Source of the DNA: Pseudofrankia sp. DC12
Lineage (GTDB): Bacteria > Actinomycetota > Actinomycetes > Frankiales > Frankiaceae
Length of the DNA stretch: 64,000 nucleotides
Reading direction: 5' to 3'
NCBI RefSeq assembly: GCF_000966285.1
Contig: NZ_KQ031391.1
Coordinates: 124,001 to 188,000, forward strand
The position numbers were made by a program, and so were the translations under genes. Of this stretch, positions 1 through 64,000 are shown piece after piece (positions within the stretch are counted from its first letter, which is position 1; the number at the start of each line of letters is the position of its first letter). Under the pieces are notes generated by a model. That model was not told the origin of the DNA and did no database searches. It saw only the letters and a program-made list of their open reading frames with translations.

Positions 1-2
1 TC

Positions 3-68
3 AAAAGACAGATGTACGGCCGCGCCAGTTTCGACCTGCTCCGCAAACGCGTGCTACTCACCAGATGA
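3..68 (+). pseudogene. Transposase C-terminal end (cut by the window edge)
   Basis: The first 66 bases read as the last 21 codons of a protein ending QMYGRASFDLLRKRVLLTR and a TGA stop. This resembles the closing segment of DDE transposases (M-x-G-R-A-x-F-x-L-L-R-x-R). Only the tail lies in the window, so I cannot tell whether the gene is intact upstream or which IS family it belongs to. Positions 69-252 downstream show no gene I recognise. Confidence 0.55.
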
Positions 69-252
69 TCAAAGGCGGGCCTGGAAGGATTACAAGATCG
101 GCGCCAGATCCAGATTCAAATCGAACCGCCCGCGGCCAGCGCAGCGGCCCAAACTCCTGACACGTTAGCGGTGTAACGGGTGATGTCGGAGCACCTGTGC
201 GAAGCCGGCGCGCAGGCGATGAGTCCGAACCAGCCAGCAGGATTCTCATCGT

Positions 253-1770
253 CTATACCGCCAGGTGGGTGGGTCGGTAGTCCAGAGCTCGCGAGCCCGG
301 GCGATGGTCGGTGAGGGTGGGCAGATCCGGCCGGTAGATGACCAGTTTGCGGGTGCGTGCTCGTTTCGCTGTGTACATCGCCTGGTCGGCTTGGTGGAGC
401 AGGATGTCGGGACTGGCCGGCAGGGCCGCTGGGTCGAGAGTGACAAGGCCGAAGCTGGCGCTGGGCGTGTACAGCCGCCCGGCCAGCTCGCACGGTGCCT
501 GGACCGCGGTTGCGAGCCGTTCGCCGACTTGGCATGGGGTGTCGGAGCAGCCGCCGTGGAGGATGATGGCGAACTCGTCGCCGCCGAGGCGGGCCACGGT
601 GTCCGCCGTCCGCGTGCCTGCCCGCAGCCGCTCGGCGCTGATCTGGAGGAGTTCATCGCCGACGGCATGCCCGAAGGTGTCGTTCACCCGCTTGAACTCG
701 TCGAGATCCATCATCAGAACGGACACGGGCTGCGGCGCTTCGGGTTGGGCGCTGTGGTTCGCGGCGTCGGTGTCGGGCGCGAGCGCCCGTCGTAGCTGCC
801 GGGTGAACAGCGTCCGGTTGGCCAGCCCGGTCAGCGGATCATGGAATGCCTGGTACCGCAGTTCCCGTTCTGTCTCTCGGGTCTCGGCGAGCAGCCGAGT
901 TTTCTCGGACGACGTCACCATCTGCCGTGCGAACGTCACCAGCAATAGGCTTAGCATGCCGTACGTTTCGTACCGATCGAGCTGTCCTCCGGTCGACAGC
1001 CTGCCGGCAAGCAGCAGGCCGCAGGCGCCGAGCACGGCGTACGGCAGCAAGGCGTCCATCCACATCGCCCGTGGCCAGGACGGCGCCGGGCCGTTCCGGT
1101 GTGCATGGGGCCGTAGCGGTGCCAACCCGGCAAGGAGGACCAGCAGGCAGGCAACGGCGAAACCGCCCGTAGTCCACGGCGGAAAGTAGCGGCGGTCCTG
1201 CGCCGTGCAGTACAGGAAGACTCCGTCGGCTATTAGGCCCGCACCGAGCACCACCAACGCCGCTCGGAAGCGCGGCCGGCCGAACCAGGCGACCAGCACC
1301 GCGCCCGTAGCGAGGATCAGGCTGGCAACCGGAGCGACCATCACGAACATCAGCTGCACGAGGTCGGGCTTACCTGCCCGGGAACGCGCCCCGAGCAGCG
1401 TCTCCCACTCCAGCAGGACGATGGAGCCGGCGATCAGCGCACAGTCCAGCAGGGCGACCGCATACCGGCGACACCCAGCGGGCCGCGTCGTCTCACTCCC
1501 GCGCAGGCTGTCCGCCGGGTCGGTGGGCGAGGAACGCGGCCCGACCAGAGCCACGGTGCAGGCGACCAGTGCCGCTCCATAGCAAACGAGGAAGACGGTG
1601 TAGACCGGGGACCCGCGGTCAGTCGGGAAGCCGCCGACCAGTAGGATCACCGCCGCTGTCAGGCTGGTGACCGTCGCGCCGCAGGCCGTCAGATCGACGA
1701 GCCGCCGCCAGCGGCGGTCCATTGCGCGAACTCGCCGAACGGCACCGAGGCAGTCCGCCGCGGTGGCCAT
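253..1770 (-). CDS. Membrane-bound diguanylate cyclase (GGDEF)
   Basis: A GGDEF protein that would make cyclic di-GMP from two GTP. About eight hydrophobic segments fill the N-terminal half. A short linker leads to the cyclase domain, which has FHDPLTGLANR at its start, the metal-binding segment MMDLDEFKRVND and an intact GGDEF signature about 395 residues after the chosen start. No EAL or HD-GYP domain follows. I chose ATG 1770, with ATG 1722 as an alternative. The open frame continues without a stop to ATG 2226, but that part is a hydantoinase-type relic and not part of a membrane cyclase. No strong ribosome site marks either start. There is no partner gene; a transposase tail lies downstream. 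Confidence 0.8.
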   Translation of the reverse strand: MATAADCLGAVRRVRAMDRRWRRLVDLTACGATVTSLTAAVILLVGGFPTDRGSPVYTVFLVCYGAALVACTVALVGPRSSPTDPADSLRGSETTRPAGCRRYAVALLDCALIAGSIVLLEWETLLGARSRAGKPDLVQLMFVMVAPVASLILATGAVLVAWFGRPRFRAALVVLGAGLIADGVFLYCTAQDRRYFPPWTTGGFAVACLLVLLAGLAPLRPHAHRNGPAPSWPRAMWMDALLPYAVLGACGLLLAGRLSTGGQLDRYETYGMLSLLLVTFARQMVTSSEKTRLLAETRETERELRYQAFHDPLTGLANRTLFTRQLRRALAPDTDAANHSAQPEAPQPVSVLMMDLDEFKRVNDTFGHAVGDELLQISAERLRAGTRTADTVARLGGDEFAIILHGGCSDTPCQVGERLATAVQAPCELAGRLYTPSASFGLVTLDPAALPASPDILLHQADQAMYTAKRARTRKLVIYRPDLPTLTDHRPGSRALDYRPTHLAV

Positions 1771-1956
1771 CTGGGCGACGGCCTCGACGAGGCTCGTGAC
1801 GAGTCGGGCGGGCTTGCGACCGCCACGCGGGGCTGCTCCCTGACCACGTCCACGCCAGTGCCCGACACGCCCATCGATCTCGGACGTCACCTGGTTGACA
1901 ACCTCACTTTCGTGTTGGCCGACAACGACTCGGCCGGCATTGGGGAGCCAGCACGG

Positions 1957-2226
1957 TTCCTCAGCGCCGGCATCGAGGAGCATGGCCGCTGGCGGGCCCC
2001 TCCGCTCGACCGTCGCGTTCGTGCCCGACGCGGCGGCATCCCGCGGGTAGTTCGTCTCACGCGGCAGACGAGTGAGATCCTTCTCGCTCCCTAGCCGGCT
2101 GGAGATGTTCCGTGGCCGGCTGGCGAAATATAGCGTGAGATCACGCTGCGCGGTCAACCTTGGGCGCGCAGGGCGAGCACCTTCTGTGGCGAACGTACGT
2201 GTACCGCCGTTGTCGACAGTGACCAT
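1957..2226 (-). pseudogene. Ghost of an apcA-like hydantoinase/oxoprolinase gene (5' end only)
   Basis: The first ~90 codons from ATG 2226 are a decayed copy of the start of the intact carboxylase gene at 8454. VDNGGTRTF matches IDNGGTFTD, and LTRLPRETNY matches TTRLLRETEY. SGTNATVERRGPPA matches SGTNAVVERKGAPV, and LLDAGAEE matches LLVDSGAEG. Similarity fades after residue ~90, where the frame runs by chance into the diguanylate cyclase. The upstream region is also copied (see the promoter at 2227-2341). This points to duplication of the whole operon start followed by loss of the rest. No function is expected, although the frame remains open. Confidence 0.8.
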
Positions 2227-2341
2227 GACCCTTCACCGCCTCCCTCGCTGCACCAGTCGCGTGAGCTGTGTCTCAAGCTCCCACCCGACAGGGGGTGGCC
2301 ACACCATCCCGGCGGGTGGGCACCCGAGGCAAAACGGGTGG
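2227..2341 (-). promoter_or_regulatory. Promoter/operator element of the ghost gene
   Basis: Read on the minus strand, CCACCCG (2341-2335) is followed exactly 22 bp later by a second CCACCCG (2319-2313), then by ATGGTGTGGCCACC ending at 2294. The leader contains GGGAGCTTGAGACACAG and CTCACGCGAC. The carboxylase operon at 8352-8454 has the same elements in the same order and spacing: CCACCCG, 22 bp, CCACCCG, GTGGTGCAACCACC, then GGGAATCTTGTAACCCAG and TTCACACGAC. It is a copy of a real control region and now probably drives nothing. Confidence 0.65.
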
Positions 2342-2794
2342 TCCTGGCGCTGCCACCCCATCGCCGGGGCGCCTCTGGTCTTCGAAGTTCGACGTCGTCC
2401 GTGGTCACGGCGTCGCCCGCCGTGTCACGGCCATCAGCAGGAGGTGCTGCTCGTCAGAGTCGGCGCGGCCGGGCGACGGTCCGGGTGATCCAGCGCTTGA
2501 GTCGTTACCGTTTGCTGGCCGGTCGCGGACGACCGTGGCCGCGGCCGCCACTCATCGCCGCCAGCCCGACACCCCGCCGATGCGAGCGCCACCCAATCTC
2601 GTCGAGCGGGGTCTGGCGCGTCCAGACCTACCGCAATCGCCAACAGCCGCGCCTCCGGAGACGTCATTGCTGCGGGGATCGTCGCGCGGCTGGCGCAGCT
2701 GGCGTACGGCCGTCCTCACGATCTGGGCAGCCACTCTCTACGACAGCCTCGCCACCGCCCACACGCTGCCCGCCGCCGTCCCGTTCAGTCCCGA

Positions 2795-2960
2795 CGCTGC
2801 CCGGCTGCGGGACCGACCAGCACGGGCGATGGCCGCCCTCGACGTCCTCACCCGCGAATTTCGCCGCCATGGTGCCGAGGTCGCGCTGATCGCCCTTTCT
2901 CGCCAGGCTCGCCACCGAGGACACCGACCAAAGCCCGGCGAGGCGGCACCAACACCCTGA
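2795..2960 (+). pseudogene. Possible STAS-domain remnant of a SulP-type permease
   Basis: The frame ends AMAALDVLTREFRRHGAEV followed by ALIALSRQARHRG. This looks like the second half of a STAS domain at the C terminus of sulfate permeases, where a helix (AALD..L..F...G..V) precedes a strand and a G/A-L-x-x-x-S turn. Nothing upstream resembles a transporter, so at best it is a relic. Weak evidence. The stretch 2345-2790 holds no gene that I can support. Confidence 0.3.
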
Positions 2961-2971
2961 TCCCCCCGCCG

Positions 2972-3436
2972 TCAGGGAAGAGGGGGCGATGTCGCGAGCC
3001 CTGACGGACCCGCGCGTAGGGCGTGCACGGCTGCCAGGGCGAGGTCGGTGAGGCGGCCGCGGTCCGCCGTGTCAAGCGAGCCGAGGGTGTCCGCAATGGC
3101 CTCAGCCACCGCCGAGCGGATTCGGGGCGCGAGGGCCGCGCCCTGCTCGGAGAGCGTCACCCGGCTGACTCTCCGGTCGGCCGGGTCGGTGGTCCTGCGG
3201 ACGAGCCCGCGCCGTTCGAGCCGGTCGACCATTCCCGTCACGTTGGTCTTGTCACAGCCGAGCGTGGCGGCGAGCTCGCCGAGCGACGGTGCGCGGTCGA
3301 CGAGGTGGCAGAGCAGCTCAATCTGCTGCGTGGTGAAGCCGAACCGGCGGGCGATCACCCCGTAAAGGATGTTCACCTGGCGATGCAGCGCGCCGAGCGC
3401 GGCAGCGAGGTCGAGAGCGTCCCGACTGGGTGGCAC
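2972..3436 (-). CDS. MarR-family transcriptional regulator
   Basis: A 154-residue winged-helix repressor of normal MarR length. The recognition part SLGELAATLGCDKTNVTGMV and the wing with GLVRRTTDPADRR are both clear. The DPADRR motif is the family hallmark, and helices for dimerisation flank this core. It is transcribed away from a short-chain dehydrogenase gene, with a 39-bp perfect inverted repeat between them. MarR proteins usually repress themselves and the divergent gene and are released by small aromatic or phenolic ligands. The likely target gene is now truncated, so the regulator may have lost its job. Confidence 0.9.
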   Translation of the reverse strand: MPPSRDALDLAAALGALHRQVNILYGVIARRFGFTTQQIELLCHLVDRAPSLGELAATLGCDKTNVTGMVDRLERRGLVRRTTDPADRRVSRVTLSEQGAALAPRIRSAVAEAIADTLGSLDTADRGRLTDLALAAVHALRAGPSGLATSPPLP

Positions 3437-3458
3437 GCATGAAGTTTACCTGGTCGAC

Positions 3459-3497
3459 AGTTGATATCCTCAACCATATTTGTTGAGGATATCAACT
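3459..3497. promoter_or_regulatory. Large perfect palindrome, probable MarR operator
   Basis: AGTTGATATCCTCAA (3459-3473) and TTGAGGATATCAACT (3483-3497) are perfect 15-bp inverted repeats separated by 9 bp. They lie between the divergent marR start (3436) and the SDR start (3527). Each arm is itself a near-palindrome around GATATC, the usual form of a MarR dimer site, so two dimers could bind side by side. GTCGAC occurs on both outer flanks. It could also fold as a hairpin, but the position argues for an operator. Confidence 0.75.
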
Positions 3498-3526
3498 ATC
3501 GATCTAGTCGACTAAAGGGAGACGGC

Positions 3527-3876
3527 GTGTGGAGGAAGACCGCGATCGTGACGGGAAGCTCGCGTGGCATCGGCCGGGCGATCGCGCGGCGGCTCGGCGC
3601 CGATGGGGCGGACGTCGTCGTCAACTACCGAACGAACCGTCGCGAGGCTCTGGAGGTCGTCGCCGAGATCGTGGCCACCGGTCAGCGCGCCATGGCCGTG
3701 GCGGCCGACGTGGCGAGCCTGGATCAGCTACGCGGACTGTTCGACGCGGCCGACCGGCACTACGGCGGCGCCGACATCATCGTCAGCAACGTCGAGCTCG
3801 CCCGCTTCGCACCGATCGCGGACACCTCCGACGCCGACTACGACCTGACGTTCGCGACGAACACCCCAAGGAGCAC
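3527..3876 (+). pseudogene. Short-chain dehydrogenase/reductase, truncated
   Basis: GTG 3527 is preceded by AAAGGGAG and begins VWRKTAIVTGSSRGIGRAI, the Rossmann TGxxxGxG motif of classical SDRs. The frame continues through ADVASLDQL and a degraded NxAG-like segment (VSNVELA) up to NTPRSTFFA. There it stops being SDR-like at about 3876, where an antisense IS5-type transposase begins. The catalytic YxxxK part is missing, so the enzyme cannot work. The neighbouring MarR gene and palindrome suggest it was the regulated target. Confidence 0.75.
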
Positions 3877-4224
3877 TTTTTTCGCCCGCAGGCTCGCGGC
3901 ATCCAAGAGCGCCGCCGACCAGTCGATGTCCCCGGCGGTGCCGTGGCGGTCGAGTACCGCCCGGCCCAGCCGAGGCCACAGGCCCGCGCGGGTCCACTGC
4001 TGGAACCGGCGATGCGCGGTCGGTGGCGAGACCCCGAAGTTCGGCGGCAGATGCCGCCACGAACAGCCTGACGTCAACACGTAGACGATCGCGATGAACA
4101 CCGCCCGGTCCGCCACCGGAGCCGTCCCTCCACCCTGCTCACGCGGGGTGAAGCCGGGAACCAGAGGCTCCACCAGCTCCCAGAGCTCGTCCGGTACCAG
4201 CCGCAGGGCAAGGCGGTCGTCCAC
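3877..4224 (-). pseudogene. IS5-type transposase, N-terminal fragment
   Basis: From GTG 4224 the frame reads as the N-terminal (DUF4096-like) part of an IS5-family transposase: LVPDELWELVEPLVPGF, then SGCSWRHLPPNFGVS, then a DW-x(8)-DAASLRAKK stretch that leads into the DDE domain. It breaks at 3876-3879 by joining the SDR gene, so the catalytic half is lost. Its 5' side ends at the left end of the next IS. A joined deletion between two genes is the simplest explanation of the 3876 junction. Confidence 0.8.
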
Positions 4225-4239
4225 ACCTAAGCTTGTCGT

Positions 4240-5613
4240 TTAACTTGCCTGGCTCTCAGGGCTTGCGGCTGTTGATCTGTCTGTGGTCTTCCCGACCGGT
4301 TGGGTGATCGCTTGTCGTCGGTTGGCGCGGCCGGGTGGGCGTCCGGGGCCGGGTCGGGTGGGTTTCGGTGCGCGGGCCGGAAGCGGTGTCTTCGGGCGGA
4401 GGTTCCGAAATCCCCTGCGGACACGGGCTGGGGTGAGTCGTCCTGGCGCGGCGGGTCGCTCCCAGGGGTGGCGTAGGTCGGTGGTGAGCGCGCGGGCGAG
4501 CCGGAGCTGGGTGTAGGCGGCCAGCACCAGCCAGGTCCAGCGGTCCGCCGCCGCGGGGTCGCGCAGTCTCGGGGCGGTCCAGCCGAGCGTCTGCTTGAGC
4601 AGGCGGAAGGTGTGTTCGAGGTCGAAGCGGCGCAGGAAGGCCTGCCACCAGCGGTCCACCTGTGTCGGGTTGGCGCCGGTGGTCGAGCACCACAGCCACA
4701 GCGGTTTCGGGTTGCGTTCGCCGGGCAGCCGTTCGACGGCGAGGCGGATGAGGGTGCCTTCGAGGATCGGTAGCCCTCCGACGTGTGTTTCCCAGGCTGC
4801 GCGGCGAGTCAGTCTGGGGTGCAGCCGGTCCCAGGCGGTCGCGGCCGCCTGCCCGTAGCGGGCGGTGTCGGTGCTGGTGGTGGCGGCCGGGGCGGGCCAG
4901 CTGGACGGGTCGGCCAGGCGGAACTCGGGGCCGTGGCGTGGTGGGCGGCCGTCGGCCTTCGGCGGCCGTGGTGGCACGGGTAGTCGCAAGACCCGGTCGG
5001 ACCGTAGCCGGCCGCACAGCGCAACGGGCTGGTCGGCCAGCAGCCAGGCCAGCCGGGTGACGTCGTAGCCGGCGTCGCAGACGACCGGGGTCACCGGTCC
5101 TGTGGTGGCCGGCGCCGATGAGCCGGCCGACCAGCTCGCGTAGCTGGCGGGCGGTGACCTCGGTGGCGTCATCGTCGGGACCGAGGCGCACGGCGTCCAG
5201 TGGGGCCGTCCACGATGTCCGGCCTGGTTCCAGGGCGGCGATGAACGAGTAGGGCCACCCTGGGATGAGCTGGGCGTTGCCTCGCCCGCGGCCGTAGGTG
5301 TGGCAGAACAGCCGCTGCGGGCTGGTCGCCGCGTCCGGGCGCAGCCATGGGCTGACATCGACCCCGAGCACGAGGCGCCCGTCCGCCGCCCGCGGCAGCG
5401 GCAGCCCGGCCAGCGCACGGCGCAGACGACCCACCTCGAGGCGGCCGTGGTTGACCGCGTCGTACAACGCGCCATGCCCCCGACGGTGCTCGGCCACCAG
5501 CGACAGGCCGACCAGCGTGCGCACAGGCCCTTCCGCACACAACACCGCGTCCGCCAGCTCGAACAACGCGTCCCCTCGCCGGGTCAGGGTGCCGTACAGC
5601 TCCCGAGCCGGGT
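4240..5613 (-). pseudogene. DDE transposase, main part (exon 2), frameshifted
   Basis: The frame opens RELYGTLTRRGDALFELAD and runs through EHRRGHGALYDA, LVLGVDVSPWLRPD and GWPYSFIAALEPGRTSW. It then changes frame near a run of four G at 5087-5090 and continues CDAGYDVTRLAWLLADQPV, STDTARYG, DLEHTFRLLKQTLGW and GRLTPARVRRGFRN. This matches a large actinobacterial IS4/IS701-like transposase family. One extra base explains the frame change. The N terminus is interrupted by the group II intron; the missing first codons are at 7534-7586. With both changes the protein is inactive unless the frame is restored. Confidence 0.8.
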
Positions 5614-5680
5614 AGCCGGCGGGAGTCTCACCCGCCGGCCCCCACAGATCCGGACGTGAGCCTCTCGACTCATCCGGCTC
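5614..5680 (-). ncRNA. Group II intron domains V and VI
   Basis: On the minus strand 5680-5645 reads GAGCCGGATGAGTCGAGAGG, then CTCACGTCCGGATCTG. This is the conserved catalytic domain V hairpin with its GAGCCGGATGAG / CTCACGTCCGGATC pairing. Next comes domain VI (5644-5614), a GGCCGGCGGG / CCCGCCGGC hairpin ending CTACCC, which supplies the branch-point A. The reverse transcriptase stop (5672-5670) lies inside domain V. Confidence 0.8.
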
Positions 5681-6977
5681 GTGCTGTCCTACCGACCGCC
5701 AGCGGTTGCTGCCAGTGCGCGAACAGTCCCGGGTCGCGGCGACGTACCTCCGCGAGGAACCGTAGCGACCGGCGCCACCGCCGTCGGAACCGCCTGTATT
5801 TGCGTTGCAGCCATCGCGCCAGGTAGGCGTCGATCAGGCGGAGGGTCGGAGCCAACCGAGACGGTGTAAACGCACCGTAGTAGTTGATCCAACCCCTGAT
5901 CAGCGGATTGATTCTCGCTGCCAGGTCCTGGAGAGTCCCGGCCGTGCGCCGATGCAACCTCCACCGGCGTATCTGGCGGCGTAGCCGTTTGGCATTCCTG
6001 TCGCTGATCGCGGGAGTGAAACCGACGAACAGTGCCCCGTCCCGGCGGCGAACCGTCCGGGCATGGAACGTGTACCCAAGGAAGTCGAAGCCCGTCGGCC
6101 CGTCCCAGGGTTTCCTCCGTCCGTCGTCCGCGCAGTAAACGACCTGGGTCTTGGACTCGTTCAGTTCCAAGCCACATTCCGCCAGCCGGCCGCGTATATC
6201 CGCCAGCACCCTGCGAGCCTGCTGCTCGCTGGTGCAGTGCACGACCACATCGTCACTGAACCGCTCGAACAGGACACCCGGAAATTCCCGGATCATCCAG
6301 GTGTCGAACGCATAGTGAAGATAGATGTTAGCCAGCAATGGTGACACAGGCGACCCCTGCGGGCATCCCCGTGTCCGTTCTTCCCGGGTCCCGTCCGCTC
6401 GGACCAGGGGAGCCCTCAGCCAGCGCTCCACATACAGCCCGACCCATCGGGTATCCCAGTCGAGGTGCCGGTGCACCGCCGCCATCAGCTTATCCCACGG
6501 CACGCTGTCGAAGAACGCCCGAATATCCAGGTCGATGACCCAGTCGTTCTTCCAGCACCGCGTACGTGCGGCCGCGACCGCGTCCAGCGGCGAGCGCCCT
6601 GGCCGGTACCCGTAGGAGTCCCGATGGAACATCGGCTCCACTCGCGGGTCCAGGACCAGCACGGCCACCGTCTGCGCGACCCGATCCGCCACGGTCGGCA
6701 CCGCCAACACGCGCGAGCCACCCTCCGGCTTCGGTATCACCACCTCACGCAACGGCGACGGGAAGTAGGTACCCGACGACATCCGATTCCACGTCTTGTA
6801 CAGGTTGTCTTTAAGCCTGCTCTCGAACGTGGCGATCGACGTCCCGTCGACTCCCGCCGCACCCTTGTTGGCCCGGACTCTCCCAAAAGCCTCCACGAAC
6901 AGCCGCTTGTCAATGTCAAACGGTTTCGGCTGTGACACGCCGACCGGCTCCTCCCGCATCCAACGGTTGACCGACAC
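5670..6977 (-). CDS. ltrA: Group II intron reverse transcriptase/maturase
   Basis: A 435-residue intron-encoded protein. RT blocks are in order: NKGAAGVDG (~38-46), REVVIPKPEGGSRVLAVPTV (~77-96), SYGYRPGRSPLDAV (~121-134), DLDIRAFFDSV (~149-159) and GCPQGSPVSPLLANIYL (~204-220). The maturase (GIIM) part contains INPLIRGWINYYGAF (~360). No HNH endonuclease domain follows, so mobility would depend on RT and reverse splicing only. The catalytic box reads FSDD (240-243) where most such enzymes have YADD. Both aspartates are kept, but the Y-to-F and A-to-S changes could affect activity. The protein would help its own intron splice and retrotranspose. Confidence 0.9.
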   Translation of the reverse strand: MSVNRWMREEPVGVSQPKPFDIDKRLFVEAFGRVRANKGAAGVDGTSIATFESRLKDNLYKTWNRMSSGTYFPSPLREVVIPKPEGGSRVLAVPTVADRVAQTVAVLVLDPRVEPMFHRDSYGYRPGRSPLDAVAAARTRCWKNDWVIDLDIRAFFDSVPWDKLMAAVHRHLDWDTRWVGLYVERWLRAPLVRADGTREERTRGCPQGSPVSPLLANIYLHYAFDTWMIREFPGVLFERFSDDVVVHCTSEQQARRVLADIRGRLAECGLELNESKTQVVYCADDGRRKPWDGPTGFDFLGYTFHARTVRRRDGALFVGFTPAISDRNAKRLRRQIRRWRLHRRTAGTLQDLAARINPLIRGWINYYGAFTPSRLAPTLRLIDAYLARWLQRKYRRFRRRWRRSLRFLAEVRRRDPGLFAHWQQPLAVGRTARAG

Positions 6978-7533
6978 ATTGTCACCGGACAGCCCGCCCC
7001 CTTCGCTCCACCCCCATTACAGGAGTCTCCGCGCTACTACGAGGCGGTCCGCCCCTTCCGTTTCCACCTTCGGTACTCTGTCCTCACGGATTCCGCCGCT
7101 TGGAGTTCTCCCTCACCCACGCCATACTCGACGCGAGACGTGGCATACGGAAAGTTCCCACGTTCCACACGGAAGCCCGGACCGGGCTCGCGCCACCTGC
7201 ATGCCGGACGCCGTCTGGGCAGTAGACGGGTAACCCCCAGACTCATCCCGAAGCCGTTTCACTGCCCCGGTTCTGACGCCATCCACATCTTTTCGACACT
7301 TCAACGGTGGTTCGCTCGCGCTCGCCTTCCCGGCCCACACCTGACACGATCACCGCCGCGCCTTTTCCGTCACGCTCACGACCCCAGCTGTTCGGCTGAC
7401 GCCGCTGACGGCGGTTTGTGACCACCACCCGCATGGCGATCACGGAGGGCCAACCTCCATCTCCCGTGCAGCACCCCTCCAAAAGATCACCGTCTACCTC
7501 AGATCGGCGTCTCCCTTCGAGTTCGTGGCGCAA

Positions 7534-7586
7534 CGAAACGCCGATAACACGGCAAGGTGCTCGACGTGCGCTGCCTCGTGCGGCAA
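7534..7586 (-). pseudogene. Transposase exon 1 upstream of the group II intron
   Basis: TTG 7586 follows GGAGGAG (7596-7590) at good spacing. It encodes LPHEAAHVEHLAVLSAFR, which ends at the proposed 5' splice site. Spliced to 5613 it gives the missing N terminus of the IS transposase. The stretch 7620-7724 between this exon and the right IS end holds only the expected leader. Confidence 0.6.
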
Positions 7587-7849
7587 GCTCTCCTCCGCGA
7601 CCTTCTGACGATCACTGGTTCCTTTGGCGAGAAGCCATCATCGGCAGAGGGTCGTTTCGGGTCAGGAGGACGCGCGGGCCCACGTCATGCCACCTGCACC
7701 TATCACGCAGCGTGACGCCACAAGGTTAAACGACAAGCTAAGATCATGAGCCAAGATCCAACTGGCCACGTGAGACACCCTCTTAGCCGTCTGGCGGCCG
7801 TGACCGAACCCGTCGCCAATTGGGGTGTCGCTAGCCAGGCGATCATGAT

Positions 7850-8290
7850 TTGTCCGGACGATCGGATCGTGGCGCGTGGGTACCGGCCGGTGCGGCGGGA
7901 TCAGCTGTTCCTGTTGCCGCCGGACATGAAGGGCTGGCTCGCGGACGACCATCTGGTGTGGTCGTGCTGGATCTGGTCGCGGAGCTGGACGCGTCGGGTT
8001 TTCATACGCGTATCGCACGGGTGGGGTCGGCCGGGAGGCCTACGACCCGAACATGCTGCTTGCGTTGGTGATCTATGCCTGGTCGCGGCAGGTCCGGTTG
8101 GTCGCGGCGGATCGGGCGGCCGTGTGAGGTGGACGTCGCGTTCCGGGTGATCTGCGCGGGTGACATCCCCATCACTCGACGGTGTCCCGGTTCGTCGCGG
8201 GCACTCAGGACGCAGTGACGGCCCTGTGGGTCAGGTGCTGGCGTTGTGCGCGCGGGCGGGGCTGGTCCGGCTGCCGTCAACTCGACACTC
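7850..8290 (+). pseudogene. IS1182-type transposase remnant with several frameshifts
   Basis: Pieces in all three frames form one transposase N-terminal half: GYRPVRRDQLFLLPPDMKGW and LADDHLVW, then VVLDLVAELDASGFHTRIAR, then EAYDPNMLLALVIYAWSRQ, then CEVDVAFRVICAGDIP, then HSTVSRF and QDAVTALWV, then VGQVLALCARAGLV. These match the IS1182-family N terminus. Four or more frame changes and loss of the DDE region show long decay. It ends about 60 bp before the carboxylase promoter. Positions 7742-7845 hold the displaced upstream region of the IS5-type remnant and nothing else that I recognise. Confidence 0.7.
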
Positions 8291-8351
8291 CCTGTCCTCC
8301 TGGTCGGCCGATCGCGGGGCCAAGACAGCGGGCCTCGCGCAGGGTGCCCGG

Positions 8352-8430
8352 CCACCCGATTTCCCTCTGCGGGCCACCCGTAAGAGTGGTGCAACCACCC
8401 GCCGCGCCGGGAATCTTGTAACCCAGTTCA
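8352..8430 (+). promoter_or_regulatory. Promoter/operator of the ketone carboxylase operon
   Basis: CCACCCG at 8352-8358 and 8374-8380 are 22 bp apart. The second is followed by TAAGAGTGGTGCAACCACC (8381-8399), which contains the palindrome GTGGTGCAACCAC. ATCTTGTAACCCAG follows at 8413-8426. The same arrangement occurs before the dehydrogenase pair (19898-19973) and before the ghost gene (2341-2227, minus). Two CCACCC repeats two helical turns apart plus a palindrome look like a regulator-binding region, with the ATCTTGT part possibly in or near the core promoter. No regulator gene lies next to it. Confidence 0.65.
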
Positions 8431-8453
8431 CACGACAAGCCGGCGGAGGGCCC

Positions 8454-10382
8454 ATGGGAATCCTTGTCAATATCGACAACGGTGGCACGTTCACCGACGT
8501 ATGTGTAACGGACGGTGAACGTGTCGTTCATGCGAAGACTCCGACGACGCCGCACGACTTAACGCAGTGTTTTGTCGATGGGCTTCGGGCTGTGTCCGAC
8601 CGTCTGTACGGCGAGGAGGACACCACGCGCCTCTTGCGCGAGACGGAATACCTTCGTTACTCGACGACGTCGGGCACGAACGCCGTGGTCGAGCGGAAGG
8701 GCGCTCCGGTCGGATTACTGGTCGACAGCGGCGCGGAGGGGAATGTCTATGGAATTGTAAACGTGGTCGACGCCTCACTGTGGCAGGCCCTGGTGCCGCA
8801 CGCCCCGGTCGGGATCGCGGTCGGTGCCGATGGGTCGGTGGGCCTGGGCGAATTCACGACCGCGATCAATGAGCTGTTGGCGACGAGCGCCTCGAGGATC
8901 GTGATCGCCCTGCGGAGCGCCGAGGCGGAGCGGGCCATCAAGAACCTGTTGTTGGAGCGGTACCCGAGGCACCTGCTGGGCGCGGTTCCGTTCACCCTGT
9001 CACACGAGCTTGTGCACGACGTCGACGACGCGAGGCGCGTCCTGACCGCGGTGCTGAACTCGTACCTGCATCCGGGGATGGAGCACTTCCTGTATGGGGC
9101 GGAGAAGGCGTGCAAGTCCAACGGGCTGGCACGGCCGCTACTGATCTTCCGTAACGATGGGGACTCGGCCCGGGTCGCCAAGACGACCGCGTTGAAGACG
9201 TGGGGTTCCGGGCCGCGTGGTGGCCTGGAAGGCAGCGTCGCCTACGCCTCGCTCTACGGTGCGGACGTGCTTGTCGGGATGGATGTCGGGGGGACCACCA
9301 CGGACGTGTCGGTCGTGGTGGACAAGGCCCTGACGGTGCACGCGCACGGCCGAGTCGGATCGGCGCAGACCTCGTTGCCCATTCCGGACCTGAGCAGTGT
9401 CGGGCTGGGTGGCAGCTCGGTGGTCGCGATCGTCGACGGTGGGATCCAGATCGGCCCGCGCAGCGTCGGGGCCGCGCCCGGCCCGGCGTGCTTCGCTCGT
9501 GGCGGCACCTACGCGACCCTGACCGACGCATTGCTGCTCGTGGGCGCGCTGGACCCGGACAACTACCTGGGCGGGGATCTGAAGCTGGACCTGGCCCGCG
9601 CGGAGCGAGCACTGCTGACCCACGTCGGGGAGCCGCTGTCGTTGTCTGCCCACGCCGCGGCGCTCGCGGTGCTGCGGGCGTTCGAGGAGCAGGTAGGCGC
9701 CGCAGTGAGGACAATGATCGGTTCGGCGGGCCGAGACCTTTCGGAAGCCACGCTGCTGGCCTTCGGTGGCGCGGGCCCCGTGCTGGCGTCCGGAATCGCC
9801 AGGGCAGCCGGGATCACGCGGGTGATCGTGCCGCATCTGTCGGCTGTGTTCAGTGCCTTCGGCATCGGCTTCAGCGGGCTGGCGCACGAGTACAGCGTCC
9901 CGATGCCGGGCACCGGCGCCGACGTGGGCGCGGCACGGGACGACCTGCTGACCCGGGCGCGGCGTGACATGTTCGGCGAAGGCGTCTCCATCGACGAATG
10001 CACATTCGAGACCCGCGACCGATTCATTTCCGACGGCGTGTTGCGGGACGAGAAGTGGGTCAACGGATCATCTCCTGACACGGTCGGAGACAAGGCCGAC
10101 CGGCTGGTGGTACGGGCCTCGCGTCCGCTGCCGACCTTCGAGCTCGCGGCCGACCAGCATGGCACTGCACAGCTGGCGACCGCCGACGGATTGTGCAGCA
10201 TCCGCCTCGCCGACGGCGACCAGCAGCAGGTGCCGGTCTATCGTCCGGAGAACCTGAAGCCGGGGCAGGAGGCCCAAGGCCCTGCGCTCGTCGCGGGCGA
10301 CTACCTGACCTGTCTGGTCGAGCCTGGGTGGAATTTCCGAGTGAGCAGCAATTCCGACCTGGTCCTGGAGGCCCAGCGATGA
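8454..10382 (+). CDS. Hydantoinase A-type ATPase subunit of a ketone carboxylase (ApcA-like)
   Basis: A 642-residue protein of the hydantoinase A/oxoprolinase family, which uses ATP to phosphorylate a carbonyl or enolate. The start is ATG 8454 after GGCGGAGGG; an open frame upstream comes from a transposase relic. The N-terminal phosphate motif VNIDNGGTFTDV (~4-15) and a second one, GMDVGGTTTDVSVV (~275), are present, as is a Gly-rich GGAGPVLASGIARAAGI region (~440). The following genes have the order A-type, small subunit, A-type, then B-type plus an extra subunit. That is the layout of acetophenone carboxylase (ApcABCDE) rather than the three-gene acetone carboxylase. The subunit probably takes part in ATP-driven activation of ketone and bicarbonate. 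The stop overlaps the next start (ATGA). The substrate cannot be told from the sequence. Confidence 0.85.
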   Translation: MGILVNIDNGGTFTDVCVTDGERVVHAKTPTTPHDLTQCFVDGLRAVSDRLYGEEDTTRLLRETEYLRYSTTSGTNAVVERKGAPVGLLVDSGAEGNVYGIVNVVDASLWQALVPHAPVGIAVGADGSVGLGEFTTAINELLATSASRIVIALRSAEAERAIKNLLLERYPRHLLGAVPFTLSHELVHDVDDARRVLTAVLNSYLHPGMEHFLYGAEKACKSNGLARPLLIFRNDGDSARVAKTTALKTWGSGPRGGLEGSVAYASLYGADVLVGMDVGGTTTDVSVVVDKALTVHAHGRVGSAQTSLPIPDLSSVGLGGSSVVAIVDGGIQIGPRSVGAAPGPACFARGGTYATLTDALLLVGALDPDNYLGGDLKLDLARAERALLTHVGEPLSLSAHAAALAVLRAFEEQVGAAVRTMIGSAGRDLSEATLLAFGGAGPVLASGIARAAGITRVIVPHLSAVFSAFGIGFSGLAHEYSVPMPGTGADVGAARDDLLTRARRDMFGEGVSIDECTFETRDRFISDGVLRDEKWVNGSSPDTVGDKADRLVVRASRPLPTFELAADQHGTAQLATADGLCSIRLADGDQQQVPVYRPENLKPGQEAQGPALVAGDYLTCLVEPGWNFRVSSNSDLVLEAQR

Positions 10383-10738
10383 GCGACCAGCAGTTCTTGG
10401 TGAATATCACCGAGTATCTCGCGATCGATCTGGTGGCCGAGCGATGGATGTGCCGGGTGTGCGGCCACGACATTGCGAACGCCCGCGAGAACTACAAGAC
10501 CGGGCTGCTGGTCTACAACCGTGATCCCCGGGAGATTCACCGGCCGATTCTTGACGACAGCTATGAGTTCACCTATGGTCCAGACCCGGCCTGGTGTCGA
10601 ATCGTCGAATTCTATTGCCCGGGCTGCGCAACGCTGGTGGAGAACGAATACCTGCCACCTGGCCATCCACTGACGCACGACATCGAACTAGACATCGACT
10701 CGCTGAAGCGCCGTCACCTGAGCGCAGTGGAGGGCTAG
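10379..10738 (+). CDS. Small subunit of the ketone carboxylase (acetone carboxylase gamma/ApcB-like)
   Basis: A 119-residue protein starting MSDQQFLVNITEYLAIDL, overlapping the previous stop by 4 bp. Two cysteine pairs, CRVC (~22-25) and CPGC (~79-82), suggest a metal-bound ribbon. Segments RENYKTGLLVYNRDPREIH and WCRIVEFYCPGC agree with the gamma subunit family of acetone carboxylases, where this subunit sits between the large subunits. Its place between two hydantoinase A-type genes and its ~13.7 kDa size match ApcB. The stop is 1 bp before the GAGA ahead of the next start. Confidence 0.85.
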   Translation: MSDQQFLVNITEYLAIDLVAERWMCRVCGHDIANARENYKTGLLVYNRDPREIHRPILDDSYEFTYGPDPAWCRIVEFYCPGCATLVENEYLPPGHPLTHDIELDIDSLKRRHLSAVEG

Positions 10739-10741
10739 AGA

Positions 10742-12868
10742 ATGCGGCAAGTAAGCGTTGACATCGGCGGGACGTTCACCGACTGCTTTCTCGTCTACGA
10801 TGACGCCTACGTCGAGGCGAAGGCGCTGACCACGCACCACAACCTTGCCTCCGGGTTCATGGAGGCGCTCGCGCAGGCGTGCACGCAGATCGAGCTGGAC
10901 GTGCAGACGGTGCTCTCGACCGTCGACGCGGTGCGCTACGCCACCACGCTGGGGACGAACGCGCTAATCGAACGCACCGGGCCGGCCGTCGGCATCATCA
11001 CCACCGCCGGCTTCGAGTGGAGCGTGCCGCTGATGCGGGCCCGTGGCTACGGCGACGGGCTGACCGAGGCGGCCCAGGTTGACCTGCCGGGAGCGGATCG
11101 GCCGGTCCCGCTGGTTCCGGTGACCCGCATCGCGGGCGTGCAGGAACGGATCGACTACGCCGGCACGGTGGTGCTGCCGGTCGACGAGGACGACGTTCGC
11201 CGCCAGGTGCGGCGGCTAGTGGACCAGGGCGCGCAGGCGTTCGTGGTCGCGCTGACCAACGCGGTGGTCAACCCCGCCCACGAGAAGGAAGTTGAGCGCA
11301 TCGTCCTCGACGAGTATCCCACCCACCTGCTGGGTGCGATCCCGATCGTGCTGTCGCACCGGGTCAGCGGCCGCAAGGGCGAGTACACCCGCACCATGTC
11401 GTCAGTCATCGACGCCTACCTGCACGACCAGATGTACCACGGTCTGGGGTCGCTGGAGGTCGAACTGCGGCGTAACGGCTACACCAAGCCGATGCTGCTG
11501 GTGCACAACTCCGGGGGAATGGCGCAGCTGAACTCGACCTCCTCCCTGCAGACCATCCACTCCGGTCCCGTTGCCGGGCTGGAGGCCACCAACTACCTGT
11601 CGGGCACCTACAACCAGCCCAACATCATCGCCACCGACATGGGCGGCACCAGCTTCGACATCGGGCTGGTGACCTCCGACGGGGTGAAGTTCTACGACTT
11701 CAACCCGGTCATCGACCGCTGGCTCGTGTCGACTCCGATGACCTACCTGCACACCCTCGGCGCCGGCGGCGGCTCCATCGCCCGCTACGACCGCCTATGG
11801 GATGCCATCGAGGTGGGCCCGGCGAGCGCTGGTTCCGACCCCGGGCCGGCCTGCTACGGCCGCGGCGGGCGGTTGCCGACCACGACGGACGCCAACCTTG
11901 TGCTGGGCTACCTCGACGCGGACAATTACGCGGGTGGCACGATCAAGCTCAGCCTGCGCAGGGCGCAGCGGGCCATCGAGGAGCACATCTCCAAGCCGTC
12001 GGGGCTGAGCCTGATCGAGGCGGCGAAGGCCATCAAGCGCAAGGTCGACACGAACATGGCCGCGGCGATCTTCAAGGAGGTCGCGGTCAAGGGCTACAAC
12101 CCGAAGAACTTCGTGGCACTCAGCTACGGCGGCGGCGGTCCGCTGCACGCCTGTGGCTACGCGAACGAACTGGGCATCCAGAACGTGCTGGTCCCACCGT
12201 TCAGCTCGGTGTTCTCCGCGCTGGGTGCGGGCAACATGAACCAGTTGCACATCCATGAGCATTCGCTGTATCTGATGATCTACGACGCCACCACACGGCA
12301 GATGCTGGGCGACTACCGGGTCTTCAACGAGAACGTGGCGGAACTCGCCGCGAAGGGCCGGGACGACCTACTTCGCCAAGGAGCCGACCCCGCCGACATC
12401 CGTTCGCGGGTCGAGGTAGACATGCGCTACGGCAACCAGCTCGCCCAGATCGGTGTGGTCTGCCCATTCGAGCAGCTCACCTCGAACCGGGACGTAATCG
12501 AGCTGCTGGACCTGTTCAGCAACCTCTATGCTCACCGGTACGGCGAGGGTAGCCAGGCTCCCGAGGCCGGAGTGCGGATCAACGTCATCCGTGTGGTGAG
12601 CTACGTCGATCACGAAAAGTTCGACTTGCAGCCCACCCACGCCGACGCTCAACCAGCGCCGAGCCCCACCCGGTGGCGAGAGTGCTACTACCCGGGCATC
12701 GACGGAGCGGTGAAGACCGCCGTCTACGACGTCTCCGGCCTCGAGGAGGGCCATGTCGTGGAGGGCCCCGCCCTGGTGGAGACCCCGCGTACGACCTACC
12801 TCGCCGAACCCGGATGGCAGCTGACAGTGGGACGCACCGGCTCCGCAGTGCTCACCAAGGCGATCTGA
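10742..12868 (+). CDS. Second hydantoinase A-type subunit of the ketone carboxylase (ApcC/AcxA-like)
   Basis: A 708-residue hydantoinase A/oxoprolinase homologue that starts VSVDIGGTFTDCFLVYD (~4-20). It has YATTLGTNALIERTG (~65-80), DMGGTSFDIGLV (~298) and ALSYGGGGPLHACGYA (~460). It is longer than its paralogue at 8454 and closer to the beta subunit of acetone carboxylase. Two A-type subunits in one enzyme imply two separate phosphorylation sites, as described for acetophenone carboxylase, which spends two ATP per carboxylation. It lies 3 bp after the small subunit gene and 13 bp before an alcohol dehydrogenase gene, so all are probably co-transcribed. Confidence 0.88.
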   Translation: MRQVSVDIGGTFTDCFLVYDDAYVEAKALTTHHNLASGFMEALAQACTQIELDVQTVLSTVDAVRYATTLGTNALIERTGPAVGIITTAGFEWSVPLMRARGYGDGLTEAAQVDLPGADRPVPLVPVTRIAGVQERIDYAGTVVLPVDEDDVRRQVRRLVDQGAQAFVVALTNAVVNPAHEKEVERIVLDEYPTHLLGAIPIVLSHRVSGRKGEYTRTMSSVIDAYLHDQMYHGLGSLEVELRRNGYTKPMLLVHNSGGMAQLNSTSSLQTIHSGPVAGLEATNYLSGTYNQPNIIATDMGGTSFDIGLVTSDGVKFYDFNPVIDRWLVSTPMTYLHTLGAGGGSIARYDRLWDAIEVGPASAGSDPGPACYGRGGRLPTTTDANLVLGYLDADNYAGGTIKLSLRRAQRAIEEHISKPSGLSLIEAAKAIKRKVDTNMAAAIFKEVAVKGYNPKNFVALSYGGGGPLHACGYANELGIQNVLVPPFSSVFSALGAGNMNQLHIHEHSLYLMIYDATTRQMLGDYRVFNENVAELAAKGRDDLLRQGADPADIRSRVEVDMRYGNQLAQIGVVCPFEQLTSNRDVIELLDLFSNLYAHRYGEGSQAPEAGVRINVIRVVSYVDHEKFDLQPTHADAQPAPSPTRWRECYYPGIDGAVKTAVYDVSGLEEGHVVEGPALVETPRTTYLAEPGWQLTVGRTGSAVLTKAI

Positions 12869-12881
12869 ACGGGCTGAGAAG

Positions 12882-13946
12882 ATGCCAACCATGCAGGCGT
12901 TTGCATTTCTCGGTTTAGGTAAGGTGGGCGTCATCGAGAAGCCCATACCGAAACCCGGTCCGACTGACGCGGTCGTGCGGACAACATCGGCGCTCATCTG
13001 CACGTCTGATGTACACACCGTCAGGGGTGGCCTTCCCGTCCCCGAGGGTCGCAGTCTCGGCCACGAGTCGGTCGGCGTGATCCACGAACTGGGATCCGCC
13101 ATCACCGGATTTGACGTTGGAGAACGCGTTGCGGTCGGAGCCGCCACGCCGTGCTTTCACTGCGCCCCCTGTCAGCGGGGATTCAGTTCCCAGTGCCAGG
13201 GAATGCTCGGCGCATACAGATTCACCGCTCAACGCGACGGCAACATGGCCGAGTACTTTCTCGTCAACGACGCGGCTGCCAACCTCGCTCGAATTCCGCA
13301 CGACCTGCCCGACGAGGCAGCTGTCTATGCTACCGACATGCTGTCCACAGGATTCAGCGGTGCGGAAAACGCGCAGCTCCGGCTTGGCGAGTCCGTCGCG
13401 ATCTTTGCCCAAGGTCCGATTGGACTCTCCGCCACCATCGGGTGCAGACTGCTCGGCGCTGGATTGATCATCGCCGTGGAAGGACGGCCCCATCGGCAGG
13501 AACTAGCCCGCCGATTCGGGGCGGACCTGATCGTTGATCCGGGGTCGGGTGATCCCGTGAGCCGCATTCTCGAGCTCACAGGTGGTACCGGAGTGGACGC
13601 CGCGATCGAAGCGCTCGGTTCCCCGGCGACATTCGAGGCCGCCATCCGGGTGGCCAAGCCCGGCGGCCGGATCTCGAACATCGGGTACCACGGAGAGAGT
13701 CCGGAACCGCTGCAAATCCCACTGGACGCGTTCGGCCTGGGCATGTCGGACAAGAAGATCCTGACGTCGCTCTGCCCAGGCGGAAGCGATCGGCTCGACC
13801 GCATCTTCACGCTGATGCGCTCCGGCCGGGTGGACCCAACGCCGATGACGACCCATGAGTTCGGGTTCGACGGCGTCGAACGTGCGTTCAGTCTGATGAA
13901 CACGAAGGGGGACGGCATCATCAAGGCCCTCATCCGTTTCGCCTAG
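12882..13946 (+). CDS. Zinc secondary-alcohol dehydrogenase (isopropanol dehydrogenase-like)
   Basis: A 354-residue medium-chain zinc alcohol dehydrogenase. The N terminus MQAFAFLGLGKVGVIEKPIP, CTSDVHTV (Cys40), GHES (His61/Glu62), the EYFLVNDA block, TDMLSTGF, GRISNIGYHGE and LCPGG closely follow the Clostridium/Thermoanaerobacter secondary-alcohol dehydrogenases that interconvert isopropanol and acetone. Unlike those, it keeps four structural-zinc cysteines (C91, C94, C97, C105). An acidic residue follows the Rossmann strand (AVEGRP), which suggests NAD rather than NADP. Within the carboxylase operon it most likely oxidises a secondary alcohol to the ketone that is carboxylated. ATG 12891 is an alternative start. 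Confidence 0.85.
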   Translation: MPTMQAFAFLGLGKVGVIEKPIPKPGPTDAVVRTTSALICTSDVHTVRGGLPVPEGRSLGHESVGVIHELGSAITGFDVGERVAVGAATPCFHCAPCQRGFSSQCQGMLGAYRFTAQRDGNMAEYFLVNDAAANLARIPHDLPDEAAVYATDMLSTGFSGAENAQLRLGESVAIFAQGPIGLSATIGCRLLGAGLIIAVEGRPHRQELARRFGADLIVDPGSGDPVSRILELTGGTGVDAAIEALGSPATFEAAIRVAKPGGRISNIGYHGESPEPLQIPLDAFGLGMSDKKILTSLCPGGSDRLDRIFTLMRSGRVDPTPMTTHEFGFDGVERAFSLMNTKGDGIIKALIRFA

Positions 13947-14219
13947 CCGGAGCCGGCTGGAAAAGCCGCTCGCCCTCGTTTGGTCCGTGCACGGCCCGCT
14001 ACCGGCGTCCCTGCCGCGATCTTCGAGCACCCCTAGCTGCCGAGCGGGACACGACGGCGAGCAACGCCCGCAGGAGCAGCGGGACCAGGAGGGTCGGGTG
14101 CCGCCTCATGGGTACTGGACGGCGCGGTCCCCGCCATGGCACACCCGGCCCTCCGCTCACATCCGCAATACCCACGGCAGCCCGCAGCGAAGCGGTCCGC
14201 CAATCAGGGGAGTGATCTG

Positions 14220-14885
14220 ATGACCAGCGACAGTCCCACCGTTTCCACCCGTTCGCGTGCATCATCGAACGAGGCTGGAGAGTTACCCACCACACCGGCC
14301 GCCGAACCGGTGCGCGGCAACCCGAGCGCGATCGGCATCCCCAGCTTCATCGCCGGGGCCGTCGGACTCGGGCTGGTCGACACCGGCTGGATCGAGCCCG
14401 CCGCGACCGGCGCCGCCATCCCCGTCATCATGACCGCGACCTCCCTCGGCCTCCTGATCGCCGCGGTCTGGGCGGCCGCCCTCGGGCAGAGCGCCCCAGC
14501 CAGCCTGTTCGCTGTGTTCAGCGGCTTCTTCGGCAGTTACGGCGCATTCGTCCTCGGTCTCGGCCACAACTGGTACAACATCCCGGCCGACCAGGTGACC
14601 AAAACCACCGAGCTGTGGCTGATCTCCTGGCTGGTCACCGTCATCCTGCTCACCGTTGCCCTCCTGCGGCTGCCCAGCAGTTTTGCCCTGCTGCTCGGGC
14701 TCGTCGACGTCGCGCTGCTGTTCCTGCTGCTCGGCACCATCAACGCCAGTACCGCGCTGACCCACGCCGGCGGCTACGTCGTGTTCGCTGTCGTCGCCGT
14801 GGCGACCTATCTGTACGTCGGCATATTGTTCGCCGAGACCGGCGCGAAAGGGTTCCCGCTCGGCAGGCCGATCATCTCCGGATAG
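14220..14885 (+). CDS. GPR1/FUN34/YaaH (SatP)-family transporter
   Basis: A 221-residue membrane protein with six hydrophobic segments and the family motif near the first of them (NPSAIGIPSFIAGAVGLGL). SatP/YaaH proteins carry acetate or succinate with protons; eukaryotic relatives are acetate and ammonium permeases. The start ATG 14220 follows CAGGGGAGTG; a longer open frame upstream is not needed. The charged N-terminal tail (~35 residues) is longer than in E. coli SatP. Inside the ketone block it may bring in or release a small acid such as acetoacetate or acetate, but the substrate is inferred. The 273-bp gap before it (13947-14219) shows no gene. Confidence 0.8.
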   Translation: MTSDSPTVSTRSRASSNEAGELPTTPAAEPVRGNPSAIGIPSFIAGAVGLGLVDTGWIEPAATGAAIPVIMTATSLGLLIAAVWAAALGQSAPASLFAVFSGFFGSYGAFVLGLGHNWYNIPADQVTKTTELWLISWLVTVILLTVALLRLPSSFALLLGLVDVALLFLLLGTINASTALTHAGGYVVFAVVAVATYLYVGILFAETGAKGFPLGRPIISG

Positions 14886-15038
14886 CACCCCGCAAGCCGA
14901 TTGACGTAGGTGCCCACGCTAACGCGTAGACGAGCACAGCCTCATCAAACCCCACACCCGTTTCGCGTACCTCGCACAGGGGTCTGGAAGGCCGCTCGCC
15001 ATCCCTGCTAGATACCTCTCACCGAAAGGTGGATCGTT

Positions 15039-17270
15039 ATGAGCCAATCCGATAGCGCCGACGACAAGTCGCTCGTTGAGAAGTTCCTTGAGGAAAATGT
15101 CCTGTTCCTCGGACCCGATCCTGAGATCATGAACAACCATCATCTCGCCCCGGAGTCACCCCGCGAGACAGAGGCCCTGGCCCGTTTCACCGACCCCGAA
15201 TCGATCAACCTGGTGCGGCACAAGCTGCAGACCGCATGTAACGAGTCGTTCGACATGGTCGAGCAGATGGGCGCGGCACCGGGAGCGAAGGCTGGCGACC
15301 TGATCTCCGGAGTGTGGACCGCATCCGGTGATCTGGCGCTGTCCAGCGTGGGCGGTGTCCTGGTGTTCTCAGTACTGACCCAGCATCCGGTGAAGTTCAT
15401 TCTCAAGTACTGGGTGGACGAGCCGACGGTCGGGATCCACGAGGGCGACATCTTCATGCACAACGACGCCCGCTACGGCAACGTCCACAATACCGATCAG
15501 AGTATCGTCATCCCAGTCTTCCACGACGGCCAGTTGATCTGCTTCACCGGCGCGATTGTCCACGAGGGCGAGAACGGCGCGACCGAACCCGGTGGTATGC
15601 CCTCGGCGGCGGAGTCCCCGTTCGACGAGGGCCTGAAGATGTCGCCGATCAAGGTGGGCGAGAACTACACGTTCCGGCGCGACCTCATGACCTTCCTACA
15701 GAACTCGGTGCGCGAGCCGAAGCTGCAACTGGAGGGCATGAAGGCCAAGCTGTTCGCGTCGGTGCGGATGAAGGACCGCATCCTGGACGCGATCGCCGAG
15801 TACGGCGTCGACGCGGTGGTCGCCACGTTGCGTCGCACCCTGACCGACACCGCCGACGAGGTCCGCCGCCGGCTGCGGACGTGGCCCGAGGGCACTGTGC
15901 GGCAGAACGTCTTCCCGGACGGGACGCTGCGGGAGAACTGCCTGGTCAAGATCAGGCTGGAGATGACCAAGAAAGACGACGAACTGATCCTCGACTTCCG
16001 GGGTTCCTCCCCAGAGTTCTTGAACCGGGCCAACAACACGATCCTTTCATCGATGAAGGGAATGTTGGCCCAGGAGTTCATGACCTTCGTGTGGCCGGAC
16101 CTGCCGCGGAACCAGGCCGTGTTCGAACCGATGAAGGTCATCACCGACCCGGGCTCGGCGCTGGACTGCTCGGCGCAGGCGCCGAACGCGCAGAGCATGA
16201 TGACGTTCTTCCCGAGTTTCACCGCGGCGCAGCTGGCGGTACCGAAGTTTCTTTTCAGCGCGGGCGAGCGGTCAACCGACGTCATCGCCGGCTGGTACAA
16301 CATGATCGTCACCTTCATCTACGGCGGCGTCACACAGCACGGCGAATTGGTGGGCAACCTGTGCGCCGACCTCAACGGAATGGGCGGAGCAGCGCGGGCC
16401 AACCGGGACGGTGAGCACGCGGTTGCCCCGATCTTTGCCCCCATGGCCGACATCGGCGAGCAGGAGCTCTCCGAGGAGGAGGTCCCGTTTCTCAAGCTCG
16501 TGCCCAACAGGGTCATGCGGGACAACCAGGGTTTCGGCAAGTTCCGCGGTGGCCAGGGATACCAGCAGATCGCCACCGTCAAGGACAGCGCCATGTGGGG
16601 CTTCATGGTATGCAGCATCGGCTCGAAGTTCCCGAGCACGCACGGCATCTTCGGCGGCTACGGCCCAGGCACGTTCCCGCTGTGTAAGATCAAGAACGTC
16701 GACATCTTCAAGGTGATGGACAACCATCGCGAGCTGCTGCGCTACGCCATTGAAGAACTCATGAACGACCGTCCGTTTCCCGAGGCGACCTACTCGACGC
16801 ACCACATGGGCCTGCAGTTCGAACTCGCTGACCGCGGCGAACTGTACATGATCACCCAGGGTGCCGGCGGCGGCTACGGCGACGTGCTCGAACGCGACCC
16901 TGAGGCGGTCGCCGCCGACTACCGCGACGGCCTAGTGTCCCTCGACACCGTGCGCGACATTTACCACGTGGTGCTCAACCCGGATACCGCCGCGGTCGCC
17001 GCCGAGGCCACCTCGGCGGCCAGGAACGCCGAGAGGGCCGCTCGGCTGAATCGGGCCAAGCCGTATGCGGAGTTCGTCAAGGAGTGGGAGACCGAGGTGC
17101 CCCCGGCCGACGTGCCGTTCTTCGGCTCCTGGGGCGACCCCCGCGTGCTCTTCCGCGGCACCCCCGAGGACACCTGCCCCGCCGAGGCGATCGTGCCGGT
17201 CATGATGCCCAATCCGAAGGATGTGCGGATCGCGCAGTTGGAGGCCAGGCTCGCGCAGCTGCAGGGCTGA
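15039..17270 (+). CDS. Hydantoinase B-type catalytic subunit of the ketone carboxylase (ApcD/AcxB-like)
   Basis: A 743-residue hydantoinase B-family protein, the size of the acetone carboxylase alpha subunit. GDIFMHNDARYGNVHNTDQ (~135-153) matches the family segment that carries the metal ligands for the carboxylation site. FRGSSPEFLNRANNT (~322) and RGGQGYQQIATV (~505) are also typical. The last ~25 residues form a short helix (KDVRIAQLEARLAQLQG). In the known enzymes this subunit joins the activated ketone enolate to activated bicarbonate to give a beta-keto acid. It is separated from the A-type genes by the dehydrogenase and transporter genes. The start follows GAAAGGTGG. Confidence 0.88.
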   Translation: MSQSDSADDKSLVEKFLEENVLFLGPDPEIMNNHHLAPESPRETEALARFTDPESINLVRHKLQTACNESFDMVEQMGAAPGAKAGDLISGVWTASGDLALSSVGGVLVFSVLTQHPVKFILKYWVDEPTVGIHEGDIFMHNDARYGNVHNTDQSIVIPVFHDGQLICFTGAIVHEGENGATEPGGMPSAAESPFDEGLKMSPIKVGENYTFRRDLMTFLQNSVREPKLQLEGMKAKLFASVRMKDRILDAIAEYGVDAVVATLRRTLTDTADEVRRRLRTWPEGTVRQNVFPDGTLRENCLVKIRLEMTKKDDELILDFRGSSPEFLNRANNTILSSMKGMLAQEFMTFVWPDLPRNQAVFEPMKVITDPGSALDCSAQAPNAQSMMTFFPSFTAAQLAVPKFLFSAGERSTDVIAGWYNMIVTFIYGGVTQHGELVGNLCADLNGMGGAARANRDGEHAVAPIFAPMADIGEQELSEEEVPFLKLVPNRVMRDNQGFGKFRGGQGYQQIATVKDSAMWGFMVCSIGSKFPSTHGIFGGYGPGTFPLCKIKNVDIFKVMDNHRELLRYAIEELMNDRPFPEATYSTHHMGLQFELADRGELYMITQGAGGGYGDVLERDPEAVAADYRDGLVSLDTVRDIYHVVLNPDTAAVAAEATSAARNAERAARLNRAKPYAEFVKEWETEVPPADVPFFGSWGDPRVLFRGTPEDTCPAEAIVPVMMPNPKDVRIAQLEARLAQLQG

Positions 17271-17303
17271 CGGCGCGGGACTGACGAGGACGGCGGGAGA
17301 ATA

Positions 17304-18134
17304 ATGAATGCCTTGGACGACTGGGTCCACGCCAGGCGCGACACTCTGACCTGGCTGGACTGCGACCGATACGTGTGGTCGGTGTTCGCCGGCGCGCCCG
17401 ATCGCTGGTATGACGAGCCGGCCACGCTAGTCGCGGCCGCCGCGCAGGCACAGCGGTTACTGCGGTCCGATGTGTACAGCGTCAACGTCACAGGTCCGTT
17501 CTCCCGCCACCTCGCTGCTGCTCGGGACGCTGCCGAGGTGTGCGCGGCGCTAAAGCTGGCCGAACCGCGCCGGGTGCTGGCCGAGACCCTCGACGCGGCG
17601 CTTCACCAGCTTGGTGAGCGTGCCGTCATCGTGCTCGACTGCCCGTCCCCGCGCGGGCTCCTAGGGCCCAGCGCGGAGGCCGGTTTCGACGAACTCGATG
17701 ACGTCGCGGCGGGACTGCTCGAGGTGATCCGCGCTGTGGCCGATCGGCCGATCGGTGGGTTGCAGGTCACCTGCGACACCGTCTCGGGGCCCGACGCCGA
17801 CGAAGTGGATGTCTGGTCGAGCCTGCTGGCCGCAGCCGGGCATTACGGCTGGATCACCGCAGTCCGGTTGGACGGCGTCACCAGCCCTGACCAGGTCGAC
17901 ACCGCGACGCCCGGCGATCTGCTGCTCCTTTCCCGCGTAGCGGCCGATGCGCTGCCCGATGATCCCCGCTACGGCGGGGGACTCCCGCCTGCCCTGTGGG
18001 CCGACACGGCCGAAGCCGCCCGGCTCGCCGAGGCGGCAGCCAAGCGGCGGTTCCGGTTCGGGGAGATCCCGGCCGACGCCCCGCCGGAGACGGTTGTCGC
18101 CCGAATCGTGGCGCTCGGTGAAGCCGCGTGGTGA
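17304..18134 (+). CDS. Conserved protein in the position of ApcE
   Basis: A 276-residue soluble protein (~29 kDa) that I do not recognise by motif. It starts MNALDDWVHARRDTLTWLDC after GGCGGGAGAAT and is rich in Ala/Asp, with an alternating strand-helix pattern (AVIVLDCPSPRGLL, IGGLQVTCDTVSG, WITAVRLDGVTSPDQV) suggesting an alpha/beta fold. It directly follows the hydantoinase B-type gene. In the acetophenone carboxylase operon a fifth subunit of ~34 kDa, ApcE, holds the same place and binds the core only loosely. I infer a similar role from position and size alone. A TIM-barrel-like accessory enzyme is the other option. Confidence 0.5.
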   Translation: MNALDDWVHARRDTLTWLDCDRYVWSVFAGAPDRWYDEPATLVAAAAQAQRLLRSDVYSVNVTGPFSRHLAAARDAAEVCAALKLAEPRRVLAETLDAALHQLGERAVIVLDCPSPRGLLGPSAEAGFDELDDVAAGLLEVIRAVADRPIGGLQVTCDTVSGPDADEVDVWSSLLAAAGHYGWITAVRLDGVTSPDQVDTATPGDLLLLSRVAADALPDDPRYGGGLPPALWADTAEAARLAEAAAKRRFRFGEIPADAPPETVVARIVALGEAAW

Positions 18135-18196
18135 CGGTGAACGCCAGTTCCGTGACCGTTCTCCGGCCCGCCTGACCAAGACAGGAAGGACGCCAA

Positions 18197-19762
18197 ATGC
18201 GGGTCATCGACTTCTTCGACAGGGGCGCGCAGCACAACGGCGACCGTCTCTTCATCGTCTCCGACGAGGGCAACGTGACCTATGCCGAGGCTGATCGGCA
18301 TTCGCGGCGGCTCGCCGCCGGGCTGTACGCGCGGGGCTTCTCTCCAGGCGACGGGGTCGGCGTGCTGGCCCCGAACGTCGGCGAGGCCTTACTGGGGATG
18401 CTCGGCCTCTGGCGGGCCGGCGGCGTCTGGGCACCGCTCAACCACCTCAACGCGCTGAGCGCGACGATCGACTTCATGAATGAGGTGAAGTTGCAGTGGC
18501 TGCTGCTGCATTCACTCTTCGCCGCCGAAGTGAACGAGATCCGCGCGCACGTGCCCACCCTCAAGTACATCATCTGCCTTGACAAGCCGTTCGACGGCGC
18601 CGAGTCGATGGCCGACGTCCTCGCCGCCGGCGACGGCGTGGACATACCGGACTGGAGCGACCCGTTCGGCGCACCGACCGCGGTGTGCGCTACCTGGCCC
18701 ACGGGCGGGACGACGGGCAGGTCCAAGGCAGTCGTCTGGACCAACGACGTGTTCGCGAGCCTCATCGAACTGTGCACGCGGCATTGGCCGGTGTGTGAGC
18801 ACCCGGTGAACCTTATGGTGGCGCCGATCACGCACGCGGCCGGCGTCATGGCGGTCATCCTGGCGGCCCAGGGCACAACGGTGGTCATCCGCCCAGGTTT
18901 CGATGCGGAGGACGCCCTGGACCGCATCGAGCGTGACGGCGTCACGCACGTGTTTCTTCCGCCGACGGCGTACTACCGCATGCTGGAGGGTCAGAAGGCG
19001 CGACCCCGCGACACCTCTAAGCTGAAGATGCTGCTGATCGCCGCCGCGCCGGTCTCGCCGGACAAGTTCAGCGAAGGCGTCACGGCGTTCGGTCCGTGCG
19101 TCGCGCAGTGCTGGGGGCAGGCCGAGGCGCCGATGCTGCTCACCTACCTCTCGCCTGAGCAGGTCGCCGCCGCCGTCGCGGGCGACCACTCGGAGCGGCT
19201 CGCGTCGTGCGGGCATCCGACGTTCTCCTGTCAGGTGGAGGTGATGGATGAGCAGGGCAGCCTTCTGCCGCGCGGCGAGCGGGGTGAGCTGGTAGTCCGT
19301 GGCCGCCTGGTCACGTCCGGCTACTTCAATCGTCCGGATGACACTGCGGCGATCCGAACGTTCGGCTGGCACCACACCGGCGACGTCGGCTACCTCGACG
19401 AGGACGACTTCGTCTACATCGTCGACCGTAAAAAGGAAATGATTATCACCGGCGGGTTCAACGTCTTTCCCGCAGAGGTGGAGTCGGCCGTTCTGGCACT
19501 GCCCGAGGTCCGTGAATGCGCCGTCATCGGCATTCCGGATGAGAACTGGGGCGAGGCGGTATGTGCGTTGGTGGTCCCGGTCGAACCGGGGTGGGCCGAC
19601 GCCGACCACATCATCTCGGCGAGCAAGGCTGCGCTCGGCTCAGTAAAAGCGCCAAAGGTCGTACACTTTGTCGACTCGCTCCCGGCGACGCCGGTCGGAA
19701 AGATCGACAAGAAGGTCCTTCGCGCGAGGTACTGGAAGGGCAGGACGAGGTCTGTCAACTAA
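18197..19762 (+). CDS. AMP-forming acyl-CoA ligase, probably for the beta-keto acid product
   Basis: A 521-residue member of the ANL superfamily. It has the phosphate-binding loop PTGGTTGRSKAVVW (~175-188), HHTGDVGYLDEDDFVYIVDR, KEMIITGGFNVFPAEVE and the catalytic lysine segment PATPVGKIDKKVLR near the C terminus. It would convert an acid plus CoA and ATP to acyl-CoA, AMP and PPi. Its place after the carboxylase genes parallels benzoylacetate-CoA ligase after acetophenone carboxylase, or acetoacetyl-CoA synthetase after acetone carboxylase. At 521 residues it is much shorter than the AcsA-type acetoacetyl-CoA synthetases (~650). Start ATG 18197, after ACAGGAAGGACGCC. Confidence 0.85.
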   Translation: MRVIDFFDRGAQHNGDRLFIVSDEGNVTYAEADRHSRRLAAGLYARGFSPGDGVGVLAPNVGEALLGMLGLWRAGGVWAPLNHLNALSATIDFMNEVKLQWLLLHSLFAAEVNEIRAHVPTLKYIICLDKPFDGAESMADVLAAGDGVDIPDWSDPFGAPTAVCATWPTGGTTGRSKAVVWTNDVFASLIELCTRHWPVCEHPVNLMVAPITHAAGVMAVILAAQGTTVVIRPGFDAEDALDRIERDGVTHVFLPPTAYYRMLEGQKARPRDTSKLKMLLIAAAPVSPDKFSEGVTAFGPCVAQCWGQAEAPMLLTYLSPEQVAAAVAGDHSERLASCGHPTFSCQVEVMDEQGSLLPRGERGELVVRGRLVTSGYFNRPDDTAAIRTFGWHHTGDVGYLDEDDFVYIVDRKKEMIITGGFNVFPAEVESAVLALPEVRECAVIGIPDENWGEAVCALVVPVEPGWADADHIISASKAALGSVKAPKVVHFVDSLPATPVGKIDKKVLRARYWKGRTRSVN

Positions 19763-19897
19763 CGCTCGCCGAGGCCGCGTCCGCCGTGCCATCGGCGTTC
19801 CGCCTGCCCGACGTCGCAGATAGTCAGGCCGGCCAACTCGCGGACCGCCGCGCCTCATGCACGACGCCGGCGGAGACCACCAGCAGAGGCGGTGGAC

Positions 19898-19973
19898 CCA
19901 CCCCATTTTGGCTACCGGCCACCCGAAAGAGTGGTGCGGCCACGCCTTCCAGCGACTATCTTTGTGTTTCCAG
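19898..19973 (+). promoter_or_regulatory. Promoter/operator of the dehydrogenase pair, shared with the carboxylase operon
   Basis: CCACCCC (19898-19904), 21 bp to CCACCCG (19919-19925), then AAAGAGTGGTGCGGCCACG (19926-19944) and TATCTTTGTGTTTCCAG (19957-19973). This repeats the element at 8352-8426 in the same order: 20 of the 26 bases from the second CCACCC to CCAC are the same. It is the only supported feature in the 418-bp gap 19763-20180. About 205 bp separates it from the next start, which leaves room for a long untranslated leader. Confidence 0.6.
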
Positions 19974-20180
19974 CAATCAATTGTCGTGGTCGTGCTTCTC
20001 GATATCCGGATAGTAAGTGGGCAGGCCGAGATGAGCCGGGCCGGAGCCATGTCGTCGGCCTGTTCGTCGTTCTGGTCTGATATTCACCGAGCCGGCCGAA
20101 CCCACCAGCGTGGTACATGTCGGGAAGGCTATTCTGTGAAGGCGCTCATGTACTCGTGAGCGACGCAAGGGAGGATGACG

Positions 20181-21047
20181 GTGGCAGTAGGGCTACGCAG
20201 GGTGGGTGTGGTCGGATGCGGTCTGATGGGCGCCGGGATTGCCGAGGTCTGCGCCCGCGCCGGGTTAGACGTGTTGGTGTGGGAGATGAACGACGCCGCC
20301 GCCCGGGCGGGCCGAGCACGGATCACAGTATCGCTGGACCGGGGCCTACACAGCGGGAAGCTCACCGAGCAGGACCGGGCCGCCGCGTTGGCGCGGCTCA
20401 GCTTCACCACCGACCTGACCGACTTCGCCGACCGGCAGTTCGTGGTCGAGGCCATCGCGGAGAGCGAGCAGGTCAAGATCGAGATGTTCCACGCGCTCGA
20501 CAAGGTGGTCGACGACGACGGGGCCGTCTTCGCGTCGAACACATCCTCCATTCCGATCATGAAGCTGGGTATGGCGACGGCACGGCCGGAGCAGGTGATC
20601 GGCGTCCACTTCTTCAATCCAGTGCCGGTGCTCAGACTGGTCGAGTTCGTGCCGTCCCTACTGACCGGCGAGGCGACACAGCGCCGAGCCGAGGAGCTCG
20701 TGACCGGGCAGCTGGGTAAGCAAGTGATCCGCTCGCAGGACCGGGCCGGTTTCGTGGTCAACGCATTGCTCATACCCTTTCTGCTGTCCGCGATCCGGAT
20801 GCTGGAGTCCGGGTTCGCCTCTTCGGACGACATTGACAATGGGATGGTTCTGGGCTGCGCGCACCCACTGGGACCGCTGCGCCTCGCTGACCTCATCGGC
20901 CTGGACACCCTCAAGGCCATTGCAGAGTCAATGTACACCGAGTTCAAACAACCGCACTACTCCCCGCCGCCGCTGCTGCTGCGCATGGTCGATGCCGGTC
21001 TGCTAGGGAAGAAGAACGGCCGCGGTTTCCACACCTACGCTTTGTGA
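20181..21047 (+). CDS. 3-hydroxyacyl-CoA (3-hydroxybutyryl-CoA) dehydrogenase
   Basis: A 288-residue single-domain HAD of the FadB2/Hbd type. It has the NAD fold VGVVGCGLMGAGIAEVCARA, the NTSS segment, and VIGVHFFNPVPVLRLVE with the catalytic His, followed by the Glu partner in the C-terminal domain. GTG 20181 is the better start because AAGGGAGG precedes it by 6 bp; ATG 20175 would overlap that site. It interconverts 3-hydroxyacyl-CoA and 3-ketoacyl-CoA. With the ligase upstream it would act on acetoacetyl-CoA or a longer beta-ketoacyl-CoA. It is followed 24 bp later by an acyl-CoA dehydrogenase and shares its promoter element with the carboxylase operon. Confidence 0.88.
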   Translation: MAVGLRRVGVVGCGLMGAGIAEVCARAGLDVLVWEMNDAAARAGRARITVSLDRGLHSGKLTEQDRAAALARLSFTTDLTDFADRQFVVEAIAESEQVKIEMFHALDKVVDDDGAVFASNTSSIPIMKLGMATARPEQVIGVHFFNPVPVLRLVEFVPSLLTGEATQRRAEELVTGQLGKQVIRSQDRAGFVVNALLIPFLLSAIRMLESGFASSDDIDNGMVLGCAHPLGPLRLADLIGLDTLKAIAESMYTEFKQPHYSPPPLLLRMVDAGLLGKKNGRGFHTYAL

Positions 21048-21071
21048 TCCTCACCGAAAGTCCCTGCGACC

Positions 21072-22253
21072 GTGAAGGCGTCCGCCATTGTGAACCCCAG
21101 TTTTGATCTGTACCGGCTCACCGAGGAACACACCGCGCTACGCCAAGCGGTCCGTACGCTCGCCGACAAGGAGATCGCGCCGCACGCCGCCGACGTCGAC
21201 GAGCAGGCGCGCTATCCCCGCGAGGCGCACGAGACACTGGTCCGCACCGGCTTCGCCGCCATGCACATCCCGGAGACCTACGGGGGACAGGGCGCGGACT
21301 CGGTGGCCACCTGCGTCCTCATCGAGGAGGTCGCGCGCGCCTGCGCCTCGTCGTCACTGATCCCGGCGGTGAATAAGCTGGCAACCATGCCGATCCTGCT
21401 GTCCGGGTCGGAGAGCCTGAAACGGCTGGTCCTACCCTCGATCGCCGCCGGCGAGGCGATCGCATCGTACGCGCTGTCCGAGCGGGAGGCCGGTTCGGAC
21501 AGCGCGGCCATGCGCACCCGTGCCCGTCTCGACGGCGACCACTGGATCCTCAACGGCACCAAGACGTGGATCACGAACGCCGGTGAGTCCACCTGGTACA
21601 CGGTCATGGCGGTCACCGACCCCGATGCGCCGAAGCGCGCGGACGGCATCTCCGCGTTCGTGGTGCACCGTGACGACCCCGGCTTCGAGGTTGGGTCCAA
21701 AGAGCGCAAGCTTGGGATCAAGGGCTCTCCTACCCGGGAGATCCATTTCACCGAATGCACCATTCCCGCGGAACGGATCATCGGTGAGCCCGGGAGCGGG
21801 CTACGCACCGCGCTGGCCACGCTCGACCACACCCGGCCCACCATCGGCGCACAGGCCCTGGGCATTGCCCAAGGGGCTCTGGACGCCACCGTCGACTATG
21901 TCAAGGAGCGCCGGCAGTTCGGGCGTCCGCTGGCCGACAACCAGGCCGTCCAGTTCATGCTCGCCGACATGGCCATGAAGATCGAAGCGGCCCGGCACCT
22001 GGTCTACGCGTCGGCCGCGAGGGCCGAACGAGGCGAACCCGGCCTCAGCTTCATCTCCGCGGCCGCGAAGTGCTTCGCCTCCGACGTGGCGATGCAGGTC
22101 ACCACCGACGCCGTCCAGCTGTTCGGCGGGGCCGGCTACACCCGCGACTTCTCCGTGGAACGAATGATGCGCGACGCCAAAATCACCCAGATCTACGAAG
22201 GCACCAACCAGATCCAGCGAATAGTCATGTCCCGGGCGCTGTTACGCGGTTAG
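21072..22253 (+). CDS. Acyl-CoA dehydrogenase, FadE25-like
   Basis: A 393-residue FAD enzyme very similar to mycobacterial FadE25: NPSFDLYRLTEEH at the start, PETYGGQGADS, ALSEREAGSDSAAMRTRA, WITNAGESTWYTVMAVTDPD, KERKLGIKGSPTREIHF and LDHTRPTIGAQALGIAQGAL. The terminal QIYEGTNQIQRIVMSRALLR carries the catalytic Glu. The family oxidises short or branched acyl-CoAs and passes electrons to ETF. Start GTG 21072 is weakly supported; GTG 21090 (just before NPSFDLY) is equally possible and closer to family length. It probably works with the 3-hydroxyacyl-CoA dehydrogenase in beta-oxidation. Confidence 0.88.
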   Translation: MKASAIVNPSFDLYRLTEEHTALRQAVRTLADKEIAPHAADVDEQARYPREAHETLVRTGFAAMHIPETYGGQGADSVATCVLIEEVARACASSSLIPAVNKLATMPILLSGSESLKRLVLPSIAAGEAIASYALSEREAGSDSAAMRTRARLDGDHWILNGTKTWITNAGESTWYTVMAVTDPDAPKRADGISAFVVHRDDPGFEVGSKERKLGIKGSPTREIHFTECTIPAERIIGEPGSGLRTALATLDHTRPTIGAQALGIAQGALDATVDYVKERRQFGRPLADNQAVQFMLADMAMKIEAARHLVYASAARAERGEPGLSFISAAAKCFASDVAMQVTTDAVQLFGGAGYTRDFSVERMMRDAKITQIYEGTNQIQRIVMSRALLRG

Positions 22254-22520
22254 CCGTGCCGCCCGCGGAGGTCGCGACGAGGCGAGCCGGAGGATGGCTG
22301 AGGTCGTCGCCGGCAAGCGCCGCGCGGCCTACCGCAGCGCACCGCCGAACTCGAACCTCCCAACAGCCGATCATTCCCCTCCCCTGACGGACCACCTCGC
22401 CCGGTAACCGCGACCTAAGCCCCGGGGCGCGGGCCATACCGGGCGGGGTGGTTCTCCTGCGAGCAGCGGGATCCTCGGCGACACGGATCGGGTGCGAAGC
22501 ACCAGGACAGGAGCCTTCAG

Positions 22521-22643
22521 ATGGGCAGGATCGCGCAGACCGACGGGCTCACCGACGTACAGGCCGAAATCCTGGCCGCGGTGCGCACGTTCGTGGACAA
22601 GGAGATCATTCCGTACGCGGGCGAACTCGAGCGCGCCGACTAG
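22521..22643 (+). pseudogene. Acyl-CoA dehydrogenase N-terminal stub, ended by TAG and IS remains
   Basis: ATG 22521, after ACAGGAGCC, encodes MGRIAQTDGLTDVQAEILAA and VRTFVDKEIIPYAGELERAD, a typical acyl-CoA dehydrogenase N terminus. TAG then stands where the family has Glu (D-E-Y: GAC GAG TAC versus GAC TAG TAC here). Similarity ends within 15 bases, at the edge of an IS701-type remnant. This is a second dehydrogenase that the catabolic block has lost. The 267-bp gap 22254-22520 shows nothing else. Confidence 0.75.
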
Positions 22644-22665
22644 TACGGCAGCCGCGCTTTTGTGA

Positions 22666-23355
22666 TCAGTTGAGTTGGTGGTTGCGGCGTCGGTAGTGGC
22701 TGGCTTTGGCGTTGGCCTGGTGGCGGCGTCGCCACGTGGACCAGCGCAGGACGTGGTCGAGTGCCGCGGCCGGCAGGGCGAGGGTCGCGAGGAACAGGCG
22801 GCGGGTCTCGTTCACGGTCAGGGGTATCAGGCCGTCGTGGTCGTTGTGCTGGTCGCGCTGGTCGGCGGCGGTGACAGTCAGGAAGGCGTGGGCGAGCATC
22901 GCGAGGATGGTCCAGCGGTGCCAGCTGGTCCAGGTGCGGACCTGGTGCTGGTCGAGGGCGGCGAGTTCCTTGGAGGTCTGGATCGTCTCCTCGACGGTCC
23001 AGCGCCGGCCGGCGACCCGGACCAGGGCGCGCAGCGGGACCGGCCGGGGCGCGTGGGCGCGGTAGAAGGCGTACTCGCCGGTGGTCTGGTTGCGGCGGAT
23101 GAGCAGCCAGTGCCGGCCGGGCAGGTCGCCATCCGTGGTGTCGACCAGGGCCCAGTCGTAGAACCGGTGGCCCTTGGAACCGGCGCCGGCGGAGATCTGC
23201 TGCCAGGCGCGGTCGGGCAGGCGGACGGCGAGCTCGACGGCCGTGCGGGCGCCGATGCCGGTGACGATCTGGTGGTTGCTGGCGACGGTGAGGACGTAGC
23301 CGACCTGGCGGCGGGCGAGTTCGCGGCGCAGGGTCGGGTCGTTTCCGTAGACCTC
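22666..23355 (-). pseudogene. IS701/IS4-type transposase, 3' part
   Basis: A continuous minus-strand frame lacks a start. It reads AHEVYGNDPTLRRELARRQV, GYVLTVASNHQIVTGIG, RLPDRAWQQISAGAGSKG, FYDWALVDTT, HWLLIRRN, GRRWTVEETIQTSKELAALD, TSWHRWTILAMLAHAFL and LDHVLRWSTWRRRHQ. This is the catalytic C-terminal half of an IS701-family transposase. The 5' half is gone because a group II intron-like sequence begins at 23356 on the opposite strand. Confidence 0.75.
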
Positions 23356-23449
23356 GTGTGCGCCATGAGGCGCCTGTTTGTGAACCCGGCGAAGGCCGGG
23401 AGGAACTCGAAGGGAGGTTCCTCGGCCCGATGGCTTACCTAGATCCGAA
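23356..23449 (+). other. 5' fragment of a second group II intron (continues at 25095 to ~25130)
   Basis: GTGTGCGCCATGAGGCGCC starts at 23356 with the group II consensus GUGYG and a GCGCC/GGCGC hairpin. GTGAACCCGGCGAAGGCCGG and GAACTCGAAGGGAGG follow. The sequence resumes after the IS66 element at 25095 with AGGTGAAGGGGACGTTAGC and GGCGGAATCAAGCGGT, the style of intron domain I. The first intron shares the GAACTCGAAGGGAG segment. It is cut at ~25130 by an IS30 remnant, so no RT or domain V remains. It lies antisense in the IS701-type transposase gene. Confidence 0.5.
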
Positions 23450-25086
23450 GTAACTAGTCAGGCCTCCTGATCTTTTGCTGTTGTCGCAGGTCGGGTCGTT
23501 TTGGTGACGATCGGTGTGGGCGCGGGGTGGGTGCGGTGGGTGACCGTCTCGTAGGTTGATCGTGTGTCTTCCGTCGATCAGCCCGCGCCGTCGTATGACG
23601 AGCTCGCGGTGCTGGTCGTGGCGCAGGCCGCGCAGGTCGCCGGGTTGCGGGCCGCGTTGGAGAAGGCGCACGCCGAGATCGAGGCGTTGCGGGCCCAGGT
23701 GGCGACGAGCTCGCGGAACTCCTCGAAGCCGCCGAGCTCGGACGGGCTGGGGAAGCCGGACCCGAAGTCGCGGCGTGCGCGGACCGGCCGAAGCCGGGGG
23801 GGTCAGGAAGGGCATGAGGGGTCGACGCTGAGGCTGGCCGCGGACCCCGGCCGGGTCGTGACCCATGAGCCGGCGGTGGTGTCGGGGCTGCGGGGACGGG
23901 CTGGTGCTGGCGGCGGTCACCTCGGTCGAGCGGCGCCAGGTCGTGGACCTGCCGGAACCGGTCCCGCTGGTCGTCGAGCACCGGTTGGTCGAGCGGGAGT
24001 GCGCCTGCTGCGGGACCCGGAACCCGGGCGGCGGCACCGCGCGGGGCGGACGCCCGGTCCAGTACGGCCCGCGGGTCGAGGCGCGACGGTCCCCTCTATC
24101 TCTATGGCGCGGCCAGTTCCTGGCGCGCGGACCGGGCCGCGCCGCGATGGCCGAACTGTTCGGCACGCCGCTGTCGGCGGGCACGGTCGCCGCCGATGCT
24201 CGCCCGCGCCCGCGGCCCGCCTGGCCAAGGAGTTCCTCCCCGAGGGTCCGCGACGAGATCGCGGCGGCGCCGGTCGCCGGGTTCGACGAGACCGGGCTGC
24301 GCGTCGCCGGGAAGCTGCACTGGGTGCACTGCGCCCGCACCGAGAAGTACACCCTGCTCGTCTGCCACCTCCGCCGCGGCGGCGTCGAGGGGATGGCCTA
24401 CCTGGGCGTGCTGCCCGGGCTACACCGGGGTCGCGGTGCACGACTGCTGGTCGCCGTATGACACCTACGTCCAGACGGATCCACCCGCTCTGCTGGTGCC
24501 CACGTGGCGCGGGAGTTGACCGCGGTCGCAGACACGTCGCCGCCCGACGGCTGGTGCTGGGGCGACGCAGGCCGGCGAGGCGCTCGTCGACCTCGAGCGC
24601 TCGCCGCCGACCGCCCGCGCCGCGGGCGCCCCGCCCTCGCTCCCGAAGCGACCGCCGAGCCGCTGCGCCGGCTGCGCCCACGCCGTCCAGATCGGGATCA
24701 GCCAGACCCCAGGCCCGCTCGACGAGCTGATGCGTAAGCACAACGCCCTGGCCCGCCGCCTCGCCGACCCGCGCGGAGGCCGACTACCTGCGCTTCCTGA
24801 AAACCTGGCCATCCCACCAGACAACAACGGGCCGGAGCGGCGACATCAGAATGGTCAAGCTGAGACAGAAGGTCTCCCGGGCCTGCCTGCGCTCCCTCAA
24901 CCGGCGCCCGCCAGTTCTGCGCACTGCGCAGCTACCTCTCGACCACCGCCAACACGGCCTCGCCATGCTCGACGCGCCTCGTCCAACTCGCCGAGGGCCG
25001 CCCCTGGCTGCCCACCAACACCCAAGCCCCCACCGCCACCGCGTGACAACCAGTAACCGTCAGCCAAGAAACACCTGACTAGTTAC
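23450..25086. mobile_element. IS66-type element with perfect 8-bp target duplication
   Basis: GTAACTAGTCAGG at 23450-23462 is repeated inverted at 25074-25086. GATCCGAA directly flanks both ends (23442-23449 and 25087-25094). An 8-bp duplication is characteristic of IS66. Length 1637 bp. It inserted into the group II intron fragment. The perfect duplication shows a clean insertion, although the transposase inside has since decayed. Confidence 0.85.
23564..25060 (+). pseudogene. IS66-family transposase, several frameshifts
   Basis: From GTG 23564 the frame gives the IS66 N terminus with a leucine-zipper-like part (QAAQVAGLRAALEKAHAEIE) and SSRNSSKPPSSDGLGKP. The frame changes near 23880 to CRGCGDGLVLAAVTSVERRQ, the zinc-binding part CACCGT, and DEIAAAPVAGFDETGLRVAG with LHWVHCARTEKYTLL. 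It changes again to VAVHDCWSPYDTY (24430) and then HVARELTAVAD and LDELMRKHNALARRLADP. At least four frame changes and lost segments make it non-functional. Confidence 0.8.
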
Positions 25087-25123
25087 GATCCGAAAGGTGA
25101 AGGGGACGTTAGCATGGGCGGAA

Positions 25124-25520
25124 TCAAGCGGTCATGGCGACACATGACTTTCCAGCAGCTCGGTAAAGACCTCCGAGCGGCGTCGCCCATTTGAGCGTCT
25201 GCCGTGGCCGCCCATTCAGCTGCGTGGCCACCATATCAAGTTCTTCCTGCGTGTGCAAGGACAGGTCTGTGCCCTTCGGGAAGTACTGGCGCAGCAACCC
25301 GTTGGTGTTCTCGTTCGAGCCGCGCTGCCACGGTGAGTGCGGGTCGCAGAAATACACGGGAATACCGGTGCGGAACGGTGAAATCGGCGTGCCGGGCCAT
25401 CTCCTTTCCCTGGTCCCAGGTCACCGAGTTCCGCATGAACTCGGGCAGGGTCTCCATCTTCTTGCCCAGCAGGTAGGCGACCTTGTCGGCGTGTAACTGG
25501 TCAGGTCCGTCATGTTCCCG
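25124..25520 (-). pseudogene. IS30-family transposase, C-terminal fragment
   Basis: Minus-strand pieces read [40 protein letters not shown], then in another frame [33 protein letters not shown] and [11 protein letters not shown]. This is the end of the IS30 DDE domain with its conserved NGRPR-x-L-x-W tail. One frame change lies near 25365. Both sides are cut, by the intron fragment on one side and by the IS5-type element on the other. Confidence 0.75.
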
Positions 25521-25559
25521 CGTGATTTGTTAATGAGTTGGCATCTCCTGGCGTGTAAT

Positions 25560-26606
25560 TGAGCCTTTCCCTGCAACGACCCGTCACGCTAGGTAATCAT
25601 CACGGGTCGTGATCGACGGCTGGGTCGCCGACGACGAAACGCGGGGCAACCGGTAGGAAGTAGTCCTCTCACAGATCACTTCCGCCGGAGCCCCGCGTCC
25701 TCATGAGTGTCACATACACGAGCGTCCTGCCCCTGAGCGATCACACGGTCGTCCGCCTTGCCACGCTCCTGATTGCGGAACGTAGGCGGATCGGTACGCG
25801 GAGCGGGACCCGCGCCCTGTCTCCATGGGAGCAGGCCGTGTTCGTCCTGCGCTGGTTCTGTGACGGAACCCCGGTCATCCGGCTGTGTCGGGACAACAAC
25901 ATCGGCAAGTCGGTGGGCTACCGCTACCTGCACGAGGGCCTCGCCAGTCCTGGCCTGGCAGGCCCCTGACCTGCGCAACGCACTGATCGCCGCGAAGTTT
26001 CGCCGGCTACGACCCACGTGATCGTCGACGGGACGGTGATCGAGAACCGACCGGGTGACCGTCCCCGGCCCGACGAAGGGCGTGGACCTGTGGTGGTCAG
26101 GAAAAATCAAGAACCACGGCGCGAACGTGCAAGTCGTCTCGGGTCCCGAGGACGGCCTGGCCGCTGTGGGTGTCCGACGTCCGTCCCGGCCGGGAGCACG
26201 ACACCACCCCCTGCGCGCCTCCGGCGCCCCGGAGGTCTTCGAGGAGTGGTTCGCCGACGGCGGGCAGGTGCTCGGCGACGGCGGCTACGAAGCGTTCGGA
26301 ACCCAGGAGGGGCAGTTCGCGGTCCCGTTCAAGAAGCCGAAGGGCGGGGAGCTGACCGCCGAACAGAAACTGCACAACCGCATCCACTACGCCCTGCGGG
26401 CGGTCGGGGAGCGCGCGAACGCGCTGCTCAAGGTCACCTTCCGCCTGCTCCGCAACGTCACGATCGACCCCTGGAAGATCGGGCTGGTCGCGAAAGCGTC
26501 CCTCGTCATCCTCCACACCGAGTACCAGAGGACCACCTGACGACCAACACACGATCACACTATTGATACTCACCCAGGGTGACGGTCGGTTGCAGGGAAA
26601 GGCTCA
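25560..26606. mobile_element. IS5-type element with 18-bp terminal repeats
   Basis: TGAGCCTTTCCCTGCAAC (25560-25577) is repeated inverted at 26589-26606, and similarity continues as GACCCGTCAC against GACCGTCAC. Length ~1047 bp, typical of small IS5-family elements. No target duplication is visible. The right end cuts a peptidase E gene and the left end adjoins the IS30 fragment, so flanking DNA was probably deleted after insertion. Confidence 0.8.
25703..26540 (+). pseudogene. IS5-family (DDE_Tnp_4-like) transposase, frameshifted
   Basis: MSVTYTSVLPLSDHTVVRLA leads into a helix-turn-helix part (RALSPWEQAVFVLRWFCDG, NNIGKSVGYRYLHEGL). A frame change near 25950 gives VIVDGTVIENR, then VPGPTKGVDLWWSGKIKNHG, ANVQVV, the strand VSDVRPGREHDTT, DGGYEAFG, FKKPKGGELTAEQ and FRLLRNVTIDPWKIG. 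Catalytic Asp residues can be seen, but in three different frames, so the gene is dead. Confidence 0.8.
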
Positions 26607-26792
26607 CTCGCATTGGTCGAGCCCCACCCCACGGAGCTCGGCCACTTCGCGGGCCAGCGAGGCCGCACGGTCCTCTGGGGACTTGTAGTCGTCGGCGTTG
26701 CCGATCAGCGCGGTCCGTGTGCGCCCTCGGAGCAGCCGCAGTAGTTCGTCGGGTCTGTTGCCGATCCTGAAGGACGACAGATAGAGACGCAC
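26607..26792 (-). pseudogene. Peptidase E-like (S51) N-terminal stub cut by an IS
   Basis: GTG 26792 starts VRLYLSSFRIGNRPDELLRL, then RTRTALIGNADDYKS and SLAREVAELRGVGLD. This matches the N terminus of dipeptidase E/type 1 glutamine amidotransferase-like proteins (RLYLSSFR.G..P..L..L). It ends exactly at the IS5-type terminal repeat, so the catalytic Ser is lost. The following ~270 bp (26793-27067) holds no gene that I can support. Confidence 0.7.
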
Positions 26793-27067
26793 GGCCGCCA
26801 GGTTACCGGCGGACACACCGGGCTCCGGCATGTGTGGGCTCTGCCCAAGGCCTCGGCAGGTTCGCTTGTCAGCGATTAGTAGGCAGTGCTGAGGGTTTCT
26901 GGTGGTTTCGGGCGGCGGGTTAACGCTGCGGGACCTGCTGGCGGTGTTCCGGCCGACGGCCTGCGCACGGCGCCGCGGTCCGCGGACGGCTCGTCTGCCC
27001 GGTCTCGGGATGCGTCACCTGGCCGGCACGCCCCGGGGGAGCTCGCACGAACCGCCGAGGCCCGGTG

Positions 27068-27361
27068 TCAGCCTCGTTGAAACAGGCCCGGATAGAGCGG
27101 CAGGCGCCCGGGACCAGGCTCGTGGTGTGACGACGTGACCCGCATGGTGACAGGTCCGCCGACCGAACTGACGCCACGTATCTCGAAGTGATAGTCGGGA
27201 TGGAGGCCATCGTCGCTCAGACTCGCGGTGGTCACGATGTCAACGGAATCCTTCGCGTGAAAAGGAACGGGAGCCTCGCTGAAGGGGACCACTACTGGCA
27301 GCCAGTTGGTACGCTCGGTCAACGCGTCGAGCGGGTGGGTGGGCCCGCCGCAGTCGATGAT
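27068..27361 (-). other. Unassigned open frame next to the HipA relic
   Basis: A minus-strand frame reads IIDCGGPTHPLDALTERTNW, LPVVVPFSEAPVPFHAKDSV and HPDYHFEIRGVSSVGG. Composition looks coding, and it overlaps the end of the HipA-like stretch in another frame. I do not recognise it. It may be the continuation of that gene after a frameshift or part of a separate decayed gene. Confidence 0.3.
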
Positions 27362-27368
27362 CGGCCAC

Positions 27369-27485
27369 CTGGATCGCGCCCGCGCAGTCGCGGCCGAACG
27401 CTTTCAGGATCCCGTAGGTGTCGGCTGGGCATACCCCGGCCAGAGCCGCCATCCGTTGCAGTATGCCGCTATCAGCAAACAGCGA
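27369..27485 (-). pseudogene. HipA N-terminal relic
   Basis: SLFADSGILQRMAALAGVCP, then ADTYGILKAFGRDCAGAIQV, resembles the end of the HipA N-subdomain of HipBA toxin-antitoxin kinases (LLP-x(6)-R.., then F.LL...GRDCAGA). No kinase part or hipB-like gene remains nearby. A relic only. Confidence 0.5.
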
Positions 27486-27566
27486 TATCACCGGAGCCAG
27501 GTAGCCGAACCAGCCGCTCCGGCGAACGCGCCGCGGCCGCGACGAGAAGCGAGCGGCCGAACGGTT

Positions 27567-27894
27567 GCGCAGGTCGTCGAGGGCGTGGCCGAGGCGGGGG
27601 TCGGCCAGCCGGTAGCGGGAACGGCGGCCGTCGGCACGGTGACGACCGGGCCACAGCCGCGCAGGCACGTTAGGTGGTCCGACATCCGGGTGCGGGAAAT
27701 ACCGAGCGCGTCGGCGAGGCCGGCGGGGTAGGTCGGGGCTCGCGCAGGGCGAGCAGGATGCGGCAGCGGATCGGGCCGGCGAGCGCGCGGCCGAACCGGG
27801 CCAGCACCTGAGGCCTGTGCGCAGCGGCCCATTGGCCAGCGCCGTCGATCTCTGCCTTGCCGTCCACGGTCGCGACCGTCGCCCACGCTTTCAC
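27567..27894 (-). pseudogene. ArsR/SmtB-family regulator, frameshifted
   Basis: From ATG 27894 one frame gives QVLARFGRALAGPIRCRILLALRE. The next gives YPAGLADALGISRTRMSDHL and TCLR, the winged-helix recognition part. A third gives DGRRSRYRLADPRLGHALDDL, the wing and last helix. Together they form one ArsR-type repressor of the CmtR/NmtR metal-sensor kind, broken by two frame changes. It is divergent from the DUF1003-like gene, which may once have been its target. Confidence 0.65.
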
Positions 27895-27929
27895 CCTCCT
27901 CTCATCCGTGCGGACCCACGCTCACTCCC

Positions 27930-28433
27930 ATGACCGGACAGCCGCACCGCACCGACCGACCGAACCCGCCGATCCTCGGCACGGCCGGTCTGGTCGACCG
28001 GCGTGACCGGCCCGGATGGGACAGGCACCCAGGGGTGCGCTCCGGACGCCAGCTGCCGGTCCGGGAGCGGGTCAGCGACCGGCTCTGCCGGGCCGCCGGC
28101 TCCTGGGGCTACGCCACCTTTCTCACCGGCGGGATCGCGGTGGCGACCGCCCTTCCGGTGCTGCATGACGGCCGGGCCGGGCCCGTCGCCATCGCCGGGC
28201 TCATGCTGGCCTCGCTGGCACTGCTGGAGGTCTGGCTGGTGCTGATGGTCGCCCGCCGCGCCGAGCGCATCGCGGCTGATGTGGCGCTGCACGACCTGGC
28301 CCAGGCCCGGCGGGCCGGTGCGGCGGCCGAGGAGATGCGCGGCGAGATCCAGCACCTGCGCTCCGACCTCGCGCGGCTGGCCGCGAACCTCGAAAGGTCC
28401 ATCTCGGCGCCCCACCGGGGCGCCCACCGATAG
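27930..28433 (+). CDS. DUF1003-like small membrane protein
   Basis: A 167-residue protein. A polar N terminus leads to RERVSDRLCRAAGSWGYATF, two hydrophobic segments (~78-95 and ~108-128) and a helical tail QHLRSDLARLAANLERSI. The plan (short domain, two membrane segments, coiled C-terminal helix with VALHDLAQARRAGAAAEEM) fits DUF1003, whose function is unknown; loose relatives lie near magnesium or stress genes. It is divergent from the broken ArsR regulator and ends 9 bp before the next start. Confidence 0.6.
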   Translation: MTGQPHRTDRPNPPILGTAGLVDRRDRPGWDRHPGVRSGRQLPVRERVSDRLCRAAGSWGYATFLTGGIAVATALPVLHDGRAGPVAIAGLMLASLALLEVWLVLMVARRAERIAADVALHDLAQARRAGAAAEEMRGEIQHLRSDLARLAANLERSISAPHRGAHR

Positions 28434-28442
28434 GTGGCCACC

Positions 28443-28937
28443 ATGACGAGCCTTGTGATCGTTGTCGTTGTCGTTCTTGTATTCGTTTTCGTCGCCGTCT
28501 TCGGATTCAACGCCACCGCCGCGATGTGCATCGACGATCCGCTGCACCACCACGCCGGCGCTCTTCACCATCTGCTCGGCACCCGCCCACCCCTCGACCA
28601 GCGGATCGCCGTGCTGCAGCACCTGGAGCAGGGCCTGACGGTACAGGCGGCAACGACCACCGAGACAGCGGTAACCGTCCCCTTCGCGGTGTGCGGGTCA
28701 GCCGAGGTGCTGACCCGCACACCGCGGAGAACAACAGCTTCGGCGAATCCGCACTGTCACTCACACGGCCGACAGTGCACGTTTTCCTGTGCCATTTTCC
28801 AGTCCATGACAAGGCTGTCAAAAACCGCCGCACCGAGAAGTTGGAGAATAGCGCTTCTGTGGCGCCGAGGCCTTGGTGAAGCTATGCCCGCGGAGCACGC
28901 CAAGAAAACTCACATCGCGGCCACAGGCAATCTTTAG
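28443..28937 (+). CDS. Hypothetical membrane-anchored protein
   Basis: From ATG 28443 the frame starts MTSLVIVVVVVLVFVFVAVF, a strong membrane segment, then a polar stretch with DDPLHHHAGALHHLLG and QRIAVLQHLEQGLTV up to ~residue 75. The remaining ~90 residues (Arg-, Ser- and Cys-rich) do not look coding, so a frameshift may have extended the frame past the real end. It closely follows the DUF1003-like gene and may belong with it. The gap 28938-29078 holds no gene. Confidence 0.35.
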   Translation: MTSLVIVVVVVLVFVFVAVFGFNATAAMCIDDPLHHHAGALHHLLGTRPPLDQRIAVLQHLEQGLTVQAATTTETAVTVPFAVCGSAEVLTRTPRRTTASANPHCHSHGRQCTFSCAIFQSMTRLSKTAAPRSWRIALLWRRGLGEAMPAEHAKKTHIAATGNL

Positions 28938-29078
28938 GTAGCCGGACGAGCGTACGTATCGCTTCAGGAGAAGAGCCGCAGCCGGTCTATCCAGCGAGCG
29001 TCTCACCAATGAGAAAACTGATGTCGTCACGCTTCCGGAAAGTGGATCGGGGGCGGGCGCTCGACTGAGGGAGGGGCC

Positions 29079-30530
29079 TTGTCGTCACTGTCGACCGACG
29101 AAATCGCGTCGCAGGGGGCTTCACACGGGCGGAAGCATCCACCGGATGATCCGCCCCGGCGGGCGGCCAGGACGACCCACCGGCGCCGCCCGCAGCTGCC
29201 CAGCAGCCAGCGAGGACGGATCCTCGCCATCGTCGTGGTGGTCGCCTTGGCCGCCGGCGGCTCGGCCCTGGGCTGGGCGCTGTCCGGTTCGCCGAGCGCC
29301 GCGGTTACGTCTCGCATCGTCCAGGCCACCACCAGCACCATCCGGCAGGCCGTGAGCGCGACCGGGACGATCGAACCGACCCAACAGGCCAATCTCTCGT
29401 TCGCCGTGCCGGGTGAGGTCACCGCGGTGCCGGTGACGGTGGGCCAGACGGTCACGGCCGGCCAGACACTGGCCACGATCGACTCGGCCGCGCTGGCCAC
29501 CCAGGCCGCCCAGGCTCAGGCCACGGTGGCGACCGACCAGGCGAAGGTCACCTCCGACGAGGCCTCGGGCGCGTCGAGTACCCAGCTCACCGCGGACGAG
29601 GCCGCGTTGACGGTCGCCCGGGACTCGCTGACTGCCGCACAGACGAACCTGGCCGCAAGCTCGATGACATCGCCCATCGCGGGCACCGTCGCCGCCGTGA
29701 ACCTGACCGTCGGCCAGCAGATCGCCGCCGGGTCAAGTGGTTCCAGCTCGTCCGGTTCCAGTGCCGCCAGCTCGTCACCCGGCGGCTCCGGCGGCTCCGG
29801 CGGCTCGGGCGGCTCCGGCGGCTCCGGCGGCTCGGGCGGCTCCGGCGGCTCGGGCATTGGTTCGGGTTCGGGCTCGTCGTCGGTGGCCGTGTCGTCCTCG
29901 AGTGCCTCGAGCGCCCAGATCGTCGTGGTCGGCACAACCAGCTACCTGGTGAACGCGACCGTCGATGACACGGCCGTGGGCCAGCTCAGGTCCGGCGACG
30001 AGGCTGTCATCACCCCGACCGGCGCCACCGGCACCGCCAGCACGATCTACGGCACGGTCGGCTCGATCGGCGTCATCGCGACGACCACCTCGGGCGTAGC
30101 CAGCTTCCCGGTGACGATCAACATCACCGGCAGCCCGGCCGGCCTGCACCCAGGCGCCAGCGCGGACGTCTCGATCACCGTGAAGCAGCTGAACGACGTC
30201 CTGACCATCCCCAGCCAGGCCCTGCACACCTCCGGCGCGAAGACGCTCGTGTACCGCATGAGCGGTGGCCACCAGGTCGCGACGACCGTCACCACCGGGG
30301 TCACCTCGGGTGCGCAGACGCAGATCACCGCTGGGCTGAAGGCCGGTGACCAGGTCGTCGTGCCGATCGTCACCGGGGTGAGCGGAACCCGCGCCCGCAC
30401 CGGCGGGACGGGCACCCGGACAGGCTTCGGCGGCGGCTTCGGCGGCGGCGGAGGATTCGGCGGCGGCGGAGGATTCGCTGGCACCGGGACGGGCACCTTC
30501 GGCGGCGGCCTGGGTGGGGGGACCCGATGA
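29079..30530 (+). CDS. MacA-like membrane-fusion (adaptor) protein with Gly/Ser linker
   Basis: A 483-residue adaptor of the HlyD/MacA family. TTG 29079 is the start because GAGGGAGGGG lies just upstream and no ATG fits. A membrane anchor (ILAIVVVVALAAGGSALGWA, ~48-67) is followed by the lipoyl half-motif (VSATGTIEPTQQANLSFAVP), a short Ala-rich hairpin, the second lipoyl half (SSMTSPIAGTVAAVNLTVGQ) and the beta-barrel domain. Between lipoyl and barrel regions is a run of GGS repeats (~residues 230-265), and the C terminus is Gly/Phe-rich. Both are likely flexible. It is followed, with 4-bp overlaps, by an ATPase and a permease, so it probably serves a MacB-like exporter in a cell without a classical outer membrane. 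Confidence 0.85.
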   Translation: MSSLSTDEIASQGASHGRKHPPDDPPRRAARTTHRRRPQLPSSQRGRILAIVVVVALAAGGSALGWALSGSPSAAVTSRIVQATTSTIRQAVSATGTIEPTQQANLSFAVPGEVTAVPVTVGQTVTAGQTLATIDSAALATQAAQAQATVATDQAKVTSDEASGASSTQLTADEAALTVARDSLTAAQTNLAASSMTSPIAGTVAAVNLTVGQQIAAGSSGSSSSGSSAASSSPGGSGGSGGSGGSGGSGGSGGSGGSGIGSGSGSSSVAVSSSSASSAQIVVVGTTSYLVNATVDDTAVGQLRSGDEAVITPTGATGTASTIYGTVGSIGVIATTTSGVASFPVTINITGSPAGLHPGASADVSITVKQLNDVLTIPSQALHTSGAKTLVYRMSGGHQVATTVTTGVTSGAQTQITAGLKAGDQVVVPIVTGVSGTRARTGGTGTRTGFGGGFGGGGGFGGGGGFAGTGTGTFGGGLGGGTR

Positions 30531-31261
30531 CCCTCACCGAAGACCACCCGGACGCGCGACCCGTGATCGAGCTGACCGATGTCCGCAAGGTTTACCAGAC
30601 CGGATCGGTCGAGGTCGCCGCGTTGCGAGGTGTCACCACGTCCATCAGCGAGGGCGAGTACGTCGCGATCATGGGTCCGTCGGGGTCCGGCAAGTCGACG
30701 ATGATGCACATCCTGGGCTGCCTCGACGTCCCCACCTCCGGGTCCTACCGGCTCGCCGGCGAGGACGTCAGCCGGATGACCGAGGACCAGCTCGCCCAGA
30801 TCCGCAACCGGCGGATCGGCTTCGTGTTCCAGCAGTTCAACCTGCTCACGGCGGTGTCGGCCCTGCGCAACGTGGAGCTCCCGCTGACCTACGCGGGTGG
30901 GGCACGGTCCGAGCGAAGGTCGCGCGCCCTGGCCGCGCTGGCCGACGTCGGCCTGGCCGAGCGCGTCGACCACAAACCGACGGAGCTCTCCGGCGGCCAG
31001 CAGCAACGCGTCGCCGTCGCCCGGGCGCTGGTCACCAACCCGTCGATGATCCTGGCCGATGAGCCGACTGGGAACCTCGACTCGACTGCCACCGAGGACG
31101 TCCTCGGCCTGTTCGCCCGGCTGCACGCCGAGGGCCGCACGATCATCCTGATCACCCACGAGGTCGAGGTCGCCGCCGCCGCCGACCGGGTGCTGCGCAT
31201 CCGCGACGGCGAGATCACAGACGACTCGGCGCTCGTCCCCGCACACGGAGGCCTGCGATGA
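30527..31261 (+). CDS. MacB/LolD-type ABC ATPase
   Basis: A 244-residue ATPase with Walker A GPSGSGKST (~51-59), Q-loop FVFQQFNLL, signature LSGGQQQRVAVARAL (~154) and Walker B MILADEPTGNLD (~178), followed by the H-loop in LITHEVEVA. The NLD after Walker B is typical of MacB/LolD/FtsE-type exporters. It overlaps the adaptor gene (ATGA) and the permease gene, so the three are translationally coupled. It powers mechanotransmission through the following FtsX-type permease. Confidence 0.92.
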   Translation: MTLTEDHPDARPVIELTDVRKVYQTGSVEVAALRGVTTSISEGEYVAIMGPSGSGKSTMMHILGCLDVPTSGSYRLAGEDVSRMTEDQLAQIRNRRIGFVFQQFNLLTAVSALRNVELPLTYAGGARSERRSRALAALADVGLAERVDHKPTELSGGQQQRVAVARALVTNPSMILADEPTGNLDSTATEDVLGLFARLHAEGRTIILITHEVEVAAAADRVLRIRDGEITDDSALVPAHGGLR

Positions 31262-32487
31262 GCTGGGTCGAGGTCCTCCGCACAGGGCTGGAGGCCGTGC
31301 GGCTGCACCGTATGCGCTCGGCGCTGACCATGCTCGGGATCCTCATCGGTATCGCCGCCGTGATCCTCACCGTCGGTCTCGGCGAGGGCGCCCAGGCGCA
31401 GGTCTCCAGCCAGATCAACGCCCTCGGGAGCAACCTGCTCATCGTCGCCCCGGGCAGCACGACCACGGGCGGCGTGCGCGGCGGATTCGGCAGCGCGTCG
31501 ACGCTGACCACCGCCGACGCCACCGCACTGAGCTCCACCGTGGTCGCCCCCGACATCAAGGCCGTCGCCCCGACGACCTCCCACTCGGAGACCCTGACCG
31601 CCGGCACCACATCGTGGACGACGTCGGTCGTCGGCACGATGCCGGACTGGCTGTCGGTCCGGGCCCGCTCAGTCAGCGTCGGGCGGTTCCTGTCCGGCCA
31701 GGACATCGCGACCCACGCGGCCGTGACCGTGCTGGCCCCGACCACCGCGCAGGAGCTGTTCGGGGCGCGTGACCCCGTCGGCCAGGCGGTCACCGTGGCC
31801 GGCGTGCCGATGACCGTCGTCGGGGTCCTGAACTCGGCCGGCTCGTCGGCCAGCACCAACGAGGACGACCAGGCCGTCGTCCCGATCAGCACCGCCGCCG
31901 ACCGGATCACCGGCGGCACCAGCCGCGACTCCGTCCAGGACATCTACCTGGAGGCGGCCTCCAGCCACACCCTGTCGGCCGCCTACCAGGAGGCGCAGTC
32001 CGAGCTGCTGTCGCTGCACCACATCACAACCCCGGCCGGCGCCGACTTCTCCATCACCAGCCAGCAGACGATCCTCTCGACGGCGACCTCAGTCGACAGG
32101 ACGCTGACCGTGCTGCTCGCCGGCATCGCCGGGATCTCGCTGCTGGTCGGCGGGATCGGCGTCATGAACATCATGCTGGTCTCGGTCACCGAACGGATCC
32201 GCGAGATCGGCCTGCGAAAGGCGCTCGGCGCGACCCCGCGGGTTATCCGCCGGCAGTTCCTCGTCGAGGCGTCCGTTCTCGGATTCGCCGGCGGGCTGCT
32301 CGGGGCGGCCCTGGGCCTCGCTGGCGCGGGCGTGCTGCCGCACCTGATCTCCAACCCGATCTCCATCTCGCCGACAGCCACCGTCGGTGCGGTCGCCGTC
32401 GCGATCCTGATCGGCGTCGTGTTCGGCGTCTACCCGGCGAGCCGCGCCGCACGGCTCACTCCGATCCAAGCGCTGCGCAGCGAATGA
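31258..32487 (+). CDS. MacB/FtsX-type ABC permease
   Basis: A 409-residue permease with the MacB plan: one N-terminal membrane segment (MLGILIGIAAVILTVGLGEG), a large extracellular MacB core domain (~45-280), then three C-terminal segments with GIAGISLLVGGIGVMNIMLV, SVTERIREIGLRKALGA (coupling helix) and VFGVYPASRAARLTPIQALR at the end. Substrates of this family range from macrolides to peptides and lipids; the sequence does not say which. It overlaps its neighbours by 4 bp. Confidence 0.9.
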   Translation: MSWVEVLRTGLEAVRLHRMRSALTMLGILIGIAAVILTVGLGEGAQAQVSSQINALGSNLLIVAPGSTTTGGVRGGFGSASTLTTADATALSSTVVAPDIKAVAPTTSHSETLTAGTTSWTTSVVGTMPDWLSVRARSVSVGRFLSGQDIATHAAVTVLAPTTAQELFGARDPVGQAVTVAGVPMTVVGVLNSAGSSASTNEDDQAVVPISTAADRITGGTSRDSVQDIYLEAASSHTLSAAYQEAQSELLSLHHITTPAGADFSITSQQTILSTATSVDRTLTVLLAGIAGISLLVGGIGVMNIMLVSVTERIREIGLRKALGATPRVIRRQFLVEASVLGFAGGLLGAALGLAGAGVLPHLISNPISISPTATVGAVAVAILIGVVFGVYPASRAARLTPIQALRSE

Positions 32488-32534
32488 GCAGCCACCTCGC
32501 CCGCCCCCACGTCTCCTCAAGGAGCCAGGTTCCG

Positions 32535-33434
32535 ATGCGCCCACGTTCCCTGTCCCAGCTCCGCCGGCCCCGGCCCGCCATTCTGCCGTGGCCGGCCATC
32601 GGCGCGCTGGTCGTTCTCACGGTCGCCGCCTGCGGCACCGCGAGCTCGGGAAGCTCCCCAGCGGCCCCGCAGCCCAGTTCCACCGCCAGCGCGGCGGCCA
32701 GCCAGGGCGCGGGTATCCGACCGGCGGCCTCGGGGACCATCGCCGCCGTCTCGGCCACGAACGCACAGGTCCAGAACCCGGCCAACGGGCAGGTCACCGT
32801 CGACTGGACGGCCGCGACGAGGTTCTCCAGGACCGAGACCGTCACCGCCTCGGCCCTGGCCGTAGGCGACTGTGTCACCGCGGTCGGGGGCACCGCGTCC
32901 GGCGGCACGGGCACCGGCTTCACCGCGACCACCGTGACGCTCAGCATGCCGGTCAACGGCCGCTGTGCCGGCGGCCTCGGCGGGACCGCGGGCGGCTTTC
33001 GGGGGACCCGGCCCGGCGGTGCCACGGGCGGCGCAACGTCGCGCCCGAACCGGACATCGCCCGCCGGCACGGGCCGGTTCCAGACCGCGTTCGGCACGGT
33101 GACCTCGGTGTCCGGGTCGACGTTCGAGGTCAAGGGCGTGGCCCGCGCCCGGGCCGCGAACTCGACGGCCTCTCCCGCGCTGGCTACGACCACGACCGTC
33201 ACAATCGGGTCGAGCACCACGCTCCAGCGGACGGAGGCGGCAACGCCGTCGGCACTGGTCGTCGGTGAATGTCTGACGGCGATCGGCAAGGCCGACGACA
33301 CCGGTGCGGTGACCGCGACAGCGATCAGCGTCGCGCCCGCCGGCAGGCAGGGCTGCGCCACCGGCTTTGGCATGGGCCGCTTCGGCGGCGCGCAGGCCGG
33401 CGGCCAGACCGCGAACGGCGCCACCAATGGCTGA
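32535..33434 (+). CDS. Lipoprotein with repeated DUF5666-like domain
   Basis: A 299-residue protein. ATG 32535 follows CAAGGAGCC. The signal peptide ends in the lipobox LTVAACG (~32-38), so it should be lipid-anchored outside the membrane. Two copies of one beta-rich domain follow: VTVDWTAATRFSRTETVTAS with ALAVGDCVTAVGG, then VTIGSSTTLQRTEAATPS with ALVVGECLTAIGK. Each carries a single Cys. The pattern resembles DUF5666. It lies between the MacB-like permease and a second adaptor, so it may be an accessory of the export complex. Its last codons overlap the next gene. Confidence 0.7.
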   Translation: MRPRSLSQLRRPRPAILPWPAIGALVVLTVAACGTASSGSSPAAPQPSSTASAAASQGAGIRPAASGTIAAVSATNAQVQNPANGQVTVDWTAATRFSRTETVTASALAVGDCVTAVGGTASGGTGTGFTATTVTLSMPVNGRCAGGLGGTAGGFRGTRPGGATGGATSRPNRTSPAGTGRFQTAFGTVTSVSGSTFEVKGVARARAANSTASPALATTTTVTIGSSTTLQRTEAATPSALVVGECLTAIGKADDTGAVTATAISVAPAGRQGCATGFGMGRFGGAQAGGQTANGATNG

Positions 33435-35262
33435 CCTCGCCCGGCACCAGCCCGCCGCCTGGCTGGCCAGGCGGCGGGCGCGGCGTATTCGGGCCTGGGC
33501 CGCAGGCGGCGCGGCCGTCGTGGTGATCGTGGCCGCGCCGGCGGCCTACGCGGCCACGAGCTCGCCTGGCCCCAGCTACCGGACCGCCGTCGCCCTCCGG
33601 ATGGCCGTCCACCAGACCCTCGACTCCACCGGCACGATCTCACCGGCCCTCCAGTCCACCGTCACGTTCCCGGTCTCCGGGAAAGTGGCGACGGTCGCGG
33701 TCTCGCTAGGACAGGAGGTGACAGCGGGCCAGACGTTGGCCACCCTCGACGACACGGCGCTGCGGGCCACGGTCGATCAGGACGCCGCGTCGCTGGCCGC
33801 CGACCGACGCACACTCGCCACGGACGAGGCCAGCCAGCAGGGCTCGACCGCATCGGTGACCAACGCCTCCTCCACCGGCGCCCGCGCGGGGACCGAGGCG
33901 GTCGTCCCGACGTCGAGCCGCGGCTCGACGTCCTCCAGCGGCGGGAACCCCCAGCTCGTCGCGGCGCGAGCCACCGTCGTCACCGACCAGAAGGCGCTGC
34001 TCGCAGCCCAGCAGGCGGCCGACCCCGACCTCACCACTGCCGCCGCCGACTTCAAGCAGGAGACGACATCCTGCGCCGCCTACCTCACCGCGTCGTCGGG
34101 CGGGGCGCCCGCGGCCGGCCCGACCGCCCCGTCGGGCAGCCCAACGCCCGCCACGGCCGCTACGCCGCGAACCTCTCCACCTGCGAACCCGTCGCCCGGT
34201 CCCACGACGGCGAACACCAGCTCGACCTGCTCGGCACTGCTGTCCACCGTGCTGACCGACCAGCAACGGGTCGCGACCGACCTGACGGCGGTCGGCCGGG
34301 AGGAGTCGACCCTCGGCGGCGCCATCAATGCCGTGGCCCAGCTGGTCTCGACCGGTTCCACCTCCTCGAGCGGAGGCGGCCCAGGGTCCAGCACCCCGAC
34401 CGGGGGCAGCCCGGCCACCGGCGGTACGACCGGCGGCCAGGCTCGGGGAAGCTCGACCGGGACGATCGCTTCGCCGGCCCAGCTCGCGTCCGACCAAGCC
34501 GCCATCGACGCGGCGCAGGCCGACGTCACCCAGGCCGACGGGCAGCTCGCCCAGGCCGCCCTGGTCAGCCCGATCACCGGAACCGTCGGCTCGGTCGGGC
34601 TCGCGGTCGGCGCATCGGTCTCGGCGTCCTCGGGTGGTCCAGGCGCCTCCAATGCGGTCACCATCGTCGGCTCGGGAAGCTCGTACCTGGTCACCACGTC
34701 GATCCCCGACACCGATCTGGCAGCTGTGAAGGCCGGGCAGGCCGCGACGGTGACCGTCGACGGGCTGGCCACCAGCCTGCCGGGCAAGGTCGTCTCCATC
34801 GGCCTGCTGCCGACGACCAGTTCCAGCTCGTCAAGCGCCTCGTCGTCGGGGTCGGTCGGCTACCCGGTGACGATCGCCGTCGACCCGACCAGCCAGCACC
34901 TGTTCGCCGGCTCGGACGCCGACGTGTCCATCGTGGTCTCCCAGGCCGACGGGGCGGTCGCCGTGCCGAACTCCGCGCTGCACTCGCTCGGACCGGTCCA
35001 TCTGGTCACCGTGCTGCGCGGCGGGAAAGCGACCAGCACGACCGTCCAGGTAGGAGCGGTCGGCGAGACGATGACGCAGATCACCGCCGGGGTGAAGGCC
35101 GGCGAGCAGGTCGTTCTCGCGAACCTGTCGACCCCGCTCCCGACTACCACCAGCGCCAGCAGCCTGCGGGGCCTCACCGGCGGCGGCGGTGGCTTCGGTG
35201 GTGGTGGCTTCGGTGGCGGTGGCTTCGGTGGCGGTGCCGGCTCCAGCGGAGCGCGCGGCTGA
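33427..35262 (+). CDS. Second MacA-like adaptor with long Ala/Ser/Thr-rich insert
   Basis: A 611-residue HlyD/MacA-family adaptor starting at ATG 33427, 8 bp inside the previous gene. A membrane anchor (~20-38) leads to lipoyl halves DSTGTISPALQSTVTFPVSG and LVSPITGTVGSVGLAVGASV (~380), separated by a very long coiled and Pro/Ser/Thr/Ala-rich region. Beta-barrel and membrane-proximal domains follow, then a (GGGGFGG)n-like tail. The operon thus codes for two adaptors with one ATPase and one permease. They may form a mixed adaptor ring or serve alternative substrates. Confidence 0.82.
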   Translation: MADLARHQPAAWLARRRARRIRAWAAGGAAVVVIVAAPAAYAATSSPGPSYRTAVALRMAVHQTLDSTGTISPALQSTVTFPVSGKVATVAVSLGQEVTAGQTLATLDDTALRATVDQDAASLAADRRTLATDEASQQGSTASVTNASSTGARAGTEAVVPTSSRGSTSSSGGNPQLVAARATVVTDQKALLAAQQAADPDLTTAAADFKQETTSCAAYLTASSGGAPAAGPTAPSGSPTPATAATPRTSPPANPSPGPTTANTSSTCSALLSTVLTDQQRVATDLTAVGREESTLGGAINAVAQLVSTGSTSSSGGGPGSSTPTGGSPATGGTTGGQARGSSTGTIASPAQLASDQAAIDAAQADVTQADGQLAQAALVSPITGTVGSVGLAVGASVSASSGGPGASNAVTIVGSGSSYLVTTSIPDTDLAAVKAGQAATVTVDGLATSLPGKVVSIGLLPTTSSSSSSASSSGSVGYPVTIAVDPTSQHLFAGSDADVSIVVSQADGAVAVPNSALHSLGPVHLVTVLRGGKATSTTVQVGAVGETMTQITAGVKAGEQVVLANLSTPLPTTTSASSLRGLTGGGGGFGGGGFGGGGFGGGAGSSGARG

Positions 35263-35519
35263 GTGCCACAAGGGCGCGCATCGGCGGTGGTGGCCGGCGG
35301 GAAACCCGGCGGCCACCGCCGCGGTGGAGCAGACCGCTGCCAGGATTTGCCAAGGAATCCGACCACGTCGTTGACCGGCACCCACGCGGTGATCGACGAC
35401 GCTCGCGGTTCCGGCGTCGGCGCGGCGCTGCCCGGGTGGGGCCGAACGATCGGAGTTCTCATCGTCCTCTCCTGTTCGGTCACGACAATCAGACTTGTCA
35501 CCGCCGACACGGAGGTTCG

Positions 35520-36656
35520 ATGGTCCTTACGGGATGGCCGTTCATGTTCCTGTTGAGCATGACCGGCCTGATGTGCGCCGCGGGCACGTACCTGTCGTGG
35601 ATGCGGTGGCCCGGTCGGTGGGCGCTGCCCGGGCGCGTGGCAAGCCTCCTGCTGGTCATGGCGTTTGGTGGAGTCCTCGCGCTGGCTCAGGTCAACCGCT
35701 CGTACGGCTTCTACACCTCGGTCTCGGATCTGGCCGGCCGCCCGCCCAGCACGCATAGCCTCGCCCTGCAAGCCCAGATCCATACCGGCGCCGACGTGGC
35801 GGTACTGACCCCGCACTGGGTGACGCTGGGTCGCCGCGACGGGCTGCGCGGTCACGGGATCATGCTCAACGTCCTGTACCCGGGAACGCGCAGCGGGTTG
35901 ACCCACCACGGGCTGCTCTACCTGCCGGCGGCGTACTTCACGGGCAACACGGAGCGCCGGTTCGCCGCGGTGGAGGTTTTCCACGGCTACCCCGGCTCAC
36001 CCGAGACCTTCCCCCGGCTGATGGACATCCAGACCCGGTTGGAGACCGAGATCGACGCCGGCCGGGTCCCGCCCGTGGTCCTGGTGATCCCGCAGGTCTA
36101 CGCGGGCGGCCAGAGTTCCGAATGCGTCAACGCCGTCCACGGGGAGCAGTGGGAGACCTACCTGTCCGCCGACGTTCTCGACGACGTCACCAGGACCTTC
36201 CGCGTAGACGCGTCCCGTTCCTGGGCCACGCTGGGTATCTCGACCGGCGGGTTCTGCGCGGTGAATCTCGCGCTGCACCATCCCGAGCGCTACGCGGCGG
36301 CGGCCAGCCTGTCTGGCTACTTCACCGCCGGCGAGGACCCGGGAACGCCAAGCCTCTACCAGGGGCGGTTCGCCAGCCGGGAGAACTCGCCCCTCTGGTG
36401 GGTCCGCTACCGCGCTCCGGTCGCGACCCCGCTTTACCTGTCCGCGTCAGGCGGCGACCCCGAGGCCATGCAAGAGGCACGCGCGATGACAGCGACCCTG
36501 CGGCGCTACGCCCCGTCCCTTCCGACAACGACCGTGCTCGCTTCGTCCGGCGGGCACAACTGGGGCGTGTGGTCCGCGGCCTTCGGGCCGGCGATCGACT
36601 GGATCGCCCAGTACCTGCCCGGACCTCTGGTCGCACCTCCCGCAGAACTGACCTGA
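35520..36656 (+). CDS. Membrane-anchored esterase of the antigen 85/esterase D type
   Basis: A 378-residue alpha/beta hydrolase with two N-terminal membrane segments (~8-24 and ~41-58) and an extracellular catalytic domain. The nucleophile is in LGISTGGFCAVNLALHHPER (G-x-S-x-G), and the His is probably in SSGGHNWGVW near the C terminus. This fits the putative-esterase family (PF00756), which includes mycolyltransferases and siderophore esterases. ATG 35520 is chosen because the membrane segments start there; the frame is open for 28 more codons. It stands alone, 257 bp after the export operon; that gap shows no gene. Confidence 0.8.
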   Translation: MVLTGWPFMFLLSMTGLMCAAGTYLSWMRWPGRWALPGRVASLLLVMAFGGVLALAQVNRSYGFYTSVSDLAGRPPSTHSLALQAQIHTGADVAVLTPHWVTLGRRDGLRGHGIMLNVLYPGTRSGLTHHGLLYLPAAYFTGNTERRFAAVEVFHGYPGSPETFPRLMDIQTRLETEIDAGRVPPVVLVIPQVYAGGQSSECVNAVHGEQWETYLSADVLDDVTRTFRVDASRSWATLGISTGGFCAVNLALHHPERYAAAASLSGYFTAGEDPGTPSLYQGRFASRENSPLWWVRYRAPVATPLYLSASGGDPEAMQEARAMTATLRRYAPSLPTTTVLASSGGHNWGVWSAAFGPAIDWIAQYLPGPLVAPPAELT

Positions 36657-36674
36657 GCCGGCCGTGACCACGCC

Positions 36675-36689
36675 CCCGCCGAGGGCGGG
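36675..36689 (+). terminator. Hairpin after the esterase gene
   Basis: CCCGCC (36675-36680), GAG, GGCGGG (36684-36689) forms a 6-bp GC stem 18 bp after the esterase stop. No T-run follows, as is common in high-GC genomes. Weak support. Confidence 0.35.
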
Positions 36690-36714
36690 CACAGACGGGC
36701 CCCACACGCGCTGC

Positions 36715-36882
36715 TCAGCGGAGCGCTGACCGGAGGCGCCCGGCCACCGCCGCGCCGGAAACACCGCCCCACGCGATCGGCGCGTCATGGTTACCGACCA
36801 CCACGACCAGCGTCCGGCCGGGCTGCTCGGTGAAGCCTCGAAGTGCCGCCGTCAGTCGCGTCAGCGGGTTGCCGGGACCAGA
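36715..36882 (-). pseudogene. Metallophosphoesterase fragment
   Basis: A minus-strand frame reads LTRLTAALRGFTEQPGRTLV, then VVVGNHDAPIAWGG. GNHD is the metal-binding motif of calcineurin-like phosphoesterases, here preceded by the usual helix and strand. The frame stops 20 codons later and no other motif (GD.HD, GH.H) is found, so it is a relic. It is the only content of the gap 36690-37007. Confidence 0.5.
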
Positions 36883-37007
36883 AGTCCGGCGCTGCGCTCG
36901 GGCCGGGGCCACGAGCGTCTCACGCTCGACGCTATCGCTTCGCGCTCCCGGCCGGAGGCAGGCGCCGGCGGCCGTGGAGATACCGCGCCGACGCGCCGAC
37001 CGTCGTT

Positions 37008-37682
37008 TCAGGCGTCGGGGTCGAGCCGATACCCGGCCCCGCGAACGGTGAGGATGGTCGACCGGCCGAACGGCCGGTCGACCTTGTCGCGCAGATAGCG
37101 CACGTACACGTCCACCACATTGGAACCACCGTCGTAGGAGAAATCCCAGACGTGTTCGATGAGGTGCGTGCGGCTGAGCGTCTGTCCGGGCCGGCGCATC
37201 AGCTCGTGCAGCAACGCGAACTCCTTCGCCGACAGCGCGATACGCGATCCTCCGCGGTGGACGGCATGGGTCGCCGGGTCGAGGACCAGATCACCGACTT
37301 GCAACTCGGTCGGGCGCTCCATCGGGTCGCGGCGGGCCAGCGCCCGGACCCGGGCGAGCAGTTCCTGCAGGTCGAACGGTTTGGTGAGGTAGTCGTCGGC
37401 GCCGGCGTCCAATCCGTTGATCTTGTCCTGGACGCCGTCGCGGGCGGTGAGCATGAGGACCGGTACCCAGCGGCCGCGTTCCCGGATCTGGCGGCAGACG
37501 TCGAACCCGTCGGGCGGCGGGATCATCGCGTCGAGAACCACCACGTCGTAGTCGGTCTCGGTGATGCTCCACACCGCGTCGGTACCGGTGTCGACGGTGT
37601 CGACGGCGTAGCCGGCCCGGTGAAGACCGCGGGTCAACATCGCGGCCATCGCGGTGTCGTCCTCGACAACCAGCAGCCTCAT
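37008..37682 (-). CDS. OmpR/PhoB-family response regulator
   Basis: A 224-residue regulator: receiver domain MRLLVVEDDTAMAAMLTRGL with the phosphate-accepting Asp51 (VVVLDAMIPPPDGFDVC), the Lys in DDYLTKPFDLQELL, and a winged-helix output domain ending YVRYLRDKVDRPFGRSTILT, VRGAGYRL. ATG 37682 is the family start. Its sensor kinase gene lies divergently (from 37850) instead of downstream, with 167 bp between, so both promoters share one control region that the regulator probably binds. Confidence 0.92.
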   Translation of the reverse strand: MRLLVVEDDTAMAAMLTRGLHRAGYAVDTVDTGTDAVWSITETDYDVVVLDAMIPPPDGFDVCRQIRERGRWVPVLMLTARDGVQDKINGLDAGADDYLTKPFDLQELLARVRALARRDPMERPTELQVGDLVLDPATHAVHRGGSRIALSAKEFALLHELMRRPGQTLSRTHLIEHVWDFSYDGGSNVVDVYVRYLRDKVDRPFGRSTILTVRGAGYRLDPDA

Positions 37683-37849
37683 TCGCCCAGAATAGGTCCG
37701 GCTGTCCGACTGCCCGCGGCCGTGCGTGGCGCCCGCCGGCGCCCGCGGCGGCGCCGGCAGGCTGGGGGCCGTTGGCGTGGTCATGGCTGTCAGGATGGGC
37801 CTGGGCATATGAGAAGGTCGTGAAGTGTGAGGGTGGTGCGTTGCGGCTG

Positions 37850-39181
37850 ATGCGGCGGTCGGTGCGCTCCCGGCTGCTGATGGCGTTCACCGCCGGCACC
37901 GTCCTCGTGCTGGTCCTGGGTTTGTCGGTGCTGTACGTCGCGCTGGCACGGCAGCTGAGCGGCGCGCTCGACGCCGACCTCGCCGGCCGCGGCGGCGACC
38001 TCACGGTCGATGTCCGGACCGGGGATTTCACCGCCGTGTCCCGCGACCCGATGGCGCAGGTGTTCGCCGCCGACGGCACAGTGGTGGCCGGATCGGCCGA
38101 GCTGGACGGCCGGCGGCTGCTGAACGGCGACGAGGTTCGCGCGGTCCACGACATCGTCCTGGTCAGCCGGGACCTGCCGCTGGGTTACCACGGCAAACCG
38201 CTACGAGTCCGGCTGTGGTCCCAACCGGTCGGCACGTCCGGGATGGTGCTGACCGTCGGCATCGCCGCGACGTCCGTGGACCGGGCCAGCGACCGACAGT
38301 TCGAGGCGCTGCTGCTGGCCGCACCGTTTCTGGTCGCGGCACTTGTCGTGCTGGGCTGGTTCCTGATCCGGGCCGCGCTTCGCCCCGTGGACGCGCTGAC
38401 CCGCCAGGCGGCGGCGATCTCCCAGCTGGACAGCATCCAACGGCTTCCCGTCGTCCACGGCGACGACGAGATCGCGCGCCTCGCGGCGACGCTGGACAGC
38501 ATGTTGGCCCGGCTCGCCGTCGCGTTCACCCGCGAACGCGCGTTCGTCGACGACGCCAGCCACGAGCTGCGGACCCCGGTCACGGTGCTGCGCGGCGAGA
38601 TCGACCTGGCGCTCGCCGCGCTCGACGACCGCGGCGAGGTCGAACAGTCCCTGCTCGCCGCCCGTAGCCAGGTCGACCGGCTCACCCGGCTCGCCGAGGA
38701 CCTGCTGCTGCTGGCCCGCGAACGGGCCGGCTCCCTGGTCGTGCAGCGCGAACCGGTCGACCTCACCGATCTCACCGCCGCCGAGGCGGCCACCCTCGGC
38801 CCGGTCACCGACCTGCGCATCGAGGTCCACGGCGAGCCCGTGGTCGTGGAAGCGGACCCTGACCGGCTGCGCCAGGTACTCACAAACCTCGCGGCCAACA
38901 GCGCCGCCGCCGGCGCCGCCACCGCCCGCGTCCAGATCGCCGCCGGCCGGGACACCGCGTCCGTCACCTGGGCCGACGACGGGCCAGGCTTCCCTCCCGA
39001 CCTCGTGGACTCGGCCTTCGAGCGGTTCGTCCGCGGCGACGCCGCGCGCACCACCAGCGGCGCCGGGCTCGGCCTGTCCATCGTCCGGGCGATCGTGACC
39101 GCACACGGCGGGACCGTCGAGCTTCGCAACGACGCCTCCACCGGCGGCGCCGTCGTGACCATCGAGCTTCCCCCGGCCTAG
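37850..39181 (+). CDS. Sensor histidine kinase (HAMP, HisKA, HATPase)
   Basis: A 443-residue kinase with two membrane segments (~10-30 and ~150-172) around an extracytoplasmic domain, then HAMP, the phospho-acceptor DDASHELRTPVTVLRGEIDL (His ~238) and ATP-binding boxes N (QVLTNLAANS), G1 (WADDGPGFPPDLV) and G2 (SGAGLGLSIVRAIVTAHGG). ATG 37850 opens with a basic cluster before the first membrane segment; GTG 37819 upstream is possible. The N box reads NLAANSAAA, slightly unusual. It is paired with the divergent response regulator. The signal is unknown. Confidence 0.9.
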   Translation: MRRSVRSRLLMAFTAGTVLVLVLGLSVLYVALARQLSGALDADLAGRGGDLTVDVRTGDFTAVSRDPMAQVFAADGTVVAGSAELDGRRLLNGDEVRAVHDIVLVSRDLPLGYHGKPLRVRLWSQPVGTSGMVLTVGIAATSVDRASDRQFEALLLAAPFLVAALVVLGWFLIRAALRPVDALTRQAAAISQLDSIQRLPVVHGDDEIARLAATLDSMLARLAVAFTRERAFVDDASHELRTPVTVLRGEIDLALAALDDRGEVEQSLLAARSQVDRLTRLAEDLLLLARERAGSLVVQREPVDLTDLTAAEAATLGPVTDLRIEVHGEPVVVEADPDRLRQVLTNLAANSAAAGAATARVQIAAGRDTASVTWADDGPGFPPDLVDSAFERFVRGDAARTTSGAGLGLSIVRAIVTAHGGTVELRNDASTGGAVVTIELPPA

Positions 39182-39469
39182 CGCCCCTGGGCCTGCGGGT
39201 AGGGCGCCCGGCCGGGTGTGGTCTCCGGGGCGTTCGAGGGCGTGGGTGGGCGGCGCTGGGGGGCTGTTACGTTCGTCGGGTACAGCGGTCGGGCTGATCG
39301 GTCAGGCCTGATCGAGTGATGCACCGTCGGCGTGTCCGTCCTGCGGCTCCGGCCAAACGGCTGCGCTCCACCCAGGTGATCGGCTCTGGGCACGCCGTCG
39401 TGCAGAACGTTCGCCGCCGGCACTACGAACTCCGGTCGTCAACGGCGCCCCGCCCCGCCCCGGCCGGCT

Positions 39470-39710
39470 GCCCGGCAACGCCCACCCCTGAGCTTCCCCG
39501 GCTGCGAGGGCGACTCACTGCTCATGCTGCTGGACGCCCCTCGCGGGTGCGCATCCGCAGCAGGTCGACCTCGAACTCGGCGAAGGTGACGAGGATGTTG
39601 AAGAACATTCTGCCCATCGGGTCGGTCGGGTCGTAGACGGTGCCGCCGAGGGAGAGCCGGACGCCGCGGGCGACCAGGGAGTTGGCGAGGAGACCAGCCG
39701 CGCTGGCTCC
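39470..39710 (-). pseudogene. Serine recombinase (resolvase) fragment
   Basis: A minus-strand frame without a start reads NSLVARGVRLSLGGTVYDPT, DPMGRMFFNILVTFAEFEVD, LLRMRTREG. This is the end of the resolvase catalytic domain (LGG..YDPTDP.GR..FN.L...AEFE.DL...RTREG). After RTREG the match weakens and no DNA-binding domain follows. It is a relic of a transposon or invertase next to recD2. The stretch 39182-39469 shows nothing I recognise except a weak GCGCCC/GGGCGC stem at 39181-39207. Confidence 0.7.
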
Positions 39711-39734
39711 CCGGAGACCGGCTGTCGGGACGGC

Positions 39735-42191
39735 ATGACGCTGCCGCCGTTGTTGCCCGGCTTTGGAGGGCTGGTCTCACGCCGTAGGCTGGTCTGCGCT
39801 GGGCTGGCAGGGAGGAGTCTGCGCGGTGACCACGAGCACGTGACGGGTGGACTGCATGCCGGCGTGGCGCCGGACGGGTACGCGGCACCGCCCAGGCCCG
39901 TTCGGGCTGCGCGGCCGGGTGAGGGTGCCACGGCCGGCTCGGTGGACGGCCCGCGGTGGACGTTGCTGGATGCGACGTTGGAGCGGGTCACGTTCGCCAA
40001 CGAGGAGACCGGCTACACCGTCGCCCGGGTCGACCCAGGCCGCGGCGGGGACCTCGTCACCGTCGTCGGGTCGCTGCTCGGCGCCCAGCCGGGAGAGTTC
40101 CTGCGGATGCGGGGCCGCTGGGGCAGCCATCCCCAGCACGGCCGGCAGTTCCAGGTCGAGGACTATACGACCGTCCTGCCCGCCACCGTGCAGGGCATCC
40201 GGCGCTATCTCGGCTCCGGGCTGATCAAAGGGGTCGGCCCGCGGCTCGCGGAGAACATCGTCGAGCACTTCGGCGCCGAGGCCCTGGAGGTCATCGACAC
40301 CGAGCCCGCCCGGCTGATCGAGGTCCCCAAACTCGGCCCGAAACGCGTCAAGGCGATCACCGCCGCCTGGGAGGAACAGCGGTCGATCAAGGAAGTGATG
40401 GTCTTCCTGCAGAGCGTCGGCGTGTCCACCTCACTCGCCGTGAAGATCTACAAGAAGTATCAGGACGCCTCGGTCGACGTCGTCCGCCGCGAGCCCTACC
40501 GGCTCGCGAACGACGTGTGGGGCATCGGTTTCCGCACCGCGGACACCATCGCCCAGGCCGTCGGTATCCCCCACGACGCCCCCGAACGGATCAAAGCAGG
40601 CCTGCAGTACTGCCTGTCGGAGTCGACCAGCGACGGCCACTGCTACCTGCCCGAACAGCGGCTGCTCACCGACGCCGCGGCGATCCTCACCGTCGACCTC
40701 GCCGGCGTGATCGACGCCCTCGGCGACCTCGTCACCGAACAAGGCGTCGTCCGCGAGGAAATGCCCGGCGACGACCCGGAACAGCCAGTGATCGCCTACT
40801 ACCTCGTGCCGTTCCACCGCGCCGAGGTGTCCCTCGCCAACCAGCTACGCCGGCTCCTGCACGCCGACGCTGACCGGCTCGCCGCGTTCGCGGCCGTGGA
40901 CTGGGACGCGGCGCGCAGCTGGCTACACGCCCGGACAGGCGCCGAGCTCGCCCCGGCGCAGGACGAGGCGGTCCGCCTCGCGCTGACCCGCAAGGTCGCG
41001 GTCCTGACCGGCGGGCCAGGCTGCGGGAAGAGCTTCACGGTCCGGTCGATCGTCCAGATGGCCACGGCGAAACGCGTCAAGGTGCTGCTCGCCGCGCCGA
41101 CCGGCCGCGCCGCCAAGAGGCTGACCGAGCTGACCGGCCACCCCGCGGCGACCGTGCACCGCCTCCTCGAGCTACGCCCCGGCGGCGACGCCGCCTACGA
41201 CCGCGACCGCCCCCTGGACGCCGACCTCGTCGTCGTCGACGAAGCCTCCATGCTCGACCTGCTGCTGGCCAACAAACTCACCCGCGCGGTCGCGCCCGGC
41301 GCGCACCTGCTGCTCGTCGGCGACGTCGACCAGCTGCCGTCCGTCGGCGCCGGCCAGGTGCTGCGCGACCTGCTCTCCGACGGCACCCCCGTGCCCCACG
41401 TGCGGCTGACCCAGGTCTTCCGCCAGGCCGCCCAGTCCGGCGTCGTCACCAACGCCCACCGCATCAACGCCGGACAGTTCCCCCAGGTGACCGGACTGCC
41501 GGACTTCTTCCTGTTCGCCTGCGACGAAGCAGAAGACGCCGCAAAGGTGACCGTGGACGTGGTCGCCAACCGGATTCCCCGCCGGTTCGGCCTGGACCCG
41601 CGCGCCGACATCCAGGTCCTCACCCCGATGCACCGCGGCCACGCCGGCGCCGGCACCCTCAACAGCCTGCTCCAGGACGCCCTGTCCCCGCCGCGCCCCG
41701 GCACACCGGAACGACGGTTCGGCGGCCGGGTGTTCCGCGTCGGCGACAAGGTCAGCCAGATCCGCAACAACTACGACAAGGGCACGGCCGGCGTCTTCAA
41801 CGGCACCCTCGGCGTCGTCACCGCCCTCGACCCGGTCGAACAGACCCTGACCGTCCGCACCGACGAAGGCGAAACCATCCCCTACGATTTCACCGAGCTC
41901 GACGAGCTCACCCACGCCTACGCGCTGACCATCCACCGCTCCCAAGGCAGCGAATACCCCGCCGTCGTCATCCCTGTGACGATGAGCGCCTGGATGATGC
42001 TGCAACGCAACCTGCTCTACACCGCCATCACCCGCGCCAAGAAACTCGTCGTCCTCGTCGGCTCGAAAAAGGCCATCGGCCGCGCCGTGCACACCGCGAC
42101 CGCCGGCCGCCGCCACACCGGCCTCGCCCACCGCCTCCACACCAGCCCACCCCACCGCGACCCAGCCGACCGCCCACCCAACCCGCACTGA
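39735..42191 (+). CDS. recD2: RecD2-like ATP-dependent DNA helicase
   Basis: A helicase of up to 818 residues. The N-terminal OB-like part begins near WTLLDATLERVTFANEETGY and is followed by helix-hairpin-helix repeats (GIRRYLGSGLIKGVGPRLAE, EVPKLGPKRVKAITAAW). Walker A GGPGCGKSFTVRS (~427) and Walker B VVDEASMLD (~495) come next, then the C-terminal motif ALTIHRSQGSEYPAVVIPVT. This is RecD2, a 5'-3' helicase that works without RecBC. The true start is uncertain: ATG 39735 overlaps the resolvase relic region, and GTG 39840 is in frame and closer to the first conserved residues. The last ~30 residues are His/Pro-rich. Confidence 0.88.
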   Translation: MTLPPLLPGFGGLVSRRRLVCAGLAGRSLRGDHEHVTGGLHAGVAPDGYAAPPRPVRAARPGEGATAGSVDGPRWTLLDATLERVTFANEETGYTVARVDPGRGGDLVTVVGSLLGAQPGEFLRMRGRWGSHPQHGRQFQVEDYTTVLPATVQGIRRYLGSGLIKGVGPRLAENIVEHFGAEALEVIDTEPARLIEVPKLGPKRVKAITAAWEEQRSIKEVMVFLQSVGVSTSLAVKIYKKYQDASVDVVRREPYRLANDVWGIGFRTADTIAQAVGIPHDAPERIKAGLQYCLSESTSDGHCYLPEQRLLTDAAAILTVDLAGVIDALGDLVTEQGVVREEMPGDDPEQPVIAYYLVPFHRAEVSLANQLRRLLHADADRLAAFAAVDWDAARSWLHARTGAELAPAQDEAVRLALTRKVAVLTGGPGCGKSFTVRSIVQMATAKRVKVLLAAPTGRAAKRLTELTGHPAATVHRLLELRPGGDAAYDRDRPLDADLVVVDEASMLDLLLANKLTRAVAPGAHLLLVGDVDQLPSVGAGQVLRDLLSDGTPVPHVRLTQVFRQAAQSGVVTNAHRINAGQFPQVTGLPDFFLFACDEAEDAAKVTVDVVANRIPRRFGLDPRADIQVLTPMHRGHAGAGTLNSLLQDALSPPRPGTPERRFGGRVFRVGDKVSQIRNNYDKGTAGVFNGTLGVVTALDPVEQTLTVRTDEGETIPYDFTELDELTHAYALTIHRSQGSEYPAVVIPVTMSAWMMLQRNLLYTAITRAKKLVVLVGSKKAIGRAVHTATAGRRHTGLAHRLHTSPPHRDPADRPPNPH

Positions 42192-42351
42192 GCACCACGC
42201 ACCCTGACGCTCCGCTTCCACGGCGGTCGGCCCGGCGGCAATCGGTACCTGGTTCTGGGCCCCGGTTCGGGGCCGGCCGCCGACGCCCCGGCCGGCCGGC
42301 CGGGACGAGCTGATCGCATATGGACCGCCGCTGTGTCTTCCCCTGCCGGAG

Positions 42352-43617
42352 TCAGCTCCAGAGGGTGGCGATGGGAGCAGCGACGATGTTGGCGCCGAGG
42401 GGGTAGATACGTCGCCCGGTATGCAGGACGACACCGGCGAGGAAGCGGTCGTCGAGCTCGTCGCATAGCCAGGCGAGGTGGCGGCCGGCGTCACGGCCAG
42501 GCGCGGCGTCGGCCTTGACCTCGAGGCCGATCACACGCCCGCCGCCCAGTTCGACGAGGATGTCCACCTCGTGGCGGCCGGCTTCCTGGCGCAGGTGGTG
42601 AAGGCGGGGCCGGCTGGAGCTGACCGGGACCTCCGCGCGCAGCTGCGCGACGACGAAGGTGTCGAGGATCCGCCCGAGAAGGTCGCCGTCGCGCAGGACG
42701 GCGGGGACGTCGACGCGCAGCGCGGCGCCGATGAGGCCGGGGTCGGTGAGGTAGCGCTTGGGAACCTGGACGAGCCTCTTGAGCCGGTTCGTCCACCACG
42801 ACGGCAGGGAGTCGACGACCAGCAGGTTCCTGAACAGGCCCTCGTAGGCATCGGCGGTCTTTGCGTTGATCCTGGCGGCCTCGAAGACAGTCTTGTTGGT
42901 AACGATACCGGCCGAGTTCAGCGCCAGCACCTCGAAGAAACGGCGCAGCCGGTCGGGGTCGCGGGACTCCCCCAGCAGTTCGACGTCACGGGTGAGCAGC
43001 TGGTCGAGGTAGCTGTCCAGCCAGTCCTCGCGCCGGGCCGGCGACAGACGCAGCGCAGGTTCAGGGAAGCCGCTTCGCAACGCCAGCTCGATGTAGCCCA
43101 CCAGGTCCGGAGGGTCATCCGGGGGCCGCAGCGAGTCCAGGCCACCGTCGACCACCCGGTCAAAGAACGTCGGGCCGTCGATCCGACCGGTGATCTCACG
43201 CATCGCCAGGCCCGCCATGGCCAGCCGGACGAGCCGGCCGGTGCCGGGCCAGCTCTGCGCCTGCAGGTCCGCGCGAACGGAACCAGCAACCAGGAACCGC
43301 CCAGGGCTGGGATCGACGTCGACCGCACGTTTGATCGCGCCCAGCACATCGGGAACCACCTGCCACTCGTCGAGCAGCACCGGCTCAGGGAACTGACGCA
43401 ACGCCGCGTCCGGGTCCGCCCGGAAGGCCACGGCCTCACCAGGCTCGTCGAGGCGCACCACGGTCCGCGCGTGCCGCGCCGCCGTCGTCGTCTTCCCCGT
43501 CGCCCGAGGCCCTACAAGAAGCACCGCGGGCAGTTCGGAGAGCATCTCGGCGATCCGGCCATCCACCAGCCTCGGCAGGTAAGAACCATGCACAACCACC
43601 GCGGGCCAGCCCCTCAC
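42352..43617 (-). CDS. AAA-type ATPase with DUF4143
   Basis: A 421-residue protein: LPAVLLVGPRATGKTTTAAR (Walker A, ~30-49), EPVLLDEWQVVPDVLGAIKR (Walker B region) and GRFLVAGSV form the ATPase core. A C-terminal domain has RHEVDILVELGGGRVIGLEV (DUF4143), close to nuclease-fold motifs (E-V-D-x(8)-G-x-E-V-K). Such proteins are common singletons in actinobacteria and archaea with no agreed function. It converges with recD2. The start may be a few codons later (GTG near 43600). Three 23-bp repeats lie upstream. Confidence 0.8.
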   Translation of the reverse strand: MRGWPAVVVHGSYLPRLVDGRIAEMLSELPAVLLVGPRATGKTTTAARHARTVVRLDEPGEAVAFRADPDAALRQFPEPVLLDEWQVVPDVLGAIKRAVDVDPSPGRFLVAGSVRADLQAQSWPGTGRLVRLAMAGLAMREITGRIDGPTFFDRVVDGGLDSLRPPDDPPDLVGYIELALRSGFPEPALRLSPARREDWLDSYLDQLLTRDVELLGESRDPDRLRRFFEVLALNSAGIVTNKTVFEAARINAKTADAYEGLFRNLLVVDSLPSWWTNRLKRLVQVPKRYLTDPGLIGAALRVDVPAVLRDGDLLGRILDTFVVAQLRAEVPVSSSRPRLHHLRQEAGRHEVDILVELGGGRVIGLEVKADAAPGRDAGRHLAWLCDELDDRFLAGVVLHTGRRIYPLGANIVAAPIATLWS

Positions 43618-43640
43618 GACGTCAGCTCACGAGGCCGACT

Positions 43641-43709
43641 ACCAGTCTCACGCGTCGGCAAGCACCAGTCTGACGCGTATCAGAGTACCACTCTCACGCA
43701 CTGCGGAGT
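43641..43709. repeat. Three tandem 23-bp imperfect repeats
   Basis: Units start at 43641, 43664 and 43687 with ACCAGTCTCACGCG, ACCAGTCTGACGCG and ACCACTCTCACGCA; a fourth partial one (ACCGGTC) starts at 43710. The period is exactly 23 bp. They lie between the DUF4143 ATPase gene and an integrase-type transposase fragment, so they could be the subterminal repeats of that element or an iterated operator. Too few and too short for CRISPR. Confidence 0.6.
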
Positions 43710-43745
43710 ACCGGTCGGACACATGGCGATCTCCAGACCCTGTAC

Positions 43746-43990
43746 CTAGCCCAGGCCGACGAGTCCACCCTGGTTCCTGCGGTGCCCCCAGCTCGGGTTT
43801 CTCCCACGCGAGACGCAGAACCAGCTCGCGGATCTCCCGGCGGACCGGTGGCCGCCCGGGCGAGGCCCGCCGACAGGTCCACCCACGGGCGAGGAGCTTA
43901 CGGTGCCACCGCAACACCGTGGCCGGAGTGACAAGGAACGAACCCCACCGAGCCCGGGGCAGCAGCCGGGACAACGCCTCTCAACGGCTC
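43746..43990 (-). pseudogene. Integrase-core (IS481/IS3-like) transposase fragment
   Basis: Minus-strand SRLLPRARWGSFLVTPATVL, RWHRKLLARGWTCRR, SPGRPPVRREIRELVLRLAW, EKPELG and, after a frame change, HRRNQGGLVGLG match the region before the integrase core of IS481-like transposases (FLVTPATLLRWHR.LV, GRPP...E...LVLRLA.ENP.WG). The rve catalytic domain is absent. It ends where the IclR gene ends. Confidence 0.65.
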
Positions 43991-44766
43991 GTCCGCCGGG
44001 CGACAGCGCGGTCGCCGGTGAGCCGGGCGGCGACCAGGTCGGCGGTCTCCGCGACGAGGCCGACGATCCTGTCCCGAGTGGCGGCTGTGACCTCCGCCGC
44101 GGGGTAGGTGACGGCGACGGAGGCAGCGGGCCGTCCGTCGGGGGTGAGCACGGGTACCGCCACGGAAGCAAAACCGGGTGTGACCTCACCGTCCTCCTCC
44201 GCGTGACCACGTCGGCGCACGTCAGCGAGCACCCGCCGTAGAGCGGACAGAGACCGTGGCCCCACGTCGTGGCGCAGCACGAAGGCGTCCCGGTCGGGGA
44301 ACAGCGCCCGCACCTGGGCCGCGGGCAGGGCCGCGAGCATGGCACGGCCGCTTGCGGTGAGGTGGGCGGGGAGCCGGACCCCGACATCGGTGATGAGCGG
44401 AGGGCGTCGTGGCGCCCGCTCTTCGATGACATAGACGACCTCCCGCCCGTGCAGCACCGCCAGGTGGGCCGTGTGCCCCGCCCGGTCGACGAGGTTGGCC
44501 ACCGGGACTCGGGCAAAGCGCTGAAGCGGAGCCTGCCGCGAGTAACCGCTTCCGAGCTCGTAGGCGCTCAGCCCCAGGCTGTATCGACGTTCGTCAGGAA
44601 GGTGCACGACGAATCCCTCAGCCATCAGCGTGGCGAGCAGATGGTAGGTGGTGGAGCGCGGGAGGTTCAGGTCCCGGCTGATCGTGGCGGCGGCCACCGG
44701 CTGGGGCTGGCGGCTCAGGTGGCGCAGGATCGCGAGCACCTGCGCCGCGGCCGGGACGTTGCTCAC
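43981..44766 (-). CDS. IclR-family regulator of the hut operon
   Basis: A 261-residue IclR protein. The winged helix (QVLAILRHLSRQPQPVAAAT, SRDLNLPRSTTYHLLATLM, ~8-48) is followed by the effector domain (GHTAHLAVLHGREVVYVIEE, LTASGRAMLAALP, GFASVAVPVLTPDGRPAASV). It is divergent from hutH with 91 bp between. That gap contains a TGTCTG-N6-CAGACA palindrome, the probable operator. It probably responds to urocanate or histidine, as hut regulators do, but the ligand is inferred. Confidence 0.88.
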   Translation of the reverse strand: MSNVPAAAQVLAILRHLSRQPQPVAAATISRDLNLPRSTTYHLLATLMAEGFVVHLPDERRYSLGLSAYELGSGYSRQAPLQRFARVPVANLVDRAGHTAHLAVLHGREVVYVIEERAPRRPPLITDVGVRLPAHLTASGRAMLAALPAAQVRALFPDRDAFVLRHDVGPRSLSALRRVLADVRRRGHAEEDGEVTPGFASVAVPVLTPDGRPAASVAVTYPAAEVTAATRDRIVGLVAETADLVAARLTGDRAVARRTSR

Positions 44767-44785
44767 CTCGCGCCCGAATGCCGAC

Positions 44786-44803
44786 TGTCTGGGATCACAG
44801 ACA
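44786..44803. promoter_or_regulatory. Palindrome between iclR and hutH, probable IclR operator
   Basis: TGTCTG GGATCA CAGACA is a perfect 6-bp inverted repeat with a 6-bp centre, 20 bp from the iclR start and 55 bp from the hutH start. Its size and place fit an IclR-type site that could control both genes. Confidence 0.6.
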
Positions 44804-44857
44804 CATTGTGCTCCGCGGGTATGGCGCCCTGGGGGCAGGAGCGGGTGGACTCGTGGT

Positions 44858-46396
44858 GTGGAGGACGTAACTGTCGGAGTGGCGGGGCTGACCCAGGACG
44901 ACGTCGTGTCCGTGGCCCGCGGCGACGCCCGGGTCCAGCTCTCGGCCGAGGCGCTCGAGGCGATCGCCGCGGGCCGCGCGGTGATCGATGCCCTGGCCGC
45001 CGATGCCGAACCCCACTATGGCGTCTCCACCGGCTTCGGCGCGCTGGCGACCCGGCCCATCCCGGTGGGGTCGCGAGCCCAGCTGCAACGCAGCCTGGTC
45101 CGCTCGCACGCCGCAGGCTCGGGACCCGAGGTCGAGCGGGAGGTCGTCCGGGCGATGATGCTGCTGCGCCTGTCCACCCTGGCCACGGGCCGGACCGGCG
45201 TCCGCCCGTCGGTGGCGCGGACCTACGCGGACCTCCTCAACGCCGGCATCACGCCCGTCGTCCGCGAGTACGGCTCGCTCGGCTGCTCCGGGGACCTCGC
45301 ACCGCTCGCGCACTGCGCTCTGGCGGCGGTCGGCGAGGGCGAGGTTCGCGACGCCGGCGGTGCGCTGGTCCCCGCCGCCGCCGCGCTCGCGGCAACCGGG
45401 ATCGAGCCATTGGTGCTGCGGGAGAAGGAGGGCCTCGCCCTCATCAACGGCACCGACGGGATGCTCGGCATGTTGGCCCTGGCCTGCCACGACCTCACCC
45501 TCCTGCTGCGCGCCGCGGACATCTCCGCGGCGATGAGCATCGAGGCGCTGCTCGGGACCGATGCCGCGTTCGTCCCCGAACTGCAGGCGCTTCGACCGCA
45601 CCCGGGGCAGGCGGCGAGCGCCGAGAACCTCCGCGCCCTGTTGTCCGGGTCGCCGATCATGGCCAGCCACCGGAGCCCGGACTGCGCCCAGGTTCAGGAC
45701 GCCTACTCGCTGCGGTGCACTCCGCAGGTGCACGGCGCGGCCCGGGACACCGTGACCCACGCGCGCCTCGTCGCCTCCCGCGAGCTCGCCAGCGCCGTCG
45801 ACAACCCCGTGCTCACGCCTGACGGCCGCCTGAAGAGCAACGGGAACTTCCACGGAGCGCCCGTGGCCTACGTCCTGGACTTCCTCGCCATCGTCACCGC
45901 AGATGTCGCGTCGATGTCCGAGCGCAGGACCGATCGCCTGCTCGATGTGCATCGCAGCCAGGGCCTTCCGGCGTTCCTTGCCGACGATCCCGGCGTCGAC
46001 TCCGGACTGATGATCGCCCAGTACACCCAGGCCGGCATCGTCTGCGAGCTGAGGCGACTGGCCACGCCGGCCTCGGTCGACTCGATCCCCTCGAGTGCTC
46101 TGCAGGAGGACCACGTCTCGATGGGGTGGTCGGCCGCGCGCAAGCTGCGCCGTTCACTCGACGGCCTGACCCGAGTGGTCGCCATCGAGATCCTGACGGC
46201 CGCTCGGGCGCTCGATCTGCGCGCCCCGCTGGCTCCCGCCGCCGGAACCGGGGCTGTCCGCGGCCTCGTGCGGACCGTCGTCGGAGGGCCTGGACCGGAC
46301 CGCTACCTGTCTCCCGAGATCGAGGCTGTCGTGGGGCTGGTGGCGTCCGGAAGTGCCCTGACCGCGGCCGATGCCGCCTGCGGCCCGCTCATCTGA
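44858..46396 (+). CDS. hutH: Histidine ammonia-lyase
   Basis: A 512-residue histidase that removes ammonia from L-histidine to give urocanate. GTG 44858 is chosen because family similarity begins there (GLTQDDVVSVARGDARVQLS); the open frame upstream overlaps the divergent regulator. Conserved parts: PHYGVSTGFG (Tyr54), the MIO triad in GSLGCSGDLAPLAHCAL (Cys143-Ser-Gly), QDAYSLRCTPQVHGAARD, SRELASAVDNPVLTPDG and LQEDHVSMG. The triad has Cys instead of the textbook Ala, a variant I also expect in other actinobacterial histidases; Ser and Gly, which form most of the MIO ring, are kept. First gene of the hut operon. Confidence 0.92.
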   Translation: MEDVTVGVAGLTQDDVVSVARGDARVQLSAEALEAIAAGRAVIDALAADAEPHYGVSTGFGALATRPIPVGSRAQLQRSLVRSHAAGSGPEVEREVVRAMMLLRLSTLATGRTGVRPSVARTYADLLNAGITPVVREYGSLGCSGDLAPLAHCALAAVGEGEVRDAGGALVPAAAALAATGIEPLVLREKEGLALINGTDGMLGMLALACHDLTLLLRAADISAAMSIEALLGTDAAFVPELQALRPHPGQAASAENLRALLSGSPIMASHRSPDCAQVQDAYSLRCTPQVHGAARDTVTHARLVASRELASAVDNPVLTPDGRLKSNGNFHGAPVAYVLDFLAIVTADVASMSERRTDRLLDVHRSQGLPAFLADDPGVDSGLMIAQYTQAGIVCELRRLATPASVDSIPSSALQEDHVSMGWSAARKLRRSLDGLTRVVAIEILTAARALDLRAPLAPAAGTGAVRGLVRTVVGGPGPDRYLSPEIEAVVGLVASGSALTAADAACGPLI

Positions 46397-46463
46397 ACCT
46401 CGTCTCACCTGAGCCTCGTCCGCTGACCCCCGCCGTCCGGCCCGTCACCCAGAGGAGCCCCCG

Positions 46464-48122
46464 ATGTCAGGCCCCCGCCCCGTGCGGTCCCCCCGCGGCA
46501 CCACGCTGACCGCCCGGTCCTGGCAGACCGAGGCGCCCCTGCGGATGCTGCAGAACAACCTCGACCCCGAGGTCGCGGAGCGACCCGACGATCTCGTCGT
46601 CTATGGCGGCACCGGAAGGGCCGCGCGAAGCTGGGACGCCTTCGACGCCATGATCCGGACGCTGACGACGCTGCGCGAGGACGAGACGATGCTCGTCCAG
46701 TCGGGCAAGCCGGTGGGCGTGCTGCGGACCCACGAGTGGGCCCCGCGAGTGCTGATCGCCAACTCCAACCTCGTGGGCGACTGGTCCACCTGGCCGGAGT
46801 TCCGGCGGTTGGAGGCGCTGGGGCTCACCATGTACGGGCAGATGACGGCGGGATCCTGGATGTACATCGGGACCCAGGGCATCCTGCAGGGCACCTACGA
46901 GACGTTTGCCGCCGTGGCCGACAAGCGGTTCGGCGGGACCCTCGCCGGGACGCTCACCCTCACCGGTGGCTGCGGCGGGATGGGCGGCGCGCAGCCGCTG
47001 GCGGTCACCCTCAACGGCGGGGTCTGCCTCATCGTCGACGTCGACCGCTCGCGGCTCCAGCGCCGGGCGGAGCACCGTTACCTCGACGAGGTCGCGCCGG
47101 ACCTCGACACCGCCATCGCCACTGTCCTGCGGGCGAAGGCGGACCGCCGGGCGTTGTCCGTAGGGGTCACCGGCAACTGCGCCGAGGTCTTCCCGGAACT
47201 GCTGCGCCACGGGGTCGCCGTCGACATCGTCACCGACCAGACCAGCGCGCACGACCCGCTCGCCTACCTCCCCGAGGGCGTCGCCGTCGAGGACTGGCAC
47301 GACCTCGCCGAGCGCAAGCCCGAGGAGTTCACCGACCGGGCCCGCGCCTCCATGGCCAAGCACGTGCAGGCGATGGTCGAGTTCGCCGACGCGGGCGCGG
47401 AGGTGTTCGACTACGGCAACTCGATCCGGGACGAGGCCCGCCTCGGCGGGTACTCGCGGGCCTTCGAGTTCCCCGGCTTCGTGCCCGCCTACATCCGGCC
47501 GCTGTTCTGCGAGGGCAAGGGACCGTTCCGCTGGGTGGCGCTGTCCGGCGACCCGGCCGACATCCACGCCACCGACGAGGCCGTCCTGAAGCTCTTCCCC
47601 GACGACGACCGGCTCCAGCGATGGATGCGGGGAGCGCGGGAGCGCATCGCCTTCCAGGGACTCCCGGCCCGCATCTGCTGGCTCGGCTACGGCGAGCGCG
47701 ATCGCGCCGGGGCGAGGTTCAACGAGATGGTGGCCTCCGGCGAGCTCACGGCCCCCATCGTGATCGGCCGCGACCACCTCGACACCGGCTCGGTCGCCTC
47801 CCCGTACCGCGAGACCGAGTCGATGCTCGACGGCTCGGACGCCATCGCCGACTGGCCGCTGCTCAACGCGCTGGTGAACACCTCGTCGGGAGCCAGCTGG
47901 GTCTCGATCCACCACGGCGGCGGGGTCGGCATCGGCCGGTCCCTGCACGCCGGCCAGGTCTCGGTGGCCGATGGCACGGAGCTGGCCCGGCAGAAGCTCG
48001 AGCGGGTCCTGACCAACGACCCCGGGACGGGCATCCTCCGCCACGCCGACGCCGGTTACGGCAGAGCCGACGACGTCGCCCGCGCCGCCGGCGTGCGGAT
48101 ACCCATGCGGGAGGGCGAGTGA
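46464..48122 (+). CDS. hutU: Urocanate hydratase
   Basis: A 552-residue urocanase of normal length that converts urocanate to 4-imidazolone-5-propionate with NAD as a prosthetic group. Typical segments are [127 protein letters not shown] and [18 protein letters not shown]. It starts at ATG 46464 after AGAGGAGCC and overlaps the next gene by 4 bp (GTGA). Confidence 0.95.
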
Positions 48123-49297
48123 CCTTCGAGGCCATGTGGGGTGACCTCGGACCGGTCGGTCGCGCGGCCGCCACCGGCGGGTACCGGAGGTTCGCCTGGA
48201 CGTCCGAGGACAGCACGCTGCGGCACTGGTTCACCGGAGAGGCCACGTCCCGCGGTCTCGACGTCGTCACCGACCGCGCCGGCAACGTGTGGGCCTGGTG
48301 GGGAAACCCCGACGCCGGGACCCCGGGGGTCGTCGTCGGTTCCCATCTCGACTCTGTGCCCGACGGCGGCGCGTTCGACGGGCCGCTCGGCGTGGTATCC
48401 GCCTTCGCCGCCGTGGACCAGCTGCGGGCCAGCGATTTCCGACCGGCGGTACCGCTGGGTATCGTCTGCTTCTCCGACGAGGAAGGCGCCCGGTTCGGGA
48501 TCGCCTGCGCCGGCTCGCGCCTCATCACCGGAGCCCTTCCCGCCGACCGGGCCCGCGCGTTGCGCGACGGCGACGGCATCACGCTGGCCGAGGCGATGGC
48601 TCGCGGCGGCCACGACCCGCGCCACGTCGGACCGGACCCGGAAACGCTGCGGCGCATCGGGATGTTCGTCGAGCTGCATGTCGAGCAGGGCCGCGGCCTC
48701 GCCGGTCTCGGCCGCCCGGTGGCGGTGGGCTCGTCCATCTGGCCGCATGGCCGGTGGCGCCTGGATCTGGAGGGTGAGGCCAACCACGCCGGCACTACCC
48801 GGCTCGCCGACCGTCGGGACCCGATGCTCGACCTCGCACACGTCGTCACGGCCGCGCGGGCATCGGCCGGCATCGTGGGGTGCGTGGCCACCGTCGGGAA
48901 GGTGCGGGTGATCCCGAACGGGGTCAACGCGATCCCGTCCCGGGTCACCGCGTGGCTCGACGCCCGCGGCCCGGTGGAGCACGACGTTCGTTCCGTCGTC
49001 AACGCCGTCGCGACAGCCGCGGGCCGCGATCCGGTCGAGGAGTCCTTCACGGCCGCGACGGATTTCGATGCCGCGCTGGTCGGACGGGTGGCGAAACTGC
49101 TCGGCGACGCCCCTGTGTTGGGCACCGGCGCCGGTCACGACGCCGGAATCCTGGCCCAGGCGGGAATCCCCACAGCGATGTTGTTCGTGCGCAACCCCAC
49201 CGGCGTCTCCCACTCCCCGGCCGAGTATGCCGAGACCGCCGACTGCCTCGCGGGGGTCGACGCTCTGGCGCGGGTCCTCGAGGACGTGGCCGGCTGA
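48119..49297 (+). CDS. M20-family amidohydrolase (allantoate amidohydrolase-like) in the hut operon
   Basis: A 392-residue zinc amidohydrolase. GTG 48119 overlaps the hutU stop. Metal-site parts are [20 protein letters not shown] (His and bridging Asp), [18 protein letters not shown] (Glu pair), [30 protein letters not shown] and [20 protein letters not shown]. This is the allantoate amidohydrolase/N-carbamoyl-amino-acid hydrolase family, which splits N-carbamoyl or related amides. No hutG-type deformylase is found in this operon, while hutF would yield N-formyl-L-glutamate. The M20 enzyme is therefore a good candidate for the last step (formylglutamate to glutamate plus formate). That is inference from context. 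Confidence 0.85.
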
Positions 49298-49307
49298 GGC
49301 GGGCGGG

Positions 49308-50621
49308 ATGAGATGGTTCGCCGACGACGCCGTGCTGTCCACCGGCCCGGCGCGCAACGTCCTGTTCGAGGCCGCCGACGGCCGGTTCACCAGCATTCGG
49401 CCCGGCACCGAGCCGGGCGGCGCCGCCCGGCTGCCCGGCGTCGTGCTGCCCGGCTTCGCGAACGGCCACAGCCACGCCTTTCACCGCGCTCTTCGGGGGC
49501 GGACCCACGACGGCCCCAGCGACTTCTGGAGCTGGAGGCGGGCGATGTACGCCGTCGCCGGGCGGCTGGACCCGGACAGCTACCTGGCCCTCGCCCGCGC
49601 CACCTACGCCGAGATGGCGCTGGCCGGAATCACGTCGGTCGGCGAGTTCCACTACCTGCATCACGGCCGCGACGGCACTCCCTACGCCGACCCGAACGCC
49701 ATGGCGGAAGCCCTTCGCGAGGCCGCCACCGACGCCGGCATCCGGCTGACGGTCCTCGATACCTGCTACCTCGCTGGCGGTATCGGGAGCGACGGCCACA
49801 CGTCCCTGGCCGGGCCGCAGCTGCGGTTCGGTGACGGCACCGTCGGCGCCTGGGCGGAGCGGGTCGAGCTGCTCCGCGAGTCGGAGCGGATGCGGGTGGG
49901 AGTCGCGGCGCACTCGGTGCGGGCAGCGCCTCGGGAGGCCCTGCCGACCGTGGTCGCGCAGGCGCGGGGGCGGCCGTTGCACATCCACCTGTCCGAGCAG
50001 CCCGCCGAGAACAAGGCCTGCGCCCGGCTCTACGGATGCACGCCGACCGCCCTGCTCGCGGAGGCCGGCGTGCTCGGGCCCACCACCACGGCGGTCCACT
50101 CCACCCACCTGACCTCCGCCGACGTCGACCTCCTGGGCCGCTCCGGGACCACGGTCTGCCTGTGCCCTGGCACCGAGCGCGACCTCGCCGACGGCATCGG
50201 GCCGGGCGGGGCGCTGCGCGCCGCGGGTGCGCCGCTCAGTGTGGGCAGCGACCAGAACACCTTTATCGACCTGTTCGGTGAGATCCGCGGGGTGGAGGAG
50301 CACGAGCGGCTGACCTCGCTGCGGCGTGGCCATTTCGGGCAGGACCAGCTGCTGGGCTTCCTCACCGGCCATGCGGCCATCGGCTGGGATGCCGGCCGGC
50401 TCGAGGTGGGTGGCCGGGCCGATCTCGTGGCCGTGCGGCTCGACACCCCGCGTACCGCCGGGGTGGCGGCCGAGCAGATCCTGATGGCCGCGACCGCCGC
50501 GGACGTCGACACCGTCGTGGTGGACGGCCGGACCGTGGTGGCCGGCGGACAGCACGTCCTCGGCGACATCGGCCGGCTGCTCGCGGCGGCGATCTCAGCT
50601 GTGTGGGAGCATGGACGATGA
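49308..50621 (+). CDS. hutF: Formimidoylglutamate deiminase
   Basis: A 437-residue amidohydrolase-superfamily enzyme that turns N-formimidoyl-L-glutamate into N-formyl-L-glutamate and ammonia. Metal ligands lie in [18 protein letters not shown] (HxH), [15 protein letters not shown] and [17 protein letters not shown] (Asp). SFWSWR-like [10 protein letters not shown] and [13 protein letters not shown] are typical of HutF. ATG 49308 follows GGCGGGCGGG. The stop overlaps the hutI start (ATGA). Confidence 0.9.
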
Positions 50622-51787
50622 GCAGCATCCTCGTCGGTGGGATCGGTGAGCTGGTCACCAACGACTCCTCGGTCGGGGACGGGTCCCCCCTCGGCATCCT
50701 GACGGACGCCGCCGTCGTGGTAAGCGAGCGCCAGGTCCACTGGGTGGGCCGCGAGGCGGACGCCCCGGCGGCGGACCATCGCGTGGACGTCGGTGGGCGC
50801 GCGGTAATCCCCGGCTTCGTGGACTCCCACGCGCACCTCGTGTTCGACGGTGACAGGGCGGGCGAGTTCGCCGCCCGGATGGCCGGAACCCGCTACGACG
50901 GTGGCGGCATAGCCACCACCGTGGCGGCCACCCGCACGGCGACCGACGAGCGGCTGCGGACCTCGCTCACCGCGCGGATCGCGGAGATGCGCGCGCAGGG
51001 AACCACGACGGTCGAGATCAAGAGCGGCTACGGCCTCACCACCACCGAGGAGGCCCGGGCGCTGCGGCTGGCACGGGAGGTCACCCCCGAGACCACGTTC
51101 CTGGGGGCGCACGTGGTGCCACCGGGGATCGACCGGGCGGACTACGTGCGGCTGGTGTGCGGCGAGATGCTCACAGCCTGCGCCCCCTACGCGCGATGGA
51201 TCGACGTCTTCTGCGAGCCGGCCAGCCCGGCCGCGTTCGACGGCGACGAGGCACGCGTGATCCTGCTGGCGGGCAGGGGGGCTGGACTCGGCCTGCGGGT
51301 CCACGGCAACCAGCTCTCAGCCGGGCCGGGGGTTCGGCTGGCTGTCGAGCTGGGGTGCGCGAGCGTCGACCACTGCACGCACCTGACCGACGCGGACGTC
51401 GACGCGCTGGCCGGCGGGACCACTGTGGCCACGCTGCTCCCCGGCGTCGAGTTCTCCACCCGCTCGCCTTACCCCGACGCCCGGCGGCTGCTGGACGCCG
51501 GCGTGACCGTGGCGCTCGCCACCGACTGCAACCCCGGCAGCTGCTACACGTCCTCAATGCCGCTGGTGATCGCGCTGGCCGTCCGGGAGATGTTCATGAC
51601 CCCGGCCGAAGCGCTGTCCGCGGCCACCGTGGGCGGGGCACAGGCCTTGGGGCGTGACGATGTCGGCGTCCTCGCGCCCGGACGCAACGCCGACCTCACG
51701 GTGCTGGACGCCCCCAGCTACCTGCACCTGGCCTACCGTCCCGGCGTCCCGCTCGCCCGCGCACTCACTCTTTCCGGTCGGTCCTAG
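50618..51787 (+). CDS. hutI: Imidazolonepropionase
   Basis: A 389-residue amidohydrolase that opens imidazolone-5-propionate to N-formimidoyl-L-glutamate. The metal site is in [37 protein letters not shown] with SVDHCTHL, and [30 protein letters not shown] is a HutI hallmark. It is last in the operon. Its final 23 bp overlap the end of the convergent lyase gene on the other strand. Confidence 0.92.
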
Positions 51788-53207
51788 CCAGTCGGCGCAG
51801 CAGCTGTTCGGCGAGCTCGAGGTCGGCGGTGAGATCACGGTCCCCGGTGCCGCCAGGCAGCTCCGCCACCGCCGCCCAGGCGGCCTGCAGGCCTGCCGGC
51901 AACGTGGCCTCGGCGGCAGCCGGCCGGGCCCGCAGCCGGAGGCATCGGACGGCCGCGACCAGCTCTCCGGCGAGCACGGTGCGCAGCCGGATCGCTGCCT
52001 GCGCGGCCTGGGACGCGGCCAGGGAAGCGAAGCTCGCGTCCTCCTCCACCCCGCGAGACAGCGTGACCGACTGCAGGCTGGCCGGGCTGGCGAGGGCCCT
52101 TATCTCCGCCAGCGCCGAGGCGACCACATACTTGACAACCATGATCCCCGACGCCGGCGGGGTGCCGTCGCCGAGGAACGGCGCGAGGCCGGTATAGCCC
52201 GGCTCGGCCAGCATGGTGAGCCGGGCGAGCGAAAGCTGCGCCGACTGCGCCGTCGCGAGGACCGCGGCGTCCAATGCCTGAGCCAGGTAGGAGGCGTGGA
52301 AGCCGCCGTGGTGAGCGATGCCATGGGTGGCCGAGACGACCGGGTTCTCCGAGCCGGTGTTGACCATCCGGGTGACCACGTCCGCGAGCGCGGCGAGGCT
52401 GTCCAGCAGGACGCCATGCACCTGGGGCAGGCTGCGCAGCCCGAACGGGTCCTGGATCCGCCCCCCCGCCTGGGCGTCCGCGACGAGCTCACGCATGCGG
52501 ACACAGACCTGCCGCGCCCCATGGAAGGGCGTGACCACCTCTACCGCGGGAGCGAATGCCTCGATGTTCCCGGTCACGCCGACGAAGGTCAGTGCCGCGA
52601 CGACATGAGTCGCCTCCGCCAGCGCGCGCAGGTCGGCCAGCGCGAGCGCGGCATCGGCGAGCGTGGCCGCGTTGCTGGACAGGAACGGGAGGGCGTCCCC
52701 GCCGCCGACGACGACCGGACGGCGGATCGGATTCGTGGTCCTCATCTGCCCGCTGATGGCCAGGGCGGTGACGGCGAGCGCGGAGAGATCCCCCGTACCG
52801 ATGCTTCCCAGCTCTCGGACCGGTGGCAGCGCATCCAGCTGGAGCAGGTCGGCCAGGGCGTCGAGGAGATCCGGCGACGCACCGTTGCCATCCGCGGCCA
52901 GCTGGTTCAACCGCACCACCAGCATCGCCCTGACCCGCTCGGCCGAGCGCAGCAGACCGCCCGACGTGGCGTGGCTGAGGATCAGTCCCCGGGCCCCGGA
53001 CTCGGGGTCCGCGACTGTCAACATGCGGTTGGCTCCGACCCCGGTCGTACGCCCGTAGATCGGTCTCTCGGACGCGGCGGCGTTCGCGAACACCTGGGAT
53101 CGCCGAACGCGGTCGCGTGCTTCCTCTCCCACGCGCACCGGCGTGCGCCGGCGCGCGACCGCAACGATGTCGTCGATCCTGAGACTGCTGCCGTCGATCT
53201 CGATCAT
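51765..53207 (-). CDS. Histidase-family lyase lacking the MIO triad
   Basis: A 480-residue member of the aromatic/histidine ammonia-lyase superfamily. ATG 53207 follows CTCAGGAG. Superfamily parts are intact: [13 protein letters not shown] (Tyr51), [26 protein letters not shown], and RGVEEDASF with the C-terminal Glu region. The loop that makes the MIO electrophile is not: hutH has GSLGCSGDLAPLA, while this protein has [12 protein letters not shown] (134-145), one residue shorter with the x-Ser-Gly triad lost. MIO cannot form here, so a simple amine is unlikely to be the leaving group. Ergothionase, a superfamily member reported to eliminate trimethylamine by acid/base catalysis, is a better model. 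The neighbouring betaine-type importer supports a quaternary-ammonium substrate. An inactive regulatory paralogue is the alternative. Confidence 0.8.
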
Positions 53208-53295
53208 GGCATTGCTCCTGAGCCGCCGCGGCGACAGATCATCCTGTTTCAGTCGCGAAAACTCTCGGGCGACCCCTTGGGCATCAGTGCCCTGT

Positions 53296-53340
53296 ATGGC
53301 ATCTTATCGTCCAATGGCATGCTCCTTCCACCAGATGGCA
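53296..53340. repeat. Three ATGGCA direct repeats between the lyase and the second iclR
   Basis: ATGGCAT (53296-53302), ATGGCAT (53314-53320) and ATGGCA (53335-53340) are 18 and 21 bp apart, about two helical turns. They lie in the 170-bp gap between the divergent lyase and IclR genes. A GTCGC/GCGAC inverted pair (~53255-53276) is close by. Together they may be the operator of the second IclR regulator. Confidence 0.4.
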
Positions 53341-53377
53341 GGAGTCGGGGGCTTCAGGTGGGAGGGCGTGAGGCTTC

Positions 53378-54100
53378 ATGCCGCTCGACGCTGAAGAGGA
53401 GCTCGGCATCGCCACAGGCAGCGCGTCGACTCGCACGGTGGATCGCGCCTTGCTCCTGCTCTCCGAGGTGTGCGAACAGGAGTCACTCTCCCTGTCAGAG
53501 TGCGCCCGGCGGGCCGGCCTACCAGCTAGCACCGCGCTGCGGCTGCTGCGCACGCTCGAGCGTGCCGGCTTCGTATCGCGCAACGGCGAGGGAAGCTTCG
53601 GAGCCGGCCCGCGGCTGATCCAGCTGGGTGCGATGGCTATTGGGCGTAACACCTTGGTGCGAATCGCCACGCCCGCGCTACACCGCATTGTGGCCGCCAC
53701 GGGCGAGTCGGCCTACCTTTCCATGCGCGCGCCACGCGACAGCGCCATCTACATCGCGATGGTGGAGGGCACCCACGCTGTGCGGCACACGAGCTGGATC
53801 GGCCGCACGGTGCCGCTGGCCGGGCTCGCGGTGGGGCGTGCGCTGACGGACGACGTCCCGCCGTCGGGCTACGTCGCCGAGCGCGACCGCAACGAGCCCG
53901 ACGTCACCGCCATCGCGGCACCCCTCCGGTACTCGGGAGGGATAGCGGGGGCGTTCAGCGTCCTCGGCCCGAGTTACCGCATCGACGACGACACGATGCA
54001 CGACTACGGGCGAATCGTTGCCGACGAGGCACAAATACTGAGCGCCCAGCTTGGAACACCTAACCCCCTACCGAAGGCGGAACAGGAAACAGGGACATGA
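53378..54100 (+). CDS. IclR-family regulator of the betaine importer/lyase module
   Basis: A 240-residue IclR protein: STRTVDRALLLLSEVCEQES, LSLSECARRAGLPASTALRL and LRTLERAGFVSRN form the winged helix (~15-65), and the effector domain contains ATGESAYLSMRAPRDSAIYI and IAAPLRYSGGIAGAFSVLGP. Its stop overlaps the ABC ATPase start (ATGA), so it is made together with the importer, and it is divergent from the MIO-less lyase. This placement argues that it controls both and senses the imported compound or its breakdown product. Confidence 0.88.
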   Translation: MPLDAEEELGIATGSASTRTVDRALLLLSEVCEQESLSLSECARRAGLPASTALRLLRTLERAGFVSRNGEGSFGAGPRLIQLGAMAIGRNTLVRIATPALHRIVAATGESAYLSMRAPRDSAIYIAMVEGTHAVRHTSWIGRTVPLAGLAVGRALTDDVPPSGYVAERDRNEPDVTAIAAPLRYSGGIAGAFSVLGPSYRIDDDTMHDYGRIVADEAQILSAQLGTPNPLPKAEQETGT

Positions 54101-55197
54101 TCAGATTTGACGCGGTATCGAAGCACTACCCCGACGGGACTGTCGCCGTCGATGACCTGAGCCTGGTAGCGCCCTCTGGGCAGATCACGGTGTTCGTCGG
54201 ACCGTCCGGCTGCGGGAAGACCACGAGCCTGCGAATGATCAACCGGATGATCGAGCCGACCTCCGGCTCGATCTGGATGGACGACCTCGATACGGCCGGC
54301 ATGCCCACGCACGAGCTGCGCCGCCAGATCGGCTACGTCATCCAGCACGCCGGGCTCTTTCCGCATCGCACGATCGTCGACAATGTCGCCGCGGTGCCGT
54401 TGCTGCTCGGGCACAACAAGAAACAGGCGCGAACCCGTGCCATGGAGCTCATCGAACGGGTAGGGCTGCCGGCACACTTCGCCAAGCGGTACCCCGCGCA
54501 GCTGTCGGGCGGCCAGCAGCAGCGGGTGGGGGTGGCGCGTGCCCTCGCGGCGGACCCACCGGTCATGCTCATGGACGAGCCGTTCTCCGCGGTCGACCCC
54601 GTCGTGCGCGAGCAGTTGCAAGACGAGTTCCTCCGGTTGCAGGGAGACCTCGGCAAGACCATCGTGTTCGTCACTCATGACATCGACGAAGCGGTCAAAC
54701 TGGGCGACCAGGTCGCGGTCCTCCGGGTCGGCGGGCGGCTCGCGCAGCTCGCTCCGCCGCAAGAGTTGTTGAGCCGCCCCGTCGATGCCTTTGTGGCGGG
54801 ATTCGTGGGGCGGGACCGGGGCTATCGCGCGCTCGCCTTTGCCGGCGCCGGAACGCTCTCGACCCACGCCGAGCAGACCGTCACGCTAGGCGGCCCCGTG
54901 CCCGCCGGCTCCGATGACGGCGCCTGGATCCTCGCGGTCGACGCCGCGGGCACACCGCACGGCTGGCTCAGCCTCGAACACGTGCGCGCCGGGGAAGAGA
55001 CGGTGACCGAGGAGATGCTTTACCGCGGAGGCACCCTCGCCACCCAGGGAGGAACCCTGCGGGCGGCACTCGACGCCTGCCTCTCGTCGCCGTCGGGGCG
55101 CGGTGTCGTCGTCGACGCCGGTGGCCGTCTGGTCGGCTCCGTCACGGCACGCGAAGTCCTCGATCTCATCGAGGCCCGGACGGCGACGGCATCGTGA
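54097..55197 (+). CDS. Betaine/choline-type ABC ATPase with C-terminal CBS part
   Basis: A 366-residue OpuA/OpuC/ProV-type ATPase: Walker A VGPSGCGKTTSLRMINRMIE (~35-54), QLSGGQQQRVGVARAL (~136) and Walker B VMLMDEPFSAVDPVVREQLQ. The C terminus has a CBS-like repeat (ALDACLSSPSGRGVVVDAGG, RLVGSVTAREVLDLI), which in this family senses ionic strength or regulates uptake. The NRMIEPTSG stretch is typical of the quaternary-ammonium group. It overlaps the regulator and permease genes by 4 bp. Confidence 0.9.
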   Translation: MIRFDAVSKHYPDGTVAVDDLSLVAPSGQITVFVGPSGCGKTTSLRMINRMIEPTSGSIWMDDLDTAGMPTHELRRQIGYVIQHAGLFPHRTIVDNVAAVPLLLGHNKKQARTRAMELIERVGLPAHFAKRYPAQLSGGQQQRVGVARALAADPPVMLMDEPFSAVDPVVREQLQDEFLRLQGDLGKTIVFVTHDIDEAVKLGDQVAVLRVGGRLAQLAPPQELLSRPVDAFVAGFVGRDRGYRALAFAGAGTLSTHAEQTVTLGGPVPAGSDDGAWILAVDAAGTPHGWLSLEHVRAGEETVTEEMLYRGGTLATQGGTLRAALDACLSSPSGRGVVVDAGGRLVGSVTAREVLDLIEARTATAS

Positions 55198-55892
55198 TCT
55201 CCGCGGCCGGCACCAGCTCAAGCTCTTCCCCGCTGCACTTCATCGGGTATTTCATGGACCACCGCCACCAGGACCTCGGGTGGCTGTGGTCGCACACGTG
55301 GCTCTCGGTGCTCCCGGTCGTGATCGGGCTCGCGATCGCGCTCCCACTCGGCTGGCTCGCGCGCCGTTACAGGTTCGTCTACCCGCCGTTGATCTCGTTC
55401 ACCGGCCTGCTCTACACGATCCCTTCGATCGCGCTGTTCGTGATGATCCCGCCGGTCCTCGGCCTGAGCTCACTCGACCCGATCCAGGTGCCGATCGCTC
55501 TGACCGTCTACTCGGTGGCCCTGCTGGTGCGGGTCGTGGCCGACGGGCTAGCCTCGGTGCCCGAGGAGACGCTGCAGGCCGCCAGCGCCGTCGGCTACAA
55601 GGAGCTGAGTCGCTTCTTCAAGGTGGAGCTCCCCATTGCCGTACCCGTCATCACGGCGGGCGTGCGGGTGGCGGTCGTGGCCAACGTCAGCATCGTCGCC
55701 GTCGCGGGGACGATCGGAATGTCGAATCTCGGGCAGCTGTTCACGACCGGTTTCCAGCTCTCCACCCCCACACCGTACTATCCGCCGATCGTCCTCGGGA
55801 TCGTGCTCTGTGTTCTTCTGGCCCTCGTGCTCGACGGCCTGATCCTCCTGCTGAACCGGACGTTGACTGCATGGCGGAGGGCAGCCCGATGA
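55194..55892 (+). CDS. Betaine-type ABC permease 1
   Basis: A 232-residue BPD-type permease. GTG 55194 overlaps the ATPase stop. About six membrane segments are seen, with GLLYTIPSIALFVMIPPVLG, the EAA loop VPEETLQAASAVGYKELSRF-FKVELP and VANVSIVAVAGTIGMSNLGQ. These match OpuBB/OpuCB-type permeases. It pairs with the next permease as a heterodimer. Confidence 0.9.
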   Translation: MISAAGTSSSSSPLHFIGYFMDHRHQDLGWLWSHTWLSVLPVVIGLAIALPLGWLARRYRFVYPPLISFTGLLYTIPSIALFVMIPPVLGLSSLDPIQVPIALTVYSVALLVRVVADGLASVPEETLQAASAVGYKELSRFFKVELPIAVPVITAGVRVAVVANVSIVAVAGTIGMSNLGQLFTTGFQLSTPTPYYPPIVLGIVLCVLLALVLDGLILLLNRTLTAWRRAAR

Positions 55893-56659
55893 TCATCACA
55901 AGGGTCTTCAACTGGCTCACCGACGGCGACAACTGGCAAGACAGCCACCTGAACACCGGCATTCTCACCCAGCTCGAAGCGCATATCCGGTTCACTGGGA
56001 TCGCTCTCGCCTTCGCTGTCCTGGTCGCGCTTCCCGTGGGCATGCTGATCGGCCACACCGGACGCGGCACGTGGCTGGTCTCGGCGGCCAACGCGATCCG
56101 CGCCCTTCCCACGGTGGGCGTGCTGGTTCTGCTGACCGTGATCATCGCTCCGCACTTCCACGGCCGTACGGACGTCGGGTACCTGATTCCCACCGAGATC
56201 GTGCTGGTACTGCTCGCCATACCACCGATCCTGTCGAACGCCTACGCCGGGATCGACCACGTCGCCCCGGCGGTGCGCGACGCCGCGGCGGGCATGGGCA
56301 TGACCGGTCCACAGGTTCTCTTCCAGGTCGAGCTGCCGTGCAGCCTCCCTCTTGTCTTCTCGGGACTCCGGTCGGCGACCCTTCAGGTGATCGCGACGGC
56401 GACCATCGCCTCCTACATTCCTCTCGGCGGTCTCGGGCGATTCATCTACGACGGCCTTGCGCAGCAGGACTATCCGCAGATGATCGGCGGAGGCGTGCTG
56501 GTGGCCGCTCTCGCGCTGACCACAGATCTCATTTTCGCGACAGTCCAACGTTATGCGGTCTCGCGAGGAATCACCGGACGGTTCGCCCGCGGGAGGCCGG
56601 CCGCAGCGTCGGAAGCCCAGCCGGCCGTCCTGGCGGGGTCGGAGCTGTCCAGCGCCTGA
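55889..56659 (+). CDS. Betaine-type ABC permease 2
   Basis: A 256-residue permease overlapping the previous gene (ATGA). It has IRFTGIALAFAVLVALPVGM, the conserved NAIRALPTVGVLVLLTVIIA, an EAA loop VAPAVRDAAAGMGMTGPQVL-FQVELP and ATIASYIPLGGLGRFIYDGL. The C-terminal ~30 residues are a polar tail. With permease 1 it forms the channel of an OpuC-like importer. Confidence 0.9.
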   Translation: MIITRVFNWLTDGDNWQDSHLNTGILTQLEAHIRFTGIALAFAVLVALPVGMLIGHTGRGTWLVSAANAIRALPTVGVLVLLTVIIAPHFHGRTDVGYLIPTEIVLVLLAIPPILSNAYAGIDHVAPAVRDAAAGMGMTGPQVLFQVELPCSLPLVFSGLRSATLQVIATATIASYIPLGGLGRFIYDGLAQQDYPQMIGGGVLVAALALTTDLIFATVQRYAVSRGITGRFARGRPAAASEAQPAVLAGSELSSA

Positions 56660-56723
56660 TCTCCTGCCGAACCCCTTACCGGATCAGAACGATTCGTACG
56701 CCAACGCCCCTCAGGGAGAAAAG

Positions 56724-57692
56724 ATGAAACGGAAGTTGCTCAGGTCGGCCACGGCCACGGCCGCCGTCGCCGCCGTCGCCGCCGTCGGCCTGGCGGCCTG
56801 CGGGTCGAGCGGGTCGTCGAGCTCCGGAAGCGGCTCGTCCGCCGGGAGCAGCACGACCATCGCGAGCAAGTTGATCCTCGGCGGCCCGCCGGAGTTCAAG
56901 ACCCGGGTCGACGGCGTGCCCGGCCTGGCGAAGAACTATGGCGTCACCTTCGGCAAGTTCACCGTTACCGACACGGGTGGCCCGGTCACCGTGACGGCTC
57001 TGAAGAACGGGCAGGTCGACGCGGCCGACCTGTTCACCACTGACCCCTCCATCGCGGCCAACAACTTCGTGATCCTCACCGACCCGAAGAGCAACTTCGC
57101 GGCCCAGAACATCGTGCCGGTCATCAACAAGGACAAGGCCACGGACGGTGTCAGGACGACTCTCAACAAGATCCAGGCCAAGCTCACGACGTCCGGGCTC
57201 TCGGCGCTGCTGACCAAGGTGCAGACCGACAAGCAGGACCCGGATGTGGTAGCCAAGCAATGGCTGTCCGACAACGGCCTCGCCGCCACCGGCACCGCGG
57301 CCGCAGGCGTCAGCCTGACCATCGGCTCCGCCAACTTCCCGGAGAACGTTATCCTCGCCGAGATCTACGCGGAAGGTCTCAAGGCGCAGGGCGCGTCGAT
57401 CAAGACCACGCTGGACATCGGCAGCCGGGAGAAGTACTACGCGGCGCTCAAGGACGGCTCGCTCGACCTGTTCGCCGAGTACACCGGCTCGATCCTGCAG
57501 TTCATCGAACCGACGGCCACGGCCACCAGCCCCACCGACGTGTACGCCGCGCTGGCAAAAGCCCTGCCCGCCAACCTGATCGAGCTCAACCAGGCGACCG
57601 CACAGGACAGCGACGCCATCGTCGTCACCAAGGCGACGGCGGACAAGTACCACCTCGTCTCCATCGCAGACCTGGCCAAGCCGGCTAACTGA
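56724..57692 (+). CDS. Betaine-type substrate-binding lipoprotein, circularly permuted
   Basis: A 322-residue OpuAC/OpuCC-family binding protein with signal peptide and lipobox VGLAACG (Cys26), so it is anchored outside the membrane. The two halves are in reversed order. Residues ~49-186 (LILGGPPEFKTRVDGVPGLA, QVDAADLFTTDPSIAANNFV, AQNIVPVINKDK, KLTTSGLSALLTKV) are what normally is the second half. Residues ~197-322 (LTIGSANFPENVILAEIYAE, DGSLDLFAEYTGSILQF, LVSIADLAKP) are what normally is the first half. In the usual order LAKP leads straight into the L-x-GGPPEF strand. The total length is that of one domain, so it is a permutant and not a duplication. It lies 64 bp after permease 2, after CTCAGGGAGAAAAG. 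Confidence 0.85.
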   Translation: MKRKLLRSATATAAVAAVAAVGLAACGSSGSSSSGSGSSAGSSTTIASKLILGGPPEFKTRVDGVPGLAKNYGVTFGKFTVTDTGGPVTVTALKNGQVDAADLFTTDPSIAANNFVILTDPKSNFAAQNIVPVINKDKATDGVRTTLNKIQAKLTTSGLSALLTKVQTDKQDPDVVAKQWLSDNGLAATGTAAAGVSLTIGSANFPENVILAEIYAEGLKAQGASIKTTLDIGSREKYYAALKDGSLDLFAEYTGSILQFIEPTATATSPTDVYAALAKALPANLIELNQATAQDSDAIVVTKATADKYHLVSIADLAKPAN

Positions 57693-57714
57693 ACCACGCG
57701 GCCGCGCTCCAGCC

Positions 57715-57754
57715 CGTCCAGGACCGACTGCTCTGGTTAGGCCGGTCCTGGACG
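57715..57754 (+). terminator. Strong hairpin terminator after the importer operon
   Basis: CGTCCAGGACCG (57715-57726) and CGGTCCTGGACG (57743-57754) form a perfect 12-bp stem with a 16-base loop, 22 bp after the binding-protein stop. There is no T-run, but high-GC actinobacteria often lack one. Confidence 0.7.
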
Positions 57755-58015
57755 GTGGTTGCCCTCGTCCGCGGTCCAGCAAGCCCGCCCCGACCGCGGC
57801 GTGCGGCGCCTTCCGTACCTGGACCCGGCGGGAGCCCGCGTCGTGGCCGCACGCGGACCGCCAACTCGTCCTCACGCCGCTGAACCCGTCCGGTGCCCCG
57901 GCCATCGCGACCAACGCCGCGCCCAGACTCGGCAAGGTGACCTGACAGCCCATCAAGCAGTTCAAGAAGGTCTACGCGGTGGATCCGGGGAGCTGGGACG
58001 AGAATCGCGCGCGCG

Positions 58016-58222
58016 ATGCTGATGAAGAAGTGGGGCCCAGCCGACGTGCGCACCGTCGCATGCGTCGTGAACCGGGAGAACCTGAACGCGCTCGCCGCGC
58101 TCCTCGCAGCCGCGGACGTCAAGGTCATCATTGAACGGACCTACCCGCTCGCGGACGCCGCCAGCGCCGTCGCCCACATGATGTCCCACCGCGCCCGAGG
58201 CCAGATCGCCATCTCCAGCTAG
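58016..58222 (+). pseudogene. Zinc alcohol dehydrogenase/quinone oxidoreductase, C-terminal relic
   Basis: The frame reads NRENLNALAALLAAADVKVI, IERTYPLADAASAVAHMMSH, RARGQIAISS and stops. This is the usual end of medium-chain dehydrogenases (NL..LA.L...G.V.PVI...YPL..A..A......GHA.GK.VI). The cofactor and catalytic parts are missing, although 57760-58015 holds further degraded pieces I cannot assign. Part of a decayed gene between 57755 and 58383; no other gene is seen in this gap. Confidence 0.6.
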
Positions 58223-58383
58223 CCCGCCTTCGATCGCGACAAGCTCCCTCACGTCGCCGGTGAGACCGGGCGCCGCCTACGGCGACCTCGCCGCCACCCG
58301 CCAGGGGCAACTGCAGAGATGAGGCCGGCCACGGCGACCTACACGGGCCTGTCGGGGTGGCGCAGGCGGCCTAGGGTCCGGGT

Positions 58384-59430
58384 ATGTGCGATGACGACGC
58401 GTCGGAAGTGAATGCCGCCGTTCCGAGGCCGGCGGTGGGTGCGGCTGTCGATCCAGTGTCGCTCGCGCCGGTGGACGAGGTCGTCATCACCACGCTGATG
58501 GACAACACCTTCGACGCCCTGCTGACCGGCGACGCCCGAGTACGGCGAGCTCCGATCCGCGCCGGGCTGGTCGATGCTCCCCAGTTCGAGGATGGGCTCA
58601 CGACGGTGGGCTTGCGGGCGGAGCACGGATTCTCGGCGCTGGTCCGGGTTCGCCGCGGCGAGACGGTCACGACCCTGCTGTTCGACACCGGGGTGTCTCC
58701 CGACGGAATGGTGAGCAACGCCGAGCGGCTCGGCGTCGTCCTCGACGACGTCCAGGGCGTCGTGCTCAGCCACGGCCACTTCGACCACGTGGGCGGCCTC
58801 GCCGGACTCGCGGGCCGTCGCGGGGTCCGCGGCCTGCCGATGGCGGTGCACCCGGGGATCTGGACCCGCCGGCGACTGGCGCCTGCTGGCCTCGACCCGA
58901 CCGCACTCCCGACGTTGAGCAGACGCGCGCTGGAGGCGGAGGGGTTCGAGGTCGTCGAGAGGCGGACACCGTCGCTCTTGGTCGACGGCAGCGTGCTGAT
59001 CACCGGAGAGGTCGACCGTACGACCGACTTCGAGCACGGCATGCCGCCTGCGCACCAGGCCTGGGACACCACCGGCTGGCGCCATGACCCCCTTGTCCTC
59101 GACGACCAGGCGCTCGTCGTCCAGGTCCGGGGCAAGGGCCTGGTGGTGCTGACCGGGTGCGGGCACTCGGGCGTGGTCAACATCGCCCGCCACGCGCTGC
59201 GGCTGACCGGCGTCGACCGGCTGCACGCGCTGATCGGCGGCCTGCACCTGAGCGGGCCCGCCTTCGAACCGGTCATCGCACCAACGGTCCGCGCCCTGAC
59301 CGCGATGGCACCCGACCTTGTCGCCAGCGCGCACTGCAGCGGCTGGCGCGCCCAACACGCACTGGCCACCGCACTGCCCGACGCCTGGGTACCCAGCAGC
59401 TCCGGAACCTCCTTCCACCTCGCCGCCTGA
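58384..59430 (+). CDS. Metallo-beta-lactamase-fold hydrolase
   Basis: A 348-residue MBL protein with the metal motif VVLSHGHFDHVGGLAGLAGR (HxHxDH variant HGHFDH, ~127-146), TGCGHSGVVNI (~257), and HLSGPAF and ASAHCSGWRAQH near the end. The plan follows the group that contains 7,8-dihydropterin-6-methyl-4-(beta-D-ribofuranosyl)-aminobenzene-5'-phosphate synthase-like proteins, which are often misassigned, so the substrate stays open. Start ATG 58384; the first ~25 residues are not conserved-looking. Single gene. Confidence 0.8.
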   Translation: MCDDDASEVNAAVPRPAVGAAVDPVSLAPVDEVVITTLMDNTFDALLTGDARVRRAPIRAGLVDAPQFEDGLTTVGLRAEHGFSALVRVRRGETVTTLLFDTGVSPDGMVSNAERLGVVLDDVQGVVLSHGHFDHVGGLAGLAGRRGVRGLPMAVHPGIWTRRRLAPAGLDPTALPTLSRRALEAEGFEVVERRTPSLLVDGSVLITGEVDRTTDFEHGMPPAHQAWDTTGWRHDPLVLDDQALVVQVRGKGLVVLTGCGHSGVVNIARHALRLTGVDRLHALIGGLHLSGPAFEPVIAPTVRALTAMAPDLVASAHCSGWRAQHALATALPDAWVPSSSGTSFHLAA

Positions 59431-59493
59431 CCATCACAAGAGACCGCCCCGAACAGCCATCCACACCGCGACACCATGGCGATCCGATCGGCC

Positions 59494-60507
59494 TTACCCT
59501 GAGACGTCCGAGACTGGCGGCGGGTCGAGACTGTGCTCCGGGCCGGCGGGCCAGGGGCGTGCCGTCTCCTGGAACGTGGAGTCGGCCTGGGACGCAGCCT
59601 CGCCGGCGCGCGGGTGCGGAACGAGCCGTGCCCTCGCCTCGGCCGCCGCTTCAAGATCGATATTGGGGCGAGATCGGGCACGGGCGCACAGGCCAGGCTC
59701 TGTCGGGTCTGGGTCGCCCGGCTCCAGGTATCCCCAGGCGCGGGCGACGGCACGCAGCCTGGGCGGAATCGACGCGGGCGGCTGGTCCGGCGCCTGGATC
59801 CTGCCCGATCTGATCTTGTCGCGCCAGTCGCCGATGCCGGGAACGAACTGGTCTCGGGCGGTGCCGTAGCCAAGCATGGCCGGTTCGAAGTCGACGCCGA
59901 GGAACTCGCACAGGCCGGACATGACCTCCGCCGGCCGGGTCGTGAGGTCCTCGTAACGCACCGTTCGGCCGGGCAGCGCCTGCCGGGCCGCCTCCAGCTT
60001 CGTCATGAACGGTTCGATGCCGAGCTTCAGGTCCCGCGCATGGCCTCCGGTCACGAGGCGGACGGCGTCCTGGGTGAGGTCGCGGGCGTACCTCAGGCGA
60101 TCTCTCGCGCCGAAGCTCCTGACGGCCGACACCGCGGACTCGGCCACGGCCGCCGGATGGCGAATAAGAAAGATGAAGCGGGCGTCTGGCCAGCACTCGA
60201 CGATTCGTTCCCACATATGCACGTTGGTGGGCGTCTTCTCGACGATGATGTCCTTGCCGCTGGCGACCAGACTCCGATGCAGCAGGCGGTCCCAGAGGAG
60301 GTGCTCGGCGCTTCGGACCGTGAGGCCGGAGGCTTTCAAGGACGTCTCGCCGAAAGAGGAGAGACATTTCAGTCGCTGCATGTCCAGGTGTAGCTCGTGC
60401 GGTGAGTGGATGCGGCTGTGACTGTCCAGAATACATCGTAGAAGCGTCGACCCCGATCGTGGTGGCGAAAGCAGGAAGATCGGCGACTGCACCAGTCTGT
60501 CGCGCAT
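59494..60507 (-). CDS. PAPS-dependent sulfotransferase
   Basis: A 337-residue sulfotransferase that would transfer sulfate from PAPS to a hydroxyl or amine. The 5'-phosphosulfate loop is FLLSPPRSGSTLLRCILDSH (~11-30). The 3'-phosphate part is RFIFLIRHPAAVAESAVSAV (~107-126), and YEDLTTRPAEVMSGLCEFLG follows. ATG 60507 fits the family start; an open frame upstream is not conserved-looking. The ~70-residue C-terminal tail is polar and may be non-essential. The acceptor is unknown, and no sulfation partner lies nearby. Confidence 0.85.
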   Translation of the reverse strand: MRDRLVQSPIFLLSPPRSGSTLLRCILDSHSRIHSPHELHLDMQRLKCLSSFGETSLKASGLTVRSAEHLLWDRLLHRSLVASGKDIIVEKTPTNVHMWERIVECWPDARFIFLIRHPAAVAESAVSAVRSFGARDRLRYARDLTQDAVRLVTGGHARDLKLGIEPFMTKLEAARQALPGRTVRYEDLTTRPAEVMSGLCEFLGVDFEPAMLGYGTARDQFVPGIGDWRDKIRSGRIQAPDQPPASIPPRLRAVARAWGYLEPGDPDPTEPGLCARARSRPNIDLEAAAEARARLVPHPRAGEAASQADSTFQETARPWPAGPEHSLDPPPVSDVSG

Positions 60508-60664
60508 GCGCTGGGTCCTTCCGGCAGCCGATCCCGATGCCAGGGCGGGGGGCCTGAGCTTGCCTGCAAGGTACCAAGGAGTATGGGCGAGATCTCCGAA
60601 CGTGCGCGCCCGAACTGCGGGGCACGGTGGACGCGTTCGCGGCAGCCGGGAATAATGTGCGGTT

Positions 60665-61048
60665 ATGCGGGTCACCGGATTCGACCATCTCGTCCTCAAC
60701 GTCGCGGACGCCGAGCGCTCGCTCGCCTTCTACCGCGACGTGCTGGGGCTGGAACCGGTCAGGGTGGAACAGTGGCGCGCCGGCGAAGCGCCGTTCCCCT
60801 CCGTCCGCGTGAACGACACGACCATCATCGACCTGATGGAACTCCCCCGAACCTCGGCGAACGTCGACCACTTCTGCCTCGTCGTGGACCCGCTCGACTG
60901 GCAGGACATCATCGACACCGGCACGGTCACCGTCGTTGACGGACCAGCCACCCGCTTCGGCGCCCAGGGCGACGCCGTCTCGCTCTACATCAAGGACCCC
61001 GACGACAACACCGTCGAGCTGCGCTGGTACCCGCGCGAGCCTGATTGA
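60665..61048 (+). CDS. VOC (glyoxalase/bleomycin-resistance fold) protein
   Basis: A 127-residue VOC protein with MRVTGFDHLVLNVADAERSL, AFYRDVLGLEPVRVEQW, and the second module VDHFCLVVDP and LYIKDPDDNTVELRWYP. Metal ligands are His8, His~71 and Glu~121. This group contains the glyoxalase-like virulence and detoxification proteins of ~125 residues. The substrate is not clear. It is divergent from the sulfotransferase gene, 157 bp away. Confidence 0.88.
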   Translation: MRVTGFDHLVLNVADAERSLAFYRDVLGLEPVRVEQWRAGEAPFPSVRVNDTTIIDLMELPRTSANVDHFCLVVDPLDWQDIIDTGTVTVVDGPATRFGAQGDAVSLYIKDPDDNTVELRWYPREPD

Positions 61049-61132
61049 CCTGCGTGGCGCGGGTCGCAGGCCGGCCGCCGATCTTCAGCCGCGCGACGCC
61101 AACCGTCTCCTTGGCCTCCGTATGCTTCCGGC

Positions 61133-61753
61133 ATGCAGATCATGACGGTAGGGCCAGACTCGGGTGGCCTGATCGCCATTGGCACCCACGCGACCGGGAT
61201 CGTCGCCATTGGCCAGAGCGCCTCCGGTGTGGTGGCCATCGGCCAGCTGGCCACCGGTGTGGTCGCTATCGGGCAGGTAGCCACCGGTGTGGTGGCCGTC
61301 GGGCAGCTGGCCCGGGGAGGGATCGTGGTGGGCCAGCTGGCGCTGGGCCTGGTGTCCTTCGGCATGCTCTCGATAGGCGTAGGCTGGTCGGCCGGCCTGG
61401 TCGGGATCGGTGCCTTTTCTGGTCCGGGCTTCATCGTGAGCCTGTTCGGACGCCTGTTCCTACGACGGCTCGCCGGCCAAGCCATCGGGCTACCGCGGGT
61501 CACGGGTCGGGCTACCTCGGACGGTGCCGACCTCGAGGACAGACCCGGCCGGGCCATCGAACTGGCGAAGACCAGCAGTGCGGGCCGACTGGTGCAGGCT
61601 CCGGCCCGCAAGCCGCGACGGGTGGCGGTCGGGGTAGCGGTATCGGTTGCCATTGCCGTGGTGTGGTGGTTCGGGGCTGGGGCATCGCTGATCGGCGCTC
61701 TGACCTCCGGCGTGTCCGAGGGCGTCTCCATCGATGCACATCAGGAAGGCTGA
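61133..61753 (+). CDS. Membrane protein with 10-residue GVVAIGQxAT repeats
   Basis: A 206-residue protein. The N-terminal ~90 residues are six or seven 10-residue repeats: GIVAIGQSAS, GVVAIGQLAT, GVVAIGQVAT, GVVAVGQLAR, GGIVVGQLAL, GLVSFGMLSI. A hydrophobic stretch, a basic linker and a further membrane segment near the C terminus (VAVSVAIAVVWWFGAGASLI) follow. The regular G-V-V-A-I-G-Q spacing suggests a beta-solenoid or stacked membrane sheet. I know no function; similar repeat proteins occur in actinobacteria. ATG 61133; no clear ribosome site. Confidence 0.65.
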   Translation: MQIMTVGPDSGGLIAIGTHATGIVAIGQSASGVVAIGQLATGVVAIGQVATGVVAVGQLARGGIVVGQLALGLVSFGMLSIGVGWSAGLVGIGAFSGPGFIVSLFGRLFLRRLAGQAIGLPRVTGRATSDGADLEDRPGRAIELAKTSSAGRLVQAPARKPRRVAVGVAVSVAIAVVWWFGAGASLIGALTSGVSEGVSIDAHQEG

Positions 61754-61799
61754 ACGAACACGAAACCGCGTGCCGGCGAGCGGCGGCGGCCGGCTGCTA

Positions 61800-62553
61800 A
61801 GGGGTTCGTGATGGCCGGGGCAAGGCGAAGCGGCAGAGCGGCCAGGCCCCGGATGACGCTCTGCGGCCGGTAGACGAAGGCATCCGTCGGTGGGGGTCGG
61901 CCCGGCGGGCGGCGGCGAAAGCCGCCAGCACCGGTGAGTGCGCGGTACCGGCCGGCTCCTGGACCGGGACAGTGGTGGTCACTCGCAGCTCCTCGGCGAT
62001 CGGACCACCGCCTGCGACGAGACCTGCACCTGTGGGTGGTCGGACCTGGGCACGCCGAGGACCTCGCACACGATCGTCAGCGGCAGCGGATAGGCGATGG
62101 TCTCGATGAGGTCGAACTCGCCGGCTCGCAGCGCGTCGTCGAGCAGCTCCTCGGCCAGCGCCTCGATCCGGGGCCGCAGGCCGGCGACGACGCGGGGCGT
62201 GAAGGCCTTCGTCACCAGGCCGCGCAGCCGGGTGTGGTCCGGCGGCTCCATCCAGAGGAAGGCCGCGGGGACGCGTCGATGGGCAGCGTCGGGTGCAGCT
62301 GGTGGGCCTCACCGTCGTGGCCCCAGTCCTGGTTGCCGAGGATGGCCGAGCAGTCCCGGTGGTCGGTGGCGAGCGGCAGCCCGAACGGCCCGTCATGGAG
62401 CGGGCCGAGCGCGCGCAGCCGCGTGTAGATCGAGTACGGGCCGGCCCGGTTCGCCGGGTCGAACAGCTCGGCGAGCAGCCGCCCTGACGGCGTGGCGGCG
62501 TACGCCGGCTCGGGCGGACGGGGCAGCGAGGACGGCTCGGCAATGATGACCAT
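61800..62553 (-). pseudogene. Cytochrome P450, frameshifted and with an internal deletion
   Basis: From ATG 62553 the frame gives a P450 N terminus (RAGPYSIYTRLRALGPLHDG, GNQDWGHD). It then changes frame near 62265 to MEPPDHTRLRGLVTKAFTPR, VVAGLRPRIEALAEEL and YPLPLTIVCEVLGVPRSDH. After ~62030 the I-helix, ExxR and heme-Cys regions are missing. The typical last residues (FVYRPQSVIRGLAALPLRL) appear near 61880-61815 in another frame. About 600 bp of the middle are lost. It cannot bind heme. Confidence 0.75.
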
Positions 62554-62569
62554 CGGGTTCCTCCTACGG

Positions 62570-62763
62570 GGTCAGGATCGGGGCCGAGGTCGTCGCCGCG
62601 GTCCGCGCCGAGGTGGGACCGGACCTTCCCGTGATCTACCGGTCCTCCCACTGGCCGGCCGCCGACCTACTCGTCAAACCAGCCGGGGCCACCGTTACCT
62701 GGGAGGGGCACGGCGAGGGATCCGTGACACGCCGGCGAGCCCGGCAGGCCGTGGCTGCCTACT
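62570..62763 (+). pseudogene. Old yellow enzyme (NADH:flavin oxidoreductase) fragment
   Basis: A + frame reads VRIGAEVVAAVRAEVGPDLP, VIYRSSHWPAADLL. OYE-family proteins have R..F..EVV.AVR..VG.DFP...R.SQWK at this point in the barrel. Only ~30 residues match, and the rest of the barrel is absent. It lies between the P450 relic and the NYN gene, whose stop it touches. Confidence 0.4.
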
Positions 62764-63682
62764 TGACGCGGACGTAGACGGCGCCTGACCCGCCTCGGCC
62801 GCGCTGCTGGATGTCGAACAGGTCGGTCGCGGCTATCAGGTCCTTCAGCCGCGAATAGCCGTAGGGCTTGAGGATGACCGCGGGGCGCTTGCGGATGGCC
62901 TGGCCGATCGCCGAGAGGGACGTCCAGCCGTCCGAGGCGTGGTTCGTCGCGACGGCGTCGCGCAGCCGGCTGACCAACGCGGCATCGGCCTGCAGCTCGG
63001 CGGTCGTCGAGCGGGTGGGAGGCGCAGCCGCGACGGCCTTCGTCTTCTTCTTTCTTCTCTTCTCGGGACTGGCGGCGGCGGTCGGCGCGATCTCGACGTT
63101 GAGCCCGGGAACGGACGCCTCGGCCACAGAGGTCGTCCCGGGCGCGACCGGCGGCGGGGAAGTGTCCGCGGGTCCGAGCGCCTGGGCCTGTTCCGCGGCG
63201 AGGGCGGGCCACACGGAGACCGGCGGGGCCGGCGCCGCGGCAAGGGTCTCCACGAAGACGAAGGTGTCGCAGGCGGCGACGAGACCCGGGTTCGTCTTCC
63301 TCTCCTCGCCGAAGCCGTAGACCGTCAGGCCGGCCTCCCGAATCCGTTCCGCCAGCCGGGTGAAGTCGCTGTCGGAGGAGACCAGGCAGAACCCGTCGAA
63401 CGCGCCGGAGTGCAGCAGGTCCATCGCCTCGATCACCAGCGCCATGTCCGCGGCGTTCTTCCCCCGGACCGCGGCGAACACCTGCACCGGGCGAATCGAC
63501 AGATCAAGCAGGGTCTTCTTCCACGATTTCAGCGAGGCCGCCGTCCAGTCGCCGTAGGCCCGTTTCACCTGCGCTCTGCCGAAGCGGGCGATCTCGGCCA
63601 GCAGCGGCCCGACGGCCGCCAGCGGTGCGTTCTCGGCGTCGACGAGGACGGCAAGCCGCGCGGACGGGACCTCGACCACCAC
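62759..63682 (-). CDS. NYN-domain (PIN-like) protein with OST-HTH/LOTUS domain
   Basis: A 307-residue protein. GTG 63682 is chosen because the conserved part (ARLAVLVDAENA) starts there; GTG 63679 is equal. The NYN domain has acidic residues VDAENAPL (~11), KNAADMALVIEAMDLL (~74) and LVSSDSDFTRLAERIREAGL (~100), the ribonuclease-fold metal site. A Pro/Ala-rich linker with KRRKKKTK leads to the C-terminal OST-HTH/LOTUS RNA-binding domain (GWTSLSAIGQAIRKR, LKPYGYSRLKDLI). Such proteins are probable RNA-processing or RNA-decay nucleases. Confidence 0.85.
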   Translation of the reverse strand: MVVEVPSARLAVLVDAENAPLAAVGPLLAEIARFGRAQVKRAYGDWTAASLKSWKKTLLDLSIRPVQVFAAVRGKNAADMALVIEAMDLLHSGAFDGFCLVSSDSDFTRLAERIREAGLTVYGFGEERKTNPGLVAACDTFVFVETLAAAPAPPVSVWPALAAEQAQALGPADTSPPPVAPGTTSVAEASVPGLNVEIAPTAAASPEKRRKKKTKAVAAAPPTRSTTAELQADAALVSRLRDAVATNHASDGWTSLSAIGQAIRKRPAVILKPYGYSRLKDLIAATDLFDIQQRGRGGSGAVYVRVK

Positions 63683-63839
63683 GTTGGTTCCTCCCGCCCT
63701 CGGCACTCCGGGCCGCCCGCCTGGTGGCGGCTTCCCCGCGAAACCTGGCCGGCGCACAGCCGCCGCGACCGCAAGCCTACGGATCGACGAAACGGCACCG
63801 CCGCGGCGCACGCGGCGAACACGGGTTTCCAGGCTGGCA

Positions 63840-64000
63840 GCGGCGAGCCGAAGCGAAGGACCTTCCCGCCGGGATCGACCACCGCGCCCTCGCGCTGCCC
63901 CCAGTCCGTGTCCTGCGGGAGGTGGACCTCGACTCCGTCCGCGCGCCATTCGCCGACGAGCTCGTCGGCGTCGTCGACGAGGAGATACGCCTGCCGCGCA
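63840..64000 (-). CDS. VOC-like protein, C-terminal end (cut by the window edge)
   Basis: A minus-strand frame reads from the edge AYLLVDDADELVGEWRADGV, EVHLPQDTDWGQREGAVVDP, GGKVLRFGSPL. This is the second half of a VOC/bleomycin-resistance-type fold (D.D...W...GV.....P....WG.REG...DP.GN..RFG). The frame then runs on without a stop to 63565, so the natural stop may be lost or a frameshift may be present near 63840. It precedes the NYN gene on the same strand. Confidence 0.55.

Follow-up and report, generated by a model that had tools for sequence, protein, structure and literature searches.

A histidase-superfamily lyase without MIO, linked to a quaternary-amine-type importer and to hut genes in actinobacteria, is a candidate hercynine lyase

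We describe a lyase of the histidase superfamily that has lost the MIO triad, is recurrently linked to an OpuC-type importer and to hut genes, and has a urocanate-type hydratase as its partner. Its gene lies in a 64,000-nucleotide stretch of the Pseudofrankia sp. DC12 genome (contig NZ_KQ031391.1, positions 124,001 to 188,000; hereafter the window). Together, these features suggest, with a probability that we put at about 0.64, that the enzyme is a MIO-independent ammonium-betaine lyase, which would convert an imported trimethylated histidine, most likely hercynine, to urocanate and trimethylamine, with urocanate passing into the hut pathway through HutU. No description of a hercynine lyase or of a hercynine-to-hut route was found in the open-access literature that we searched.

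Layout of the lyase, importer and hut genes

The lyase ORF (51765-53207, minus strand; ATG start, TGA stop) encodes 480 amino acids. Divergent from it on the plus strand is an importer operon, which opens with a gene for an IclR-type regulator (53378-54100; PF01614/PF09339) and continues with genes for an OpuC/ProV-type ATPase (OpuCA, 54097-55197; 292 bits on TIGR01186 proV, below the cut-off of 326.6), two permeases (OpuCB1, 55194-55892; OpuCB2, 55871-56659; both PF00528) and a lipoprotein-like OpuAC-family substrate-binding protein (56724-57692). The original prediction of a divergent importer operon coupled by 4-bp overlaps was borne out for IclR/OpuCA and OpuCA/OpuCB1. OpuCB2 overlaps OpuCB1 by 4 bp if it starts at an internal ATG at 55889; the gene caller picked 55871 by coding score, and the PF00528 match comes from a scan with an upstream start.

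At its other end the lyase gene meets hutI tail to tail, as had been proposed, with a 23-bp overlap (hutI, 50618-51787, plus strand; TIGR01224, 371.7 bits, cut-off 298). Also on the plus strand are hutF, encoding formimidoylglutamate deiminase (49308-50621; NF006681, 588 bits, cut-off 362), and the gene for the AllC-type amidohydrolase of the hut operon (48119-49297; NF006770, 587 bits, cut-off 372), both scanned from upstream starts, then hutU of the urocanate-hydratase type (46482-48122; TIGR01228, 894 bits, cut-off 375) and hutH with an intact MIO triad, GCSGD (44879-46396; TIGR01225, 633.9 bits, cut-off 539). Another IclR-type gene diverges from hutH (43981-44766, minus strand; PF01614, 91.8 bits; PF09339, 50.5 bits). 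The 12 genes from this hut-side IclR through the binding protein occur in identical order in Pseudofrankia sp. BMG5.36, with 87-96% protein identity. This conserved order and the recurrence of the lyase/importer pair under 16 of 24 genus labels imply that the arrangement is not due to chance.

The importer-operon IclR protein would regulate the system. Alignment of five upstream regions for an IclR operator revealed little conservation, and one imperfect inverted repeat runs into the IclR gene. IclR homologues are encoded in the flanks of 11 of the 80 best loci among at least 581 relatives.

A histidase fold without MIO

The window lyase reads GSIGTGDL where the neighbouring HutH reads GSLGCSGDL. 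Loss of the MIO triad, as originally predicted, holds throughout the family: the loop is GTGD in 83 and GTAD in 8 of 91 aligned sequences and is one residue shorter in all 91, whereas six aligned HAL (HutH) sequences carry GCSGD (4) or GASGD (2). HAL Asn195 is also gone, and S-x-N stands in its place. The lyase scores 302 bits on PF00221, compared to 605 for the window HutH, and its 243.5 bits on TIGR01225 fall far below the hutH cut-off that its neighbour exceeds. A separate HutH-strength match was present in 10 of 10 genomes, which implies that the lyase does not stand in for HutH. Moreover, it reaches none of the cut-offs of the eight NCBIfam models that it matches, and at least 581 stretches encode a relative, so that the function of one enzyme could name many genes.

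Apart from the loop, the lyase shares the HAL scaffold and several of its residues. In the HAL numbering (several of these residues are also named in titles of PDB mutant entries), all 91 sequences retain equivalents of Y53, H83, Q277 and R283, and 90 retain that of E414, with one gap; in the window lyase they are Y51, H79, Q252, R258 and E388. H299 is family-specific and is present in all 91. One residue counts against hercynine as substrate, namely Lys359 of the window lyase, where 89 of 91 sequences have Glu.

The AF2 model of the lyase (pLDDT 91.8) has a histidase fold without the MIO triad, and its top PDB match is Treponema denticola ergothionase (6s7j; TM 0.90, 24% identity), which likewise lacks MIO and has S-x-N for HAL Asn195 (6s7j/6s7q). 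This match raises the alternative that the lyase is itself an ergothionase, releasing trimethylamine from ergothioneine to give thiourocanate, which we consider unlikely, though the likeliest of three alternatives. The expected grouping with ergothionases was upheld as kinship and failed as membership. In a tree built without the MIO and N195 columns, the actinobacterial lyases and the ergothionases group together (support 96/91), and the lyases form a separate clade (100/100) beside, not inside, the ergothionases; the case against other topologies is not firm (p-AU 0.053 and 0.134). The tree giving clade support held 17 of the best 80 loci, with L147 left out, and an earlier tree held 40 of those 80. 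The loops differ as well, being GEGD in 6s7j and GxAD in four other ergothionase-like sequences. The families also differ in one further residue: at position 383 of the 6s7j chain, where four of five ergothionase-like sequences have a Lys that is presumably catalytic in ergothionase, the lyase family has Tyr (Tyr360) in 90 of 91 sequences, with one gap.

We propose that the lyase would take the beta-proton of hercynine and expel trimethylamine by acid/base elimination. An electrophilic MIO would be dispensable, since trimethylamine leaves readily by itself. If so, the histidase fold would be home to a second family of amine-lyases that work without MIO, and these enzymes would be a trimethylamine source in soil actinobacteria.

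The importer and its permuted binding protein

The window importer resembles OpuC/ProX-type quaternary-amine importers in having an ATPase, two permeases and an OpuAC-family binding protein, and differs from them in its pairing with the lyase and in a binding protein that is circularly permuted, both in the window and in its closest relatives. The C-terminal half comes first: residues 45-187 match the C-terminal half and residues 199-319 the N-terminal half of EgtUC/ProX, a feature absent from the original prediction. This protein is the only OpuAC match in the genome. Permuted binding proteins are encoded by 13 ORFs, corresponding to 10 distinct loci since three genomes are included twice, and canonical ones by 50 ORFs, with Paenarthrobacter aurescens included twice. 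The model of the window protein is of moderate confidence (pLDDT 68.2), and its best Foldseek matches are to B. subtilis OpuAC, so that the wider family may already contain such a permuted order; the one paper searched for it (PMC2861598) yielded none.

The importer was predicted to be possibly of the EgtU type, and this we reject. Residues G244 and F293 are given as the ergothioneine determinants of EgtU (PMC9732360), and both are lacking in all 58 linked binding proteins, including that of the window, where Phe and Tyr take their places. In the other 57, among which loci may repeat, G244 is replaced by Phe in 56 and Tyr in 1, and F293 by Tyr in 57. This replacement also argues against ergothioneine as the ligand and against an ergothionase. 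Although also of the OpuAC family, the window protein further differs from EgtUC in being unfused to a permease. A PEFKTR motif in it is spaced as the EgtU ligand contacts E375/R379, judged by spacing and not by residue alignment.

In the unlinked OpuAC proteins used for comparison, a usable N-terminal half was available in 12 of 20 regions. No hercynine-specific pocket signature was found in the linked binding proteins; their pattern recurs in several unlinked OpuAC proteins from these genomes and therefore does not point to hercynine. Specificity in the OpuAC family is hard to infer, since M. tuberculosis ProX is reported to bind polyphenols (PMC5894108).

The shared pocket residues and the hut linkage are both consistent with a second alternative: the importer would carry histidine, as S. 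meliloti HutXWV does, or betaines in general, and the substrate of the lyase would be some N-methylated histidine that is not hercynine. HutXWV is one of the described ProU-type importers of histidine and, as in the window, comprises an ATPase, two permeases and an OpuAC binding protein. However, a histidine or betaine transporter leaves the pairing with a MIO-less lyase unexplained, and mono- or dimethylamines would presumably leave less easily without MIO. We consider this alternative unlikely too, and rank it behind an ergothionase. We favor instead an OpuC-type ABC system that would import a trimethylated histidine, most likely hercynine.

Recurrence of the linkage and the partner urocanase

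A tblastn search at E 1e-3 or better returned at least 581 stretches encoding a relative, of which the best 80, all MIO-less, were examined; counts out of 80 refer to these best 80 of at least 581. The quaternary-amine-type importer proved a recurrent partner of the lyase: 47 of 80 loci encode two or more of its parts no further than 6.5 kb away, as do 35 of the 57 loci whose flanks extend 6.5 kb or more in both directions. Linkage to hut was likewise confirmed in several actinobacterial genera: 31 of 80 loci have hut genes no more than 10 kb away, 28 of them along with the importer, and 9 of 24 genus labels show the linkage. Two counts weigh against hercynine: fewer than two importer parts in 33 of 80 loci and no hut gene within reach in 49 of 80. 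In both counts some contigs end early. In at least L047, L051, L115, L119 and L120 the lyase escaped the gene caller, and tblastn or ORFs were used instead. Of 33 loci from the genome search, 29 were considered (L001-L004 excluded) and 21 passed the open-frame filter, two of these being MIO-type. Permeases also lie near the lyase in 15 of 20 class-sample regions, taken best-scoring first from 28 apparently family-positive genomes (G252 taken, G210 not); G032, G303 and G104 recur among the 80 loci, and others may. No relative was confirmed in 14 pattern stretches from viral contigs, and a plasmid collection searched with the lyase at E 1e-25 gave two actinobacterial records only.

The members without these neighbours suggest a third alternative, in which some other aromatic betaine is the substrate or the protein is no lyase at all, with hut linkage incidental or regulatory. 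Many loci lack both importer and hut (among them the 8 Lentzea, 3 Prauserella and 2 Kutzneria loci of the 80), some relatives adjoin an MFS transporter, three of these also an RpiR regulator, and family identity to the window lyase falls to 37%. The breadth of linkage across genus labels and the retention of residues used by HAL argue against it, and we rank it as the least likely of the three alternatives.

The strongest indication of the product came from the urocanases. The genes for the binding protein and the lyase flank a urocanase gene in Paenarthrobacter aurescens TC1 and in Arthrobacter sp. 18067, and in P. aurescens TC1 the order on one strand is IclR-OpuCA-CB-CB-SBP-HutU-lyase. The lyase starts 331 bp past hutU, so that cotranscription is putative, a point against the hercynine reading. 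This HutU scores 870.5 on the urocanate hydratase model (cut-off 375), 622 on the thiourocanate model (cut-off 930) and 683 on the S-methyl-thiourocanate hydratase model (cut-off 880). The Arthrobacter copy (L120) scores similarly, below the thiourocanate-hydratase cut-offs, and the window HutU is also below both, including NF058530. By contrast, the positive control, a homologue from Burkholderia arboris whose gene adjoins that of an ergothionase-like lyase, reaches 1050 on the thiourocanate model, above the NF058530 cut-off. Moreover, hutU is the only urocanase gene of the window genome (a single PF01175 match), and seven of eight other genomes have one urocanase.

The lyase-linked P. aurescens HutU is 95% identical to the hutH-linked urocanase of its genome and equally canonical. 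At the 322 positions that do not vary across 15 actinobacterial HutU proteins, a reference set without the P. aurescens sister and the Paracoccus row, the lyase-linked copy departs at 17, the hutH-linked copy at 14, Paracoccus at 68 and B. arboris at 118. With the sister in the reference set, departures were 2 of 247 for P. aurescens and 68 for B. arboris. The Paracoccus hut-operon urocanase, a control, departs at 61 of 308 positions, which implies that such counts alone partly reflect distance.

The model scores separate the hydratase types; they raised our estimate for hercynine from about 0.60 to about 0.64 and slightly lowered those for an ergothionase and, by less, for each of the other two alternatives. 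A urocanate-type partner and a single urocanase imply that the enzyme probably forms urocanate, and from hercynine rather than from ergothioneine; of the trimethylated histidines first proposed, hercynine is thus favored and ergothioneine disfavored. An ergothionase would be paired with a thiourocanate hydratase, as in B. arboris, although a canonical urocanase might accept thiourocanate too. With hercynine as substrate, urocanate would flow through the one canonical HutU into the usual hut reactions, an added entry point tying ergothioneine/hercynine metabolism to histidine catabolism.

Ergothioneine biosynthesis genes occur near some lyases. Of the 80 loci, 8 have egtB or egtD no more than 10 kb away, and egtA-D adjoin the lyase in L037; this linkage would fit ergothioneine as substrate too, and counts against hercynine. 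Cysteine-dioxygenase family matches were found in 14 of 15 lyase-bearing genomes and were absent from P. aurescens; since lyase-bearing genomes alone were covered and the lyase-linked type was not separated, these matches are no evidence of co-occurrence. We regard as possible but doubtful the broader proposal of an actinobacterial hercynine catabolic pathway, composed of a dedicated importer, the MIO-less lyase and hut enzymes. At loci that also encode EgtA-D and a cysteine-dioxygenase-like protein, the lyase may have a further role in a breakdown of ergothioneine that starts with desulfurisation. In that route, the dioxygenase would oxidise the thione, loss of sulfite would give hercynine, and the lyase would yield urocanate.

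MIO-less lyase family

The gene layout of the original prediction was borne out, with a PF00221 protein (51765-53207, minus strand), a divergent IclR/OpuC operon (53378-57692) and a hut operon running from hutH to hutI (44879-51787). The MIO loop of the lyase is one residue shorter and lacks the triad, as had been proposed. The lyase scores far under the NCBIfam hutH cut-off, which the neighbouring hutH passes, and these two are the only PF00221 proteins in the genome (6.88 Mb, one contig). A separate HutH was present in 10 of 10 genomes tested, which implies that the lyase adds an entry and does not replace hutH.

In a tree rooted with AdmH as the outgroup and built without the MIO and N195 columns, the actinobacterial lyase family formed a single clade (support 100/100), ergothionase-like proteins formed their own (100/99), and the two grouped together (96/91). 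The family thus falls next to the ergothionase-like clade and outside it. Constraining HAL to group with the actinobacterial family or with ergothionases was worse by 7.1 and 5.9 log units, respectively; because the p-AU values of these alternatives were 0.053 and 0.134, the grouping is favoured but not proven. An AlphaFold2 model of the lyase (pLDDT 91.8, built with 35 sequences) matched T. denticola ergothionase 6s7j best (TM 0.90), in keeping with the predicted kinship, with HAL and aminomutases near behind. A third PF00221 protein of P. aurescens TC1 (L147, 6950-8866; MIO loop GSVGSSD) forms a long branch that joins neither of the MIO-less clades.

Among 91 aligned family sequences (80 named loci, the window and 10 others), no variation occurs at Y51, H79, T138, S178, Q252, R258 or H299; E388 is conserved in 90, the remaining one having a gap. 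Five of these residues correspond to HAL Y53, H83, Q277, R283 and E414 (HAL numbering). Ser replaces HAL Asn195 in 89/91 family and 5/5 ergothionase-like sequences, and the His of the H299 column is found in 0/5 ergothionase-like and 0/6 HAL sequences. Ergothionase 6s7j has Lys at chain position 383, whereas the family has Tyr there in 90/91 (one gap). Codon 359 of the window lyase is AAG (Lys); Glu occupies this position in 89/91 family sequences (one gap), including the 88% identical Pseudofrankia relative.

Matches to the lyase at E 1e-50 occurred in 2 of 35 genomes of its own order, its own included, and at E 1e-45 or better in 42 of 393 genomes drawn from the class. By score, 28 genomes of that draw resemble the family (29 matches, at least 181 bits); two matches just under this group (L032, L033) are MIO-type, and the loop motif was inspected in 19 family members. 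At least 581 stretches encoding a relative were obtained from 84,980 species genomes, and the best 80 of these are the named loci (L056-L135), a best-scoring and uneven sample. Pseudofrankia sp. BMG5.36 encodes the closest named relative among the matches listed (88%). We conclude that this family of putative MIO-less lyases is real and widespread.

Urocanate as the predicted product

Ergothionases are cited in PMC7653990 and PMC13405746, and the latter also cites work on the breakdown of ergothioneine sulfonate and on a pathway for ergothioneine in the gut; no hercynine lyase was found in the open-access literature searched. The main rival to hercynine as substrate is ergothioneine, and the original prediction allowed either urocanate or thiolurocanate as product. 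With thiourocanate as the product, one would expect to see a thiourocanate hydratase in the neighbourhood. Among the NCBIfam models, the window HutU scored 894 on the urocanate hydratase model (TIGR01228, cut-off 375), 650 on the thiourocanate hydratase model (NF058530, cut-off 930) and 697 on the S-methyl thiourocanate hydratase model (NF058531, cut-off 880). Two urocanases are encoded in P. aurescens TC1, one next to hutH (866, 618 and 682, respectively) and one between the binding protein and the lyase (870, 622 and 683). Arthrobacter sp. 18067 shows the same binding protein-HutU-lyase order (871, 619 and 683). As a positive control, a Burkholderia arboris homologue scored 1050 on the thiourocanate model, above its cut-off; it lies directly before an ergothionase-like lyase (L143, 2892-7557). 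The two P. aurescens TC1 urocanases share 95% identity; at 322 positions that do not vary among 15 actinobacterial HutU proteins, the lyase-linked copy differs at 17 and the hutH-linked copy at 14. A single urocanase was found in the window's genome and in 7 of 8 others.

Mainly because of these model scores and copy numbers, urocanate is preferred over thiourocanate, so that hercynine is the best-supported predicted substrate. A canonical urocanase of wider specificity, also taking thiourocanate, is a possible alternative. On a Paracoccus saliphilus plasmid (L142), an ergothionase-like MIO-less lyase (7908-9596) directly follows hutI-hutH-hutG-hutU, with a hutU scoring as urocanate hydratase and a TRAP transporter near; this lyase, too, is a candidate MIO-less enzyme that may form urocanate.

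Gene neighbourhood

In 15 of 20 class-sample regions (from 20 of the 28 family-positive genomes), importer permeases accompany the lyase. A full set of ATPase, permease and binding protein is found within 6.5 kb of the lyase at 43 of the 80 named loci, and two or more importer parts in that range at 47; an ATPase was seen at 48 loci and is divergent at 46 of them. Hut genes occur within 10 kb in 31/80, 28 of these with the importer too, and egtB or egtD within 10 kb in 8/80; a cysteine-dioxygenase-like gene was seen in 15/80. By genus label, the importer was found in 16/24 and hut in 9/24. Since OpuAC matches (between 1 and 11 in each of 21 genomes sized 3.4-11.2 Mb) and urocanases (1 or 2 in nine genomes searched) are few, the proximity of lyase, importer and urocanase is not expected by chance. 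The sole OpuAC match of the window's genome is the window's binding protein, in two halves.

The L037 lyase is flanked on one side by egtA, B, C and D with cysteine-dioxygenase-like, amidohydrolase-like and LacI genes, and on the other by importer, IclR, hutH and hutU. Whole or partial egtA-D sets accompany lyase and importer at L037, L038, L074, L080, L086, L094, L101, L102, L112 and L118, in most cases together with a LacI regulator and a protein resembling cysteine dioxygenase. At L073, L078, L091, L092, L107, L129 and L131 an MFS transporter replaces the ABC importer, three of the seven also having an RpiR regulator; these family members may use a different substrate. At L148 (G273), a second lyase paralogue (7906-9546) adjoins an OpuAC binding protein of its own, and more OpuC-type genes follow the same orientation.

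Importer and permuted binding protein

According to Zhang et al. (PMC9732360), G244 and F293 determine ergothioneine binding by EgtU. Both are absent from the window binding protein (56724-57692) and from 57 of 57 linked loci compared, which argues against the EgtU-type importer mentioned in the original prediction. These residues do not single out hercynine, because several unlinked OpuAC proteins of the same genomes look alike at these positions.

Relative to ProX/EgtUC, the window binding protein is circularly permuted, its lipoprotein-like signal peptide being followed by the C-terminal and then the N-terminal half. The permuted order was found in 13 ORFs from 10 distinct loci (the window, L056, L057, L058, L059, L060, L061, L063, L064 and L071), all adjoining the nearest relatives of the window lyase, and the usual order in 50 ORFs of the searched loci. 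The permutation point is close to the first linker between the lobes and would therefore break one of the two hinge strands. With a moderate model of the protein, Foldseek ranked B. subtilis OpuAC first, so the permuted order may have a precedent.
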